From: Bradyrhizobium sp. CCGB01
GTDB lineage: Bacteria > Pseudomonadota > Alphaproteobacteria > Rhizobiales > Xanthobacteraceae
Direction: 5' to 3'
Length of the DNA: 64,000 nucleotides
NCBI RefSeq assembly: GCF_024199795.1
Contig: NZ_JANADK010000001.1
Location: 2,418,001-2,482,000 of the forward strand
The notes under the pieces: generated by a model
Databases searched by the model: none
What the model saw: the letters and a program-made list of their open reading frames with translations, nothing else
What the model was told of the DNA's origin: nothing
Part shown: positions 1 to 64,000 of the stretch, piece by piece
Position numbering within the stretch: position 1 is the stretch's first letter
Layout: each line of letters begins with the position of its first letter
Made by a program: the position numbers and the translations under genes

Positions 1-630
1 CCACGAGCCGCCGCCAGAGCTCCAGCGGAAATTCGTGAACAGGCGGAAGAACAATTCGCCGAAGAAGCCGACCACGCCGGCGATGATGACGGCGACGACC
101 ATGAGCTGCACGTCGCCGTTCTTGATGTGGGTCAGCTCGTGGCCCAGCACCGCCTCGACCTCCTTGTCGTTCAGCGCATTGAGGAGACCGGTGGTCACGG
201 TGATCGAATATTGCCGCGGGTTGAGGCCGGTCGCGAACGCGTTCAGCGCCGGGCTCTCCATGATCTTCAGCTTCGGCATGGTGATGCCGCGCGAGATGCA
301 GAGGTTTTCGAGCAGATTGTAGAGCCTCGGCTCTTCCTGCCGGGTGACGTTGTGGCCGCCGGTCACCGCGTCGATCATCGACTGGTGGAAGAAATAGGCG
401 ATCACGATCCACACCGCCGCCACGACCGTCGCAACGGGCGCGGCGACTTTCAGATCCTGGAAGGCGTGGCTCAGGTAGAAGGCGACGGTCCGGTTGCCGT
501 CGATGAGGACTTCGGCGACCAGCGCGCCGGCATAGACCAGCACGTAGACCAGCGCGAACAGGCCGGCGAGCAGCAGCATCGAACGAAACTTGTTCGAGGC
601 GATGTGCGTGTAGAGACCATACGCGGCCAT
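1..630 (-). CDS. M48 family metallopeptidase, HtpX-like (partial, C-terminus outside window)
   Basis: The reverse strand reads from an ATG at 630 to the window edge without a stop, giving the first 210 residues. The N-terminal part has two hydrophobic segments (about residues 16-42 and 60-80). They are followed by a zinc-protease core with HELTH, the HExxH zinc site, at about residue 165, and then another hydrophobic stretch. This is the layout of membrane-bound M48 proteases of the HtpX type, which degrade damaged membrane proteins from the cytoplasmic side. The lemA gene ends 32 bases upstream on the same strand, a pairing often seen for M48 proteases. The third zinc ligand and C-terminus cannot be seen. 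Confidence 0.85.
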   Translation of the reverse strand, partial: MAAYGLYTHIASNKFRSMLLLAGLFALVYVLVYAGALVAEVLIDGNRTVAFYLSHAFQDLKVAAPVATVVAAVWIVIAYFFHQSMIDAVTGGHNVTRQEEPRLYNLLENLCISRGITMPKLKIMESPALNAFATGLNPRQYSITVTTGLLNALNDKEVEAVLGHELTHIKNGDVQLMVVAVIIAGVVGFFGELFFRLFTNFRWSSGGGSW

Positions 631-662
631 GACGCGATGCCCTGCCGGCCTATCGGCTCAAC

Positions 663-1223
663 TCAGAACTTCACCTGAGGCGTGGCCTCGACTTCGGTGC
701 GGCTGGCGCCGAGATCGAAGAAGTCCTTCTTGGTGAAGCCGAACATGCCGGCGAACAAGGCGGCGGGCATCTGCTGGATGCCGGTGTTGTATTCCTGGAC
801 CGCGTTGTTGAAGAAACGGCGGCTCGCCGCGATCTTGTTCTCGAGGTCGGAGAGCTCGCTGGCGAGCTGCTGGAAGTTGGCGTTGGCCTTGAGGTCCGGA
901 TAGGCCTCCGACAGCGCGATCAGCCGGCCGAGCGCGCCGGAGAGCTGGTTCTCGGCGGCGGACACCTGCGCCGGCCCCTGCGCCGACATCGCCGAATTGC
1001 GCGCCTTGATGACGTCGTCGAGCGTGCCGCGCTCATGCGAGGCATAGCCCTTCACCGTCTCGACCAGGTTCGGGATCAGATCGTGGCGCTGCTTGAGCTG
1101 CACGTCGATGTCGGCAAAGGCCTGGCCGACGCGCTGGCCCAGCGCCACCAGGCGGTTGTAGGCGCTGAACGCCAGGAACACGAGGACGACGATGACGCCG
1201 AGAACGATCCAGCCGGTCGACAT
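663..1223 (-). CDS. lemA: LemA family protein
   Basis: This 186-residue protein has one N-terminal membrane segment (about residues 4-20). The LemA core follows, recognisable from the YNRLVALGQRV and QRHDLIPNLVETVKGYA-type stretches and from long amphipathic helices. LemA proteins are membrane-anchored helical bundles of unsettled function that usually sit beside membrane proteases or other membrane proteins. Here the gene lies directly upstream of the HtpX-like protease on the same strand, so the two are probably co-transcribed. The ATG at 1223 is preceded by an AGGAG-type ribosome binding site. Length and sequence are typical of the family. Confidence 0.93.
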   Translation of the reverse strand: MSTGWIVLGVIVVLVFLAFSAYNRLVALGQRVGQAFADIDVQLKQRHDLIPNLVETVKGYASHERGTLDDVIKARNSAMSAQGPAQVSAAENQLSGALGRLIALSEAYPDLKANANFQQLASELSDLENKIAASRRFFNNAVQEYNTGIQQMPAALFAGMFGFTKKDFFDLGASRTEVEATPQVKF

Positions 1224-1358
1224 GGAGAACTCCTGAAGGGGGAAGAAGGCGGGCGCAGCCTAGACCAAATTGGCGCAGGATGAGAGCCCGGCGCAGGGGA
1301 GGTAAGACTTGGTCGAATGGGGCGCCATCCGAGTTCAAGGCGAAAGCGCCGGACGAGG

Positions 1359-2339
1359 TTAACTTTCGGACATGATGACGTCGCCCCAGCGCCAGCGCCG
1401 GGCGTTCGCGTAGGCGGCCTTGTCGCGTCGCGGGACTTTTGTGATGGCGAGGCCGCCCCCGGTGCAGAGCTTTGCCGCGATCTCGGCCTTGCCGATATCC
1501 GGCGGCGCCACCACGCGCGCGGCGCGCGTTGCGGGCGGCGCGCGGGTCAGGGCGATGTAGATGAAGCGCTCGTCCTCGAACGGCACGTCGGCGCCCTTGA
1601 TCTGGCGGTGTGCTTGGGAGCGCGGCAGGCGCTGGCTGAAATGGCACCAGTCGGGCGCTGCGAGCGGGCAGGGCTTTTCGTGCGGGCACGGCGCAGCGAC
1701 GTACGCACCAGCCGCGATCAGTTGCTGGCGCAGGGCGAGGATGCGGGCATAGCCGGCGGGCGTGCCGGGTTCGATCACGACCAGCGCGTGGCGTGCCTTG
1801 GCCCACATCACCTCCGCGAGCTTGCGCTGGTCGGCCTCGCCGAGCTCGCCGACGATGTAGCTGGCAACGACGAGATCGGCTTGCGAGACCTCGGCGAGGT
1901 TCGCACCGGCGTCGCCCGGCAGATAGCGGCAATCGGCCAGACGCGTGCTGTCGCGCGCCAGTTCGAGCGCGAGCCGGCTGAGCGTGGCGTTGGCATCGAG
2001 CAGCGTGAAATCCTGCAGCGAGGAGAACGCCTCCGCGGCGGCCCAGCTCGCGGTGCCCGGACCCGCGCCGACGTCGAGCAGTGTTTCCGGAGCGAGATCC
2101 GGGGCGATCTCGGTCAGCGCATTCAGGCTTGCGGCCACGGCCGCATAGGTCGCCGGCATGCGTGCCAGCGCATAGGCGAGCGCATCGGCCTCCGACTTGA
2201 TCGTGCCGGAGCCGCCGCCTGCGCGGTAGGTGGTCGAGATTTTCTGCGATCGCTGCGCAGCGTCGGTGCGCGAAAAGCCCTGGAGCCTGGCGTCGAGGGC
2301 GGCTTTCAGTTCGGCGGGGAGGGTGGGAGAAATCATCAT
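1359..2339 (-). CDS. Rsm22-like small ribosomal subunit methyltransferase
   Basis: This 326-residue protein has an SAM-binding motif LLDVGAGPGTASWAA near residue 88. It has a C-terminal cysteine/histidine cluster (CPHEKPCPL, then DWCHF) and the FEDERFIYIALTR block typical of the Rsm22 family. The mitochondrial relatives (Rsm22/METTL17) assist small-subunit ribosome assembly. The human protein has been reported to bind an iron-sulfur cluster through such cysteines. Two adjacent ATG codons at 2339 and 2336 are both possible starts, and no good ribosome binding site is visible. A palindromic repeat begins only six bases upstream of the start, so transcription probably comes through from smc. Confidence 0.85.
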   Translation of the reverse strand: MMISPTLPAELKAALDARLQGFSRTDAAQRSQKISTTYRAGGGSGTIKSEADALAYALARMPATYAAVAASLNALTEIAPDLAPETLLDVGAGPGTASWAAAEAFSSLQDFTLLDANATLSRLALELARDSTRLADCRYLPGDAGANLAEVSQADLVVASYIVGELGEADQRKLAEVMWAKARHALVVIEPGTPAGYARILALRQQLIAAGAYVAAPCPHEKPCPLAAPDWCHFSQRLPRSQAHRQIKGADVPFEDERFIYIALTRAPPATRAARVVAPPDIGKAEIAAKLCTGGGLAITKVPRRDKAAYANARRWRWGDVIMSES

Positions 2340-2344
2340 CCGCG

Positions 2345-2453
2345 GTCATGCCCCGCGCAGGCGGGGCATCCAGTACTCCGAGACAGTGCCGTCAACCGAG
2401 AAGCCGCGGCGTACTGGATCATCCGCCTTCGCGGATGATGACGTCAATGGGGG
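2345..2453. repeat. Palindromic intergenic repeat, 'CAGTACTCCGAGACAGT' family, copy 1
   Basis: The ends are GTCATGCCCCGCGCAGGC and its degenerate complement. The inner arms carry CCAGTACTCCGAGACAGT and GCCGCGGCGTACTGGATC. A second copy with the same internal order lies at 59085-59184. The element lies between smc and the Rsm22-like gene and can fold into a long imperfect hairpin. No protein-coding content is evident. Confidence 0.8.
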
Positions 2454-2469
2454 CGCGACGACTTCGGTC

Positions 2470-5400
2470 TCACGCCACGTTCTGGTCGAGGATGTCCACG
2501 GCCTCAGACAGGCTCACCGACACCAGTTGCGACACGCCGCGTTCGGCCATGGTGACGCCGAACAGGCGGTTCATCCGCGCCATCGTGATCGGGTTGTGCG
2601 TGATGATGACGAACCGCGTGTCGGTCGAGCTGGTCATCTCGTGCAGCAGGTTGCAGTACCGTTCGACGTTGTGGTCGTCGAGCGGCGCGTCGACTTCGTC
2701 CAGCACGCAGATCGGCGAAGGGTTGGTCAAGAACACGGCGAAGATCAGCGCCATCGCGGTCAGCGCCTGCTCGCCGCCCGAGAGCAGCGACAGCGTCTGC
2801 GGCTTCTTGCCCGGGGGCTTGGCGATGATTTCGAGACCGGCTTCCAGCGGGTCGTCGCTCTCGATCAGATGCAGCGCGGCTTCGCCGCCGCCGAACAGCT
2901 CGACGAACAGGCGCTTGAAGTGGTTGTTGACGACCTCGAACGAGGTCAGGAGCCGCTCGCGCGCCTCCTTGTTGAGGCTCTGGATGCCCTGGCGCAGCCG
3001 CTTGATGGCTTCGACGAGGTCGTCGCGTTCGGTGACGAGACCGGTGTGCTGGGTCTCGACCTCGCGCAGCTCTTCCTCGGCGCGCAGGTTCACCGCGCCC
3101 AGGCGCTCGCGGTCGCGGCGCATCTTTTCGAGGTCTTCCTCGATGTCGTGCAGCGGCGGCAGCTCGGCGCCGGGCTCGAGCTCGGCGAGGCCGGCGACGG
3201 CCTGCGGCTCGACTTCGAGCATGTCGCGGATCTCGCGCTCGATGTCCTCGAGCCGGCGCCGTGCGCCTTCCATGCGCTCCTCGGCGCGGGCGGTGGCCTC
3301 GCGGGAACTCGACAGCGCTTCGAGGGTCAATTTCGCGACGCGATCGGTTTCGGCCATCGCGGTCTCCGCCGAGGCGAGCGCGTCGGCGGCCATGCGGCGG
3401 TCGTTTTCCGCGTATTCGATCTCGGTGATCAGCGCGCTGCGCTTCTCGGCGAACACGGCGGGCGCGTTTTCGAGATCGCTGCGCTCGATCGAGACCTCGG
3501 TGATACGGGTCTGGATGGTGTCGATGTGGGAAGCCGCGCTCTCCTTGCGGTTCTGCCACTCGGTGCGTTCGGCGAGGATCGCCTGCACGCGGCGGTCGGC
3601 GAGCTCGGCCTCGCGCGCCAGCGCCTGCGCCTCGGCGCGGACCTGCGCGGCCACGCGGCGATGGCCCTCGATGTCGCTGCGGACGGCGGCGAGACGGGTC
3701 TCGGTGTCCTCGCTCGACGGCAGTTCGGTGATGCCGGCCTCGGCGTATTCGTAGGCGGCCTCGGCCTCGGCGCGGTCGGCGGCGAGGCGGCTGTGCGCTT
3801 CGGACAGCGTCGCCTTGCGCGCGGCGTGGCGGCTGATCTCGCGCTCGGCGGTAGCATGGCGCTCACGCGCGACGTTCAGCTCGCGCTGCGCGGCGCGCCA
3901 GGCTTCGCGGCTGGCACCTTCGGTGCTGGCGGCCATCTGCAGCTCGGACTCGGCATTCTCCAGCGCCTGACGCTTGATCTGCGCGTCGATGCGGGCCTGC
4001 TCCAGTTCGTTCTCGATGTCGACGAGGCGGGCGCGTTCGGCGAGGCGCCGTGCGGCGCCAGTCGGGGCGTGAGCCGCCGCGACAAAGCCGTCCCAGCGCC
4101 AGACGTCGCCTTCGGGCGAGACCAGCCGCTGGCCGGTCTTGAGCTGCGAGACCAGCTCGGCACCGCGCTCGCGCGGCACCACGCCGATCTGCGCCAGGCG
4201 GCGCGCCAGCTCGGCGGGCGCCTGAACGTGGTTGGCAAGCGGCACGACGCCTTCGGGCAGCTCCGGATCGCCGTCGGTGACGCCGGCGTTGGTCCAGCGC
4301 ATCGGCGCCGACGGATCGACCGGCGCGTCGAGATCGTCGCCGAGCGCGGCGCCGATTGCCTTTTCAAAACCCTTGTCGACGGTGATGCCGTCGATGATCG
4401 GCGGCCACAGATTCTTGGTCTCGCCGTTGACGATCTTGGAGATCGTGCGCGCCTCGGTGTCGAGCCGCTGCACGCGCTTGTCGGCTTCGACCAGCGGCGA
4501 GCGCGAGGATTCCAGCGTCTGGCGCGCGGCGACATGCGCGGCTTCGCTCGCCTGTGCTGCGGCTTCGGAAGCGGCCAGCGTCTGCTCGGCGGTCTCGACC
4601 GTCGCGGTCAGCTCGTCGAGATCGCCGAAACCGCCGGTCTCGGCGGCGAGCTTCTGCTCTTCCGCGGCGACATTGGCGATCTCCTGATCGAGACGGGCGA
4701 GCTTGTCGCGGTGGGTGCGGACGTTGGCCTCGAGCTGGTTGCGCTTGGCGGTGAGGTCGGCGAGCGCGGTGGTGAGCTCGGCGAACTGCTGCTCGGTTTC
4801 GGTCAGCACCGCCTCGGCTTCGCCGACGCGCTCGTCGACGCCGGAGCGCTTCTCGACGCGCGACTTGATCTCTTCCTTCAGCTCGGCGTCTTCGGTGTCG
4901 AGCCGCTGCAGCGCGACGTCGGCGTCCATGGTCTGCTGCTGGGCGCGGGAGATGTCGCCTTCGAACTGGGCGAGGCGGCGCTCGAGCTCGGCGACGCGCT
5001 CCTTGGCGCGCTCTTCCTCGCGGTCGAGCAACTCGCGGGCATTGGTGAGGCGCTGCAGCCCGGCCGCGGCGCGTGCTTCGGCATCGCGCAACGCCGGCAT
5101 TTCGGCGGCGCGGATCGCCTGGATGCGGGCGGCTTCAGCCTGGTGCTGGGTGCGCTCGGCCATCTCGCGGACGGCGAGGTCATGGGTCTGGCCGGATTCG
5201 TTGACGTCGGCATGGGCGCCGATCCAGCGCAGGTGGAACAGCGTGGCTTCGGCCTTGCGGACCTTGGCCGCGACCTCGCGATAGCGCACCGCCTGGCGGG
5301 CCTGCTTCTTCAGGCCTTCCATCTGGCCTCCGAGCTGGCCGATCACGTCCTCGACGCGGGTGAGGTTGGTTTCGGCGGCCTTCAGCCGCAGCTCGGCTTC

Positions 5401-5934
5401 GTGGCGGCGGGCATGCAGGCCGGCAACGCCGGCGGCATCTTCCAGCACGCGGCGGCGCTGCTCGGGCTTGGCCTGGATGATCTCGCCGATCTTGCCCTGG
5501 TGGACGAGGGCCGGCGAGCGCGCGCCGGTGGCGGCGTCGGCGAACAGGATCTGCACGTCGCGGGCGCGGACGTCGCGGCCGTTGATGCGATAGACCGAGC
5601 CGGCCTCGCGCTCGATGCGGCGGGAGATTTCGAGCAGCTGGCTGTCGTTCATCGCCGCCGGCGCGGTGCGATCGGCATTGTCGATCGTCATCGTCACTTC
5701 GGCGTGGTTGCGCGCAGGACGGTTGCCGGAGCCGGCGAAGATCACCGCGTCCATGTCGGCGGCGCGCAGCGACTTGTACGAGGTCTCACCCATCGCCCAG
5801 CGCAGCGCCTCGACGAGATTCGACTTGCCGCAGCCGTTGGGGCCGACCACGCCGGTCAGGCCGGGCTCGATGACGAAGTCCGTGGGCTCAACGAAGGACT
5901 TGAAGCCGTGAAGGCGCAGGCGGGTGATTTTCAT
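2470..5934 (-). CDS. smc: Chromosome segregation ATPase SMC
   Basis: This 1154-residue SMC protein has the Walker A motif GPNGCGKS at residues 31-38. Long coiled coils flank a hinge region in the middle (roughly residues 500-650). The C-terminal head carries the LLSGGEQALTAMALIFAV signature and the Walker B/D-loop CVLDEVDAPLDDHNVERYC. It should form the ATP-driven condensin ring with ScpA and ScpB, which are not in this window. An in-frame GTG lies two codons upstream, but the ATG at 5934 gives the usual MKITRLRLHGFKSF start. The gene stands downstream of the dsbA-like gene in the same direction, with about 217 bases between them. Length is normal. Confidence 0.97.
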   Translation of the reverse strand: MKITRLRLHGFKSFVEPTDFVIEPGLTGVVGPNGCGKSNLVEALRWAMGETSYKSLRAADMDAVIFAGSGNRPARNHAEVTMTIDNADRTAPAAMNDSQLLEISRRIEREAGSVYRINGRDVRARDVQILFADAATGARSPALVHQGKIGEIIQAKPEQRRRVLEDAAGVAGLHARRHEAELRLKAAETNLTRVEDVIGQLGGQMEGLKKQARQAVRYREVAAKVRKAEATLFHLRWIGAHADVNESGQTHDLAVREMAERTQHQAEAARIQAIRAAEMPALRDAEARAAAGLQRLTNARELLDREEERAKERVAELERRLAQFEGDISRAQQQTMDADVALQRLDTEDAELKEEIKSRVEKRSGVDERVGEAEAVLTETEQQFAELTTALADLTAKRNQLEANVRTHRDKLARLDQEIANVAAEEQKLAAETGGFGDLDELTATVETAEQTLAASEAAAQASEAAHVAARQTLESSRSPLVEADKRVQRLDTEARTISKIVNGETKNLWPPIIDGITVDKGFEKAIGAALGDDLDAPVDPSAPMRWTNAGVTDGDPELPEGVVPLANHVQAPAELARRLAQIGVVPRERGAELVSQLKTGQRLVSPEGDVWRWDGFVAAAHAPTGAARRLAERARLVDIENELEQARIDAQIKRQALENAESELQMAASTEGASREAWRAAQRELNVARERHATAEREISRHAARKATLSEAHSRLAADRAEAEAAYEYAEAGITELPSSEDTETRLAAVRSDIEGHRRVAAQVRAEAQALAREAELADRRVQAILAERTEWQNRKESAASHIDTIQTRITEVSIERSDLENAPAVFAEKRSALITEIEYAENDRRMAADALASAETAMAETDRVAKLTLEALSSSREATARAEERMEGARRRLEDIEREIRDMLEVEPQAVAGLAELEPGAELPPLHDIEEDLEKMRRDRERLGAVNLRAEEELREVETQHTGLVTERDDLVEAIKRLRQGIQSLNKEARERLLTSFEVVNNHFKRLFVELFGGGEAALHLIESDDPLEAGLEIIAKPPGKKPQTLSLLSGGEQALTAMALIFAVFLTNPSPICVLDEVDAPLDDHNVERYCNLLHEMTSSTDTRFVIITHNPITMARMNRLFGVTMAERGVSQLVSVSLSEAVDILDQNVA

Positions 5935-6151
5935 AAGCACGCATCTCTGTTGGCAGGCGCGAATCCCCCTGCCGGGACAATACCATGGAAGGCAATGTCG
6001 CTATCCGGGCGAGTCGCGCGAGGCGCCTCATGCGGCTGGACAATGGCCGCGGTGCGTCGCGAGGGCAACCGGCGAAACCCGCTTTTCCCAAGGGATTTAT
6101 GCTGGGAAAGATACGGCTTTCGAGATGCGAATCAGGATCTTGACGAGCGAA

Positions 6152-6808
6152 TCAGCTCTTGAGCAGCGGATTGATCTTCTTGGCGAACTCCTCGAACGAG
6201 GCCTCGCCCTTGATCTTCTCGCCGTTGATGAAGAAGGTCGGCGTCGAATCGACCTTCAACACGTCGCTGGCGTATTTCTGGTCGGCGGCGATCTTGTCGA
6301 GCAGCGCCTGGTCCTTCAGGCAGGCCTCGACCTGCTGCTGGGTGAGGCCGGCCTGCTTGCCGATCCGCGTCAGGGTCTCGGTGGTGTTCTTCATCACCCA
6401 GTCGCTCTGCTGGCGGAACAGCATGTCGGTGACCGCGAAGTACTTCTGCGCGTCATCCTTGGCGATGCAGCGCGACAGCATCGAGCCGGCGGCGGCTTTG
6501 ATGTCGAGCGGGAACTCGCGGAAGATGTAACGCACCTTGCCGGTGTCGATGTATTCCGACTTGATCTTGGGGAACACCTGCTCGTTGAACGCTGCGCAAT
6601 GCGGGCAGGTCATCGAGGCGTATTCGGTGATGGTGACGGCGGCATCCTTCGATCCGAGCGCCATGTCGGGCAGCGAGACGGGCTTTGCCACGTCGGCGGC
6701 GACCTGGGCCATGGCTTCCGAGATGAACCGCAGCGGCGAGAGCCCGGCGAGCGCGGCAAGCCCGGTCAGCGACAGCATCGTGGTGAAGGCGCGGCGGGTG
6801 ATGATCAA
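6152..6808 (-). CDS. DsbA family thioredoxin-like thiol oxidoreductase, Tat-type leader
   Basis: The mature domain carries a CPHC active site in TEYASMTCPHCAAFNEQVF and the cis-proline loop STPTFFINGEKIKGE. These mark a periplasmic DsbA/Com1-type oxidoreductase that forms or exchanges disulfides. I prefer a TTG start at 6808, giving 218 residues, because GGGAG lies about six bases upstream. The resulting N-terminus ITRRAFTTML followed by a hydrophobic stretch matches a twin-arginine signal. A longer frame back to an ATG at 6940 would bury this leader behind about 44 non-conserved residues. The neighbours DUF721 and mutY suit a conserved alphaproteobacterial cluster, which is an inference. Confidence 0.88.
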   Translation of the reverse strand: MIITRRAFTTMLSLTGLAALAGLSPLRFISEAMAQVAADVAKPVSLPDMALGSKDAAVTITEYASMTCPHCAAFNEQVFPKIKSEYIDTGKVRYIFREFPLDIKAAAGSMLSRCIAKDDAQKYFAVTDMLFRQQSDWVMKNTTETLTRIGKQAGLTQQQVEACLKDQALLDKIAADQKYASDVLKVDSTPTFFINGEKIKGEASFEEFAKKINPLLKS

Positions 6809-6936
6809 GGTCGGCTCCCGGGATTGGCGTGGTGTCGCCCGAGGTTCCCGCCCGGGCGGCCTGTCGCTAGCTTGAAACGTCGTTTGAGGCAATGGCGAGC
6901 CGCGACAACAGGTCCAGATTAGCCCGGGAATGAGGC

Positions 6937-7428
6937 TCAATTTCGCTTGATGGCCGCCCCGAGGCGGGCCAGCGCCGTCTTCAATTCTTCATCTTCGATG
7001 TCTCCCAGGCTTTCGGCCACTTTGGCCACCGATTTGGGATCCGGCGGGCCGGGCCGCGCCCGCCGCCGGGGCCGCGACAGGGGGGCCTGGCGGAAGGCCA
7101 GCTTGCCGACCGCGCTCCAGCCGAAGAAGCGGTTGACCCGCTCCAGGATCACGTCGGCCGAGTGCTGGATCTCCAGCGCCATCGGCCCCTCGACCCGCAG
7201 CACCAGGGTCGCCGGCTCCTGCGGCTGGCCCTCGACCGGCCGGGGCCATTGCATCTTGAGCGGCTCGGCATGGGCCGCGATCTCCGCCCCGGCAATCTGC
7301 GCCCACCGCGTCACCAGCTCGCGCGCCGCAAACCCCTGCTTGGCATAGGCCTCGGCAAAGACGTCGTTGAGCAACAGCGACAGCGGCTTGGCGCTGATGG
7401 GACCGGGCTTGGGAGGGAATTTGGACAT
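6937..7428 (-). CDS. DUF721 / DciA-like protein
   Basis: This 163-residue protein has a DUF721 core including PLSLLLNDVFAEAYAKQGF and LVTRWAQIAGAEIAAHAEPLK, then a beta-rich section and a basic, disordered tail ([12 protein letters not shown]). Members of this family include DciA, the ancestral bacterial loader of the replicative helicase DnaB. It lies between dsbA and the divergent mutY gene. The ATG at 7428 gives the family-typical N-terminus. A role in replication is known for some family members only, so the functional assignment here is an inference from homology. Confidence 0.82.
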   Translation of the reverse strand: MSKFPPKPGPISAKPLSLLLNDVFAEAYAKQGFAARELVTRWAQIAGAEIAAHAEPLKMQWPRPVEGQPQEPATLVLRVEGPMALEIQHSADVILERVNRFFGWSAVGKLAFRQAPLSRPRRRARPGPPDPKSVAKVAESLGDIEDEELKTALARLGAAIKRN

Positions 7429-7535
7429 GGGACCCTTATAGCACTCCCCGGCGATCCACGAAGAAAGACGTGGATGCCCGCGACGCGCGCAGGCATGACG
7501 TGGAGAGGTCAGCGCGTTGCCGCTACAGTGAGAGC

Positions 7536-8633
7536 ATGAGCCCCAGATCCGCCCTCAAGGCCAAGCCGGAACCAGTTCAGTCGGAAGCCTCGTCGCGCCC
7601 GATCGCGCTTCTGCAATGGTACGACCGCCACCGCCGCCGTCTGCCCTGGCGCGCGATGCCCGGCGAGACCTCGGACCCTTACCGTGTCTGGCTGTCGGAG
7701 ATCATGCTGCAGCAGACCACGGTGAAGGCCGTCGGGCCCTATTTCGAAAAGTTCGTCGCGCGCTGGCCCGATGTCACTGCGCTGGGCCGGGCCTCGCAGG
7801 ACGACGTGCTGAGGATGTGGGCCGGGCTCGGCTATTACTCGCGTGCGCGCAATCTCCATGCTTGCGCGGTTGCCGTGACGCGCGACCATGGCGGCGTGTT
7901 TCCGGACACGGAGCAGGGCCTGCGCGCGCTGCCGGGCATCGGGCCCTATACGGCGGCGGCGATCGCGGCGATCGCCTTCGACCGCCACACCATGCCGGTC
8001 GACGGCAATATCGAACGCGTGGTGTCGCGGCTCTTTGCCGTTGAAGACGAGCTCCCGCAGGCAAAGCCGCTGATCCAGCAACTGGCGGCGACACTGCTGG
8101 CGAACTCTCGCGCCGGCGACAGCGCGCAGGCGCTGATGGATCTCGGCGCCTCGATCTGCACGCCGAAGAAGCCGGCCTGCTCACTGTGCCCGTTCAACGA
8201 GGATTGCACGGCGCGTGCGCGAGCGATGCAGGAGACGTTCCCGCGCAAGGCGCCGAAGAAGAGCGGGACGTTGCGGCGCGGCGCCGCCTTCGTGGTGACG
8301 CGCGGCGACGAGCTGCTGGTTCGCTCGCGGCCCGAAAAGGGCCTGCTCGGCGGCATGACGGAAGTGCCCGGCTCGGACTGGCTCGCCGGACAGGAGGACG
8401 CGACAGCGAAGCAGCAGGCGCCGGAACTGAAGGGGCTATCGCGCTGGCAGCGCAAGCTGGGCGTCGTTACCCACGTCTTCACGCATTTTCCGCTGGAGCT
8501 GGTCGTCTACACCGCGAAGGCCGAAGCTCGCACACGCCCTCCCGAGGGCATGCGCTGGGTGCCGATCGCAACCCTTGCCGAAGAGGCGCTGCCCAACGTC
8601 ATGCGCAAGGTGATCGCGCACGCGCTGGGTTGA
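7536..8633 (+). CDS. mutY: A/G-specific adenine DNA glycosylase MutY
   Basis: This 365-residue enzyme removes adenine mispaired with 8-oxoguanine. The helix-hairpin-helix stretch LPGIGPYTAAAIAAIAFDR is followed by the catalytic aspartate in MPVDGNIERV (D156). The glutamate in WLSEIMLQQT (E55) fits the second catalytic position. Cysteines 208, 215, 218 and 224 (C-x6-C-x2-C-x5-C) form the [4Fe-4S] site. A NUDIX-like 8-oxoG recognition domain fills the C-terminal third. The frame extends 22 codons further upstream, but the ATG at 7536 gives the normal N-terminus. The gene is convergent with the GGDEF gene, with only five bases between the stops. Confidence 0.96.
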   Translation: MSPRSALKAKPEPVQSEASSRPIALLQWYDRHRRRLPWRAMPGETSDPYRVWLSEIMLQQTTVKAVGPYFEKFVARWPDVTALGRASQDDVLRMWAGLGYYSRARNLHACAVAVTRDHGGVFPDTEQGLRALPGIGPYTAAAIAAIAFDRHTMPVDGNIERVVSRLFAVEDELPQAKPLIQQLAATLLANSRAGDSAQALMDLGASICTPKKPACSLCPFNEDCTARARAMQETFPRKAPKKSGTLRRGAAFVVTRGDELLVRSRPEKGLLGGMTEVPGSDWLAGQEDATAKQQAPELKGLSRWQRKLGVVTHVFTHFPLELVVYTAKAEARTRPPEGMRWVPIATLAEEALPNVMRKVIAHALG

Positions 8634-8638
8634 AATCC

Positions 8639-10387
8639 TTACGCCGCGCGCGCGGCGCGCTCGTCCTCGGCCGGCATCAGGAAGGTGCGGTTGCGCCCGG
8701 TTTTCTTGGCGACATAGAGGCCCTGGTCGGCGCGCTCGATCACGTCCTGCACGTCGCGGTCGCTCTCGTCGAACAGCGCGAGCCCGACCGACACGGTGAG
8801 GGGAATGATGGTGTCGCCATGGCGTACCGTCGCGCCTTCGATCGATGTCCTGATGCGATCGGCGAGCAGCACGGCGGTCTCCTGGTCGATCTCGCGCAGC
8901 AGCACCACGAACTCCTCGCCGCCGAAACGGGCGGCCTTGTCGGTGGTCCGGATCGACTGATTGACGATCTCCGCGACGCGTTTGATCGCATCGTCGCCGG
9001 CGGCATGGCCATGGGTGTCGTTGATCTTCTTGAAATGATCGATGTCGATCATCAAAGTCGCCATGTTGCGCTTGTAGCGGCGGCAGAACGCGATGGCGTC
9101 GTCGGCGACGGCCAGGAAGGAGCGGCGGTTCATCAGGCCCGTCATGAAATCGGTGTCGGCGAGCTGGCGCAGCCTCAGCATGTCCTCCTGGAGCTGCATC
9201 GCATTCTCGGTCGCGCGCAGCTCGGCTTCCTTGGTGCGCTCCTCGGCAAGGCCGATCCGGCGCAGCAGCGAGCGCAGCGCGCGCGAGAGCTGCACGACCT
9301 CGGCCGAGCCGCTCTGCCGCGCCAGCATGGTCGGGCCGTGGGCGCGTCCGATGCGGTCGGCTTCCTGCGTGATGGCGATGATCGGCGCTGCGATCCTTCG
9401 CGAGACCAGCATGGCCAGCGACAGCGCGATCAGCGCGGTGACGGCACCGATCGCCAAAATCGTTTGCGCCGACGAGATCGCCGCCGCCAGCGCCACGCTC
9501 GCCGGCTGGCTCGCGGTGACGATCCAGTTCAGGCCCTGATAGTCGCGATGCCCCGTGCCGACGTGGAAGGCGGTGAGCATCTGCCGGCCGTCGGTCGTCT
9601 CGCGGAAGGCGCCGACGCCGGCCTTCAGGATGCCGGCCAGCTCGTCGCCGCTGTACCGGATGGTTTCTTTCTGCGGCCCGAGCAGGATCACGCCGCCCTT
9701 GCTGATGATCGACAGCGCCGCGTCGGCATTGTTGTCGTTGGCCTCGACGTCCTTGATCAGATTGCTGGCCCAATCCCAGTTCAGGTGCCCGCCGAGCACG
9801 CCGAGCAGCCTGCCGGAGGCATCACGCACGGGCACGGCGATGTCGACGAAGCGGTAGGGCTCGTTGTTGGCGCGCTGCGTCAGCAGCGAGGACAGCAGTA
9901 CGGCCTCATGGACGTCGCCGACGGCGACTCTCTCGAGGCCCTGCTTGAACCAGGGTCGTGCGGCAACGGACTTGCCTTGCAGCAGGCCGCCGGTCGCGGC
10001 AACCACGTTGCCGTTTACGTCGGCGAAACCAATCCAGGCGAATTCGGCAAAGGAGCGCTGGAGGTCCTCCAGCGAGCTGCGCAACGCGGCCGGGTCGGCT
10101 TGCCACAGCGGCTGCATCGGCTTCAGTTCGGCAAACAGCTTCATCTCCTGCTGGCGCGTCGCCATGAAGCGGTCGAGCCGGCCGGAGGCCATCGACGCGG
10201 TTCCGGCCAGACTGCTCTCGATCAGCGCGGCAGTGTTCCTGTAGCTGATCAGCGCGGCGCCGGTCGCGAGTGTACCTACCAGCACGATGGACATCGCCGC
10301 CACCGCCGCGGCGATCTGCGTGCGCACGGTCAGATGGTCTTCGATCGCGTGCAGGCGGCTCGCTGCCTGCTGCAAGAGGGCTCGCAT
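8639..10387 (-). CDS. Membrane diguanylate cyclase with Cache-type sensor domain
   Basis: This 582-residue protein has an N-terminal membrane segment at about residues 30-50. An extracytoplasmic domain of roughly 230 residues resembles a dCache/PAS sensor (GFADVNGNVVAATGG, LLGVLGGHLNWDW). A second membrane segment and a HAMP-like linker follow, with a C-terminal GGDEF domain. The active site reads RFGGEEFVVLL, so catalysis of cyclic-di-GMP synthesis is expected. An RxxD inhibitory site (RTTD) sits five residues before GGEEF, implying product feedback. The ligand is unknown. The gene is alone on its strand and convergent with mutY. Confidence 0.92.
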   Translation of the reverse strand: MRALLQQAASRLHAIEDHLTVRTQIAAAVAAMSIVLVGTLATGAALISYRNTAALIESSLAGTASMASGRLDRFMATRQQEMKLFAELKPMQPLWQADPAALRSSLEDLQRSFAEFAWIGFADVNGNVVAATGGLLQGKSVAARPWFKQGLERVAVGDVHEAVLLSSLLTQRANNEPYRFVDIAVPVRDASGRLLGVLGGHLNWDWASNLIKDVEANDNNADAALSIISKGGVILLGPQKETIRYSGDELAGILKAGVGAFRETTDGRQMLTAFHVGTGHRDYQGLNWIVTASQPASVALAAAISSAQTILAIGAVTALIALSLAMLVSRRIAAPIIAITQEADRIGRAHGPTMLARQSGSAEVVQLSRALRSLLRRIGLAEERTKEAELRATENAMQLQEDMLRLRQLADTDFMTGLMNRRSFLAVADDAIAFCRRYKRNMATLMIDIDHFKKINDTHGHAAGDDAIKRVAEIVNQSIRTTDKAARFGGEEFVVLLREIDQETAVLLADRIRTSIEGATVRHGDTIIPLTVSVGLALFDESDRDVQDVIERADQGLYVAKKTGRNRTFLMPAEDERAARAA

Positions 10388-10630
10388 GGAAAGGCTCCGG
10401 TGTCACCGTCGCTCATGCCATGTGGTAGCTTCCAACCGCTTACCGGCGGATTGTCCAATTGGATCGTATTGAATCGGTCGTGAAGCCGGTTGGTTGAAGC
10501 GACCTTAAGTGCCGGCGAAATCCCGGGGGTTTCCGGGGTTCCCGGGGGATATTGCGCTGCGGCCTATCGCCTGCTGACACCAGGCTGGCAACAGACCTAC
10601 GCTATGAGCCGCCGGCAACGGAGATTTGGC

Positions 10631-11050
10631 ATGGTCAAGACCGCGCTCGACAACTTTCGCAAGCCGCCCTGCGCCGAGCTGCTCGGATGGCGTCTGCTCG
10701 ATGCCCGCCCCGAGGAGGGCTGGATCAAGCTCGCCTTCGAGGGCAAGCCCGAGTTCTGCAACCCGGCGGGCTTCATCCAGGGCGGCATGCTGTCGGCCAT
10801 GCTGGACGACACGATGGGACCGGCCGTCCTCGTGATGAGTGAGGGCCGCCTCTACACCACCACCATCAGCATGACCGTGAACTTTTTGAGCCCGGCCAGG
10901 CCCGGGCCGATCATTGCCGAGGCGACGGTGACGCAGCTCGGCAAGACGATTGCATTCGTCGAGGCCAAGCTGATGGCCGAAGACGGGACCGTGCTCGCCA
11001 CGGCAACCGCGAGCGAGCGGCTGTTGGAGGCGGCGAGGGTGGTGCGGTGA
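10631..11050 (+). CDS. PaaI-type hotdog-fold thioesterase
   Basis: From the ATG at 10631 (GGAG about eight bases upstream) the product is 139 residues with the hotdog motif NPAGFIQGGMLSAMLDDTMGP. The block TTISMTVNFLSPARPGPIIAEATV is typical of the PaaI/YdiI thioesterase superfamily, which hydrolyses acyl-CoA thioesters. The usual HGG is QGG here, as in a common proteobacterial subgroup, and the aspartate in MLDD is kept. The frame is open for 47 codons further upstream, including an ATG at 10604, but that stretch shows no family similarity. The substrate is unknown. Confidence 0.85.
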   Translation: MVKTALDNFRKPPCAELLGWRLLDARPEEGWIKLAFEGKPEFCNPAGFIQGGMLSAMLDDTMGPAVLVMSEGRLYTTTISMTVNFLSPARPGPIIAEATVTQLGKTIAFVEAKLMAEDGTVLATATASERLLEAARVVR

Positions 11051-11072
11051 GACGAGCACCTGTCTCTCGCTT

Positions 11073-11099
11073 CCTCGCCCCGTTCTTACGGGGAGAGGG
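11073..11099. terminator. GC-rich hairpin between convergent genes
   Basis: CCTCGCCCCGT and ACGGGGAGAGG pair around a short loop, between the thioesterase stop and the end of the AI-2E-family gene. There is no long T tract. The same hairpin type (CCTCTCCCCGT / ACGGGGAGAGG) appears at 60938-60963, so it may be a dispersed repeat that also ends transcription. Confidence 0.5.
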
Positions 11100-11134
11100 C
11101 GGGTGCGGGGCAGGAAGCCTTCTCGCGTCCTTCG

Positions 11135-13087
11135 TCAGTTGAACACAGCCGCTTTATTGTCGACGGTCGCAGCACCGCACTGCTTGTCGCCGGCCTGAGT
11201 GATTGCGCTTAGCGCAGCGCTAAAAGATCCGCGGGAAACAAGATCAACGACCGCGTCAACAGGCGGCGTGGTGCCTTCCGCTCCAAAAAGGGCGACTAGA
11301 ATGCGAGCGTCGAATTTCTTCTTGTTGAGCCTGCGAACAGTAGCCTGAATCTTGCCGGTAGATGGTTGGCCGACGTAGCAAACGCACGCCAACGACGTGT
11401 CAGTCATATCGAGCGAAACGAATTTCGACATCGACAAGGCGTCGGCCTCTTCTGCTGTCGCTGCGATACCACGGTGACGCAGCAAATAGGCCAGTACTAG
11501 CGCTGCTGCCTCGTCGAGCTTGTCGGATCCTGGAACACAGAGAATAGGAGGCGCTCCACTGCTCTCCTTGGTCAACTCGAGTTGCGCTCTTGTTTGTTCA
11601 ATTGCGATGGCTGCTCCGGGGTTGGCACTCAAGTCTATGGACGGAACGCCCGTCGCTCCTGTCTCGTGGTTCAATTCCAGGTCAGCCACCAGTTCGCGGA
11701 CAGTTGAAGCAATTCGATTCAATCGCTCTTCGTCGAGATGGCCTAACTGACGGTCCGCTTCCGCGAGCCTCAATCCCTCCAGTAGAATAGTGTCACAGTA
11801 GTCCTCAAGTGACGCATCTCTGAGGAAGTCATGCGCTTGTTCTGCCGCCTCGAGAGGATCAGCGGCCAGAAGCCGTTGGTAAAACAGCTGAGGCGGTTTC
11901 AACGGAGGTCGGTCGCCAAGCATGATTTCCAGGAATTTGAGCCGCTCGACATGCCGTCCCGCGACGACGAGGCATACCGTCAGAGGCGTTGCCATGACCA
12001 ATCCGATCGGGCCCCAGAGCCAGGTCCAGAATGATGCAGACAGGATGACCGCGACAGGAGACAGGCCAGAACTGTGGCCATAAATCAAAGGTTCGATAAC
12101 TTGTCCGGCTAGAAATTCCAGGGCCACAAACAAGAGAGCAGTCAGCACCAACATCTCCCAGCCGGAGCCAACGGCTGCAGCGAGGATAAGCGGGAATATG
12201 GCTGAGATGAGTGCACCGATATACGGCACGAACCGCAAGATCATCGCTAACAGACCCCATAGCGGAGCCGAGGGCACGCCAATGAGCTCAAGGCCTATGC
12301 CGATTGCCAATCCGAATACTGCATTGAAGATCATCTGAGTTAGAAAGAGTCTACTCAGTCGCTTGCCGGCGTCATCAAGGGCTGCGGTTGTGCGCTGAAT
12401 ATCTCCCGAGCCAGCGAGGCGAACGAGTCGGTTTCTAAGATCCTCGCGTTGCAGCAAGATGAAAGCCACGAAAATCACGACGACTCCGGTCGTCGTGAGT
12501 GGCGAAAGCAATGGTTCGATGATCTTGGCGAGCGTCGTCAGAGCGCCGGGGTCGGGCTGCTTGACTTCGACAGGTATCGGAATCGCTTTTCCCGGTCCTT
12601 GCTTCGCAAGACCGTTGTCCGGTTGGTCAGCCGTGTTCCCATGTTGCAGCTGCGTCCCTAATTCCTTGAGAACAGTGGATGCCTGCTCCAACGTTCCTGT
12701 ACCACCGACCAAACCACGAATGCTTTCGACCTTATCGCTCAACGTCTGCTGATATTGAGGCAGTTTCGCAGCAAGGCGAGTTGCCTGCGATACCATCAGG
12801 CCGCCCAAACTGAATATGATCGCAAAACCAAAGAACACCACGACAAGAACAGAAGCGGTGCGCGGAATTCGCCAGGAATGCAGTCGTATGACAAAGGGCG
12901 CGAGTACAAAGCTCAAGAGGACCGCGAGTGCGATCGGGACGAAAATTTCACGACCTACATAAAGCGCGGCAACTATCAGCGCCGCTACGGCCATATTGAC
13001 CAGCGCCGCCCCTCGTTGCTGTATTATCCTTACTTGATTGGGCTTCTCCTGCAACTGCGTAGCCCTCGCGTTTAACCGAGCCTGCAC
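11135..13087 (-). CDS. AI-2E family transporter with a long C-terminal soluble domain
   Basis: The 650-residue product starts at a GTG (13087). Residues 30-380 have about eight membrane segments and AI-2E/PerM family features (FVPIALAVLLSFVLAPFVIRL, VPYIGALISAIFPLILA, SFWTWLWGPIGLVMATPLTVCLVV). Members export varied solutes or act as ion antiporters, and the substrate here is unknown. The last 250 or so residues are soluble: a helical part, then a Rossmann-like part (PPILCVPGSDKLDEAAALVLAYLLRHRG) resembling the fold of cobalamin-binding domains. The B12-binding DxHxxG is not visible. Base composition is clearly lower in GC than the neighbours. A FixK-like site lies about 185 bases upstream and a transposase remnant follows it. 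Recent transfer is likely. Confidence 0.85.
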   Translation of the reverse strand: MQARLNARATQLQEKPNQVRIIQQRGAALVNMAVAALIVAALYVGREIFVPIALAVLLSFVLAPFVIRLHSWRIPRTASVLVVVFFGFAIIFSLGGLMVSQATRLAAKLPQYQQTLSDKVESIRGLVGGTGTLEQASTVLKELGTQLQHGNTADQPDNGLAKQGPGKAIPIPVEVKQPDPGALTTLAKIIEPLLSPLTTTGVVVIFVAFILLQREDLRNRLVRLAGSGDIQRTTAALDDAGKRLSRLFLTQMIFNAVFGLAIGIGLELIGVPSAPLWGLLAMILRFVPYIGALISAIFPLILAAAVGSGWEMLVLTALLFVALEFLAGQVIEPLIYGHSSGLSPVAVILSASFWTWLWGPIGLVMATPLTVCLVVAGRHVERLKFLEIMLGDRPPLKPPQLFYQRLLAADPLEAAEQAHDFLRDASLEDYCDTILLEGLRLAEADRQLGHLDEERLNRIASTVRELVADLELNHETGATGVPSIDLSANPGAAIAIEQTRAQLELTKESSGAPPILCVPGSDKLDEAAALVLAYLLRHRGIAATAEEADALSMSKFVSLDMTDTSLACVCYVGQPSTGKIQATVRRLNKKKFDARILVALFGAEGTTPPVDAVVDLVSRGSFSAALSAITQAGDKQCGAATVDNKAAVFN

Positions 13088-13265
13088 TTGTTGCGCTTCG
13101 ATTGATTCAGTTCATTGCCCCAAAATTAGTCCCAAGATGCTCGCCATCGGCAGAGCCCGTACTCTGGATCGATCCCGAGGTGCACGATCGGGTTGGACAA
13201 TGCATGCGTCTTACTCCTCCGGCGCGGAAGAAAGACCCTTTTCATTGAGTCACCTTGGAGCCACC

Positions 13266-13279
13266 TTGCGATAGATCAA
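13266..13279. promoter_or_regulatory. FixK2-like box
   Basis: TTGC-GATAGA-TCAA matches the Bradyrhizobium FixK2 consensus TTG(A/C)-N6-(T/G)CAA at all constrained positions. It is centred about 185 bases upstream of the AI-2E gene start. A few chance matches are expected in 64 kb, so position is the main support, and the spacing is longer than usual. Confidence 0.35.
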
Positions 13280-13349
13280 GGAACCTTGCATCGGCTCCCT
13301 GCCGACTCCAGCGGACGTTCGAGGGCATCAGGACAGGTCTGTTTACGCA

Positions 13350-13520
13350 CTTTGCCCGAGGCTGTGTCGCGCGCGCAACTTGATCGAACGGTTCTTCGAC
13401 AAGATCAAGCAGTGTCGGCGCGTCGCGACCCGATGCGACAAGCTGGCGGCCAACTATCTGGCATTCGTCAAGCTTGCATCCATACGCATTTGGCTGCGTG
13501 CCAATGAGTCCGCGCCCTAA
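13350..13520 (+). pseudogene. C-terminal remnant of an IS5-family transposase
   Basis: In the frame ending at the TAA at 13518-13520 the translation reads RARNLIERFFDKIKQCRR, then RVATRCDKLAANYLAFVKLA, then SIRIWLRANESAP. This is the well-known end of IS5-type DDE transposases, including the conserved glutamate region of the catalytic triad. Nothing recognisable of the first two thirds remains upstream and I find no terminal inverted repeats. It is therefore a decayed fragment. It abuts the end of the flavin monooxygenase gene by one base and borders the low-GC transporter gene. The rest of 13088-13350 holds no gene I can support. Confidence 0.8.
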
Positions 13521-13521
13521 C

Positions 13522-14802
13522 TCACGCCCCCGCCCGCTTCGCGTCTCTGCTCACAATCGCAGGCTTCGCATTCAGTGCCTCGACCTGGAAGCCCGCGACG
13601 CGCTTGTAGTTCGCGGCGATGTCCTCCAGCTCCTGCTGCGACAGCACGTCAGTGACGACGTCATAGCCGTCAGGCGCGCGCTCCTCGACGAGCTGCATCA
13701 CCTGCTCAGGGCCGTTCTTGCGGTTGAGCAGGACGAGGTCAGTGGTCGCGGGACGCCGCTCGGCCTCATAGGCGAGCAGCGCTGCGGTCGTCGGGCCATG
13801 CGCAAGGATCTCGCGGGTGATGGTGCGGGCATCGAGGATCGCCTGCGAGGCGCCGTTCGAGCCGATCGGGTACATCGGATGCGCGGCGTCACCCATCAGC
13901 GTGACCTTGCCAAAGGTCCATTGCGACACCGGATCGCGGTCGACCAGCGGATATTCGTAGGCATGCGGGCAGTTCTTGATCAGGCCGGGCACGTCGAGCC
14001 AGTCGAACTGCCAGCTCTCGAACCAGGGCAGAAACTCCTCCAGCCGCGCGGTGCGGTTATAGTCCTCGCGACGCCACTGATAGGTCGGCGGCATATGGCG
14101 TTCGGCGACCCAGTTGATCAGATGGTTGCCCGCCGCATCCGGCTGCTTCGAAATCGGATAGCAGACGAATTTCAGGATCTCGTGCCCGGCCATGATCATG
14201 GTGCGGCCGGTGAGGAAGGCCTTTGACGGCGTGACGCCGCGCCAGAGGATGCGGCCGTTCCAGATCGGCGGGCCTTCATTGGGGTAGAGCTTTTCTCGCG
14301 CGGCGGAATGGATGCCGTCGGCGGCGATCATGATCGCGCCGTCGTAGGTCCCTGCGGCCTTGCCGGTCGCCCTGTCGATGAAATCGGCGCGCACGCCGTT
14401 GGCCGTCTCAGTCCAGCCGGTCAGATGATGGCTGGTCAGGATATTGTCGCGGCCGAGCCGCTCGATCGCGGTGTCGAGCAGGAGCTGCTGGAGGGTGCCG
14501 CGATGGATCGAGAATTGCGGCCATTTGTAGCCGGCTTCCAGCCCGCGCGGCTCGCTCCAGATCGGCTTGCCGTGCTTGGTGAAATAGGCGAGCTCGCGGG
14601 TGCGCACGCCGCTGGCGTCCAGCTTGTCCATCAGCCCGAGCTCGATCAGCTCGCGGACCGCATGCGGCAGCACGTTGATGCCGACGCCGAGCGGTTTCAG
14701 CGCGGCGACGCTCTCGAACACTTTTACGGGAACGCCGATTCCGTGCAGGCTGAGCGCAAGCGTCAGCCCGCCGATGCCGCCGCCGGCGATGAGTACGGTC
14801 AT
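13522..14802 (-). CDS. FAD-dependent aromatic-ring monooxygenase (UbiH/salicylate hydroxylase type)
   Basis: This 426-residue flavoprotein starts with the FAD-binding MTVLIAGGGIGGLTLALSL. A second FAD motif, VTLMGDAAHPMYPIGSNGASQAI, lies in the C-terminal half, and the DG motif is AIMIAADGIHSAAREKL. These place it in the class A flavoprotein monooxygenases that hydroxylate aromatic acids or quinone precursors using NAD(P)H and oxygen. The ATG at 14802 is preceded by GGAGGGG. The open frame continues 24 codons upstream without family similarity. The divergent neighbour is a glutathione transferase, which could fit aromatic catabolism, but the substrate cannot be inferred. Confidence 0.9.
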   Translation of the reverse strand: MTVLIAGGGIGGLTLALSLHGIGVPVKVFESVAALKPLGVGINVLPHAVRELIELGLMDKLDASGVRTRELAYFTKHGKPIWSEPRGLEAGYKWPQFSIHRGTLQQLLLDTAIERLGRDNILTSHHLTGWTETANGVRADFIDRATGKAAGTYDGAIMIAADGIHSAAREKLYPNEGPPIWNGRILWRGVTPSKAFLTGRTMIMAGHEILKFVCYPISKQPDAAGNHLINWVAERHMPPTYQWRREDYNRTARLEEFLPWFESWQFDWLDVPGLIKNCPHAYEYPLVDRDPVSQWTFGKVTLMGDAAHPMYPIGSNGASQAILDARTITREILAHGPTTAALLAYEAERRPATTDLVLLNRKNGPEQVMQLVEERAPDGYDVVTDVLSQQELEDIAANYKRVAGFQVEALNAKPAIVSRDAKRAGA

Positions 14803-14942
14803 GACAAAACCCCTCCGATTGCAGGCGTCTTGGCACAGGGGGGCGGCGGTGGGCAACTGCGAAGAGCAACGCACGGAGAATGTCGTGCTATAGACCTCGG
14901 GGTCGACAGTCGTTAATTTCCAGCTTTCCCATGAGGTCCGAC

Positions 14943-15563
14943 ATGCTCAAGCTCTACTACGCCACCGGCACCTGCGCGCTCGCCACCTACATCACCCTGG
15001 AAGAGGCCGGCGCCGACTACACGGCCGAACGGCTGAGCTTCAAGGACAACCAGCAGAACAGCCCGGACTATCTCGCCATCAACCCCAAGGGCCGGGTCCC
15101 GGCGCTGGTGACCGATCGCGGCGTGCTGACCGAGACGCCGGCGATGCTGGCCTATATCGCGCAGACCTTGCCCAAGGCGAAGCTCGCGCCGCTCGACGAT
15201 CCCTTCGACTTCGCCCAGGTGCAGTCGTTCAACTCCTATCTCTGCTCGACCGTGCACATCAACCACGCTCACAAGATGCGCGGCGCGCGCTGGGCGACGC
15301 AGGAGAGCTCGTTCGCCGACATGAAGGCGAAGGTCCCGCAGACCATGGGCGCCTGCTTCGCCCTGATCGAGCAGAAGATGTTTCGGGGGCCTTGGGTGAT
15401 GGGCGATCAGTTCACGATCTGCGATCCCTATCTCTACACCCTGTCGACCTGGCTCGAAGGCGACAGCGTCGACATCAATGCCACGCCGAAGATCGCCGAT
15501 CATTTCAAGCGCATGTCTGACCGACCGGCGGTGCGCAAGGTGATGGACGAGCAGAAGGCGTAA
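14943..15563 (+). CDS. Glutathione S-transferase family protein
   Basis: The 206-residue product begins MLKLYYATGTCALATYITLEE. It carries the glutathione-binding loop GRVPALVTDRGVLTETPAMLAYIA (beta class) and an all-helical C-terminal domain. Beta-class enzymes use the N-terminal Cys/Ser region (TGTCAL here) to bind glutathione, for detoxification or thiol transfer. ATG codons at 14931 and 14943 are both possible, and the latter gives the usual start. The gene is divergent from the flavin monooxygenase with about 140 bases between starts. Its 3' end faces the LysR gene across a palindromic repeat. Confidence 0.9.
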   Translation: MLKLYYATGTCALATYITLEEAGADYTAERLSFKDNQQNSPDYLAINPKGRVPALVTDRGVLTETPAMLAYIAQTLPKAKLAPLDDPFDFAQVQSFNSYLCSTVHINHAHKMRGARWATQESSFADMKAKVPQTMGACFALIEQKMFRGPWVMGDQFTICDPYLYTLSTWLEGDSVDINATPKIADHFKRMSDRPAVRKVMDEQKA

Positions 15564-15574
15564 CAACGCACCAG

Positions 15575-15674
15575 CTCTCGTAGGGTGGGCAAAGGCGCGT
15601 AGCGCCGTGCCCACCATCCTTCCAGACGACGACAAAAGTGGTGGGCACGCTTCGCTTTGCCCACCCTACGAGAG
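15575..15674. repeat. Palindromic repeat, 'GTAGGGTGGGC' family, copy 1
   Basis: CTCTCGTAGGGTGGGCAAAG and its inverse complement bound the element, and GTGCCCACC / GGTGGGCACG form the inner arms. It sits between the convergent glutathione transferase and LysR genes. Its right arm runs into the LysR reading frame and provides that gene's stop codon. Five more copies lie in the window. Confidence 0.88.
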
Positions 15675-16589
15675 CTTGCGCTTGGCTTGCTCCAGCTCCC
15701 GTCCCGTCTCAAGCATCAGCCGCCGCAGCCAGATCGAGCCGGGGTCCATCTGTGCGCGGGTCGGGTAGAACATGAATTGCTCGTCGATCCCTGGGTCGAG
15801 CGGCGGCGTCACCGTGACGAGGCCGAGCTGCTTGGACAGGGCCGCGATCAGCCGGCGCGGCACGAAGGCAACGAGGTCGGTGCGGGCGGCGATGTGCAGG
15901 GCTTCGAGATAGCCTGAGACGACAAGCGAAATGTGCCGCTCGATGCCCTTGCTGCGCAGCCAGGGGTCGATCAGGTCCTCAGCGCCGCCACGGATGATCA
16001 CACCGACATGGCGGGCGGCCAGAAAGATTTCGCGCCGCTTCAGTTTCGCCCCCATGGGGTGACCGCGCCGCACCGCCAGCGCATCGCTGTCGGTGTACAG
16101 CAGCTGGCGGTGAAAACCCTTGAATGCGTTGCCGATCGAGATCACGAGGTCGATGGTGCGGGCGAACTCGGCATGGAAGATTGCCGATCCCCGCCACGGC
16201 ACGATCTCGATGCGGATGTTGGGGGCAAGACGCGTCACCTTCTCCATCAAGGGCGGCATCAACAGCTCGACCGCGAGATCCGGCATCATCAGGCGGAACT
16301 GCCGCTCGCTGCGCGCGGCGTCGAAATCATCCGGCACGAACAGCCCGCGCACCTGGTCGAGCGCCTGTGCCAGCGGCGCGCGCAGCGCCTGCGCCCGGGG
16401 TGTCAGCTCCATCCGCGCGCCGGTGCGCACCAGCAGCGGATCGCCGAAGAGGTCGCGCAGACGCTGCAGCGCGTGGCTCGCCGCCGGTTGCGACAGCCCG
16501 ATCCGCATCGCCGCGCGGCTGACATTGGCCTCGCGCAGCAGTGCGTCGAGTGCGGTCAATAGATTGAGATCAAGCGAATTCAAATTCAT
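15666..16589 (-). CDS. LysR family transcriptional regulator
   Basis: This 307-residue regulator begins MNLNSLDLNLLTALDALLRE. The winged helix-turn-helix has recognition region VSRAAMRIGLSQPAASHAL, followed by a co-inducer-binding domain (about residues 90-300) like that of NodD/NahR-type members. It is divergent from the SnoaL-like gene, the usual arrangement for LysR control of a neighbour. An alternative ATG lies six codons upstream at 16607. The last codons and the TAG stop lie inside the palindromic repeat, so the C-terminus may have been reshaped by insertion of the repeat. The inducer is unknown. Confidence 0.9.
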   Translation of the reverse strand: MNLNSLDLNLLTALDALLREANVSRAAMRIGLSQPAASHALQRLRDLFGDPLLVRTGARMELTPRAQALRAPLAQALDQVRGLFVPDDFDAARSERQFRLMMPDLAVELLMPPLMEKVTRLAPNIRIEIVPWRGSAIFHAEFARTIDLVISIGNAFKGFHRQLLYTDSDALAVRRGHPMGAKLKRREIFLAARHVGVIIRGGAEDLIDPWLRSKGIERHISLVVSGYLEALHIAARTDLVAFVPRRLIAALSKQLGLVTVTPPLDPGIDEQFMFYPTRAQMDPGSIWLRRLMLETGRELEQAKRKLS

Positions 16590-16596
16590 CAGGTGA

Positions 16597-16620
16597 ATAG
16601 ATATCATATCCGTTATCGAT
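16597..16620. promoter_or_regulatory. Candidate LysR operator dyad
   Basis: ATAGATA and TATCGAT form an imperfect dyad (six of seven matching), ten bases apart, in the AT-rich spacer between the divergent LysR and SnoaL-like starts. The position and form suit a LysR recognition site, but this was judged by eye only. Confidence 0.35.
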
Positions 16621-16680
16621 TTGAAGAATTCTATTCCAGCGGCGATGTTCTCCGTGTTGCCAGCAAACGGAGATGCCGCC

Positions 16681-17124
16681 ATGAACGCGAGCGCCAACAA
16701 GAAACTGATGCAGGATATTTTCGCCGCCGCCGCCAGCCCCGACCCGGCGGTGCGCGACCGCGCCCTGTTCACCGCAAGCCTTGCCGACGACGCCAGATGG
16801 GTCGTGACCGGCCAGTATTCCTGGTCGCGCACCTTCACCGGCAAGGGGTCGATCCTCAACGATCTGCACGGCTATGTCCGCACCCGTCTGCGCGACCGCA
16901 CGCGCACGGTCGCCCACCGCTTCATTGCCGACGGCGACGTCGTCGTGGTGGAAGCCAAGGGCGACAATGTCACGCCCGAAGGCGTGCGCTACGACAACGA
17001 CTACTGCCTCGTGTTTCAGTTCGAGGACGGCAAGATCAAGGAGATCCGCGAGTACTGCGACTCGGTGCTGACCGAGAAGGCGCTCGGTCTGTTTCCGCAA
17101 ACGCCGGTGAGGGCTGCGGGCTGA
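16681..17124 (+). CDS. SnoaL-like / NTF2-fold protein
   Basis: From the ATG at 16681 (CGGAG upstream) the product is 147 residues with a cone-shaped NTF2-like fold. An N-terminal helix (KKLMQDIFAAAAS) is followed by WVVTGQYSWSRTFTGKGSIL, a central VVVEAKGDNV strand, and the conserved end YDNDYCLVFQFEDGKIKEIREYCDS. Family members include ring-opening and steroid or polyketide-modifying isomerases as well as proteins of unknown role. The divergent LysR regulator next door probably controls it. The specific reaction cannot be assigned. The open frame continues upstream to 16621 but lacks family character there. Confidence 0.82.
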   Translation: MNASANKKLMQDIFAAAASPDPAVRDRALFTASLADDARWVVTGQYSWSRTFTGKGSILNDLHGYVRTRLRDRTRTVAHRFIADGDVVVVEAKGDNVTPEGVRYDNDYCLVFQFEDGKIKEIREYCDSVLTEKALGLFPQTPVRAAG

Positions 17125-17174
17125 GCGGGTTGAGCCGCGTCGCATGCCCGGGCCGAGCCGGTTCATCACGGCCG

Positions 17175-17315
17175 ATGATGGTCGCGCGGGCCTGGCGGGC
17201 GCTGGTGGAGATGGTCCGTATCAGGCGCGAGCGGTCCCAGGCCCGGTATCAGCTCGCCGCCATGACCGAACGGGAGCTTCAGGATTGTGGGATGACCCGA
17301 GCGGAGATCGCGTAA
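17175..17315 (+). CDS. DUF1127 small protein
   Basis: This 46-residue basic peptide carries the DUF1127 pattern: a helix with RAWRALVEMVRIRRER, then the end LAAMTERELQDCGMTRAEIA. Short DUF1127 proteins are arginine-rich; some alphaproteobacterial members bind RNA and affect phosphate or carbon metabolism. The function here is unknown. It lies 50 bases after the SnoaL-like gene and may share its transcript. The ATG at 17175 has a weak ribosome binding site. Confidence 0.8.
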   Translation: MMVARAWRALVEMVRIRRERSQARYQLAAMTERELQDCGMTRAEIA

Positions 17316-17388
17316 GAGCTGCATAAGCCTCGCCGACGCAAATAGAGGGGGAGGGACACGGGCCGTCGCCTTGCCCGGCTTTTGGAGT

Positions 17389-17419
17389 GCCGGCGGAACC
17401 TTTGGGTTCCGCCGGCGTT
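17389..17419 (+). promoter_or_regulatory. EcfG-type general stress promoter within a 12-bp stem-loop, upstream of bphO
   Basis: GGAAC (17395-17399), a 16-base spacer and CGTT (17416-17419) match the alphaproteobacterial EcfG consensus. The predicted transcription start near 17426 lies about 47 bases before the bphO ATG. The same bases form a perfect 12-bp stem (17389-17400 with 17405-17416, loop TTTG). The match could therefore also be a by-product of a hairpin, or the hairpin may end the DUF1127 transcript. Confidence 0.55.
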
Positions 17420-17472
17420 CCTTCGCTTCCGGGGCAATCGCGCCTTCGGCATCGCGCGCGTTTGGGAATTTC

Positions 17473-18057
17473 ATGCTGGCTGGGGCTTCGGACGTTTCGA
17501 CACAAGTGGGCCGCAGCTTCCCCGGACTCCGCGAACGACTGAGAGATGCGACTGCGGCTGCGCACCGGGAGCTCGATGCGCAGCTTTCATCATTCGATCT
17601 CACCGTATTTTCCGGCTACCGCCGCTTTTTGCAGGCCAGTGCCGGCGCGCTGCTGCCGCTCGAAGCCACGCTTGTCGCTGCCGGCGTCGCCACGATGTTT
17701 CCGGACTGGCCGGAGCGGGCGCGCAGCGCAGCGATCGCGGCGGATCTCGAACGGCTCGGCAGCGCCGCGGAACCCACCGTGTCCGTGCCGCCGCTGACGC
17801 GCAGCGGCGTGCTGGGCACCATGTACGTGCTGGAGGGCTCCCGGCTCGGGGCCAAATTCCTGCTGAAGGCGGTTGCGGATGCCGCCGACCCCCGTATCGG
17901 CGAGGCTACCGGCTATCTCAGCCACGGCGCCGGCAAACGGCTCTGGCAGAGTTTCCTGTCGAAGCTTCAAAGCGAAGAGGCCTGCGACGAGGACGAGGTG
18001 ATCGAGGCGGCGCACATCGCCTTCGCCGCGTTCGAGCAGGCGGCGGACCGCGCATGA
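17473..18057 (+). CDS. bphO: Biliverdin-producing heme oxygenase
   Basis: This 194-residue heme oxygenase should open heme to biliverdin, the chromophore of the phytochrome encoded next. The proximal heme ligand is the histidine in RLRDATAAAHRELDAQLSS. The distal helix region reads GVLGTMYVLEGSRLGAKFL, with the glycine-rich signature of the BphO/HemO type. It is coupled to bphP by an ATGA overlap (stop 18055-18057, bphP ATG at 18054). The frame is open upstream to 17371, across the EcfG-like promoter hairpin. I chose the ATG at 17473, which gives the family-typical N-terminus. Confidence 0.92.
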   Translation: MLAGASDVSTQVGRSFPGLRERLRDATAAAHRELDAQLSSFDLTVFSGYRRFLQASAGALLPLEATLVAAGVATMFPDWPERARSAAIAADLERLGSAAEPTVSVPPLTRSGVLGTMYVLEGSRLGAKFLLKAVADAADPRIGEATGYLSHGAGKRLWQSFLSKLQSEEACDEDEVIEAAHIAFAAFEQAADRA

Positions 18058-20597
18058 ACGAGGCCGTCAATCTCACCAATTGCGATCGCGAGCCGATCCA
18101 CATTCCCGGCAGCGTGCAGCCGTTCGGCTTCCTGCTCACGCTGTTGTCGGATTTCACGATCTGCATGGCGTCGGACAATGCCGCCAGCTTTCTCGGCACT
18201 GACGTCGCCGACCTGCTCCAGCGGCCGCTGTCGAGCGTCATCGCCGAAGCCGCCGTCGAGACCATCCGCAGCCGCGTCGATCATCTGAGTGGTCCGGACG
18301 CGACCGAACGCCTCTTCGGGGTCGAGCTCCAGGCGGGCAAGCCGCTTTGCGACGTCGCGATCCATTTTTCCGGCGTCTATCTGGTCGTGGAGGCCGAGCC
18401 AAGCGTCATCGAGCCGGGCGTCAATTCCGGCGAGCTGGTGCGCCTGATGCTGGAGCGGATCCGCAAGACACGCGGCATGACCGAGCTCGCGCGCGAGGCG
18501 GCGCGGCAGCTCAAGGTGCTGACCGGCTTCGACCGCGTCATGGTCTATCAGTTTCACCCGGACGGATCGGGCGAGGTGATCGCGGAGGCTGCGGAAGCGG
18601 GGCTCGAACGGTTTCTCGGCCTGCATTACCCGGCCTCCGACATCCCCAGACAGGCCCGGGTTCTCTATCAGCGCAACTGGCTGCGCATCATAGCGGACAT
18701 CAATGCGCAGCCAGCCGCGCTGGTGTCGACGGCGACCCACAATGCGGGGCTGCTCGATCTTTCGATGAGCGTGCTGCGCTCGGTGTCGCCGATCCACATC
18801 GAATATCTGCGCAACATGGGCGTCGGCGCCTCGATGTCGGTGTCGGTCCTGCGCGACGGCAAGCTGTGGGGCCTGTTCGCCTGCCATCATTACTCGCCGC
18901 GCCACATCTCTTTCGAGAAGCGCACGGCCTCCGAACTGTTCGGGCAGATGTTCTCCTGGATCGTGGAAGGGCGCGAGCGCGAGGGCGACGTCGCCTACGA
19001 GATGCGCGCTCACCACGTGCAGGAGCGGTTGATCGAGACCGCGGCCTCGCACGAGCACAGCCAGCGCGCCATCGTCGACTTCCTCGGCGACTATCGCGGG
19101 ATGATCGACTGCGACGGCGTGGCGGTCTGGTCCGACAACAAGATCGCGCTTCAGGGCCAGACGCCGACCGAGGACGAGGTGAAGGAGCTCGTTGCCTTCA
19201 TCAACCGGACCTCGCCGGGACGGATTTTCGCCAGCGCCGAGATCGCCAGGGTGTATGCCGCCGGCCAGTCCTTCCGCGACCGCGCGGCCGGTTTCCTCGC
19301 CATCCCGATCTCGCGCGCCCCGCGCGATTGTCTGATCTTCTTCCGGCGCGAGGTCGTGCGTTCGGTGAACTGGGCCGGTGCGCCCGAAAAGGTCTACGAC
19401 GAAGGCCCGAACGGTCCGCGCCTGACGCCGCGCAAGAGCTTTGAGCTCTGGCAGGAAACGGTGGCGGGCCAGTCGAAACCGTGGTCCTCCGCCGACATCC
19501 GCATCGCGGAGAGCCTGCGGGTGACGCTGCTCGAGGTGATCCTGCAACTGTCCGATCTCGCCGCGCGCGAGCGGCGCGGCGCGCAGGAGCGGCAGGAGCT
19601 GATGATCGCCGAGCTCAATCACCGCGTCCGCAACATCCTGAGCCTCGTCCGCGCTCTGGTGGCGCAGAGCAAGGACACAGCGGCCAGCGTCGAGGAATTC
19701 GCCGGCGTGCTCGGCGGCCGCATCCAGGCCCTGGCGCGGGCCCACGACCAGATCACCAATCTGAACTGGGCGCCCGTCGCACTGCGCTCGCTGCTCGAAT
19801 CCGAGGCCGGCGCCTATCTGGGCGCGCGCGCAGACCGGGTCAGGATGGGCGGCCCCGACGTGGCGCTCGATCCCAAGGCGTTCGCAACGCTGGCCCTCGT
19901 CGTGCACGAGATGATGACCAATTCCGCCAAATACGGCGCGCTCGCCGATTCCACCGGCAGCGTCGAGGTCGCGTGGCGCCTCGATCCGTCGTCGAGCCTC
20001 GTCATCGACTGGAAGGAGAGCGGCGGTCCCCCGGTGCAGCCGCCGTCGCGGCGCGGCTTCGGAACCACGATCATCGAGCGCTCCGTCCCGTTCGACCTCA
20101 AGGGCGAGGCCGAAATCCGCTTCGACCTGCTGGGGGTGCAAGCGACGTTCATCATTCCCCCCAACTTCGTCGAACTCGTGCCATCAATCGCAGGAGCCGC
20201 CATGCGCGTCGAAGAGCAGCAATCGTCCCGTTCGCGGATTTCCGACACGGCCCTGATCGTCGAGGACAATCTGATCATCGCGATGGCCGCGGAGGTCATC
20301 CTGCTCGACCTCGGTGCCCGCCACGTCGATACTGCCGCGACCGTCGACCAGGCGCTGCGTGCGATCGAGCGCACGCGCCCGGGCTTTGCCCTGCTCGACC
20401 TCAATCTCGGCAACGAGAGCAGCATCAAGGTGGCGCAGAAGCTGATGGAGATCGGCGTGCCCTTCGTGTTCGCGACCGGCTATGGCGAGCGCGCGCCGAT
20501 CCCGGCGGAGCTGGCCGCCGCGCCGGTGATCCAGAAGCCCTACACACTGGAAGTGGTCGAGAACGCGCTCGGCAAATTGACGCAGGCGGGCGACTGA
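18054..20597 (+). CDS. bphP: Bacteriophytochrome HWE-type histidine kinase with C-terminal receiver domain
   Basis: This 847-residue red/far-red photoreceptor has the layout PAS-GAF-PHY-HWE kinase-receiver. Cys10 in LTNCDREPIHIPG is at the biliverdin-linking position. The GAF domain has PASDIPRQARVLY (D196) and the YLRNMGVGASMSVSV block, followed by WGLFACHHYSPRH. The PHY tongue keeps the PRxSF motif (PRKSF, 459-463). The kinase has ELNHRVRNILSLV with phospho-acceptor H523, an N-box VHEMMTNSAKYGAL and WKESGG, which are HWE-family hallmarks. The receiver keeps D782 and K828. It is translationally coupled to bphO. HWE kinases commonly feed the general stress response, which suits the EcfG-like promoter upstream. 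Confidence 0.95.
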   Translation: MNEAVNLTNCDREPIHIPGSVQPFGFLLTLLSDFTICMASDNAASFLGTDVADLLQRPLSSVIAEAAVETIRSRVDHLSGPDATERLFGVELQAGKPLCDVAIHFSGVYLVVEAEPSVIEPGVNSGELVRLMLERIRKTRGMTELAREAARQLKVLTGFDRVMVYQFHPDGSGEVIAEAAEAGLERFLGLHYPASDIPRQARVLYQRNWLRIIADINAQPAALVSTATHNAGLLDLSMSVLRSVSPIHIEYLRNMGVGASMSVSVLRDGKLWGLFACHHYSPRHISFEKRTASELFGQMFSWIVEGREREGDVAYEMRAHHVQERLIETAASHEHSQRAIVDFLGDYRGMIDCDGVAVWSDNKIALQGQTPTEDEVKELVAFINRTSPGRIFASAEIARVYAAGQSFRDRAAGFLAIPISRAPRDCLIFFRREVVRSVNWAGAPEKVYDEGPNGPRLTPRKSFELWQETVAGQSKPWSSADIRIAESLRVTLLEVILQLSDLAARERRGAQERQELMIAELNHRVRNILSLVRALVAQSKDTAASVEEFAGVLGGRIQALARAHDQITNLNWAPVALRSLLESEAGAYLGARADRVRMGGPDVALDPKAFATLALVVHEMMTNSAKYGALADSTGSVEVAWRLDPSSSLVIDWKESGGPPVQPPSRRGFGTTIIERSVPFDLKGEAEIRFDLLGVQATFIIPPNFVELVPSIAGAAMRVEEQQSSRSRISDTALIVEDNLIIAMAAEVILLDLGARHVDTAATVDQALRAIERTRPGFALLDLNLGNESSIKVAQKLMEIGVPFVFATGYGERAPIPAELAAAPVIQKPYTLEVVENALGKLTQAGD

Positions 20598-20873
20598 CAA
20601 ACATTCAACGGCGCGACGTTTGCAGCCGGCTGCATGCCGCGCGCGGCTGTGCGCCACATCCTTGCGCAACTGCATAGAAGATCAGCAGATTTTGTATGCG
20701 CCTCATGACGTGTGCGCGAAAATTTGGAAGGTTCAATTAACGAGTGTCCCCCATTGTGTCGCAGTGCAGCGTGAGTCGCTCGAGGAGTGACGCGCGGCTG
20801 CCGGGGGTGGCCGCGACGATCGCCGGATGAGTTCGTCCGCCCGAATTCACATGCATCCGGGTGGACAGTGGGA

Positions 20874-22883
20874 ATGCCGAAATTTCGTTTGCGGATCAGG
20901 GGACGCCTGTACGCAGGCTTCATGGCCCTGGTGGCGGTCGGTCTCGTGATGGCGGTGGTTGCCGTCTGGAATTTGTGGGCGGTCCAGGATCAGGTCGGAA
21001 GGCAATCGGCGCTTTCGGACAGCACCGCGCGGGTGCTGGAGATCTCGACCCATCTCCAGGCCATCCAGCGCGCCAACCTGCGCTACATCTACGATGCCAG
21101 CGAACCCGCAATGAAGGAGGCCGCCGAGCGGGAGACCGCGGCGATCGAGCTGTTGCAGGTCGGCGCCAAAGGCACAGCCTCCGAGGAGCGGCGGAAGCTC
21201 TACAACGATCTGATCGCCGACATCGGCAAAATGCGAAGCCTGCGTGACAATCTCGGCGACGCCGTCAACGAGGCGCGAACGGGCAAGGCGACGTTGCTGC
21301 CGAGCGGGGACGAGCTGACCGTCAAGATGAACAAGCTGACCGACGTGGCGCGCGCAGCCGTCGACGAAGACACCGCGGCCCTCGTCGCGGACCTCGAATC
21401 CAGGCTGCTTCTCGTTCAAATCGCAAACTGGCGTTTCCTGGCCCTGCGCGACACCAAGGGGCCCGCCAACTTCAGGACCAATGTGGACCGGGCGTCGCAG
21501 CGGCTCGCGGCGATCGAAAAGAGCCCGCAGGCCGCGGAACTGCGAACCACGCTCGCGCCGGTGAAGACCTCGCTCGGAATCTACAAATCCGCGTTCGAGA
21601 CGACGTCGGCCGCGATGCTCCAGGCCGACGAGATCTACCACAAGAACCTCGCGCCCCTCATCGTGGAGAGCATCGCCAAGCTCAAGATCGCTGAAACCGC
21701 CTTGAAGAAGGACTACCGGGACTCGCGCGCCAATGCCGAAGCGGTGATCGCGGGAACGACGTCCATCCAGGAGCTCGCCGGCGGCCTTGCCATCCTGTTC
21801 GGCGGCATCGTCGCGTTCCTGATCGCCCGCAGCATCGTCGGTCCCCTGACCTCGATGACGCGCGCCATGGGGCTGCTCGCCGGCGGCAATCTCGCGGTTG
21901 AGATTCCCGGCCGCGGCAAGGCCGACGAGATCGGCGACATGGCCAAGGCGATCGAGGTGTTCAAGACCAACATGCTCGACACCGAACGCCTGCGCGGCGA
22001 GCAGAGCGAGCTCGAGGCGCGGCAGGCCGAGAGCCGCAAGGCCGATATGGTCAGGCTTGCCGACCAGTTCGAGCAGGCGGTCGGCGAGATCGTCGATACC
22101 GTGTCGTCGGCATCGAGCGAGCTGGAGGCCTCGGCCGGCACGCTGACGGCGACCGCGACGCGTGCGCAGGACCTGTCGACCGAGGTGGCATCCGCCTCAC
22201 AGGAGGCTACAGCCAACGTCCAGGCGGTTGCCTCGGCGACGGAGGAACTCTCGTCCTCGGTCACGGAGATCGCCCGCCAGGTGCAGGAATCCGCCCGTAT
22301 TGCCAACGAAGCGGTCGGTCAGGCGAGCCGGACCAACGAACGCGTCGGCGAGCTGTCCAAGGCGGCCGCGCGCATCGGCGACGTGGTCGAGCTGATCAGC
22401 ACGATTGCCGGCCAGACCAACCTTCTGGCGCTGAACGCCACCATCGAGGCCGCGCGCGCCGGCGAGGCCGGCCGCGGCTTTGCGGTGGTCGCCTCCGAAG
22501 TGAAGGCGCTGGCCGAGCAGACCGCGAAAGCGACCGGCGAGATCGGCCAGCAGATTTCGAGCATCCAGGCCGCGACCGAGCAGTCGGTCGGGTCGATCCG
22601 GGAGATCAGCGGCACCATCGAGCGGCTGTCGGAGATTTCGTCGGCGGTTGCCGCCGCCGTCGAAGAGCAGGGCGCGGCGACGCAGGACATCTCCCGCAAC
22701 GTCCAGCAGGCCGCCCATGGCACGCAGCGCGTCTCGACCAATATCGGTGACGTCCAGCGCGGCGCCTCCGAGACCGGCTCGGCCTCCTCGCAGGTGCTCT
22801 CGGCGGCTCGCTCGCTGTCGGCTGACAGCAACCGCTTGAAGCAGGAAGTCGCCAAATTCCTGAACTCGGTCCACGCCGCATAA
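20874..22883 (+). CDS. Methyl-accepting chemotaxis protein
   Basis: This 669-residue chemoreceptor has a first membrane segment at about residues 13-36. A periplasmic, mostly helical sensor region of about 260 residues follows, then a second membrane segment ([16 protein letters not shown]) and a HAMP domain. The signalling domain has the invariant hairpin tip [34 protein letters not shown]. It signals to CheA/CheW; no che genes are in the window and the ligand is unknown. The frame continues 29 codons upstream, but the ATG at 20874 places the membrane segment near the N-terminus as usual. It follows bphP in the same direction after about 275 bases, so shared control with light sensing is only a possibility. 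Confidence 0.94.
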
Positions 22884-22888
22884 AAGCA

Positions 22889-22916
22889 AAAGGCCACGCG
22901 CATGCGCGTGGCCTTC
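22889..22916. terminator. Bidirectional terminator hairpin
   Basis: The 22-base perfect palindrome GGCCACGCGCA / TGCGCGTGGCC (22892-22913) stands between the convergent chemoreceptor and glutathione transferase genes. It is flanked by AAAA on the left, serving the reverse strand, and by TT with AT-rich sequence on the right. Confidence 0.8.
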
Positions 22917-22935
22917 AAATCGCGGTGTGGCGCGA

Positions 22936-23622
22936 TCAGGCGACCTTGGTCGTCATGTGCTTGAACATGTTGGCGCGCGCCTCGTCGTCCATCTCGGCCT
23001 TGAAGGTGAACTTGTCCTTCAGGGCGATCGCGCGCGCGGCCGCGGGCCGCGCCGAGATCTCGTCCACCAGCCGCTTCACGTTCGGGTATCGCGCAAAGGC
23101 GTCGTCGCCGAGCTTGAACGGCACCATCCGCGCCCAGCCCCACAGCGCCATGTCGACGATCGAATAGCTGTCGCCGACCATGTAGCGACGGCCTTCGAGG
23201 TGAGCGTCGAGAATCTTGTAGTGGCGATCGGTCTCGTACTGGTAGCGGTTATGGGCGTAGTCGTGGTTCTGGTCCTTCGGCGCGAAATGCTTGAAGTGCA
23301 CGGCCTGGCCAGAATAGGGCCCGACGCCGGTGGCGATGAACATCAGCCATGACAGCGTCTCGCCGCGAATATTTGCGGCGGGCAGAAACTTGCCGGTCTT
23401 CTCGGCGAGATAAAGCAGGATGGCGTTCGAATCGAACACGATCGTGCCGCCGTCGTCGATCGCCGGCACCTTGGCGTTCGGATTGATCTTCAGATAGTCC
23501 GGCGTGAACTGCTCGCCCTTGCGGGTGTCGACCTTCACCGGCTCGAAGGGCAGGCCGGTCTCTTCGAGATAAAGCGCGACCTTGGTCGGGTTCGGCGAGC
23601 CGTTGAAATAGAATTTGAGCAT
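22936..23622 (-). CDS. Glutathione S-transferase family protein
   Basis: The 228-residue product begins MLKFYFNGSPNPTKVALYLEE. Its thioredoxin-like half includes NPNAKVPAIDDGGTIVFDSNAILLYLAEKTGKFLP and the C-terminal half is helical, as in YfcG/Ure2p-like transferases. That group often has disulfide-bond oxidoreductase activity with glutathione; the actual substrate here is unknown. It is convergent with the chemoreceptor gene across a clear terminator. It differs from the other transferase in this window (14943-15563) and is not a duplicate of it. Confidence 0.9.
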   Translation of the reverse strand: MLKFYFNGSPNPTKVALYLEETGLPFEPVKVDTRKGEQFTPDYLKINPNAKVPAIDDGGTIVFDSNAILLYLAEKTGKFLPAANIRGETLSWLMFIATGVGPYSGQAVHFKHFAPKDQNHDYAHNRYQYETDRHYKILDAHLEGRRYMVGDSYSIVDMALWGWARMVPFKLGDDAFARYPNVKRLVDEISARPAAARAIALKDKFTFKAEMDDEARANMFKHMTTKVA

Positions 23623-23785
23623 CGATCATCTCCCCAGTGTTGTTGGCCAGAGCGAAACAAGAGCGAAAGCGGGTTGTTGTCGTGAGCGAACGCAGCGTCA
23701 CTGGCGCTGACGGCTTCTCTTGCCTGAACCTCGTCGAGGAGGGCAACCGGCGAGTTTGCCGGGCGGTATCTGCGCGGCACGCAGA

Positions 23786-24112
23786 TCAGCCGGCGTAACA
23801 AAGGCCGATCGCAGCCGTAAGGATCATCGCCGCGCCGACCGCTTCCAGCCGCAGCCCGAGCCGCGTCGCGATGTGCATGTCGGAGGCCCGCGCCTTGCGC
23901 TCCGATCCGCGCGCGTAGCCGTGCACGATCACGTCGTGATTGAAATTGTCGTGAGCCTCGTTGCTGCTGGCGAGCCCGACGCAGATCACGAGCACGCCGA
24001 ACAGGGCGAGCCCGAAAAATCCCAGCAGCGCGATCAGGAACATCGGAAACATGCCGAGCAGGAAGATCGGCAGCAGCGGCACCAGCAGCAATGTCTCGGA
24101 CTGTCGTCGCAT
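23786..24112 (-). CDS. Small membrane protein of unknown function
   Basis: This 108-residue product has one long or two short hydrophobic helices in the first half (LLLVPLLPIFLLGMFPMFLIALLGFFGLALFGVLVICVGLA). A polar central part with several histidines follows, and another hydrophobic helix closes the protein (LEAVGAAMILTAAIGLCYA). I do not recognise the family. It lies between a glutathione transferase and ccrM on the same strand and is separated from ccrM by a palindromic repeat. Codon use resembles the neighbours, which supports a real gene. Confidence 0.6.
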   Translation of the reverse strand: MRRQSETLLLVPLLPIFLLGMFPMFLIALLGFFGLALFGVLVICVGLASSNEAHDNFNHDVIVHGYARGSERKARASDMHIATRLGLRLEAVGAAMILTAAIGLCYAG

Positions 24113-24180
24113 TGGAGGACCGGTCGGGACGGGACTGATAGGGGAAATCTAGTCCTGACTGCGGCGGCGTTCAAGACGCA

Positions 24181-24272
24181 GTAGGGTGGGCAAAGCGAAG
24201 CGTGCCCACCAACGCTGTATCCGCTGGGAAAGATTCGGTGGGCACGGCGCTTTGCGCCTTTGCCCACCCTAC
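24181..24272. repeat. Palindromic repeat, 'GTAGGGTGGGC' family, copy 2
   Basis: GTAGGGTGGGCAAAGCGAAG at the left end mirrors CTTTGCCCACCCTAC at the right, with GTGCCCACC and GGTGGGCACG as inner arms. It lies downstream of ccrM and upstream of the small membrane protein gene. Confidence 0.88.
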
Positions 24273-24296
24273 AAGACTACGACGTGGAGCTGGAGC

Positions 24297-25446
<1,150 letters not shown>

Positions 25447-25652
25447 AGGCGACGCTGTCGGCGACGCGGGACCAAACAACCGACTGACCGTTACAATGAA
25501 GCGGCAAAGTAAAAATCGACTTAACCCGCCGTTTTCGTGAGCAGACCTCGCATCTTGCATTGAGCGCGTTTCGCTTCGCGCATTCGCCGCGTTTTCCAGT
25601 GTATTTCGTATTTCTTCGCGTTGCGGGAGCAGTCAGGTCGCCAAATTTCTCT

Positions 25653-25720
25653 CGGAAAAAATTGCACGACCCCCGGAAAAAATTGCTGGCATCGACATGC
25701 TGTCGCACTAGGCAATTTTT
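25653..25720. repeat. Two 13-bp direct repeats 21 bp apart plus a partial inverted copy
   Basis: CGGAAAAAATTGC occurs at 25653-25665 and 25674-25686. GCAATTTTT, a partial inverse copy, follows at 25712-25720. The 21-base period would place both direct copies on one face of the DNA helix, as in an operator. They lie in the 404-base spacer between the divergent ccrM and YpfJ-type genes, which otherwise shows no gene. Confidence 0.5.
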
Positions 25721-25831
25721 GCCGGCCACGATATTGATAAGTGCAACGGAAATTTTACGTATGTGGCGCGTTGAGCTTTCGCGCATCCGCGCGCCAAGAA
25801 CCGCCATCCGGGACCTTAAGGGAAAGCCGCC

Positions 25832-26770
25832 ATGCGTTACGATGACTTTCGCCGCAGCGACGACGTCGAGGATCGTCGCGATGACGGTGGTGGCATGGGC
25901 GGCGGCGGAGGCGGGTTCGGCCTGCCGATGGGCGGCGGCGGCCTTGGCATCGGTACCATCATCGTGCTCGGCCTGGTCGGCTATGCCTTCGGCATCGATC
26001 CGCGCATCCTGATCGGCGGCGCCGAAATCCTTACCGGCGGCGGCCAGGCACCGTCCTACCAGACCGATCGTCAGTCGACCTCGGCCAAGCGCGGCGCGCC
26101 GACCGACGAGGTCGGCAGCATGATCGCCGGCATTCTCGGCGAGATCGACGACCGCTGGAGCGAGATCTTCCAGGCCAGCGGCCAGAACTATACCGGTCCG
26201 AAGGTCGTGCTGTTCCGCAACGCCACCAATGGCGGCCGCTGCGGCATGGCGCAGTCGGCGATGGGCCCGTTCTATTGTCCGCCGGACCGCACCATCTTCC
26301 TCGACACCGCCTTCTTCCGCGAGGTCGAGACACGCTTCCGCGGCTGCTCCGGCAAGTCCGCCTGCAACTTCACCACCGCCTACATCATTGCCCATGAGGC
26401 CGGCCATCACATCCAGAACCTGCTCGGCATCATTCCGCGCGTGACGCGGCTGCAGCAGCAGGCCGGCAGCAAGGCCGAGGCCAATGCGCTGCAGGTCAAG
26501 GTCGAATTGCAGGCCGACTGCCTGTCCGGCGTCTGGGTCAACCGCGAGGCGAAAAAGCGTCCGAACTTCCTCGAGCCCGGCGACATCGACGCCGCGTTGA
26601 CCACGGCGAGCGCGATCGGCGACGATACGCTGCAGCGCCAGGCCACGGGACGCGTCGTGCCCGATTCCTTCACCCACGGCTCGGCGGCGCAACGCAAGCA
26701 GTGGTTCATGACCGGCTACCAGCAGGGCACGGTCCAGGCCTGCAACACGTTCGGCGGCGGGCAGATGTAA
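25832..26770 (+). CDS. YpfJ-type neutral zinc metallopeptidase
   Basis: This 312-residue protein has the zinc site HEAGHH at residues 188-193, then LQADCLSGVWVNR, where E or D would give the third ligand. A glycine-rich segment (residues 19-39) precedes one membrane helix (about 39-55) near the N-terminus. The cysteine pairs in GGRCGMAQSAMGPFYCPPD and FRGCSGKSACNFT are typical of the family and suggest an extracytoplasmic domain. The substrate is unknown. The gene is divergent from ccrM, and its start at 25832 has AAGGGAAAG upstream. Length is normal for the family. Confidence 0.9.
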   Translation: MRYDDFRRSDDVEDRRDDGGGMGGGGGGFGLPMGGGGLGIGTIIVLGLVGYAFGIDPRILIGGAEILTGGGQAPSYQTDRQSTSAKRGAPTDEVGSMIAGILGEIDDRWSEIFQASGQNYTGPKVVLFRNATNGGRCGMAQSAMGPFYCPPDRTIFLDTAFFREVETRFRGCSGKSACNFTTAYIIAHEAGHHIQNLLGIIPRVTRLQQQAGSKAEANALQVKVELQADCLSGVWVNREAKKRPNFLEPGDIDAALTTASAIGDDTLQRQATGRVVPDSFTHGSAAQRKQWFMTGYQQGTVQACNTFGGGQM

Positions 26771-26781
26771 GGTGGTGGTGG

Positions 26782-26875
26782 CGTCATCCTGAGGTGCTCG
26801 CCCTTGCGAGCCTGGAAGGATGGCGGGGCTCCGGCTCATCCTTCGAGGCGCGCTCGCGTGCACCTCAGGATGACG
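26782..26875. repeat. Palindromic repeat, 'CGTCATCCTGAGGTGC' family
   Basis: CGTCATCCTGAGGTGC at the left end is mirrored by GCACCTCAGGATGACG at the right, with CTTGCGAGCC and CCTTCGAGGC in the interior. It lies between the metallopeptidase gene and moaB. Only one copy is seen in the window. Confidence 0.8.
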
Positions 26876-26903
26876 TCGGTGGGCGGATAGAAGGTGCGGT
26901 TCA

Positions 26904-27467
26904 ATGGCCTCCATCGACGAAACAAAACAGTTCATCCCGCTCAACATCGCGGTGCTCACCGTCTCCGACACGCGCGCGCTCGCGGATGATAAATCCGGCC
27001 AGACGCTCGCCGACCGCCTGACCGCCGCCGGCCATCATCTGGCCGCGCGCGAGATCGTCACCGACGACGTCGAGGCGATCCGTGCCGTCATCCGCCGCTG
27101 GATTGCGGACGCCGGCATCGACGTCGTCATCACCACCGGCGGCACCGGTTTTACCGGCCGCGACGTCACGCCGGAGGCGATCGAGCCGCTGTTCGAGAAA
27201 CGCATGGACGGTTTCTCGATCGCCTTCCACATGCTGAGCCACGCCAAGATCGGGACCTCGACGATCCAGAGCCGCGCCACCGCGGGCGTGACCGGCGCGA
27301 CCTACATCTTCTGCCTGCCCGGCTCGCCCGGCGCCTGCCGCGATGGCTGGGACGGCATCCTCAAGGCCCAGCTCGACTACCGCACGCGCCCCTGCAATTT
27401 CGTCGAGATCATGCCGCGGCTCGACGAGCATCTGCGCCGGCCGAAGGCGCAAGGCGCGACGGTGTAG
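26904..27467 (+). CDS. moaB: Molybdenum cofactor biosynthesis protein MoaB
   Basis: This 187-residue protein belongs to the MoaB/MogA family, with NIAVLTVSDTR, VITTGGTGFTGRDVTPEAI (molybdopterin-binding TTGGTG loop) and FCLPGSPGACRDGWDGIL. It adenylylates molybdopterin, or supports that step, in molybdenum cofactor synthesis. Length and motifs fit MoaB rather than the longer MoeA/Cnx1-type proteins. The gene stands alone between palindromic repeats and is convergent with the MarR-GNAT gene. No riboswitch is visible upstream. Confidence 0.92.
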   Translation: MASIDETKQFIPLNIAVLTVSDTRALADDKSGQTLADRLTAAGHHLAAREIVTDDVEAIRAVIRRWIADAGIDVVITTGGTGFTGRDVTPEAIEPLFEKRMDGFSIAFHMLSHAKIGTSTIQSRATAGVTGATYIFCLPGSPGACRDGWDGILKAQLDYRTRPCNFVEIMPRLDEHLRRPKAQGATV

Positions 27468-27507
27468 GCACGGATAACTCCGCAACGTCTTTCCACACGG
27501 TCAGTCT

Positions 27508-27598
27508 CGTAGGGTGGGCAAAGCGAAGCGTGCCCACGAGTTCTATCGCAATTCTGGATCGGTGGGCACGGCGCCAACGCGCCTTTGCCCACCCTACG
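27508..27598. repeat. Palindromic repeat, 'GTAGGGTGGGC' family, copy 3
   Basis: CGTAGGGTGGGCAAAGCGAA and its inverse complement bound the element. It lies between the convergent moaB and MarR-GNAT genes, immediately beside another repeat at 27611-27712. Confidence 0.88.
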
Positions 27599-27610
27599 AT
27601 TCCAGGCTCG

Positions 27611-27712
27611 CGGAGAGAGACCCCTCACCCTGACGAGCCTGTGTCTACCGGCGTCGCTGCCCTCTCCCACAAGGGGCGAGGGCACATTCATGCGCATCCC
27701 GCATGCTGCGAG
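27611..27712. repeat. Repeat of the 'CCCTCACCCT...CTCTCCCACAAGGGG' family, copy 1
   Basis: GGAGAGAGACCCCTCACCCT, GTGTCTACCGGCG and CCTCTCCCACAAGGGGCGAG occur in this order. The inverted copy at 30468-30565 has the same blocks in reverse order on the other strand. This one fills the rest of the moaB/MarR-GNAT junction. Confidence 0.72.
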
Positions 27713-27716
27713 ATCG

Positions 27717-28646
27717 TCAGAGATCACGCTCCCACGTCTCGCCGACCAGGTCGGCACCGAAGCTGTGGTGTTTCTCTTCCTTCACGAGCTTGAAGCCGGC
27801 GGACTGGTAGATGCCGCGTGCGGCGACCAGGATGCTCTGGGTCCACAGCGTCATCTTGCTGTAGCCCCTCTCGCGTGCGCCCTGGATGCATTGCTCGACC
27901 AGCGCGCGGCCGACGCCGAGCCCCCGGGCTTTCTTCTCCACCTGCAACAGGCGCAGCTTGGCGATCTCGTCAGTGGCCTTGACCAGAAAGATCGAGCCAA
28001 CCGGCTCGCCACCCACTTCCGCGATCCAGCAGTGCTCGCGTGCGGCGTCGTAATTCTTGATGAACTGTGCGCAGATCTCGGCGACCAGCGCCTCGTAGCT
28101 GATGTCCCAGTTGTAGTCCGCAGCATAGGCGGCCGCTTGCTTGGAGATGACCCAGCCCATGTCGCCGATGCGATGGCTGCGCAGCAGGACAGACGCGGGC
28201 TGCTTTTGACGTGGCTCCAGCACGGTCTCGATGGTCGCCATCGCCTGTGTGAGCCGCGTGGCATCGCCGGCTGAAAGCCGAGCCAGCATTGCGGCGACCT
28301 CGTTTTGCGAACCCAGATTCAGCTTGGCGAAGGTTTGGCGGCCCTTGGCGGTGAGGCTGAGCTGGTATTGCCTGCGATCTGCGGGCAGGGGCCTTCGCGT
28401 GATCAGCCCCTTTTCGTCGAAGCTTTGGACGATGCGGCTGAGATAGCCGGCGTCGAGACCAAGCTCGTTTCCGATCTCTTTTGCCGCAAGGTCGTCGCGA
28501 TGCGCGAGTTCATAGAGCACGCGGGCCTCGCTGAGCGAGAACGGGCTCTGGCCAAGATGCTGGTCGAGCACACCAAGCTTGCGGGTATAGAAGCGGTTGA
28601 AGGCGCGAACCGCTGCGATCTGGTCGTCGGTACCGTCGAATGTCAT
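27717..28646 (-). CDS. MarR-type regulator fused to a GNAT N-acetyltransferase
   Basis: This 309-residue two-domain protein has an N-terminal MarR winged helix (residues 1-145: FSLSEARVLYELAHRDDLAAKEIGNELGLDAGYLSRIVQSF, wing ADRRQYQLSLTAKG). A C-terminal GNAT domain (about 155-305) has the acetyl-CoA loop region VEKKARGLGVGRALVEQCI and the closing GFKLVKEEKH. The fusion suggests a regulator whose DNA binding and acetylation respond to the same small molecule; the substrate is unknown. A 42-base near-perfect palindrome lies 13 bases upstream of the ATG, so autorepression is likely. The ribosome binding site GAGGTG precedes ATG 28646. Confidence 0.92.
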   Translation of the reverse strand: MTFDGTDDQIAAVRAFNRFYTRKLGVLDQHLGQSPFSLSEARVLYELAHRDDLAAKEIGNELGLDAGYLSRIVQSFDEKGLITRRPLPADRRQYQLSLTAKGRQTFAKLNLGSQNEVAAMLARLSAGDATRLTQAMATIETVLEPRQKQPASVLLRSHRIGDMGWVISKQAAAYAADYNWDISYEALVAEICAQFIKNYDAAREHCWIAEVGGEPVGSIFLVKATDEIAKLRLLQVEKKARGLGVGRALVEQCIQGARERGYSKMTLWTQSILVAARGIYQSAGFKLVKEEKHHSFGADLVGETWERDL

Positions 28647-28658
28647 TGGGTCACCTCG

Positions 28659-28700
28659 ATACTTGCCATTGTCAAATAATTATTTGACTTTGGCAAGTAT
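28659..28700 (-). promoter_or_regulatory. 42-bp palindrome, probable MarR operator
   Basis: The two 21-base halves, ATACTTGCCA-TT-GTCAAATAA and its inverse complement, match at 19 of 21 positions. The AT-rich palindrome begins 13 bases upstream of the MarR-GNAT start and covers the expected promoter, the normal place for autorepression. Confidence 0.75.
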
Positions 28701-28709
28701 TTGGTGGCC

Positions 28710-29285
28710 TCAGCCGACCATGACGATCCGGCTGCGCAGCATGGTCCGGGACGAACGGCCGAGCCGCCGGAGCAGCCGCGCCTCGGAGCGGCGGGCCTGG
28801 GGCGGGTAGCCGCCGATCCGGTCGTAATGATCGCGCGCGATCAAAAGTCCCTGATCGCCGAGCGGACCGACGAGCTTGCGCGTCACGGCGCGGAGGAGGT
28901 CGCGGATTCCGGTATCCGCGTAAGGCGAGCGCGCATAGCGGAACACCGCCGCACGATCCCGGCCGCTGGTCGCGACGGTGTGGATGAACTGGGTGGTCTC
29001 GTCGATCCAGCCGGTTTCCAGCACGGCGCCGGCGGGGAGGAACATCAGCCAGGGCGACCGGGCCTGAAGCGCGCCGGCGGCGAGCGCAGCGCCCTGCGAG
29101 GATCCCTCGAAGCCGATGAATCGGCAGCCTGCAACGTCCGCAACGCGCTCGATGACGCCGTTGCGGGTGCCGTCGACCAGCAGCACTTCGCGGATGACGC
29201 CCGCGGCGGCACCGGGTACCAGCGCGGCGAGAGTTGCGACCGCCGTCTGCTCGACGCCTTCGGTCGGAATGATGACGCTCAGCAT
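28710..29285 (-). CDS. Glycosyltransferase family 2-like protein
   Basis: This 191-residue protein starts MLSVIIPTEGVEQTAVATLA, the GT-A fold entry of family 2 enzymes. REVLLVDGTRNGVIERV follows in place of the usual DDGSTD nucleotide-sugar loop, then PWLMFLPAGAVLETGW, a weak DxD-like position without two acidic residues. The C-terminus carries RDLLRAVTRKLVGPLGDQGLLIARDHYDRIGGY. It is short for the family and the metal-binding aspartates are not clear, so activity is uncertain. It lies upstream of the MarR-GNAT gene on the same strand, separated by the palindromic operator. Confidence 0.72.
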   Translation of the reverse strand: MLSVIIPTEGVEQTAVATLAALVPGAAAGVIREVLLVDGTRNGVIERVADVAGCRFIGFEGSSQGAALAAGALQARSPWLMFLPAGAVLETGWIDETTQFIHTVATSGRDRAAVFRYARSPYADTGIRDLLRAVTRKLVGPLGDQGLLIARDHYDRIGGYPPQARRSEARLLRRLGRSSRTMLRSRIVMVG

Positions 29286-29622
29286 GATTGAGGCTTCAGT
29301 GTCTGCACTTCGGGAGAAGCGTAGCTCGTTATGAATGTGTCATAAACACGCGGCGCTGCCGAGTGCAACTTTTTGGCAGCGCTACGGTCAGCGATGGTAA
29401 ACCCCGGGAGGCCTATCGCAGCCGAATGTGTTGCGCGCGAGGTGGTCATATTGCCGAATGTTTCGGCGTATCTTGTTGTCGTGAGCTTCAAACGGGGGCT
29501 TTCTCCGCCGGTATGATCGGGGCGAGGACGGCATTTTTCCGCAAGGCTGCACGGGCAGTCTGACACAGACCTTACGGTGGGAAAAACGTGCAACCGCGCA
29601 CCGCGCAAAGTGAGATAGTCCA
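29286..29622. other. Intergenic region without a supported gene
   Basis: This 337-base spacer lies between the divergent glycosyltransferase and DUF155 genes. It contains an imperfect hairpin (GCGCTGCC / GGCAGCGC, about 29353-29386). No open frame of convincing composition, repeat or known RNA is visible. It presumably holds the promoters of both genes. Confidence 0.5.
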
Positions 29623-30462
29623 GTGACCGCCGATCAACTTCCCGTTGGCACGACGCCGACATCGCCGAAGCCGGACGGTGCGCCGACCTTGCGGATCCGC
29701 GCCGTGATGCTGGGCGAACGCATCAATCCCTCGGGGCTCGAGCTGGGTGCGCCGGTCTCCTCGACGCCGGCCGCCTTCCGCGTCCATGCCGGCCTTGCCG
29801 TGATCTTCCGCTACGGCGTTGTGGTGCTGATCGGCCTGCTCCCCTCGGAGGAGAAGGTGCTGATCGACAGCCTGAAATCCCGCGTCATCGGCGAGCTCAG
29901 CCCCTTTGAAGAGGAGATCGCGCAAGCGCAGCTCTGCAAGGATGAAAGCACCGAAGCGATCCAGCCGGGCGGGCCGATCAATCTCTCGAAGTTTTCCGAC
30001 GAGCGGCTGCTGCTGATCGCGGATGCACTGGCCAAGAGCACGTCGCTGGCGCGCGACGAACGCCGCGTCGCTGCGGTGTTCGACGTTATCGAGCCTTTTG
30101 CGCGCGAGCTTGCCGAGAAAGGCCGCACCTCGCGCCGGCGCAAGGGCATCCTCCAGCTCATCGGCAACGCGCTGCTGGTCCAGCAGCGCGTCGCCGGCCG
30201 CGTCGCGGTTGCCGAAAAGCCCGATGCGCTCTGGGAGAAGCCGCAGCTCGACCGGCTCTATGCGCGTCTCGAAGACGAGTACGAACTGAAGGAGCGTCTC
30301 GACACGCTCGAGCGCAAGCTCACGGTTGTTGCGGAGACGGCCGATGCGCTGACCGACATCATCGACACCCAGCGTTCGTTGCGGCTCGAAATCGCGGTGG
30401 TCGTGCTGATTTTGATCGAAGTCGCGATCGGCTGTATCCAGATCTTTGCCGGGATTCACTGA
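29623..30462 (+). CDS. RMD1/YagE (DUF155) family membrane-anchored protein
   Basis: The 279-residue product starts at a GTG (29623). The middle carries DUF155 features: AAFRVHAGLAVIFRYGVVVLIGL, the block LSKFSDERLLLIADALAKSTSLARDERRV, and RRRKGILQLIGNALLVQQRV. Its one membrane helix is at the C-terminus (LEIAVVVLILIEVAIGCIQIFAG). Eukaryotic relatives (RMD1, RMND1) are mitochondrial inner-membrane proteins needed for mitochondrial translation or sporulation. The bacterial function is unknown. It stands alone, divergent from the glycosyltransferase and convergent with the acetate kinase operon across repeats. Confidence 0.8.
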   Translation: MTADQLPVGTTPTSPKPDGAPTLRIRAVMLGERINPSGLELGAPVSSTPAAFRVHAGLAVIFRYGVVVLIGLLPSEEKVLIDSLKSRVIGELSPFEEEIAQAQLCKDESTEAIQPGGPINLSKFSDERLLLIADALAKSTSLARDERRVAAVFDVIEPFARELAEKGRTSRRRKGILQLIGNALLVQQRVAGRVAVAEKPDALWEKPQLDRLYARLEDEYELKERLDTLERKLTVVAETADALTDIIDTQRSLRLEIAVVVLILIEVAIGCIQIFAGIH

Positions 30463-30467
30463 GTTCA

Positions 30468-30655
30468 GCAGGCGAGATGCGCATGACTGTGCCCTCGCCC
30501 CTTGTGGGAGAGGGCAGCGCCGCAGGTAGACACGAACTCATTAGGGTGAGGGGTCCCTCTCCGCATACTCATCTGCAGATGTGACCGCAGACAGAACCCC
30601 TCATCCGGCGCTTCGCGCCACCTTCTCCCACAAGGGGAGAAGGGAAGATGCACCC
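30468..30655. repeat. Repeat cluster: inverted copy of the 27611 repeat plus a related hairpin
   Basis: At 30468-30565, CCTCGCCCCTTGTGGGAGAG, GCAGGTAGACACGAACTC and AGGGTGAGGGGTCCCTCTCC are the blocks of the 27611-27712 repeat, inverted. At 30596-30650, CCCCTCATCCGGCGCTTCGC with CTTCTCCCACAAGGGGAGAA forms a further hairpin of the same style. Both lie between the convergent DUF155 and acetate kinase genes. Confidence 0.72.
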
Positions 30656-30667
30656 GCCAACCGCGTC

Positions 30668-31849
30668 TCATCTCTTTCGCAGCACCGCCGCGCAATGCCG
30701 CGCGATTGTCAACTCCTCATTCGTTGGGATGACCAGCACATCGACAGCACCGCCGCTGCCGCTGATCCGCTCGCGTCCCCCGTTATTCGCAGCGGCATCG
30801 ATGCGCACGCCAAGCCAGCCGAGACGCTCGCCGATTGCTCCACGGATGTCCGCAGCATGCTCGCCAATGCCACCGGTGAAGACCAGGCCGTCCAGCCCGC
30901 CAAGCGTGGTCGCCATCACCGCAACCTGCTGCGCCGCGCGGAAGGTGAAGAGATCGACCGCCTCGCGCGCCGCGGCCTCACTGCTTGCGAGCAGTGCGCG
31001 CATGTCCGCCGAGATCCCGGAGACGCCGAGCAGGCCGGACTCGTGATAGAGCAGGTGCTCGATGTGCTCGACGGACATCTTCTCGTGCTGTTGCAGATAG
31101 AGCAGGACGCCGGGATCGATCGTGCCGCAGCGGGTGCCCATCACTAGGCCGTCGAGCGGCGTCAGTCCCATCGTGGTGTCGACGCTGCGGCCATCGCGCA
31201 AGCCGCACAGGCTCGCGCCATTGCCGAGATGCGCGATCACGGTGTGCTTCGAGGCGAGCTCCGGCGCGATTTCGGCGAGGCGGCCCGCGACATATTCGAA
31301 GGAGAGTCCGTGGAACCCATAGCGCCGGATGCCGCGCTCCTCGAAGCGCCGCGGGATCGCGAAGCGGCTCGCGGGCGGCTCAATGCTGTGGTGGAAGGCG
31401 GTGTCGAAGCAGGCAATCTGCGTCAGGTCGGGCTTGATCGTCCTGATGGTCCGGACCGGCGCCAGGCAACGCGGCTGGTGCAGCGGCGCCAGCGGCGTCA
31501 GCGCCTCCAGTCTCGCGTAGACGTCGTCCGTCAGCGTCACCGGCCCGGAATAGTCCGGGCCGCCATGAACGATGCGGTGACCCACGGCGCGCAAGCGCTG
31601 ATCGCCAAAGCGGTCCTTTATGAAGCCGAGCACGTCGGCGAGCAGGTGACCTCCGCTCGCGTCCGCCGTCTCCCTCCGTGTCTCGAACAGGTCCTCGCCC
31701 GCGGGGCTCCTTACCACGAGCCGCGGTTTCGCCTCATGCTCGTCGAGGAGGCCCTTGCAGAGCAGGGCCGGCTCGGTCGCTGCAATGTCGAACAGGCCGA
31801 ACTTGATGCTCGACGAGCCCGCGTTGAGGACGAGGACCGACGCGGTCAT
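30668..31849 (-). CDS. ackA: Acetate kinase
   Basis: This 393-residue kinase has the N-terminal phosphate loop VLVLNAGSSSIKFGLFD and the central IAHLGNGASLCGLRDGRSVDTTMGLTPLDGLVMGTR. LVFTGGIGEHAADIRGAI lies near the C-terminus. It converts acetyl phosphate and ADP to acetate and ATP. It follows the phosphoketolase gene by four bases (phosphoketolase stop 31854-31856), so the acetyl phosphate made by that enzyme would be cashed in as ATP. The frame is open upstream to 31909, but the ATG at 31849 gives the family start. No phosphotransacetylase gene is beside it. Confidence 0.93.
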   Translation of the reverse strand: MTASVLVLNAGSSSIKFGLFDIAATEPALLCKGLLDEHEAKPRLVVRSPAGEDLFETRRETADASGGHLLADVLGFIKDRFGDQRLRAVGHRIVHGGPDYSGPVTLTDDVYARLEALTPLAPLHQPRCLAPVRTIRTIKPDLTQIACFDTAFHHSIEPPASRFAIPRRFEERGIRRYGFHGLSFEYVAGRLAEIAPELASKHTVIAHLGNGASLCGLRDGRSVDTTMGLTPLDGLVMGTRCGTIDPGVLLYLQQHEKMSVEHIEHLLYHESGLLGVSGISADMRALLASSEAAAREAVDLFTFRAAQQVAVMATTLGGLDGLVFTGGIGEHAADIRGAIGERLGWLGVRIDAAANNGGRERISGSGGAVDVLVIPTNEELTIARHCAAVLRKR

Positions 31850-31853
31850 GAGG

Positions 31854-34247
31854 TCAACCGGTCTTGCCCGGCCAGACCCAGTCGCGCACCGCAGGCATGT
31901 CCTCACCATGCTCGCGAACGTAACGCGAATGCTCGATCAGTCTGTCGCGGAACTGCTGCTTGACCTGTGCGGCCTTGGCCGCAAGCCCCGGCACGCGCTC
32001 GATCGCCTCGATCGCGAGGTGATAGCGGTCGAGCCCGTTGAGCACGACCATGTCGAACGGCGTCGTCGTGGTACCTTCCTCGGCAAAGCCACGCACATGC
32101 ATGCCGGCATGGTTGGTACGGTTATAGGTGAGACGGTGGATCAAATAAGGATAGCCGTGATAGGCGAAGATCACGGGCCTGTCTGATGTGAACAGGCCGT
32201 CGAAGTCGCGGTCGGAAAGGCCGTGCGGATGCTGCTCCCGGGGTTGCAGCGTCATGAGGTCGACGACGTTGACGACGCGGATCTTCAGGTCAGGCAGCGC
32301 CTTGCGCAGCAGGTCGACGGCGGCGAGCGTTTCCAGGGTCGGCACGTCGCCGGCGCAGGCCATCACCACGTCGGGCTCGCCGTTGGCGTCTTCGTTGCCG
32401 GCCCAGGTCCAGATGCCGATGCCGGCATCGCAATGCGTGGCCGCTTCCTGCATCGACAGCCATTGCGGCGACGGCTGCTTGCCGGCGACGATGACGTTGA
32501 TGCGGTTGTAAGTGCGCAGACAGTGGTCGGCGATCCACAACAGTGTGTTGGCGTCGGGCGGGAAGTAGATGCGGACGATGTCGGCCTTCTTGTTGGCGAC
32601 GAGATCGACGAAGCCGGGATCCTGATGGCTGAAGCCGTTATGGTCCTGCCGCCAGACATGCGAGGTCAGGAGATAGTTGAGCGAAGCGATCGGGCGGCGC
32701 CACGGCAGATGCCGCGTGACCTTCAGCCATTTGGCATGCTGGTTGAACATGGAATCCACGATGTGGATGAAGGCCTCGTAGCAGGAGAAGAAGCCGTGGC
32801 GGCCGGTGAGCAGGTAGCCCTCGAGCCAGCCCTGGCAGAGATGCTCGCTCAGCACCTCCATGACGCGGCCGTCCTGTGCGAGATGCACGTCGTAGGATTC
32901 GATCGGCTCCATCCAGACGCGCTCGGTGGCCTCGAACACCGCGTCGAGCCGGTTCGACGCGGTCTCGTCCGGACCCATGATGCGGAAGTTGCGCTCTTGC
33001 GCGTTGAGACGGATGACGTCGCGCAGGAATTTGCCGAGCTCGCGCGTCGCTTCCCCGGTCACGCCGCCGGGCTGCGGCACCTCCACGGCGAAGCTGCGGA
33101 AGTCCGGCAGCTTCAGCTCCTTCTTCAACAGACCGCCATTGGCGTGCGGATTGGCGCCCATGCGGCGGCTGCCGTCGGGCGCCAGCGCCTGTAGCTCGGG
33201 GATGAGCGCGCCGTTCTTGTCGAACAGCTTGTCCGGCTCGTAGCTGCGCATCCAGTCTTCGAGCACCTTCAGATGCGCCGGGTTCTCGCGGCAGCTCGCA
33301 ACGGGCACCTGATGCGCGCGCCAGAAACCCTCGACCTTCTTGCCGTCGACCTCCTTCGGGCCGGTCCATCCCTTCGGGCTGCGCAGCACGATCATCGGCC
33401 AGCGCGGCCGTTCGGCGGTCTTGCGCCCGTCGCGAGCGTGCTGCTGGATCGAGCGGATGCTGGCAAGCGCGACGTCGAGCGCGTCCGCCATGGCCTGGTG
33501 CATCAATCCGGGATCGTCGCCCTCGACGAACAGCGGCTCGTGCCCGAACCCGCGGAAAAGGTCGCGGACCTCCTCGTCGCGCATCCGCCCGAGCACCGTC
33601 GGGTTGGCGATCTTGTAGCCGTTGAGATGCAGGATCGGCAGCACCGCCCCGTCATGGGCGGGATTGAGGAACTTGTTGGAGTGCCAGGACGCCGCGAGCG
33701 GACCGGTCTCGGCCTCGCCGTCGCCGACGACGCAGGCGACGATCAGGTCGGGGTTGTCGAATGCGGCGCCATAAGCGTGCACCAGCGCGTAGCCGAGCTC
33801 GCCGCCTTCGTGGATCGAGCCCGGCGTTTCCGGCGCGGCGTGGCTCGGAATGCCGCCGGGGAAGGAGAACTGTCTGAACAGCTTGCGCAATCCGTCCGCG
33901 TTGCGCGCGATATCAGGATAGATCTCGCTGTAGCTGCCTTCGAGATAGGTGTTCGCCACCATGCCCGGCCCGCCATGGCCGGGGCCGCAGACATAGAGCA
34001 CGCTGACGTCGAGCGCGCGGATGACACGGTTGAGATGGGCGTAGATGAAGTTGAGACCGGGTGTCGTGCCCCAATGTCCGAGCAAACGCGGCTTGATGTG
34101 CTCGGGCCGCAACGGCTCGCGCAGCAGCGGATTGTCGAGCAGATAGATTTGCCCGACGGAGAGGTAGTTGGCGGCGCGCCAATAGCGATCGAGCAGATCG
34201 AGGTCGTTGCTCGCCGCACGCGATTTTTGTTGACTTGTCATGTTCAT
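31854..34247 (-). CDS. xfp: Xylulose 5-phosphate/fructose 6-phosphate phosphoketolase
   Basis: This 797-residue thiamine-diphosphate enzyme cleaves xylulose 5-phosphate or fructose 6-phosphate with phosphate to acetyl phosphate. Signatures are [29 protein letters not shown], [22 protein letters not shown] and the ThDP motif [21 protein letters not shown]. The late [41 protein letters not shown] section is also typical. The start is probably the ATG at 34247 (AAGG upstream), with another at 34241. It forms an operon with ackA, giving a sugar-to-acetate ATP bypass. A FixK2-like box is centred 96 bases upstream, so low-oxygen induction is plausible. Confidence 0.96.
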
Positions 34248-34336
34248 GCCGACCTTCACCCAGCGATTGTCACCAACTGTGTTCCGCGACGATTGATCCC
34301 TGTCCGGCATCGAACCGGATTGCCGCGACGGCCATG

Positions 34337-34350
34337 TTGCGTGAGGTCAA
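34337..34350 (-). promoter_or_regulatory. FixK2-like box upstream of xfp-ackA
   Basis: TTGC-GTGAGG-TCAA matches TTG(A/C)-N6-(T/G)CAA at all constrained positions. It is centred about 96 bases upstream of the xfp ATG. With the usual -41.5 spacing, transcription would start near 34302 and leave a 55-base leader. Confidence 0.5.
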
Positions 34351-34451
34351 AGGACCGAGCCCGAAATTTGGGCGGCTACTGCGCATGGGGTTGTTCCCAC
34401 GTTTTTTGTTTGTGTTCTTGATTTGTTCCTTTGGCGTGCTATCTTGGCTTC

Positions 34452-35627
34452 ATGAGTCCAGCATCCTCTCATGCTCTCAAGCACCCGCCGGTCACGGCGC
34501 CCTCCGAGCCGGCGGGTGCGGACTCTGATTTTCCCGCCGATTTTCCAGAACTTGGCGTCGCCATCGACCGCGCGCGCAGGCGAGGGCGGGGCGCTCAATC
34601 CAATGCCAGCGGCCGCTTTGAAGCCGAGGCGCGCGTCGCCTTCGACGATGGCTGGCAGAGCCTGGAGGAGCTGCCGCCGTTCAAGACCAGTGTCGGCGTC
34701 GACACCTCGCGCAAGGTGATCACCCGCAACGAGTCCCCCGACATCGGCTTCGACCGCTCGATCAATCCCTATCGCGGCTGCGAGCACGGCTGCGTCTACT
34801 GCTTCGCGCGGCCGACGCATGCCTATCTCGGCCTGTCGCCGGGGCTCGACTTCGAGTCCAAGCTGTTCGTCAAGCCCGAGGCGCCGGCGCTGCTCGAGAA
34901 GGAGCTCGCCGCGCCAGGCTACGAGCCGCGGATGATCGCGATCGGCACCAACACCGATCCCTATCAGCCGATCGAGCGCGAGCGCAAAATCATGCGCGGC
35001 ATTCTCGAAGTGCTGGAGCGCGCCAGCCATCCCGTCGGCATCGTCACCAAGTCGGCGCTGGTGGTGCGCGACATCGACATTCTCGCGCGCATGGCCAAGC
35101 GCAACCTCGCCAAGGTCGCGATCTCGGTCACCTCGCTCGATCCGAAACTCGCGCGCACCATGGAGCCGCGGGCTTCGACGCCGCCGAAGCGGCTGGAGGC
35201 GCTGAAGCAGCTTTCGGAGGCCGGCATTCCGACCACCGTGATGGTCGCGCCTGTCATCCCCGCGCTGAACGATTCCGAGATCGAGCGCATTCTCGACGCA
35301 GCAGCCCATGCCGGCGTCAAGGAAGCCTCCTACGTGCTGCTGCGGCTGCCGCTGGAGGTGCGCGATCTCTTCCGCGAATGGCTGATGGCCAATTATCCGG
35401 ACCGCTATCGCCACGTCTTCACACTGATCCGCGACATGCGCGGCGGCCGCGATTACGATGCGAAATGGGGCGAGCGGATGAAGGGCACGGGACCGATGGC
35501 CTGGACCATCGGCCGCCGCTTCGAGATCGCCTGCGACAGGCTTGGTCTGAACAAGCGGCGCTCGAAGCTGACGACGGATCACTTTGCAAGGCCGAAGCGG
35601 AACGGCGATCAGCTCAGCCTGTTCTGA
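34452..35627 (+). CDS. PA0069-family radical SAM protein
   Basis: This 391-residue protein has a radical SAM cysteine cluster in YRGCEHGCVYCFARPTHAYLG (C-x3-C-x2-C). It belongs to the PA0069/Rv2578c family related to spore photoproduct lyase-like enzymes, whose function is unknown. Conserved blocks include GLDFESKLFVKPEA, GTNTDPYQPIERE and GIVTKSALVVRDIDIL. The C-terminus (KRRSKLTTDHFARP) is short and basic. The ATG at 34452 is preferred over an in-frame upstream codon at 34431. It is divergent from xfp and followed 23 bases later by the VOC gene, so the two may be co-transcribed. Confidence 0.92.
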   Translation: MSPASSHALKHPPVTAPSEPAGADSDFPADFPELGVAIDRARRRGRGAQSNASGRFEAEARVAFDDGWQSLEELPPFKTSVGVDTSRKVITRNESPDIGFDRSINPYRGCEHGCVYCFARPTHAYLGLSPGLDFESKLFVKPEAPALLEKELAAPGYEPRMIAIGTNTDPYQPIERERKIMRGILEVLERASHPVGIVTKSALVVRDIDILARMAKRNLAKVAISVTSLDPKLARTMEPRASTPPKRLEALKQLSEAGIPTTVMVAPVIPALNDSEIERILDAAAHAGVKEASYVLLRLPLEVRDLFREWLMANYPDRYRHVFTLIRDMRGGRDYDAKWGERMKGTGPMAWTIGRRFEIACDRLGLNKRRSKLTTDHFARPKRNGDQLSLF

Positions 35628-35650
35628 TCGGGAAGTGGAAGAGGCGTTGC

Positions 35651-36106
35651 ATGAGCAAGGAACTCACTGTGCCGGTGCCGCGGCTCACCGTCATCACCCT
35701 CGGCGTGAGCGACATTCGCGCCAGCATCGCCTTTTATGACGCGCTGGGTTTCTCGCGCCGGCTGAAGGCGACCGGCGAGGCCGTCGCGTTCTACGATACC
35801 GGAGGCCCGGTGCTCGCCCTGTTTCACTGGGACAAGCTCGCGGCAGACGCCAAGCTGCCTGACGATCCGAGGCCGACGACATTCCGCGGCATGACGCTCG
35901 CATGGAACTGCGCCACGCGCGACGAGGTCGATGCGGTGCTGGCCTTCGCGCTCGGCAAGGGCGCGAAGCTGCTGAAAGCGGCGCATGAGACCGATTACGG
36001 CGGTTATTCCGGCTATTTCGCCGATCCCGACGGCCATCCCTGGGAGGTCGTGGTCGCGCCGGGCATCGAGGTCGGTGAGGACCGGCGGGTGCATCTGGCC
36101 GAGTAG
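35651..36106 (+). CDS. VOC (glyoxalase/bleomycin resistance) family protein
   Basis: This 151-residue protein has two beta-alpha-beta-beta-beta modules. The start reads RLTVITLGVSDIRASIAFYDALGFSRRL, and SGYFADPDGHPWEVVVAPG near the end carries the metal-site glutamate. The VOC superfamily includes lyases, dioxygenases and resistance proteins, so the reaction is not assigned. The ATG at 35651 follows the radical SAM gene by 23 bases. Beyond the VOC domain only a short acidic tail remains. Confidence 0.87.
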   Translation: MSKELTVPVPRLTVITLGVSDIRASIAFYDALGFSRRLKATGEAVAFYDTGGPVLALFHWDKLAADAKLPDDPRPTTFRGMTLAWNCATRDEVDAVLAFALGKGAKLLKAAHETDYGGYSGYFADPDGHPWEVVVAPGIEVGEDRRVHLAE

Positions 36107-36180
36107 GGCTCGTCTGAATAACGGGAATTGCGAGGGGTTCCCGGTTGCGCCGGCCGGGCTGCTTGCGCACGATCCCGGCC

Positions 36181-37029
36181 ATGATTCGGGACAAGTCCGC
36201 CAAGAAGCCGGCCAAAGACGCGCCAAAGAAGGACGCCGCAAGGAAGGCAGCGCCCGCGAAGGCGGCCAAGCCTCCCGCCATCAAGGCCCCGGCCGGCAGG
36301 AAAGGTATCATCGCGATTGCGCCGCCGAGCTTTCGCCGCGAGCGCGCGCTGATCAAACGCGGGGTCTGGCCGGTCGCTGGCTGCGACGAGGCCGGCCGCG
36401 GGCCGCTCGCCGGACCCGTGGTGGCCGCCGCGGTGATTCTCGACCCGGACCGCATTCCGCGCGGCATCGACGATTCCAAGCGCCTGACGGCCGAGGAGCG
36501 GGAAAGGCTATTCGACAAGATCTGCGCCACCGCGCAGGTCTCGGTTGCCGTCGCCTCGCGCTCCCGGATCGACCGCGACAACATCCTGCGTGCCTCGCTG
36601 TGGGCGCTGAAGCGCGCCGTGGTGGCGCTGCCCGATTCGCCGCGCCACGTGTTCGTCGATGGCCGCGATCGGCTCGACACCGCCTGCGACTGCGAGGCCG
36701 TGATCGGCGGCGACGGCATCGTCCTGTCGATCGCCGCGGCCTCGATCATCGCCAAGGTGACGCGGGACCGCCTGATGTGCGCGCTGGCGCAGGACTGCCC
36801 CGGCTATGGCTTCGAGCAGCACAAGGGCTATGCCGTTCCCGAGCACCTCGACGCGCTCGACCGCCTCGGTCCGACCGTCCACCACCGCAGCTTCTTCGCC
36901 CCCGTCGCCGCCGCCCGCGCCAAGCACATGCCCTGGACGATCGAGCCGGTCCGGGACTTGTTTGCCGTCACCGAGATGGAAGTGCAGGTGGAAGCGGCCG
37001 TCGAATTCGATGCTTCCGCGAACCTCTAG
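36181..37029 (+). CDS. rnhB: Ribonuclease HII
   Basis: This 282-residue RNase HII cleaves RNA in RNA-DNA hybrids and removes misincorporated ribonucleotides. The catalytic block is [19 protein letters not shown] (DE pair), followed by [23 protein letters not shown] and [13 protein letters not shown] lysine/alanine-rich extension of about 50 residues ([18 protein letters not shown]) precedes the domain, which makes the protein longer than the usual 200 or so residues. I chose the ATG at 36181; the frame is open to 36145. No ribosome binding site stands out. Confidence 0.94.
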
Positions 37030-37128
37030 GGCAGACTGTCGTTGCCACAACGCGTGACGCACTTTATCAAAACAGATGTGAGCGAATAGGGCCGGCTGGA
37101 CGAGTTGGCTGCATCTTTCGGACGTTGC

Positions 37129-38637
37129 ATGCGGTTTACCTCCCTGGTCATCGAGCTCATTCGCGCCCAGCCGCGGCTGATCGTGTGGATCGCCGTGCTG
37201 CTCCAGGCCGCGATGTGGCTGTTCGTGGCGCTGGTGTTTTATCGCAGCCCGCCCGGCACGCTGGCGACGCTGCTCGCGTTCGGCCGCGAATACCAGGTCG
37301 GCACTGATCTCGGCCCGCCCTTGCCGATCTGGCTTGCCGACATCGCCTACCGCGCCGCCGGCGGCCACGTGTTCGGCGTCTATGTGCTCGCCCAGCTCTG
37401 CGAGATCGCGACCTTCGTCGCGCTTTATCATCTCTCCCGCGCCGTGGTCGGCTCACAGCAGGCGGTGCTGGCCGTGCTGCTGACCATGACGGTGCTGGCC
37501 TTCTCCTCGCCCGCGCTCGACTTCGGCCCGCTGGTGCTGGCGCGGCCGCTCTGGGCGCTGCTGCTGCTGCACTCCTGGCAGATCATCGGCCAGCGCCGCG
37601 GCAACGCCTGGTTCGCCTGGTCGATCGAGGCCGGCCTGTTGCTGCTGACGACACCCGCGGCGATCTTCCTCCTGCTGCTGCTCGTGGTCTTCGCGATCTC
37701 GACCGCCGGCGGCCGCCGCACATTGCGCGCGCTCGATCCGCTGTTCGCGCTGATCGTCGTCGCGGTGCTGGCGCTGCCCTACGCGGTCTGGCTGATGCGC
37801 GCCGAGACGCTGGTCCTGCCGACGTTGCCGCAAGTCGCCGAGTTGAACGCTCGCGCGCTGCACGCGGCCTGGCTGCTTGGCGGGCTCGTGCTCGGGGCCG
37901 CGGCGATCCCGGCGTTGACCTTCCTCAACACCGGCCTTTTCGTCGCCAAGGGCGAGGAGGCACCGATCATCTACCGCCCGCCGGTCGCGCCGCTGGCGCG
38001 CAATTTTGTCTATTTCTTCGCGCTGGCGCCTGCGCTCGGCGCGGTGCTGATCTCCGGCGTGCTCGGGCTCGATGCCGTCGTCGGCGGCGCCGGCGTCGTG
38101 CTGGTGATGTCGGGCCTTGCCGTCGTCGTGACGGCGGGCGACCTCATCGCGATGCGCCGCGCCCGGATGCTGCGGACGGTGTGGGCTGCCGCCGTGGCGG
38201 CACCCGCAGCCGGCGTCGTGCTTGCCGTCCTGTTCCTGCCCTGGACCGGCGCCAATGAGATCGCGACCTCGATGCCGGCGCGCGCGATTTCGGACTTCTT
38301 CGACGAGAGCTTTGCCCGCCGCACCAACCATCGCCTGCGCGCGGTCGCCGGCGAGACCCAGCTTGCGAGCCTGATCACGTTGCATTCCGGCCGGCCGCAT
38401 CTCTTCATCGATGCCCAGCCCGCGCGCACCCCGTGGATGAGCCAGTCCAAATTCGCCGAGACCGGCGGCGTCGTGGTCTGGCGCGCCTCCGATACCGCCG
38501 GCACGCCGCCGCCCGAAATCCTCGCGCGCTTCCCCGGCATCGTGCCGGAGGTGCCGCGCGCCTTCGAATGGCTCGTCACCGGCCGCCAGCAGCTGCTGCG
38601 CATCGGCTGGGCGATCGTGCGGCCAAAGGGAACGTGA
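37129..38637 (+). CDS. GT39-like polytopic membrane protein (putative glycosyltransferase)
   Basis: The 502-residue product has about eleven hydrophobic segments. The large early loop contains REYQVGTDLGPPLPIWLADIAY, the acidic/PPL arrangement seen in ArnT/PMT-like family 39 transferases. The C-terminal 130 residues are soluble (DFFDESFARRTNHRLRAVAGETQLASLI, PHLFIDAQPARTPWMSQSKF), probably periplasmic. Such enzymes move sugars from polyprenyl phosphate carriers to lipid A, proteins or hopanoids; the acceptor is unknown. The ATG at 37129 is chosen over a TTG at 37105. It follows rnhB after about 100 bases. Confidence 0.8.
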   Translation: MRFTSLVIELIRAQPRLIVWIAVLLQAAMWLFVALVFYRSPPGTLATLLAFGREYQVGTDLGPPLPIWLADIAYRAAGGHVFGVYVLAQLCEIATFVALYHLSRAVVGSQQAVLAVLLTMTVLAFSSPALDFGPLVLARPLWALLLLHSWQIIGQRRGNAWFAWSIEAGLLLLTTPAAIFLLLLLVVFAISTAGGRRTLRALDPLFALIVVAVLALPYAVWLMRAETLVLPTLPQVAELNARALHAAWLLGGLVLGAAAIPALTFLNTGLFVAKGEEAPIIYRPPVAPLARNFVYFFALAPALGAVLISGVLGLDAVVGGAGVVLVMSGLAVVVTAGDLIAMRRARMLRTVWAAAVAAPAAGVVLAVLFLPWTGANEIATSMPARAISDFFDESFARRTNHRLRAVAGETQLASLITLHSGRPHLFIDAQPARTPWMSQSKFAETGGVVVWRASDTAGTPPPEILARFPGIVPEVPRAFEWLVTGRQQLLRIGWAIVRPKGT

Positions 38638-38640
38638 ATT

Positions 38641-38736
38641 GTAGGGTGGGCAAAGCGAAGCGTGCCCACCACCTCTATCGCTACGCGGGATAGGCTTGAT
38701 GGTGGGCACGGCGCTTCGCGCCTTTGCGCACCCTAC
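38641..38736. repeat. Palindromic repeat, 'GTAGGGTGGGC' family, copy 4
   Basis: GTAGGGTGGGCAAAGCGAAG is mirrored by CCTTTGCGCACCCTAC, with one C-to-G difference in the right arm. It lies between the convergent GT39-like and uracil-DNA glycosylase genes, three bases after the GT39-like stop. Confidence 0.88.
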
Positions 38737-38745
38737 GACAGCTCT

Positions 38746-39552
38746 CTATCCCGCCAGCACCTTCGCGATCGCCCGCAGATCCTGCCAGGCCAGCCGCTTG
38801 TACGACGGCGAGCGCAACAGATAGGCCGGATGGAACGTCGGTAGCGCGCGGATAGTGCGCTGGCCGGTCTCGTACTCGAACCAGCGCCCGCGGGTGCGCA
38901 TGATGCCTTCGCGCGTCGACAGCAGCGTCTGCGTCGAGGGATTGCCGAGCGTCACCAGCACGTCGGGATTCACCAGCTCGATCTGGCGCTGGATGAATGG
39001 CATGCACACCTGGGTCTCCTGCGGCGTCGGCGTCCGGTTGCCCGGCGGCCGCCAGGGAATCACGTTGGCGATGTAGGCGGTGGTGCGGTTGAGGCCGATG
39101 GCTCCTATCATCAGATCGAGCAGCTTGCCGCTGCGCCCGACGAAGGGCAGCCCCTCGATGTCCTCGTCGCGGCCCGGCGCCTCGCCGACGAACATGATGC
39201 GCGCCTGCGGATTGCCGTCGGCGAACACCAGCCGTGTCGCGGTGTGCTTCAGCGCGCAGCCTTCGAAGCCCTGCATCAGCTCGCGTAGCGCCTCGAGCGT
39301 CGGCGCGGTGCGTGCGGCCTCGCGTGCGGAGGCGATGGCGACGTCGGGCGCGGGTGCGGCCTCGCCGCGCATCACCGCCGGCGCGGAGACGGGTCGCGGC
39401 GCCTCGACCGGAGGGGCCGCGCGCGGGGCCGGCGGCGGAGCGTCCAATTCCGCCAGGCGGTCGATCGGTTCCTCCGCGAGCGCGCAATCGACCCCGGCCT
39501 CCAGATAGAAGGCGAGAAGCTCTCGGACGGTGGGTGCGGGTTCGGGTATCAT
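38746..39552 (-). CDS. udg: Family 4 uracil-DNA glycosylase
   Basis: In this 268-residue protein the glycosylase domain fills the last 170 residues. Motifs are [28 protein letters not shown] (active-site motif A), [17 protein letters not shown] and [11 protein letters not shown] (motif B histidine). This matches family 4, the iron-sulfur uracil-DNA glycosylases; the cysteines in FEGCALKH and EVCMPF-like positions could be cluster ligands. The first 90 or so residues are proline/alanine-rich linker after a short conserved helix ([25 protein letters not shown]). It removes uracil from DNA in base-excision repair. It is divergent from the ETF-QO gene. Confidence 0.92.
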
Positions 39553-39689
39553 TTTGGAAAGTCAGACTATTAGTTCATCTTAAGGTGCCTTGCATCCCAG
39601 CGAAATGCATTTCCGTGGTTGTCCTGCCCGGAAAAATCGGAAACAAGGGGGCGCAAACGACCTTAGAACGTCTCAAGGGCTGAGATCAG

Positions 39690-41351
39690 ATGAGCACCGA
39701 AGAACTGCCTCCGCGCGAATCCATGGAATTCGACGTCGTCATCGTCGGCGCCGGCCCCTCGGGCCTCGCCGCGGCGATCCGGCTGAAGCAGCTCAACGCC
39801 GATCTCAACGTCGTCGTGGTCGAGAAGGGTTCCGAGGTCGGCGCGCACATTCTCTCCGGTGCGGTGATCGATCCGATCTCGCTCGACAAGTTGATCCCGG
39901 ACTGGCGCGAGGATGCCGACTGTCCGCTGAAGACCCAGGTCAAGGACGACCACTTCTACTGGATGTTCGGCGACAACCGCATCAAGCTGCCGGGCTTCGC
40001 GATGCCGCCGCTGATGAGCAATCATCACTGCTACATCGGTTCGCTCGGCAATGTCTGCCGCTGGCTCGCGCCGAAGGCGGAAGCGCTCGGCGTCGAGATC
40101 TATCCGGGTTTTGCCGCAGCCGAAGTGCTCTATGACGACAAGGGCGCGGTGCGGGGCATCGCGACCGGCGACATGGGTATCGCCAGGGATGGCACGCACA
40201 AGGACTCCTACACCCGCGGCATGGAGCTGCTCGGCAAGTACACGCTGTTCGCCGAAGGCGCGCGCGGCTCGCTGTCGAAGCAGCTGATCGCGAAGTATCA
40301 GCTCGACGCCAAGAGCGAACCGCCGAAGTTCGGCATCGGCCTGAAGGAAGTCTGGCAGATCGATCCGGCCAAGCACAAGAAGGGCCTGATCCAGCACTCG
40401 TTCGGCTGGCCGCTCAACAACTCTACCGGCGGCGGCTCGTTTCTCTATCACTACGACGACAACCGCGTCGCGGTCGGCTTCGTCGTGCATCTCAACTACG
40501 ACGATCCGTATCTGTCGCCGTTCGATGAATTCCAGCGCTTCAAGACCCATCCCTCGATCCGCGACGTGTTCGAAGGCGGCAAGCGTCTCGCCTATGGCGC
40601 GCGCGCCATCACCGAAGGCGGCTACCAATCGGTGCCGCGGCTGACCTTCCCGGGCGGCGCGCTGGTCGGCTGCGCGGCCGGCTTCGTCAACGTCCCCCGC
40701 ATCAAGGGCGTCCACAACGCGATGGGCACCGGCATGCTCGCGGCCGAGCATCTCGCCGCCGCGCTCGCCGAAGGTCGTGCCAATGACGAGGTCGTCGCCT
40801 ACGAGAACGCCTGGCGCGATTCCGCGGTCGGCAAGGACCTTTTCAGGATCCGCAACGTCAAGCCGCTGTGGTCGAAGTTCGGCACCTTCCTCGGCGTGCC
40901 CCTTGGCGCAATCGACATGTGGACCAATCAGCTGTTCGGCATCTCGCTGTTCGGCACGCTGTCGCATGCCAAGCCCGATCGTGCCACGCTCGATCCGGCC
41001 AAGAGCCACGCGCCGAAGAACTACCCGAAGCCGGACGGCAAAATCTCCTTCGACAAGCTTTCGTCGGTATTCCTGTCCAACACCAACCATGAGGAGGACC
41101 AGCCGGTCCATCTGAAGGTCGCGGACATGAACCTGCAGAAGACCTCGGAGCACGACGTCTTCGCCGGTCCCTCGAACCGCTATTGTCCGGCCGGCGTCTA
41201 CGAGTGGGTCGAGGAAGGCGCGAGCCCGCGCTACCAGATCAACGCCCAGAATTGCGTCCACTGCAAAACCTGCGACGTGAAGGACCCCAACGGCAATATC
41301 ACCTGGGTTCCCCCCGAAGGCGGTGGCGGCCCGAACTACGAGGCGATGTAA
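39690..41351 (+). CDS. Electron transfer flavoprotein-ubiquinone oxidoreductase
   Basis: This 553-residue membrane-associated flavoprotein passes electrons from ETF, reduced by acyl-CoA and other dehydrogenases, to ubiquinone. The FAD motif is DVVIVGAGPSGLAAAIRLKQ. The ubiquinone/FAD middle region contains SFGWPLNNSTGGGSFLYHYDD. The C-terminus has the [4Fe-4S] domain CPAGVYEW ... NAQNCVHCKTCDVKDPNGNITWVPPEGGGG. Length equals the family norm. The ATG at 39690 yields MSTEELPPRESMEFD. The etfAB genes are not in the window. Confidence 0.97.
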   Translation: MSTEELPPRESMEFDVVIVGAGPSGLAAAIRLKQLNADLNVVVVEKGSEVGAHILSGAVIDPISLDKLIPDWREDADCPLKTQVKDDHFYWMFGDNRIKLPGFAMPPLMSNHHCYIGSLGNVCRWLAPKAEALGVEIYPGFAAAEVLYDDKGAVRGIATGDMGIARDGTHKDSYTRGMELLGKYTLFAEGARGSLSKQLIAKYQLDAKSEPPKFGIGLKEVWQIDPAKHKKGLIQHSFGWPLNNSTGGGSFLYHYDDNRVAVGFVVHLNYDDPYLSPFDEFQRFKTHPSIRDVFEGGKRLAYGARAITEGGYQSVPRLTFPGGALVGCAAGFVNVPRIKGVHNAMGTGMLAAEHLAAALAEGRANDEVVAYENAWRDSAVGKDLFRIRNVKPLWSKFGTFLGVPLGAIDMWTNQLFGISLFGTLSHAKPDRATLDPAKSHAPKNYPKPDGKISFDKLSSVFLSNTNHEEDQPVHLKVADMNLQKTSEHDVFAGPSNRYCPAGVYEWVEEGASPRYQINAQNCVHCKTCDVKDPNGNITWVPPEGGGGPNYEAM

Positions 41352-41667
41352 GCCGGGACAATTGGACCGGGGCGATCAAGCCGGGGCCGATGCGACATGC
41401 CCCCCGGCATTGTGACGCACGTTCGCGTGAGAACCGGGCCGCGGTGAGGGTCCCCGGCCACGATAAGGCCATACTGGCAGCGTCTTGGGGCGTTGTCGGC
41501 CGATTTGGGACGCGCGGAGGGGATCGCATGCCCGAATCCTTGCGGCGAAGCGCCAAAAGCGGCATTGTCGGCCCGACGGTTCCGGGTCCCGATGCCACCG
41601 GCCGCGTTCGCATGCGATACGGCCTTCTGCTGCAAACCCAGGCACTACCAACTCAAGGCGAGCCCTG
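41352..41667. other. Intergenic region without a supported gene
   Basis: These 316 bases lie between the ETF-QO and TPR genes. Open frames here are extensions of neighbouring shadows, and I find no repeat, hairpin with a T tract, or RNA gene. It presumably carries the promoter of the TPR gene. Confidence 0.5.
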
Positions 41668-43464
41668 ATGTTCTCAAATCGTTTCAACCGCTGGACTGTT
41701 GCCGCCATCGCCCTCATGGGCACCGCGATCGCGACGGTCCCCGGCGCGGTCCTGGCGCAGACGCCGGACCATCCGTCCGACACGGCGGCGCAGTTTCCGA
41801 CCCGGAACGATCTGAAGTCGCTCACCGGCGCCGGCAGCTATCTCGCCGCCCGCCACGCCAGCGTCGAACGCGACGCGGCCTCCGCCGCCGCCTTCTACCG
41901 CTCGGCGCTCCGCACCGATCCGAAGAACAACGAACTGCTCGACCGCGCCTTCATCTCGTCGGTTGCCGACGGCGACATCGACGAGGCCGTCAAGCTCGCC
42001 GAGCGCATCCTCACCATCGACAAGACCAACCGCGTCGCGCGTCTCGTCGTCGGGGTGCACGATCTCAAGATGAAGAAATACGCGACCGCGCAAACCAACA
42101 TCAACCAGTCGATCCGCGGTCCGATCACCGATCTCGTCGCCACGCTGCTGTCGGGCTGGGCCGCCTATGGTGCGGGCGATGCCAAGGGCGGTGTCGCCAC
42201 CATCGACAAGCTCGCCGGTCCGGAATGGTATCCGCTGTTCAAGGACCTCCATGCCGGCATGATCCTCGAGCTCTCCGGCAAGGAGAAGGACGCCGGCACC
42301 CGCTTCGAGCGCGCCTACAAGCTCGACGATTCCATGCTGCGCGTCACCGAGGCCTATGCGCGCTGGCTGTCGCGCAACAAGGACTCGGCGGCCGCGACCG
42401 CCGTCTACCAGGCTTTCGACAAGAAGCTCGCCCGCCATCCGCTGATCGTGGAAGGCCTGCGCGACACCAAGGCCGGCAAGAAGATGCCGCCGCTCGCCGA
42501 CTCCGCGCAAGCCGGTGCCGCCGAAGCGCTGTACGGCATCGGCGCCACGCTGACCCGCCGCGGCGGCGAGGATCTGGCGCTGGTCTATCTCCAGCTCTCG
42601 CTCTATCTTCAGCCGACCCATCCGCTGGCGCTGCTCTCGCTCGCCGATCTCTATGAATCGGTGAAGCGGCCGCAGATGGCGATCAAGGTTTACGAGCGCG
42701 TGCCGGCGACCTCGCCGTTGAAGCGCAATGCGCAGATCCAGCTCGCCATCGATCTCGACTCCGCCGACCGCACCGACGAGGCGATCAAGATCCTCAAGGG
42801 CGTCACATCAGACGATTCCAAGGATCTCGAAGCCATCATGGCGCTCGGCAACATCGAGCGCGGCCGCAAGAAGTTCGGCGATTGCGGTGCGACCTATTCG
42901 CGGGGCATCGAGGTGCTGCCTGCCGGCAACGACAAGGCCAACAGCGTCTGGTACTATTATCGCGGCATCTGCGAGGAGCGCTCCAAGGAATGGAGCAAGG
43001 CCGAGGCCGACATGAAGAAGGCGCTCGAGCTCCAGCCTGACCAGCCGCACGTCCTCAACTATCTCGGCTATTCCTGGATCGACCAGGGCATCAATCTCGA
43101 CGAAGGCATGAAGATGATCAAGCGCGCCGTCGAGCAGCGTCCCGACGACGGCTACATCGTCGACTCCCTCGGCTGGGCTTACTACCGCATAGGCAATTAC
43201 GAAGAGGCGGTGAAGAACCTCGAGCGCGCGATCGACCTCAAGCCCGAGGATCCCACCATCAACGATCACCTCGGCGACGCCTATTGGCGCGTTGGCCGCA
43301 CGCTGGAAGCCAAATTCCAGTGGGCGCACGCCCGCGATCTCAAGCCCGAGCCGGATGAGCTCCCGAAGATCGAGGCCAAGATCGCCAACGGTCTCACCGA
43401 GGACAATTCGAACTCTTCGGCGGCGCAGGCCGAGAAGAAGAAGGACGACGGCAAGGGCGGCTGA
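41668..43464 (+). CDS. Exported tetratricopeptide repeat protein
   Basis: The 598-residue product has an N-terminal signal peptide (RFNRWTVAAIALMGTAIATV, cleavage after VLAQ around residue 31). Many TPR helices follow, including AASAAAFYRSALRTDPKNNELLDRA, the pair HVLNYLGYSWIDQGINLDEG and IVDSLGWAYYRIGNYEEAVKNLERAIDLKPEDP, and DHLGDAYWRVGRTLEAKFQW. The tail is charged. TPR proteins are scaffolds for protein assembly; a periplasmic or lipoprotein-associated role is possible but unproven. The ATG at 41668 puts the signal peptide at the N-terminus, whereas the open frame runs back to 41485. The ispE gene follows. Confidence 0.88.
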   Translation: MFSNRFNRWTVAAIALMGTAIATVPGAVLAQTPDHPSDTAAQFPTRNDLKSLTGAGSYLAARHASVERDAASAAAFYRSALRTDPKNNELLDRAFISSVADGDIDEAVKLAERILTIDKTNRVARLVVGVHDLKMKKYATAQTNINQSIRGPITDLVATLLSGWAAYGAGDAKGGVATIDKLAGPEWYPLFKDLHAGMILELSGKEKDAGTRFERAYKLDDSMLRVTEAYARWLSRNKDSAAATAVYQAFDKKLARHPLIVEGLRDTKAGKKMPPLADSAQAGAAEALYGIGATLTRRGGEDLALVYLQLSLYLQPTHPLALLSLADLYESVKRPQMAIKVYERVPATSPLKRNAQIQLAIDLDSADRTDEAIKILKGVTSDDSKDLEAIMALGNIERGRKKFGDCGATYSRGIEVLPAGNDKANSVWYYYRGICEERSKEWSKAEADMKKALELQPDQPHVLNYLGYSWIDQGINLDEGMKMIKRAVEQRPDDGYIVDSLGWAYYRIGNYEEAVKNLERAIDLKPEDPTINDHLGDAYWRVGRTLEAKFQWAHARDLKPEPDELPKIEAKIANGLTEDNSNSSAAQAEKKKDDGKGG

Positions 43465-43467
43465 TCC

Positions 43468-43512
43468 GCATGACCCGGAAAAGCGTGTAGCGGTTTTCCG
43501 GCAAGATCATGC
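43468..43512. repeat. Short nested palindrome between the TPR gene and ispE
   Basis: GCATGA and TCATGC form the outer stem, and CCGGAAAA / TTTTCCGG the inner stem, around GCGTGTAGCG. The nested arrangement resembles a common rhizobial intergenic element. It may also slow or end transcription from the TPR gene. Confidence 0.6.
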
Positions 43513-43547
43513 GCGACTAACAAGTGAGTTCTGGGGGCGTGGCGTCA

Positions 43548-44432
43548 ATGCCGGCGTTGGTTGAAGAAGGACGGGCGAAGGTCAATTTGAGCCTTCGCGT
43601 CGTGGGTCGTCGTGCCGACGGCTATCATGATCTCGAAAGCGTGGTCGCGTTTGCCGATTGCGCCGACAGGCTCACGCTCGAGCCGGGCGGTGAGTTGAAG
43701 CTCGCCACCACTGGGCCGCTGGCCGCCGCCTGCGGCGACACCGCGGATAATCTCGTGTTCAAGGCGGCCAAGCTTCTGGCCGAGGCCGTGCCGAGCCTGA
43801 AGCTGGGCGCCTTCGCGCTCGACAAGGTGCTGCCTGTTGCCGCCGGCATCGGCGGCGGCTCGGCCGATGCCGCGGCGGCGCTGCGGCTGCTCGCGCGTCT
43901 CAACAATCTGTCGCTCGATGATCCGCGCTTGCAGAAGGTCGCGCTCGCGACCGGCGCCGACGTGCCGGTGTGCCTGTTCTCGCGTGCCTGCGACATGACC
44001 GGTGTCGGCGAGCAGCTGCTGCCGCTCGCGCTGCCGAGCATGCCCTGCGTGATGGTCAATCCGCGCGTGCCGGTCGCAACCAAGGACGTGTTCAAGGAGT
44101 TGGGCCTGCGCAACGGCGAATTGCTGGTTGGTGCCACATCGGTCCTCGGAGCTCCGGCCTGGCCGGAAGAGGGTGGATCGATTGCCGATTGGGTCGACGT
44201 CCTCGAAAACGTACCCAACGATCTCGAAGCGCCTGCGCTGCGGATCGAGCCCGTGATCGGCGAGGTGCTGAACGCCTTGCGCGACTCCGCCGGCGTCAAG
44301 CTCGCCCGCATGTCCGGCTCGGGTGCGACGTGCTTTGCGGTCTATGGCGCAGCGAACGAAGCGCATGCCGCGGCCGAAAAGATCCGGCGGGATCACTCCG
44401 GCTGGTGGGTTCATGCGGGGACGCTGAGCTAA
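43548..44432 (+). CDS. ispE: 4-diphosphocytidyl-2-C-methyl-D-erythritol kinase
   Basis: This 294-residue GHMP kinase of the MEP isoprenoid pathway has the ATP loop LPVAAGIGGGSADAAAALRLL. The N-terminal substrate region is EGRAKVNLSLRVVGRRADGYHDLESVVAFAD, and the C-terminal motif is KLARMSGSGATCFAVYG. I favour the ATG at 43548, which has GGGGGCG upstream, over a GTG at 43524 with no ribosome binding site. It acts in the cytoplasm and feeds the polyprenyl synthase encoded about 4 kb away. It converges on an operon ending in an interrupted hydrolase gene. Confidence 0.95.
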   Translation: MPALVEEGRAKVNLSLRVVGRRADGYHDLESVVAFADCADRLTLEPGGELKLATTGPLAAACGDTADNLVFKAAKLLAEAVPSLKLGAFALDKVLPVAAGIGGGSADAAAALRLLARLNNLSLDDPRLQKVALATGADVPVCLFSRACDMTGVGEQLLPLALPSMPCVMVNPRVPVATKDVFKELGLRNGELLVGATSVLGAPAWPEEGGSIADWVDVLENVPNDLEAPALRIEPVIGEVLNALRDSAGVKLARMSGSGATCFAVYGAANEAHAAAEKIRRDHSGWWVHAGTLS

Positions 44433-44458
44433 GCGCGACTGTCGTAGCTGCGACACTG

Positions 44459-44555
44459 CCGTAGGGTGGGCAAAGGCGCGATAGCGTCGTGCCCACCATG
44501 CATCCAGGTCGTGTGATCGAAGTGGTGGACACGCTTCGCTTTGCCCACCCTACGG
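44459..44555. repeat. Palindromic repeat, 'GTAGGGTGGGC' family, copy 5
   Basis: CCGTAGGGTGGGCAAAGGCG is mirrored by CTTTGCCCACCCTACGG. It lies between ispE and the end of the convergent hydrolase pseudogene, nine bases from the hydrolase's original stop codon. Confidence 0.88.
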
Positions 44556-44563
44556 CGGTTGAG

Positions 44564-45442
44564 CTAGCCGTTGCTTTCGTCGGCCAGTCCGAGAAACTTT
44601 CGGATCTCTCCCACTACCTCTTGCGGCTTGTCATGCTGCAGCCAGTGTCCGGCCCCGGCGATGGTCTCGACGCGCGCCTGCGGGAATTAGCGCTCCAGGC
44701 CTGCCGCCCTCGCGCCGGCCAGAAAGCTTTCACCGGCGTTCAGCAGCAGCGTCGGGCAGGTGATGCGCGACCACAGCGCGACGTGGTCGTCCGGCCAGAG
44801 CCGGTGCGGCGCACTGGCGCGCTGATAGGGATCGAACTTCCAGCTGTAGGTGCCGTCCTCGTTCTGCCGCGCGCCGTGGGTGGCGAGGTGCAGCGCGAGC
44901 TCGCGGGACAGCCGCTTGTTGTGAAGCACCATCTGCGCGGCCGCGTCCGCGAGGGTCGAATAGCGGCGCGGCGTGCGGTCGTGCAGTTTGTCGAGCTGGC
45001 CGACCCATTTGCCGATGCGCTCATGCGCCGGCGGCTTTGGCGTATCCGGCAGCATCGTCACGCCGTCGAGCACGACCAGCTTCGAGACCAGCTCGGGGAA
45101 TGAGCCTGAAAAGATCAGGCTCACCATGCCGCCCATCGAATGGCCGATGAGGGTCACCTGAGGCGCTGCGATGGAACGGACGAGCTGTGCGAGGTCGTAC
45201 ACATACTCCGTCAGCGCGTAGCTGCCGCCCTTGGTCCAGTCGGAATCGCCATGACCGCGCAGGTCGGGCGCGATCACGTGAAAATGCGGTTGCAGCGACC
45301 GGGCAATGACGTCCCAGCTCCGGCAGTGATCGCGGCCGCCGTGGACCAGGATGGCGACGGGCAAGCCGTCATTGCCCCAGTCGGCATAGTGCAGCCGCAG
45401 GCCGTGTGACTCATAGAAGCGGCTTTGCGGGGTGCTATCCAT
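44564..45442 (-). pseudogene. Alpha/beta hydrolase interrupted by an in-frame TAA near its C-terminus
   Basis: The frame starts MDSTPQSRFYESHGLRLHYAD. It has the oxyanion HGGRDHCRSWD, the nucleophile elbow LIGHSMGGM (serine) and the acid region of a classical alpha/beta hydrolase. At 44687-44689 a TAA stops it after 251 residues (...ARAAGLER). In the same frame, reading on gives FPQARVETIAGAGHW, which contains the expected catalytic histidine. The frame then ends at TAG 44564-44566 after 41 more sense codons. The truncated protein lacks the third catalytic residue and is probably inactive. A single-base change in a Tyr or similar codon would explain it. It overlaps the LysE gene by eight bases. 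Confidence 0.82.
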
Positions 45443-46067
45443 TTGCCGGCCGGCGCGCCAGCGCGAGAGAGAGGCCGAGGCCCGCGATGAAGACGCCGGA
45501 CCCTTGGGTGAGACGCCGCATCAGATGCGGCCGTCCAATCAGCTGCGTGCGCGTTGCAGTTGCCATCAGCACCACGACGACATCGGCGAGCGTGTTCAGG
45601 ATCACCGAGATCGCGCCGAGCACGATGAATTGCAGCGTGGGGCTCGGTCCCGCGGGATCGAGAAACTGCGGAATGAAGGCGAGGAAGAATGCGGCGGTCT
45701 TCGGGTTCAACGCCTCGACCAGTACGCCGTCGCGGAATGCGCGCCTGTCGCCGACGGGCTCGCTCTCCAGCGACAACGCGCGGCCGGCACTGCGGAAGGT
45801 CTTGATGCCGAGCCAGACCAGGTAGAGCGCGCCGATGAATTTTACGGCGGCAAACAGCTCGGCGCTGGCAAGGATGATCGCGGAGATGCCGAGGCTGCCC
45901 GCGACGACATGAACCAGCCCGCCCAGCGCCGTGCCCGCGGTCGAGGCAAAACCGCTGGCGCGCCCTTCGGATAAGGTCCGTGCCGCGACGTAGAAAATGC
46001 CGGGGCCGGGAACGGCGGCGATGAGACAGGCTGCGGCCAGGAACAGCCAGAAATTCGTTTCGATCAT
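45435..46067 (-). CDS. LysE/RhtB family exporter
   Basis: This 210-residue membrane protein has about six helices. It begins FWLFLAAACLIAAVPGPGIFYVAARTLSEG, the PGP signature of LysE/RhtB translocators, followed by FIGALYLVWLGIKTFRS. Such proteins export amino acids or homoserine-lactone-like compounds; the substrate is unknown. The ATG at 46067 lies 44 bases after the FabF-like gene stop. The end overlaps the start of the hydrolase pseudogene, so these three genes probably form one transcript with the HxlR gene. Confidence 0.9.
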   Translation of the reverse strand: MIETNFWLFLAAACLIAAVPGPGIFYVAARTLSEGRASGFASTAGTALGGLVHVVAGSLGISAIILASAELFAAVKFIGALYLVWLGIKTFRSAGRALSLESEPVGDRRAFRDGVLVEALNPKTAAFFLAFIPQFLDPAGPSPTLQFIVLGAISVILNTLADVVVVLMATATRTQLIGRPHLMRRLTQGSGVFIAGLGLSLALARRPANG

Positions 46068-46111
46068 CCCGTTTTGGTAACGAAGCTTGCCGCGATTGCA
46101 AGGCCTCTTGT

Positions 46112-47374
46112 CTAGCCGATCCGGCGGAAGATCACGCTGGCATTCACCCCGCCAAAGCCGAAGCCGTTGGAGATCGCGTTGAGCATCGGCATCGGCCGCG
46201 CGCTGCCTGCGACGATGTCGATGCCGTCAGCGCCCGGATCGGGGTTTTCGAGATTGAGTGTCGGCGGCGCGACCTGGTCGCGCAGGGCAAGGACGGTGAA
46301 GATCGCCTCGAGGCCGCCGGCGGCACCGAGCAGATGGCCGGTGGCCGATTTGGTCGCGCTCACGGCAATGTTCCGGTTGCGGCCGAACAGCGCGGCGATG
46401 GCGCCGAGCTCGCTCTCGTCGCCGGCCGGCGTCGAGGTTGCATGCGCATTGAGGTGCTGCAAATCCGCGGGCGCAAGCTTCGCCTGCCGGAGCGCGATCT
46501 CCATCGCACGGCGGGCGCCGTCACCGTCTGGCGGACCGGACGTCATGTGATAGGCATCCGCCGTCGTGCCGTAGCCGATGATCTCGGCGATCGGCGCGGC
46601 GCCGCGCGCCAGCGCATGCTCCAGCTCCTCGATCACCAGGATGCCGGCGCCTTCGCCCATGACAAATCCCTCGCGGTCGCGATCGAACGGGCGGGAGGCG
46701 CGCGCGGGCTCGTCGTTGAAGGAGCTCGACAGCGCGCGGGCCGCGGCGAAACCGCCGAGGCTGACGATGTCGATGCAGGCCTCCGCGCCGCCGCAGATCG
46801 CGACATCGGCCTCGCCGGCGCGGATCATGCGCGCGGCATCGCCGATCGCCTGGACGCCGGCGGCGCAGGCGGTGACGGGCGTACCCAGCGCGCCCTTGTA
46901 GCCGTATTTGATCGAGACGTGGCCGGCGGCGAGATTGGCGAGGAACGAGGGGATGGTGAACGGCGAGAGCCTGCGCGCGCCGCGCTGCTCGGTGATGCGC
47001 ACGGCCTCCGCCATCGCGGGGAAGCCGCCGACGCCGGAAGCGATGATCGTCGCGGTCCGTTCCAGCGCTGCTGCGTCCTCTGGCGCCCATTTGGCCTGCG
47101 CGACGGCCTCTGCGCTGGCGAGCAGCGCGAACAGGATGAAGCGGTCCATCTTGCGCTGGTCTTTTGGCGCGGCCGCCTGTGCCGGATCGAAACCGCCTTC
47201 GGCATCGTCGGCTTTGTCGGGCACGAGACCGGCGATGCGCGCCGGCAGCGCCTGCGCCCATTCGCGCAGGGGCCGCAGCCCGCTTTGACCAGCGAGCAAA
47301 CGCCGCCAGGACAATTCCACACCGCAGCCGAGCGGCGATACTGCGCCCATGCCTGTCACGACGATACGACGCAT
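46112..47374 (-). CDS. FabF-like beta-ketoacyl-ACP synthase
   Basis: This 420-residue thiolase-fold condensing enzyme has a complete catalytic set: Cys170 (PVTACAAGVQA), His311 (LNAHATSTPAGD), Lys342 and His347 (TKSATGHLLGAAGGLEA). It should extend acyl-ACP chains using malonyl-ACP. Being located with a HxlR regulator, an exporter and a hydrolase, and without acyl carrier protein or other fab genes, it may be an accessory copy rather than the housekeeping FabF. A NodE-like role cannot be excluded. It begins one base after the HxlR stop, so translation is closely linked. Confidence 0.92.
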   Translation of the reverse strand: MRRIVVTGMGAVSPLGCGVELSWRRLLAGQSGLRPLREWAQALPARIAGLVPDKADDAEGGFDPAQAAAPKDQRKMDRFILFALLASAEAVAQAKWAPEDAAALERTATIIASGVGGFPAMAEAVRITEQRGARRLSPFTIPSFLANLAAGHVSIKYGYKGALGTPVTACAAGVQAIGDAARMIRAGEADVAICGGAEACIDIVSLGGFAAARALSSSFNDEPARASRPFDRDREGFVMGEGAGILVIEELEHALARGAAPIAEIIGYGTTADAYHMTSGPPDGDGARRAMEIALRQAKLAPADLQHLNAHATSTPAGDESELGAIAALFGRNRNIAVSATKSATGHLLGAAGGLEAIFTVLALRDQVAPPTLNLENPDPGADGIDIVAGSARPMPMLNAISNGFGFGGVNASVIFRRIG

Positions 47375-47375
47375 G

Positions 47376-47891
47376 TCAGTCTCCAGCCGGCGCGACGGCC
47401 GGGTTCATGGCCTTGAGCGAAGCGAGCCGCGCGCGCATCCCGCGGCTGGCGCGGGGACCCGGGACGACGACCGCATTGGCGAGGGTGATCGGGCGCATGT
47501 CGGCGGCATCGACCACGACCGGATCGAACGGGCGAACATCGCTCCGGTTCGCCAGCACGATGGATTCGCCCTTGGGCGCGAGATGCTTGTTGCCCCAGGC
47601 CAGCAGCGCCACGACCACGGGAAAGAAATCCCGCGCCTTCTCCGTCAGCACATATTCGTAACGCGGCGGGCGTTCGCAGTAACGGCGGCGGACGAACATG
47701 CCGCTCTCGGTGAGATGGGCAAGGCGCCGCGACAGGATGTTCGGCGCGATGCCGAGGCTTTGCTGGAACTCGTCGAACTTCGTCGCGCCCTGGAAGGCAT
47801 CCCGCAGGATCAGGATGCTCCACCATTCGCCGACCGTCTCCACGGCGCGGCCGACCGGACATTCCAGGATGGAAGGGGATTTGGGCTGCAT
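47376..47891 (-). CDS. HxlR-family winged-helix transcriptional regulator
   Basis: In this 171-residue protein the HxlR domain covers residues 8-105: CPVGRAVETVGEWWSILILRDAF, then FDEFQQSLGIAPNILSRRLAHLTESGM and the wing RPPRYEYVLTEKARDF. The last 60 residues are a predicted flexible tail. HxlR regulators sense redox, aldehyde or other reactive compounds, often through the N-terminal cysteine (Cys11 here). A perfect 12-bp inverted repeat begins 17 bases upstream, so it probably represses itself and the FabF-like, LysE and hydrolase genes downstream. Confidence 0.9.
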   Translation of the reverse strand: MQPKSPSILECPVGRAVETVGEWWSILILRDAFQGATKFDEFQQSLGIAPNILSRRLAHLTESGMFVRRRYCERPPRYEYVLTEKARDFFPVVVALLAWGNKHLAPKGESIVLANRSDVRPFDPVVVDAADMRPITLANAVVVPGPRASRGMRARLASLKAMNPAVAPAGD

Positions 47892-47907
47892 GGCGGGAAG
47901 GTAGGGA

Positions 47908-47934
47908 AGTAACTTGCAAAATGCAAGTTACTTG
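47908..47934 (-). promoter_or_regulatory. 27-bp perfect palindrome, probable HxlR operator
   Basis: AAGTAACTTGCA and TGCAAGTTACTT are perfect inverted repeats around AAA. They begin 17 bases upstream of the HxlR ATG and overlap the expected promoter. Confidence 0.78.
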
Positions 47935-48050
47935 GCGAGCCGTAGTGGGAGAGGGGGAGCGGGCCGAAGGGCCATGAAGGCGAGGCCGCAATTGAAGGTG
48001 TCGCTGCCTTTTAGCGGGAGGTTGGCGAACGATGGCGGGGCGCCATACTC

Positions 48051-48130
48051 CGTCATTGCGAGCGCAGCGAAGCAATCCAGAGTCTTGCCGTGGAGGCAGA
48101 CTGGATTGCTTCGTTGCGCTTGCAATGACG
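48051..48130. repeat. Palindromic repeat, 'CGTCATTGCGAGC' family
   Basis: CGTCATTGCGAGCGCAGCGA is mirrored by TTGCGCTTGCAATGACG, with AAGCAATCCAG / CTGGATTGCTT as inner arms. It lies in the roughly 285-base spacer between the HxlR operon and the polyprenyl synthase gene, which otherwise shows nothing. Confidence 0.85.
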
Positions 48131-48219
48131 CGTGTTGATGCAGTCGGGCGCTATTTCATCGGCCTTCGCCGGGACGACGCCGATGATGTGAAGAGCACTT
48201 GTGCTCTAAGCGCGAAAGC

Positions 48220-49227
48220 CTAGTGCGACCGTGCCAGGCAGAACGCCACCACCTGCTCCAGCGCGCTCTTCATCGGCGAGGACGGGAACAGCGCCAGCGC
48301 GTCGACGGCCATGGCGCCGTAGTGCTGGGCGCGGCTGAGCGTGTCCTCGAGGGCGCGGTGCTTGTTCATCAGGCCGATGGCGTGGTCGAGGTCGGCATCG
48401 CCGATCTCGCCGCGCTCCAGCGCGCGGATCCAGAACGCGCGCTCGGTGTCGTTGCCGCGGCGGAAGGCGAGCACCACCGGAAGCGTGATCTTGCCCTCGC
48501 GGAAATCGTCGCCGGTGTTCTTGCCGAGCTTGGCGCTCTTGCCGCCATAGTCGAGCACGTCGTCGACGAGCTGGAAGGCGATGCCGAGATTCATGCCGAC
48601 CGAGCGGCAGGCGGTCTGCTCCGCCTTCGGGCGGTTGGCGATGACGGGGCCGACCTCGCAGGCGGCGGCAAACAGCTCGGCGGTCTTGCCGCGGATCACG
48701 GCGAGATATTCGTCCTCGGTGGTCGCGGTGTTCTTGGCGGCTGCAAGCTGCATCACCTCGCCCTCGGCGATGGTGGCGGCCGCGGCGGAGAGGATGTCGA
48801 GCGCACGGAGCGAACCGACCTCGACCATCATGCGGAACGCCTGGCCGAGCAGGAAGTCCCCGACCAGCACGCTCGCCTCGTTGCCCCAGAGCATGCGCGC
48901 CGACAGCTTGCCGCGGCGCATCTCGCTCTCGTCGACCACGTCGTCATGGAGCAGGGTCGCGGTATGCATGAACTCGACGGAGGCGGCGAGCTTGATGTGA
49001 CCGTCGCCGGCGTAACCGGCGAGATTGGCCATGGCGAGCGTCAGCATCGGCCGCAGGCGCTTGCCGCCGGAGGAGATCAGATGGTTGGCGACCTCCGGGA
49101 TCATGGTCACGTCCGAACCGGTCCGCGACAGGATCGTGGCGTTGACGCGCTCCATGTCGGGCGCGACAAGGGCAACCAGCTCTTCGATCGACGCGCCGGG
49201 AGTTTCGAAAGGTACGATGACGGCCAC
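48220..49227 (-). CDS. Polyprenyl diphosphate synthase (octaprenyl-type)
   Basis: This 335-residue all-helical prenyltransferase has the first aspartate-rich motif in LLHDDVVDESEMRRG and the second in FQLVDDVLDYGG. It also has GGKRLRPMLTLA for substrate binding. It extends farnesyl diphosphate to the side chain of ubiquinone, linking with the MEP gene ispE upstream. The start is a GTG at 49227 with TTGGAG seven bases before it. A much longer open frame continues upstream but is the antisense of the TrmN6-like gene. It is divergent from the DUF2007 gene. Confidence 0.94.
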   Translation of the reverse strand: MAVIVPFETPGASIEELVALVAPDMERVNATILSRTGSDVTMIPEVANHLISSGGKRLRPMLTLAMANLAGYAGDGHIKLAASVEFMHTATLLHDDVVDESEMRRGKLSARMLWGNEASVLVGDFLLGQAFRMMVEVGSLRALDILSAAAATIAEGEVMQLAAAKNTATTEDEYLAVIRGKTAELFAAACEVGPVIANRPKAEQTACRSVGMNLGIAFQLVDDVLDYGGKSAKLGKNTGDDFREGKITLPVVLAFRRGNDTERAFWIRALERGEIGDADLDHAIGLMNKHRALEDTLSRAQHYGAMAVDALALFPSSPMKSALEQVVAFCLARSH

Positions 49228-49359
49228 GCCGGTCTCCAATATTTGCCCCGGAAGGGCTATTCTGATGGAAATACAATAGAAACTGGCGACGGATGCGGCA
49301 AGTGCTGCGGAACCATTGACATTTGCCTTCAAACCCCTTTCAGGCAGGAGATCTGTGTT

Positions 49360-49587
49360 TTGCGTGAACTGGTTCGAACCAACGATATGGTGCTGGTGTC
49401 GGCGATCGGCGCGCTGCTCGACGGCGCCAACATCCATCATCTGGTGCTGGACCAGAACATGAGCATCATCGAGGGCTCGCTCGGCATTTTGCCGCGGCGG
49501 ATCCTGGTCCATGAGGACGACGCCCAGGAAGCCAGGGAACTGCTCACCGAGGCCGGCCTCAGCCACGAACTGCGCGGCGATGAGTGA
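49360..49587 (+). CDS. DUF2007 domain protein
   Basis: This 75-residue protein begins at TTG (49360, AGGAG nine bases upstream): RELVRTNDMVLVSAIGALL, then DGANIHHLVLDQNMSIIEGS and RRILVHEDDAQEARELL. DUF2007 is a small alpha/beta domain, called a putative signal-transducing protein, related to PII-like folds. Its function is unknown. It overlaps the TrmN6-like gene by eight bases, which implies coupled translation. The pairing of these two genes divergent from a polyprenyl synthase is likely conserved in relatives, which is an inference. Confidence 0.85.
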   Translation: MRELVRTNDMVLVSAIGALLDGANIHHLVLDQNMSIIEGSLGILPRRILVHEDDAQEARELLTEAGLSHELRGDE

Positions 49588-50347
49588 CGCCTCGGCAGTC
49601 ATTACCGAGGACGCCTTTCTCGGCGGCCGGTTGCTGCTGAGGCAGAAGCGGTCCGGCCACCGTGCCGGGCATGACGCCATCTTGCTCGCGGCGGCGACGG
49701 AAGCGCGGGCGGGCGACCGCGTGGTCGATCTCGGCGCCGGCATCGGCACCGCCGGGCTGGCGCTCGGCCGGCGCGTCGCCGGTATCGGGCTAAGCCTGAT
49801 CGAGATCGATCCGGAGCTGGCGGAGCTCGCGCGCGCCAATGCGGCAGCGAATGGAATTGCCGCCGAGACGATCGTGCTCGACGTCACGGCGGACGCGCGG
49901 GCGTTTGCGGCAGACGGGCTGCTGCCCGACAGCGTCGACGTGGTGCTGATGAACCCGCCCTTCAACGATCCCGCACGCCATCGCGGCTCGCCCGATCGGA
50001 TGCGCCACACCGCGCATGTGGCGACGGAAGAGACGCTGAATGCATGGGTGCATGCGGCGCGGCGCATCCTCCGATCGAATGGCGCGCTGACATTGATCTG
50101 GCGTGCCGATGGGGTCGGCGAGGTTCTGGCAGCGCTGTCACGCGGCTTCGGCAGCCTGTCGATCCTGCCGGTTCACGGCGAGGCGGGACGGCCCGCGATC
50201 CGCGTGCTGGTGCGCGCGGTCAAAGGGGGGCGGGCTCCGACGCGACTGCTGCCGGGCCTGATGCTCAACGACGAGTCAGGCGTGCCCAAAAATCAGGTCA
50301 CAGAAATTCTGGAGGGGAGAGCGGTGTTGCCGCTGGCCGAGCTGTGA
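49580..50347 (+). CDS. TrmN6-like tRNA1(Val) adenine-N6 methyltransferase
   Basis: This 255-residue Rossmann methyltransferase has the SAM motif VVDLGAGIGTAGLALG and the catalytic NPPF (VVLMNPPFNDP). The order DAFLGGRLLLRQKRSGHRAGHDAILLA before it is typical of the TrmN6/YfiC family. Those enzymes methylate adenine 37 of tRNA1(Val), but others in the same family modify rRNA or release-factor glutamine. The assignment to tRNA is therefore by similarity only. The ATG at 49580 overlaps the DUF2007 stop. Confidence 0.83.
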   Translation: MSDASAVITEDAFLGGRLLLRQKRSGHRAGHDAILLAAATEARAGDRVVDLGAGIGTAGLALGRRVAGIGLSLIEIDPELAELARANAAANGIAAETIVLDVTADARAFAADGLLPDSVDVVLMNPPFNDPARHRGSPDRMRHTAHVATEETLNAWVHAARRILRSNGALTLIWRADGVGEVLAALSRGFGSLSILPVHGEAGRPAIRVLVRAVKGGRAPTRLLPGLMLNDESGVPKNQVTEILEGRAVLPLAEL

Positions 50348-50351
50348 CCGC

Positions 50352-50450
50352 TTACTGCGGAAGCGATTCCGACTGCTGCTCTTGCGGGGTCGTCAGGCGG
50401 ATCGCCATGAACAGCGCACCGATCAGCAGCATCAGCAGATAGATTTTCAT
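50352..50450 (-). CDS. 32-residue predicted membrane micropeptide
   Basis: The peptide begins MKIYLLMLLIGALFMA and continues IRLTTPQEQQSESLPQ: one transmembrane helix and a short polar tail. An AGCGGAGAACACC leader supplies the ribosome binding site GGAG, eight bases before the ATG. A perfect EcfG-type promoter (GGAAC-N17-CGTT) is placed correctly upstream with about 26 bases of leader, which strongly supports a real gene. It is convergent with the TrmN6-like gene, whose stop is four bases away, and divergent from the S49 peptidase. No family is recognised; a stress-related membrane role is plausible. Confidence 0.7.
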   Translation of the reverse strand: MKIYLLMLLIGALFMAIRLTTPQEQQSESLPQ

Positions 50451-50481
50451 GGTGTTCTCCGCTGCCTCATTGCAGCCTCCC

Positions 50482-50507
50482 AACGGGAAATCTGCAAAAC
50501 ACGTTCC
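50482..50507 (-). promoter_or_regulatory. EcfG-type general stress promoter upstream of the micropeptide
   Basis: On the reverse strand GGAAC (50507-50503), a 17-base spacer and CGTT (50485-50482) match the EcfG consensus exactly. The predicted start near 50476 lies about 26 bases before the ATG at 50450. Confidence 0.7.
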
Positions 50508-50561
50508 GGGCACTTCCAATGACAGTCGCGTGATAAGAAATGGTTAAGCAGAGGTAACGGC

Positions 50562-51470
50562 ATGGCCGAACAATTGAACGATCGTGAGGGTTCCGGCCTG
50601 GCCGACAAGCTCATGCAATATCTGCCGGCGCGATTCCGTCCCGGCACGGCGGTGGTGCCGGTGGTGCGGCTGTCCGGGGTGATCGGCGCGGTGACGCCGC
50701 TGCGCCCGGGCATGTCGCTTGCGGGTGTCGCGCGGGTGCTGGAGCGGGCGTTTTCGTATCGGAACGCCAAGGCGGTGGCGCTGGTGATCAACTCGCCCGG
50801 CGGCTCGCCGGTCCAGTCGCGCCAGATCTATCTGCGCATCAAGCAGCTTGCGGCGGAGAAGAAGCTGCCGGTGCTGGTGTTCGTCGAGGACGTCGCGGCC
50901 TCCGGCGGCTACATGATCGCCTGCGCCGGCGACGAGATCATCTGCGATCCGTCCTCCATCCTCGGCTCGATCGGCGTGGTCGGCGGCAGCTTTGGTTTCC
51001 AGGAGGCGATCAAGCGGCTCGGCATCGAGCGGCGGCTCTACACCGCCGGCTCGCACAAGGCGATGCTCGACCCGTTCCTGCCGGAGAACCCCGACGATGT
51101 CGGCAAGCTGAAGGCGATCCAGCGCGAGATCCACCAGATCTTCATTGCGTTGGTGAAGGAGAGCCGCGGCGCGCGCCTCAAGGGCACCGACGACACGCTG
51201 TTCACGGGGGAATACTGGGCCGGCGAGAGTTCGATCGCGCTCGGGCTCGCCGACAGCATCGGCGATCTCCGCTCAACTCTTCGTGCCCGCTACGGCGAGA
51301 AGGTTCTCACCCCCGTGATTGCTCAGCCGACCGGTTTGCTGTCCGGCCTTATAGGGCGGAAATCGGCCGGCGCGGGGCAGCTTTCGGCCATGGAATCAAT
51401 GGCCGGCCTGCCGGACGATCTGATCTCGGCGGTCGAGACGCGGGCGATTTGGGCAAAATTCGGGTTCTAG
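50562..51470 (+). CDS. S49 family signal peptide peptidase-like serine protease
   Basis: This 302-residue S49 protease has the nucleophile serine in AASGGYMIACAGDEI (Ser114) and a general-base lysine in AGSHKAMLDPF (Lys166). The 52-residue spacing equals that in Bacillus SppA. No clear N-terminal membrane helix is present. S49 proteases degrade leftover signal peptides or membrane fragments. The start at 50562 has AGAGGT upstream. The divergent micropeptide gene with its stress promoter lies 112 bases away. Confidence 0.9.
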   Translation: MAEQLNDREGSGLADKLMQYLPARFRPGTAVVPVVRLSGVIGAVTPLRPGMSLAGVARVLERAFSYRNAKAVALVINSPGGSPVQSRQIYLRIKQLAAEKKLPVLVFVEDVAASGGYMIACAGDEIICDPSSILGSIGVVGGSFGFQEAIKRLGIERRLYTAGSHKAMLDPFLPENPDDVGKLKAIQREIHQIFIALVKESRGARLKGTDDTLFTGEYWAGESSIALGLADSIGDLRSTLRARYGEKVLTPVIAQPTGLLSGLIGRKSAGAGQLSAMESMAGLPDDLISAVETRAIWAKFGF

Positions 51471-51574
51471 GCCGTGGCCTCCCGCGCCATTTGGTCCGCG
51501 CCGAGCCAATTGCGGCGCGGCTCGGTCTGCGCAAGAATGTGCGTGGGGGCTGAGCACTTAACAAGGATCGACCG

Positions 51575-51766
51575 ATGCCGCCGTTCGTCGCTTTCGCGGG
51601 CGTCCTGGGCGGGCTTGCCGTGGTCCGCTGGGCCTACAAGACCGCTGTCCGGATCAACCAGGAGCTGGAGGAGATGCGCTTGTCGCGCGTCGCCGAGGCC
51701 GCCCATATGGGGACCATCCAGACGCTGAAACGTGACCCCGTGACTGGGGCTTACCGGCCGGGATAG
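51575..51766 (+). CDS. Small conserved-looking protein of unknown function
   Basis: This 63-residue protein has an N-terminal hydrophobic helix (VAFAGVLGGLAVVRWAYKTA). A charged helix (RINQELEEMRLSRVAEAA) and the end TLKRDPVTGAYRPG follow. It is probably a membrane-anchored small protein, and I do not recognise a family. It follows the S49 gene by about 100 bases in the same direction and precedes glyQ. Codon use is typical of the region, and the next feature is a palindromic repeat. Confidence 0.68.
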   Translation: MPPFVAFAGVLGGLAVVRWAYKTAVRINQELEEMRLSRVAEAAHMGTIQTLKRDPVTGAYRPG

Positions 51767-51778
51767 CCGGCGCCAAGA

Positions 51779-51863
51779 GTGGGCAAAGGCGCTCTTGCGC
51801 CGTGCCCACCATTCCCTTCCGCAATCGTGGTGACGATGGTGGGCACGCTTCGCTTTGCCCACC
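51779..51863. repeat. Palindromic repeat, 'GTAGGGTGGGC' family, copy 6 (degenerate)
   Basis: GTGGGCAAAGGC and GCTTTGCCCAC bound the element, with GTGCCCACC and GGTGGGCACG inside. The outermost bases are lost. It lies between two same-direction genes. Confidence 0.78.
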
Positions 51864-51976
51864 TGACCGGACCGTCCCGCCTGGCCCGAATCCGCCCCCC
51901 TTTGCCTTGATTCCCGTCCCAGCCGTCGATACGGTCCCGCGCGATTCAAAACCCCCCGCGAGAGCCTGATCTGACG

Positions 51977-52912
51977 ATGGACGACTCATTGCCCGCCCAT
52001 ATGCGCCCGGAACGCTCGTTCCAGGGCTTCATCCTCGCGCTCCAGCGGTTCTGGGCCGAGCAGGGCTGCGTGATCCTGCAGCCCTACGACATGGAGATGG
52101 GCGCGGGGACCTTCCATCCGGCGACGACGCTGCGCGCGCTCGGCCCGAAGCCGTGGAACGCGGCCTATGTGCAGCCCTCGCGCCGGCCCAAGGACGGCCG
52201 CTACGGCGAGAATCCGAACCGGATGCAGCATTATTACCAGTTTCAGGTGATCATGAAGCCGTCGCCGCCGAACCTGCAGGAGCTGTACCTGAAGTCGCTC
52301 GCGGCGATCGGCATCGACTCCGCCGTGCACGACATCCGCTTCGTCGAGGACGACTGGGAGAGCCCGACGCTGGGCGCCTGGGGCCTCGGTTGGGAGTGCT
52401 GGTGCGACGGCATGGAAGTGAGCCAGTTCACCTATTTCCAGCAGGTCGCGGGCTTCGAATGCGCGCCGGTCGCGGGCGAGCTCACCTACGGGCTCGAGCG
52501 CCTCGCGATGTATGTGCAGGGCGTCGACCGCGTCTACGACCTCAACTTCAACGGCCGCGACGGCGACGCCAAGGTCACCTATGGCGACGTCTTCCTGCAG
52601 GCCGAGCGGGAATATTCGAAGCACAATTTCGAAGTCGCCGACACCGCGATGCTGTTCGAGCAGTTCAAGATGGCGGAGGCGGCCTGCAGGAAATACCTCG
52701 ACGCCGGTTGGAAGGACGATAAGCGCGAGGCGCATCTGATGGCGCTGCCCGCTTACGACCAGTGCATCAAGGCGAGCCATGTCTTCAACCTCTTGGACGC
52801 GCGCGGCGTGATCTCGGTGACGGAGCGCCAGAGCTACATCTTGCGTGTGCGCGAATTGGCAAAAGCCTGCGGCGAGGCCTGGATCCATACTGAAGCGGGC
52901 GGAGCGGCCTGA
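51977..52912 (+). CDS. glyQ: Glycyl-tRNA synthetase alpha subunit
   Basis: This 311-residue alpha chain of the heterotetrameric bacterial glycyl-tRNA synthetase carries the class II catalytic core. Motifs include [41 protein letters not shown] and the block [18 protein letters not shown]. It activates glycine with ATP. The TGA stop shares a base with the glyS ATG (TGATG), so the two subunits are made in step. Length is normal. Confidence 0.97.
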
Positions 52913-55011
52913 TGCCCGAACTTTTGCTTGAACTGTTCTCGGAAGAAATCCCCGCGCGCATGCAGGCCAAGGCGGCCGACGATCTGCGCCGCATGGTCAC
53001 CGACAAGCTCGTGGCCGAAGGTCTCGTCTATGAGGGTGCGAAGGCATTCGCGACGCCGCGCCGCCTTGCGCTCACCGTGCACGGAATCCCCGTGCGCCAG
53101 CCCGATTTGAAGACCGAGCGCCGCGGACCGAAAGTCGGCGCGCCCGATGCGGCCGTGCAGGGCTTTCTGAAAGCCACAGGCCTGAAATCGCTGGATGAAG
53201 CCAAGATCCAGCGCGACCCGAAGGGTGATTTCTACATCGGCTTGATCGAGAAAGCCGGCCGCGACGCGATCGACGTGCTTGCGGAAATCCTGCCCGTCAT
53301 CATCCGCACCTTCCCCTGGCCGAAATCGATGCGCTGGGGCGCGCGCTCGGGCAAGCCGGGCTCGCTGAGCTGGGTGCGTCCGCTGCATGCGATCACCGCG
53401 ACTTTCGGGCCGGAGACGGAAGAGCCGGATGTCGTCAAGTTCGAAGTCGACGGCATCGAGACCGGCCAGACCACTTACGGCCATCGCTTCATGGCACCGG
53501 CGGCGATCAACGTGCGCCGCTTCGAGGACTATGAGACGAAGCTGAAGGCGGCAAGAGTCATCCTCGATCCGCAGGCGCGCAAGGACATCATCTTTGCCGA
53601 CGCCAAGGAGCTGACCTTCGCGCAGGGCTTCGAGCTGGTCGAGGATCAGGTGCTGCTCGACGAGGTTTCCGGCCTCGTCGAATGGCCCGTCGTCATGATG
53701 GGATCGTTCGAAGCCGAATATCTCGCGATCCCGGAAGAGGTGATCCGCGCCACCATCCGCAACAACCAGAAATGCTTTGTGGTCAGGGATGCGAAGACGG
53801 GCAAGCTGACCAACAAGTTCGTCCTCACCGCAAATATCGAGGCTGCCGACGGCGGCAAGGTCATCGTATCAGGCAACGAGCGCGTGATCCGTCCGCGCTT
53901 GTCGGATGCGAAGTTCTTCTACGAGACCGATCTCAAAACGAAGCTCGAGGATCGGCTGCCGAAGTTCGATCAGATCGTGTTCCACGAAAAGCTGGGTACG
54001 CAGGCGGAGCGCATCAAGCGCATTGAGCGCCTCGCCGCCGAGATCGCGCCGCTGGTGGGCGCGGATGTCGCTAAGGCGACGCGCGCCGCGCATCTCGCGA
54101 AGGCGGATCTGCTGACCGAAGTCGTCGGCGAATTCCCGGAGGTGCAGGGCCTGATGGGCAAGTACTACGCGTTGGCCCAGGGCGAGGACGCGTCCGTCGC
54201 CGCGGCCTGCGAGGAGCACTACAAGCCGCAAGGTCCCACGGATCGCGTGCCAACCGATCCGGTCAGCGTTGCGGTGGCGCTTGCAGACAAGCTCGACACG
54301 CTCGTCGGCTTCTGGGCGATCGACGAGAAGCCGACCGGCAGCAAGGACCCGTATGCGCTGCGGCGTGCGGCGCTCGGCGTGATCCGGCTGATCGCTGAGA
54401 ATAATTTGCGTTTGTCGCTCATGAAGGTTGCGGCGTCCGCACTCGCCGGCTTGTCGGTGAAGTCGGCCGATGCTTCGAGGCTTCCAGGCGATCTGCTCGC
54501 CTTCTTCGCCGATCGTCTCAAGGTGCAGCTCCGCGAGCAGGGCGCTCGGCACGATCTCGTCGATGCCGTGTTCGCGCTCGGCGGCCAGGACGATCTCTTG
54601 ATGATCGTGCGCCGTGTCGAAGCGCTCGGAAAATTCCTCGACAGCGACGACGGCAAGAACCTGCTTGCCGGCACCAAGCGCGCCAGTAACATCCTTTCGA
54701 TCGAGGAGAAGAAGGATAAGCGTAGCTTCGCCGGTTCGCCGGATGCCGCGCTCTACAGCCTCGACGAGGAAAAGGCGCTGGCGAAGGCGATCGGCGAGGT
54801 GCAGGTGGAAGCGAGCGCCGCCGTCGCCAGGGAGGACTTTGCGGCTGCGATGAGCGCGATGGCAAAGCTGCGTCCGCCGGTCGATGCGTTCTTCGACAAG
54901 GTGCGCGTCAACGACGACGATGCGAAGGTGCGCGAGAACCGCCTGAAGCTGCTCAACGAGATCCGCAGCGCCACGCGCGCGGTCGCGGATTTCTCAAAGA
55001 TCCAGGATTGA
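52912..55011 (+). CDS. glyS: Glycyl-tRNA synthetase beta subunit
   Basis: This 699-residue beta chain provides tRNA recognition and the C-terminal anticodon-binding/DALR-like domain. It starts [18 protein letters not shown] and includes FKATGL-type core blocks, [28 protein letters not shown] and the HD-like region [27 protein letters not shown], all diagnostic. It is translationally coupled to glyQ through TGATG. The 3' end faces the DUF1236 gene across a palindromic repeat and a terminator. Confidence 0.97.
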
Positions 55012-55036
55012 GGCGCGCTCGCGCGGCAACATCACT

Positions 55037-55114
55037 GTCATTCCGGGGCGATGCGAAGCATCGAACCCGGAATCTCGAGATTCCGGGTTCACGCTTCGCG
55101 CGCCCCGGAATGAC
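55037..55114. repeat. Palindromic repeat, 'GTCATTCCGGGGC' family
   Basis: GTCATTCCGGGGCG is mirrored by CGCCCCGGAATGAC, with GAACCCGGAATCTCGAGATT as the inner part. It stands between the convergent glyS and DUF1236 genes and may help to end glyS transcription. Confidence 0.85.
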
Positions 55115-55118
55115 GGCC

Positions 55119-55157
55119 AAAAAAAGCCCCGCCCGGCGGGGGGATACCGGGCGGGGC
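55119..55157 (-). terminator. Rho-independent terminator of the DUF1236 gene
   Basis: On the reverse strand GCCCCGCCCGG and its complement form an 11-bp stem (55126-55136 with 55147-55157), followed by seven T residues. It lies about 85 bases after the DUF1236 stop. Confidence 0.85.
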
Positions 55158-55242
55158 CTGATGTCCGATTAACACTGCTCGCGCCAGCCTGATTGAAGTG
55201 ACGCGCCGGACATCGAGTTGGACTGATTAGTTCATCATCTCG

Positions 55243-55596
55243 CTAGTCCATCACCTCGACGATGCGTCGCGAGCGCGGCTCGACCAGCACGGTTTCGCCG
55301 TTCACGACGGTGTAGCGATAGGTGGTGGCGCCGAAACGTTGCGGCACGTCATAATAGGTGATGCCGGTCTCGGGTAACGTAGAGCCGACCACCACGCGAT
55401 CCGGGATACGGAAGGCCGGCACACGTTGTTCGACGACATATTCGCGGAAGGCCGGCCGCTGATCGACCGCAATTGTAGGGCTGCTGTCGACCACGACGGG
55501 CGCGCGTCCCACCGTGACACCGCTTTGCGCCTGCGCCGCGACGGGCGAGCCAATCGCGGCCGCGAGCGCTGCAAGAGCAAGAATCCTGTTCCGCAT
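55243..55596 (-). CDS. DUF1236 family exported protein
   Basis: The 117-residue product has a signal peptide (NRILALAALAAAIGSPVAAQAQ) and the DUF1236 core: FREYVVEQRVPAFRIPDRVVVGSTLPETGITYYDVP, closing with YRYTVVNGETVLVEPRSRRIVEVMD. Such proteins are periplasmic, of unknown function, and frequent in Bradyrhizobium. The ATG at 55596 has AGGAG seven bases upstream; a TTG two codons earlier is also possible. An EcfG-like promoter with one mismatch lies about 55 bases upstream, so stress induction is plausible. Confidence 0.87.
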   Translation of the reverse strand: MRNRILALAALAAAIGSPVAAQAQSGVTVGRAPVVVDSSPTIAVDQRPAFREYVVEQRVPAFRIPDRVVVGSTLPETGITYYDVPQRFGATTYRYTVVNGETVLVEPRSRRIVEVMD

Positions 55597-55650
55597 GGAC
55601 AACTCCTTCGAGAAGGTTTTCGGGAAGCGCCACTGGCGCGACCGGTTGCC

Positions 55651-55675
55651 AATGCTGCGACGCGCACGATGTTCC
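55651..55675 (-). promoter_or_regulatory. EcfG-like promoter of the DUF1236 gene (one mismatch)
   Basis: On the reverse strand GGAAC (55675-55671), 16 bases, then CATT (55654-55651) in place of CGTT. It lies about 55 bases before the DUF1236 start. Confidence 0.4.
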
Positions 55676-55727
55676 GGAAAATGCCCTGCCGCATTCGCGG
55701 CATTTTCGGGCAGTTTTCGCGAAGGGG

Positions 55728-55752
55728 GGAACCCAGGCGGCGCTTGTGCGTC
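55728..55752 (+). promoter_or_regulatory. EcfG-like promoter of the DUF3096 gene (one mismatch)
   Basis: GGAAC (55728-55732), 16 bases, then CGTC (55749-55752) in place of CGTT. It lies about 68 bases upstream of the DUF3096 ATG. Confidence 0.35.
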
Positions 55753-55819
55753 TCTACCCGCGGAACCCGGTCCGCTATGATCTGGCCGCGATTCGCCTTA
55801 ACGCACAGAAAGACAATTC

Positions 55820-55975
55820 ATGCACATCACCGTCGCCCACATCTCGCCGCTTCTGTCGCTGCTTGCGGGCGTGCTTATCCTGATCATGCCGCGCCTGCTG
55901 AACCTGATCGTCGCCATCTTCCTCATCATAAATGGTGCGATCGGGCTCGGATTGTTGAAGTGGCTCCATCTCTAG
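55820..55975 (+). CDS. DUF3096 small membrane protein
   Basis: This 51-residue product begins MHITVAHISPLLSLLAGVLI and continues LIMPRLLNLIVAIFLIINGA, then IGLGLLKWLHL. It is almost wholly hydrophobic, with two short helices joined by MPR, as in the DUF3096 family of tiny proteobacterial inner-membrane proteins of unknown function. The ATG at 55820 has AGAAAG upstream. It is divergent from the DUF1236 gene, and both have EcfG-like promoter sites in the shared spacer. Confidence 0.82.
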   Translation: MHITVAHISPLLSLLAGVLILIMPRLLNLIVAIFLIINGAIGLGLLKWLHL

Positions 55976-56071
55976 GCCTTCATTTTCCGGAACTCTTCGA
56001 CTTGCGCGGGCCCTCCCAAAGTGGTGTAAGGCCCGCGATTTCCCCTTCCTCTCGCAGGTTGTGTGCAAGCT

Positions 56072-58996
<2,925 letters not shown>

Positions 58997-59022
58997 GACG
59001 AAGACTCGGATTGCAAGATGCG

Positions 59023-59052
59023 AAGAGGCGGGGCCCAACCCCGCCTCTTTTC
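59023..59052 (+). terminator. Rho-independent terminator of ppdK
   Basis: AGAGGCGGGG (59024-59033) pairs with CCCCGCCTCT (59039-59048) around CCCAA, followed directly by TTTT and AT-rich sequence. It lies about 27 bases after the ppdK stop. Confidence 0.88.
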
Positions 59053-59084
59053 ATTTTGCGCGACGCTGTTTCCACATACTCAGT

Positions 59085-59184
59085 GTCATCGCCCGCGAAG
59101 GCGGGCGATCCAGTACTCCGAGACAGTAGTGGATCAATCGAGAAGCCGCGGCGTACTGGATGCCCCGCCTTCGCGTGGCGTGAC
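59085..59184. repeat. Palindromic repeat, 'CAGTACTCCGAGACAGT' family, copy 2
   Basis: GTCATCGCCCGCGAAGGCGG and GCCGCGGCGTACTGGATG enclose CCAGTACTCCGAGACAGT, as in the copy at 2345-2453. It lies between ppdK and the cell wall hydrolase gene. The remaining bases up to 59473 hold no gene that I can support. Confidence 0.8.
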
Positions 59185-59473
59185 AGCGGTTGCTGTCGCA
59201 ATACCGGAACTCATCGCGCGTCCCGCAGTGAAACGCGCCGTCAACACTTCCTTCACCATTCGCGTTGACCAAATGTTTACCGTCTTGCGAGAGGCCGCGT
59301 TTACCAACGCGCAGCATCACCCCGTCAAAACACCTGCAATCGCTTGAGTGTGCCGCACGCGCAACGCCGATTAACGCCCCGGCAACCTAAATTGGATACT
59401 CACGATAAAGATCGAATTGTACGGATGTACTGCGGTTCGGTTTTTCTGGCGTAAGCGTAGCGTGAGCGTGTCG

Positions 59474-60928
59474 ATGTCAGTGTTGCGTAACCATCCGAAG
59501 GGCGCGCGGTTCGCGTCCTTCGGCATCGGTCTCTGCATCTTCGCATTGATGCCGAGAGAGACCGGCTATCAGGACATCGCGTCGTTGCTGGCGCGTCAGC
59601 CCGGCGTCGCCGAACGCTGGCAGAGACAGGTGTTCTCCGCGGCGTCCTCGATCCAGCTCGCTACCTACAGCTTTTCCCGACCCATCGGCACTTCGGTTCC
59701 GCAGAGCGCGATGGTTCGCCTCGCGAGCCTCGATGGCCGCGACGTCACCGGCGCGATCAGCCGCAATCCGACGCTTCAGGCGCCGCCGCGCTACCAGGCC
59801 GCCGATTTTCCCAAGGTCGATCGCTCCATGAAGGGCGATCGCCTCGCAAGCGTCGCGCCCACACAGGCTCCCGAGACGACCGCACCATCCGCGGCACCGG
59901 CGCAGGAGGATCCCGCGACATCGAACAGCTCAGTGTTCGGCGCCAAGACCGTCGCGTTGCCGCAAGCCATGTCGCCGGAGTCCGCGGCCGCGCTCGATCC
60001 CGAGCTTCAGGAAGCACTGCGCGCGCCGCCACTGCCGCAATACGCCAATCCGCCGCAAGCCAGTGACGCAGCGCGCGCGTTCGCGGTCCAGCCGCTCGAG
60101 GCGCTGAAGCAAGCGACCCTTCCGGCCGCGCCGCCGCGCGATCCCTTCCGCGTGAAGACCTCGAACCTGTTCTTCGGCAGCTCCTCGCTCGGCGGCAGCC
60201 TCGAGAGCATGGAGAGCTGGCAGCCCGGCGCCGAGCCGCTGATCGTGATGCCCGACCCCGACATGAAGGTGACGGCTTCGCTGACGCCGCCGACGGAGGA
60301 GATCGCCAAGGACATCGAGAGCGGCGAGAGCGTGGCGCCGAAGGGCGAGGTCAACGCCGACAACCAGCGCGCCAGATCGCCGGCGGAGCGCCTCGCGCTC
60401 GACGACAAGTCGCGCGCGAAGTCCGAGAAGTGTCTGGCCGAAGCGGTCTATTTCGAATCGCGCGGCGAGGCCGTGCGCGGCCAGATGGCCGTCGCGCAAG
60501 TCGTGATGAACCGCGTGTTCTCGGGCAAATATCCCGATACCGTGTGCGGCGCGGTCTATCAGAACAAGCACCGCCACCTGGCGTGTCAGTTCACCTTCGC
60601 CTGCGACAACAATGCCGACGTGATCCGCGAGCCCGAGATGTGGGAGCGCGCGAAAAAGATCTCGAAGGCGATGCTCGACGGCCAGATCTGGCTGCCCGAG
60701 GTCGGCAAGTCCACGCACTATCACGCCTACTGGGTGCGCCCGTCCTGGGTCGCCGAAATGAAGAAGATGTACAAGACCGGCGTGCACACCTTCTATCGCC
60801 CGCGCGCCTGGGGCGACGGCAGCGAAGAACCGAGCTGGGGCACCCCGGCGCAGACCGCCGCACTGTCGGCTGAGCTCGCTCAGGAAGCCAAGAGTTCTGC
60901 CGAGATGGGTGTGAGCGAGCGGCGGTAG
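59474..60928 (+). CDS. SleB-type cell wall hydrolase
   Basis: In the 484-residue product the last 150 residues form a Hydrolase_2/SleB domain: CLAEAVYFESRGEAVRGQMAVAQVVMNRV (glutamate region), then CGAVYQNKHRHLACQFTFACD and THYHAYWVRPSW. This family cuts peptidoglycan glycan strands. The first 330 residues are proline/alanine-rich and low complexity, with a hydrophobic stretch near the N-terminus (ASFGIGLCIFALM) that may be a membrane anchor. The start is uncertain; I chose the ATG at 59474, though the frame is open to 59417. Homologues act in growth, division or spore-like germination. It is convergent with nadC. Confidence 0.87.
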   Translation: MSVLRNHPKGARFASFGIGLCIFALMPRETGYQDIASLLARQPGVAERWQRQVFSAASSIQLATYSFSRPIGTSVPQSAMVRLASLDGRDVTGAISRNPTLQAPPRYQAADFPKVDRSMKGDRLASVAPTQAPETTAPSAAPAQEDPATSNSSVFGAKTVALPQAMSPESAAALDPELQEALRAPPLPQYANPPQASDAARAFAVQPLEALKQATLPAAPPRDPFRVKTSNLFFGSSSLGGSLESMESWQPGAEPLIVMPDPDMKVTASLTPPTEEIAKDIESGESVAPKGEVNADNQRARSPAERLALDDKSRAKSEKCLAEAVYFESRGEAVRGQMAVAQVVMNRVFSGKYPDTVCGAVYQNKHRHLACQFTFACDNNADVIREPEMWERAKKISKAMLDGQIWLPEVGKSTHYHAYWVRPSWVAEMKKMYKTGVHTFYRPRAWGDGSEEPSWGTPAQTAALSAELAQEAKSSAEMGVSERR

Positions 60929-60937
60929 CTTTCTTCA

Positions 60938-60963
60938 CCTCTCCCCGTCAGAACGGGGAGAGG
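60938..60963. terminator. GC-rich hairpin between convergent genes
   Basis: CCTCTCCCCGT and ACGGGGAGAGG pair around a short loop between the hydrolase stop and the end of nadC. There is no long T tract, although GGAAAAG follows. It is the same hairpin type as at 11073-11099. Confidence 0.55.
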
Positions 60964-60975
60964 GAAAAGACCGCC

Positions 60976-61854
60976 TCACGCCTCGATATCCAGCGCACAG
61001 TCGAAATTCGGCGCCGAATGCGTCAGCGCGCCTGCCGACGCGTAGTCGACGCCGGTTGCCGCGATCGCCGCGATCGACTCCAGCGTGACGCCGCCTGACG
61101 CCTCCAGCTCGAGCCGCCCCTCGTTCATCCGCACTGCTTCGCGCAGCGTCGCAGAATCCATGTTGTCGAGCAGCACGGCGTCCGCGAGGCCAGTGTCGAG
61201 GACATCGCGCAATTGCGCCAGCGTATCGACCTCGATCTCAATCTTGACGAGATGCCCCGCATGGGCGCGGGCGCGCTCCAGCACCGGGCGGATGCCGCCG
61301 GCGACCGCGATGTGGTTGTCCTTGATCAGGATCGCGTCGTCGAGCCCGAAGCGGTGGTTGAAGCCGCCGCCGCAGCGCACCGCGTATTTCTCCAGCGCCC
61401 GCAGCCCCGGCGTGGTCTTGCGCGTGCAACAGATGCGCATCTTCGTGCCTTCGGTGCGGGCGACGTAGTCGGCCGTGAGCGTCGCGACGCCCGAGAGGCG
61501 GCCGACGAAGTTCAGCGCCGTGCGCTCTGCCGTGAGGATGGCGCGCGCAGGTCCCGAGATCGTCAGCACGTGCTGGCCGCGCGCAACCCGTGCGGCATCG
61601 CGGACCTCTGCGCGCACCGCGATATCGGGCGAGAGCTTTTGCAGCGTTGCCAGCGCCAGCGGCAATCCTGCGATCACGCCGGACTGGCGCGCGACCAGGA
61701 TCGCCTGCGCCTTAGTCACTTCCGGGATCGTCGCCAGCGAGGTGATGTCGCCGGCGCGGCCGAGATCCTCGTCGAGCGCGCGGTGCACTGCCGCATCGAT
61801 CGCGAGCGGCGAGAGGAAGGCGTCGGGATAGAGCAGTGAGGTCGGGGTGATCAT
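60976..61854 (-). CDS. nadC: Nicotinate-nucleotide pyrophosphorylase (carboxylating)
   Basis: This 292-residue quinolinate phosphoribosyltransferase makes nicotinate mononucleotide in de novo NAD synthesis. Motifs are [38 protein letters not shown], the phosphate-binding [25 protein letters not shown] block, and [14 protein letters not shown]. The ATG at 61854 has GGAG seven bases upstream; an ATG at 61866 that overlaps the nadB stop as TGATG is an alternative. It is the last gene of the nadA-nadB-nadC operon. Confidence 0.96.
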
Positions 61855-61865
61855 GGAAAACTCCA

Positions 61866-63470
61866 TCAGGCGATCATGGGTTGGGCGGTGCGCGGCAGCG
61901 GACGACCGGTAAGGCCATCGGCCACCTCGCACGCAGCCGCGAGTGTCGTCATCGTTCTTTGCCTCAGCGCAGGGACATCCGCCGGATGGTCGGAGCGGAA
62001 ATGCGCGCCGCGGCTCTCGCGCCGGGTCCAGGCCGTCGCGGCAACGAGCAGGGCTGTCGTTGCCATGTTGCGCAGCGTGATGTTGCCGGCTTCGCGCTCG
62101 GTCGCGGCGAAGCTGCGCACGGCCTCCGCAAGCCCGTCGCCATTGCGGATCACACCGACATGCGTGCTCATCATCGTCCGCAGCCGCGTCACGGCTGAAG
62201 CATCAAGCGCAGCGCCGCGCGGTGTCACCAGTGCATCGGGAAGCTGGGCAGGCGCGGGGATGGTCCGGCCGGCGATGTCCTCGGCGATGCGCGCCGCAAA
62301 GACCACGGCCTCCAGCAGCGAGTTCGACGCGAGCCGGTTGGCGCCATGCGCGCCGGTGGATGACACTTCGCCGCCGGCCCAGAGCCCGTCGATCGAGCTG
62401 CAGCCGCGCGCGTCCACCGCGATGCCTCCCATGTGGTAATGCGCGGCCGGCGCGATCGGGATGACCTGCGTCGCGGGATCGATGCCTGCGGCGATGCAGC
62501 TCGCGTGCACCGTTGGAAATTTGTCGGCAAAGCGCGCACCGAGCGCCTGCCGTGCATCGAGGAAGGCGCCGCGGCCGGCCGCGATCTCGGCGAACACGCC
62601 GCGCGCCACGATATCGCGGGGCGCGAGCTCGGCGAGCGGATGGCGCGCAAGCATGAAACGTTCGCCATCGCCGTTGATCAGCGTCGCCCCTTCGCCGCGT
62701 AGCGCTTCGGTCGCGAGCGGTGCCGGATCGCGCCCGACCATGATGGCGGTCGGATGGAACTGCACGAATTCGGGGTCGGCGATGACGGCGCCGGCGCGGG
62801 CAGCAAGCGCAAGACCGGAGCCGCTGGCCTCGATTGGATTGGTGGTGACGGCATAGAGATGGCCGATGCCGCCGGTCGCAAGCACGACCGCGCGTGTGGC
62901 GAGCAGGACCGGCCGTGCCGCCGCGTTGCCGGCTTCACGCAACTGAAGGCCGGCGACCGCCCCGTCCTCCGTCAACAGCGCTTCGGCAACGAGACCTTCG
63001 ATCAGCCGGATCGACGGCGTGCGCCGCACCGCATCGCTCAGGGCCGCGATGATCGCGGCGCCCGCACCGTCGCCGCGCACATGCACGATGCGCCGGGCCG
63101 AATGCGCAGCTTCCCGCCCGACCGCGAGCCGGCCTTCGAGATCGCGGTCGAACGGCACGCCGTGGGCGAGCAGGTCATGGATCCGCGGCGCCGCTTCGCG
63201 GGCGATGCCGAGCGCGACGGCTTCGTCAACGATGCCGCCGCCGACGGCAATCGTATCCGCGGCATGCGCGTCCGGCGTATCGCCCTCGGCCACCGCGGCG
63301 GCGATGCCGCCTTGCGCCCATGCGGACGATGCGCCCTGGCCAAGCGGCGCGGCCGAGATCAGCGTTACCGGCCGCGGCGCGAGTTTGAGTGCGCAAAACA
63401 GGCCGGCGAGGCCACCGCCGACGATGACGATGTCGTCGGTGCGGGCGAGGTTGTCGATGTTGTCTTGCAT
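61866..63470 (-). CDS. nadB: L-aspartate oxidase
   Basis: This 534-residue flavoprotein oxidises L-aspartate to iminoaspartate for quinolinate synthesis. It has the FAD motif [20 protein letters not shown], the [27 protein letters not shown] block and the conserved [26 protein letters not shown]. It is part of the nad operon, nine bases after nadA and overlapping or closely preceding nadC. Length is normal. Confidence 0.96.
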
Positions 63471-63479
63471 GTTGTGCTT

Positions 63480-64000
63480 TCAATTCTTCAGATTGATCAT
63501 CCGCTCGACTGAGCGCTTTGCACGTGCCGCAAGCGCGGGATCGATCGTGACCTCCTCGCGAAGCGTCAGCAGGCTGTCCAGGATGTTGGCGAGGGTGATG
63601 CGCTTCATGTGCGGGCAGAGATTGCAGGGGCGCAGCATCTCCACATCGGGCAACTCGGCGCGGACATTATCGGCCATCGAGCATTCCGTGATCATGACCA
63701 GCCGCCGCGGCCGCCGCTCGCGCACCCAATTGATCATGTGCGCGGTCGAGCCGGTGAAGTCGGCTTCCGCCAGCACGTCCGGCGGACATTCGGGATGTGC
63801 GATGATCTGCACCGACGGATCGGCCTCGCGATAGGCGCGCAACTCCTCGCCGGTAAAGCGCTCGTGCACCTCGCAAGCGCCTTTCCAGGCGATGATCTTC
63901 ACGTCGGTCTTCGAGGCGACGTAGGTTGCGAGATAGCGGTCGGGCAGGAAGATCACACTCGGCGCGTTCAGGCTCTCGACCACCTGCACCGCGTTCGACG
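63480..64000 (-). CDS. nadA: Quinolinate synthase NadA (partial, N-terminus outside window)
   Basis: The visible C-terminal 173 residues include FLPDRYLATYVASKTDVKII, the HPECPPDVLAEADFTGSTAHM region, the cluster cysteine in MITECSMADNV, and the RPCNLCPHMKRITLANIL end with the last [4Fe-4S] ligand. The frame runs through the window edge at 64000. NadA condenses iminoaspartate with dihydroxyacetone phosphate to quinolinate. As the first gene of nadABC here, its promoter and any NAD-responsive operator lie outside the window. Confidence 0.95.
   Translation of the reverse strand, partial: SNAVQVVESLNAPSVIFLPDRYLATYVASKTDVKIIAWKGACEVHERFTGEELRAYREADPSVQIIAHPECPPDVLAEADFTGSTAHMINWVRERRPRRLVMITECSMADNVRAELPDVEMLRPCNLCPHMKRITLANILDSLLTLREEVTIDPALAARAKRSVERMINLKN

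Follow-up and report, generated by a model that had tools for sequence, protein, structure and literature searches.

A conserved EcfG-type promoter very probably drives a bacteriophytochrome operon of Bradyrhizobium

Can a red/far-red light sensor be produced by the general stress response and also act back on it? This question is raised by the bphO-bphP locus of Bradyrhizobium sp. CCGB01, found in a window of 64,000 nucleotides (the whole stretch of DNA that was analysed). A sequence-only reading had proposed that red/far-red sensing is an output of the stress response, through an EcfG promoter before bphO, as well as an input to it. On the forward strand, a SnoaL-like gene, a DUF1127 gene and an intergenic stretch are followed by bphO, bphP and a chemoreceptor gene (Table 1). 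The coupling of bphO through ATGA to a bacteriophytochrome with an HWE kinase, noticed from the letters alone, is borne out by the coordinates and the Pfam domains, the bphP start overlapping the bphO stop in this ATGA. The genome, searched as a single contig of 9.3 Mb, holds one PHY-domain protein and ten HWE kinases. Among named records, bphP has its nearest relatives in Bradyrhizobium, with an identity of up to 94%.

Table 1. Features of the bphO-bphP locus, in positions of the window
Feature	Position	Strand	Basis or remark
DUF1127 gene, short, upstream of the promoter stretch	17178-17315	+	
Inverted repeat spanning the promoter, including 12 perfect pairs	17384..17421	+	not conserved
EcfG-type promoter, -35 element GGAAC	17395..17399	+	invariant in 32/32 distinct orthologous upstream regions
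EcfG-type promoter, -10 element CGTT, spacer of 16 nt	17416..17419	+	invariant in 32/32; spacer 16 or 17
Small hairpin (CCGGGGC...) in the predicted 5' leader, between promoter and bphO	17429..17449	+	sequence fairly well conserved across the genus
bphO, heme oxygenase, 194 aa; biliverdin chromophore synthesis assigned by family	17473..18057	+	Pfam Heme_oxygenase
bphP, bacteriophytochrome, 847 aa	18054..20597	+	Pfam PAS_2-GAF-PHY-HWE_HK-Response_reg
Histidine kinase domain of HWE type, residues 520-602; contains HRVRN (HRxxN)	19611..19859	+	Pfam, E 4.1e-22
C-terminal receiver, residues 734-835, related to SdrG-/PhyR-type receivers	20253..20558	+	
PFVFATGY = PFxFATG[G/Y], SdrG-type (FAT GUY) receiver motif	20460..20483	+	sequence

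The exact GGAAC-N16-CGTT that had been claimed upstream of bphO is indeed present, at 17395-17419. The distance of about 47 bases given with it was measured from a guessed start near 17426; from the end of CGTT to the bphO ATG there are 53 nt. The same sequence is printed as the EcfG motif of R. etli (PMC3892343) and of Sphingopyxis granuli (PMC7083833), both sources being available in part, and a partly available source gives the motif of Methylobacterium general stress promoters as GAAC-N16,17-C/GGTT. A lone match of this kind proves little, because GGAAC-N16/17-CGTT occurs 200 times in the genome against 185 for the reversed pattern; the genome-wide count was thus discarded as uninformative promoter evidence. 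In the window, GGAAC-N15-18-CGTT is matched three times, with 1.74 expected, and the single match, taken alone, is not above chance. A consensus scan of 17100-17600 found no sigma-70 site and no terminator-like site.

The weight of the case is carried by conservation in the genus. The sample comprised 80 named loci with bphP relatives, together with a bphO search of 117 Bradyrhizobium genomes, 35 of which gave some match and 30 of these matches were taken as loci. The 40 loci that share the same bphO beginning have 31 distinct upstream sequences, and the exact motif is present in every one of them, 76-80 nt before the bphO ATG, with a spacer of 16 in 18 regions and of 17 in 13. By chance, 0.0028 matches are expected per 250-bp region (Markov shuffles), and the conservation of the motif is far above this level. 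The addition of one locus with a synonymous change near the bphO start (L006) brings the count to 32 of 32 distinct regions. In anchored profiles of these, the nine bases of GGAAC and CGTT never vary. Besides these nine, only two positions are identical in all 32, a C in the spacer (left-anchored profile) and a T nine bases past CGTT; the remaining positions around the promoter vary. Retention of the two elements in all 32 close orthologs, while spacer and flanks change, is the behaviour of an EcfG-type promoter.

The same association is seen when the loci are counted in other ways. The genus genome search yields the motif at 29 of its 30 loci, the divergent ortholog L108 reading TGTT. Exact matches number 13 across 13 of the named loci (10.7-12.5 kb each, 322,030 strand-bases in total), and every one is at bphO. 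At a bphP identity of 75% or more, 30 of 31 loci carry the motif (not deduplicated), and it is retained where bphO identity has fallen to about 50% (L012, L013, L014, L016, L018 and L109). At L015, with no bphO match, it stands 155 nt upstream of bphP.

Beyond the genus, 248 genomes of the family were searched. Full-length bphP relatives are listed in many genera, and 126 upstream regions, mostly of 1.6 kb, were fetched. The putative promoter motif turns up at HWE phytochromes in further genera of the family: 27 of the 65 regions upstream of full-length (HWE) relatives contain it exactly (26 different sequences), against 0.69 expected from shuffles, two on the antisense strand and two for the reversed pattern. 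Phytochromes that match in the light-sensing part only have it in 3 of 61 regions (expected 0.85; antisense 1; reversed 0), and the two groups differ with Fisher p = 7e-7, uncorrected for kinship. At least one motif site occurs in 8 of 16 genera, by our own tally from the tables of relatives. The three motif-bearing phytochromes of the non-HWE group have it at -716 (L217), -734 (L219) and -182 (L246) from the phytochrome start; the L217 and L219 sites are near-identical and come from two genomes of one genus.

Retention in the family is partial, the exact motif being missing from 38 of the 65 regions within the stretch examined. Three loci without it (L147, L151 and L156) do have bphO just upstream. 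In the 40 regions L142-L181, it is found in 21, and relaxing the -10 to NGTT adds a single one, L166. Further out, 1.2 kb upstream of 60 less similar named loci, mostly of other groups, only L034 and L056 have the motif (antisense 2, reversed 0, expected 0.46), that of L056 being placed before bphO about as in Bradyrhizobium. There is no clear enrichment in these less similar named loci, and the promoter claim is therefore limited to the family.

An EcfG promoter also needs its cascade in the host. In this genome, the genes for NepR, a PhyR-family regulator and a sigma factor adjoin one another; the sigma factor is named EcfG by its position beside NepR, and its NCBI family is PRK12540. The exact motif was not found at this phyR-nepR-ecfG locus. 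A GGAAC-N16-CGTA does occur there, 65 nt before phyR (L111:1279-1303, minus strand), and might be a self-regulating promoter with a one-base variant of the -10; matches as loose as this one are, in number, within chance at that locus. With the exact motif in 32 distinct orthologous regions and the cascade encoded by the host, EcfG is very probably the sigma factor that transcribes bphO-bphP. The output half of the sequence-only reading thus has strong comparative support, from -35 and -10 elements that stay invariant while the stem around them varies.

The input half depends on what BphP is built from. Its PAS_2-GAF-PHY module identifies it as a bacteriophytochrome, and the best solved relative of this light-sensing part is 6g1y (residues 5-498 only), listed as a bacteriophytochrome protein and presumably Agp2, which likens BphP to the Agp2-type phytochromes of Agrobacterium. 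For the receiver, the best solved relatives are 2lpm (a two-component response regulator), which we take to be Sma0114, 5ieb (SdrG) and 3n0r (a response regulator), presumably PhyR; 4qic, listed as PhyR, ranks lower. Among NCBI families, a PhyR-family model tops the scores for the receiver, below its cut-off. The HRxxN kinase motif and the PFxFATG[G/Y] motif of FAT GUY receivers are described in the available part of PMC5898713. BphP has both: its HWE/HisKA2-type kinase keeps HRxxN intact, as in stress-response (Pak-type) kinases, and its receiver combines the FAT GUY motif with kinship to SdrG in sequence. BphP is the only one of the genome's ten HWE kinases with the exact upstream motif and PFxFATG. 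The other nine show no exact motif up to 1.5 kb upstream of the frame and no in-frame PFxFATG receiver; one of them has GGAAC-N15-GGTT at -361.

Taken together, these features make a feedback circuit the best explanation, and one that we hold to be quite likely. EcfG would act at 17395-17419 to transcribe bphO-bphP, so that a cell in which the general stress response is on would make both the heme oxygenase and a phytochrome of HWE type for red/far-red light. The kinase of BphP, with its built-in SdrG/PhyR-type receiver, would most likely swap phosphate with the PhyR network, and the response would then be adjusted by light. Comparison of the upstream regions supports the predicted promoter and shows that HWE phytochromes tend to retain it; the phosphate exchange, of either sign, we infer from the HWE kinase, its HRxxN and the SdrG/PhyR-like receiver, and it is in these that the proposed stress input has its footing. 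A phyR or ecfG beside bphP was rejected after a search of 110 loci: the phyR matches listed (E <1e-6) coincide with BphP's own receiver, and the sole ecfG match is 29% identical (L079). Elsewhere in the genome, at G000:C1:254204-254527 (L133), an open frame of 159 codons contains a receiver with 50% identity to BphP's own, which makes it a candidate SdrG-type regulator.

EcfG could also transcribe the operon while BphP signals to a c-di-GMP enzyme, to motility or to some other regulator instead of PhyR, since the promoter evidence is independent of how BphP acts. In Erythrobacter, a diguanylate cyclase is reportedly switched on by a phytochrome with kinase and receiver domains (PMC12172448, available in part), and a chemoreceptor gene lies downstream of bphP. 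The HRxxN of the HWE kinase and the closeness of the receiver to SdrG- and PhyR-type ones speak against such a purely outward role, which we regard as possible and rather doubtful.

Feedback through the PhyR network, the preferred reading, may have either of two signs: BphP may activate the stress response as a kinase, or act as a sink of the kind known from Caulobacter. There, LovK-LovR is the nearest precedent, a photosensory kinase and a receiver under the stress sigma factor that act back on the response; according to the available part of PMC5964349, this SigT-controlled pair lowers the stress response by draining phosphate from the cascade. By analogy, stress would make BphP, its kinase and receiver would drain cascade phosphate, and light would set the strength. 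The fusion of kinase and receiver in BphP, behind the same kind of promoter, fits this sign, which we regard as possible but less likely than not, as sequence does not tell which way the phosphate flows. The two systems differ in that LovK is a blue-light LOV sensor with a separate receiver, whereas BphP is a predicted red/far-red sensor with a fused one, its feedback being proposed.

It could also be argued that the bphO promoter is used by a different GGAAC-reading ECF sigma factor. Eleven further relatives of the sigma factor are present in the genome, with 23-39% identity, and one of them might read a similar promoter. This we consider improbable, as GGAAC and CGTT set 16 apart are the published EcfG pair (in the sources available in part).

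Lastly, there is the hairpin. The perfect 12-bp stem that had been described over the promoter is real, with pairs 17389-17400/17405-17416, and sits within 17-nt arms that are 88% complementary (fold z = -6.2). It had raised the worry that the promoter is a coincidence of the hairpin, and an alignment in related genomes with the -35 and -10 kept and the stem lost had been named as the pattern in favour of the promoter. That pattern is what the orthologs display. A stem was counted if it had Watson-Crick pairs, a loop of 3-8 and a 5' arm spanning all five GGAAC bases; 18 of the 32 orthologs have no perfect stem of this kind and keep the promoter, which removes the worry. Since GGAAC and CGTT are present in all 32, the promoter is conserved and the hairpin is not. 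As a conserved element, the hairpin was therefore ruled out, and it appears to be a side feature of some strains. That a conserved hairpin, be it a terminator of the DUF1127 gene or an RNA element, gave rise to the motif as a side effect is very improbable and already contradicted by the aligned sequences, despite the strong fold in the window and perfect stems of 5-14 pairs over the -35 in 14 of 32 orthologs, given the 18 promoters that do without one and the lack of a terminator-like site in the consensus scan.

The second, smaller hairpin, in the predicted leader, was tried as a regulatory RNA and rejected, as its covariation is weak: one of its seven pairs has a compensatory change among 13 sequences. 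A search of known RNA families returned a single match, far below the threshold of that family.

How does this locus relate to known systems? EcfG promoters of Alphaproteobacteria (the sigma factor is also called SigT, RpoE2 or RpoE4) have the same GGAAC-N16-CGTT; the probable target here is a phytochrome operon. A literature search, with most subscription papers outside it, found no phytochrome placed under EcfG. The B. japonicum regulon was reportedly the subject of a paper by Gourion in 2009. USDA110 is stated, in the available part of PMC3899966, to be without a bacteriophytochrome, and therefore its regulon could not reveal a phytochrome target.

The same source describes BRADO2007 and BRADO2008 of Bradyrhizobium ORS278 as consecutive genes for a heme oxygenase and a bacteriophytochrome, like bphO-bphP. 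In the text available, the BRADO2008 phytochrome is also found in a non-photosynthetic strain, its mutant is photosynthetically unchanged and its function is reported as unknown, and no link to the stress response is mentioned there (PMC3899966). The two are probably the same operon, because L018, whose record is named B. aeschynomenes, has a bphP 80% identical and the motif. The conserved stress-sigma promoter would thus place this probable BRADO2008-type operon in the general stress regulon. It would widen the known control of the stress response by light in Alphaproteobacteria from blue, as with the LOV kinases, to red/far-red, and, if true, it would give a role to a widespread Bradyrhizobium phytochrome that has so far been without one.

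As to what light might announce, a review available in part (PMC12627116) holds that in Pseudomonas syringae light is an advance cue for water loss, largely via a bacteriophytochrome, and in Bradyrhizobium trehalose controlled by EcfG counters osmotic stress (PMC8092242, also available in part). On these two grounds, light as a drying-anticipation cue for the Bradyrhizobium stress response is a sensible guess, no more.

A minor observation concerns the DUF1127 gene on the plus strand, whose TAA stop at 17313-17315 is followed by ten more in-frame codons before the next stop (17178-17345). In the 32-row alignment, read by eye, that position is TAC in 20 rows and another sense codon in 5, with 6 unalignable; a stop codon there is seen in the window only.
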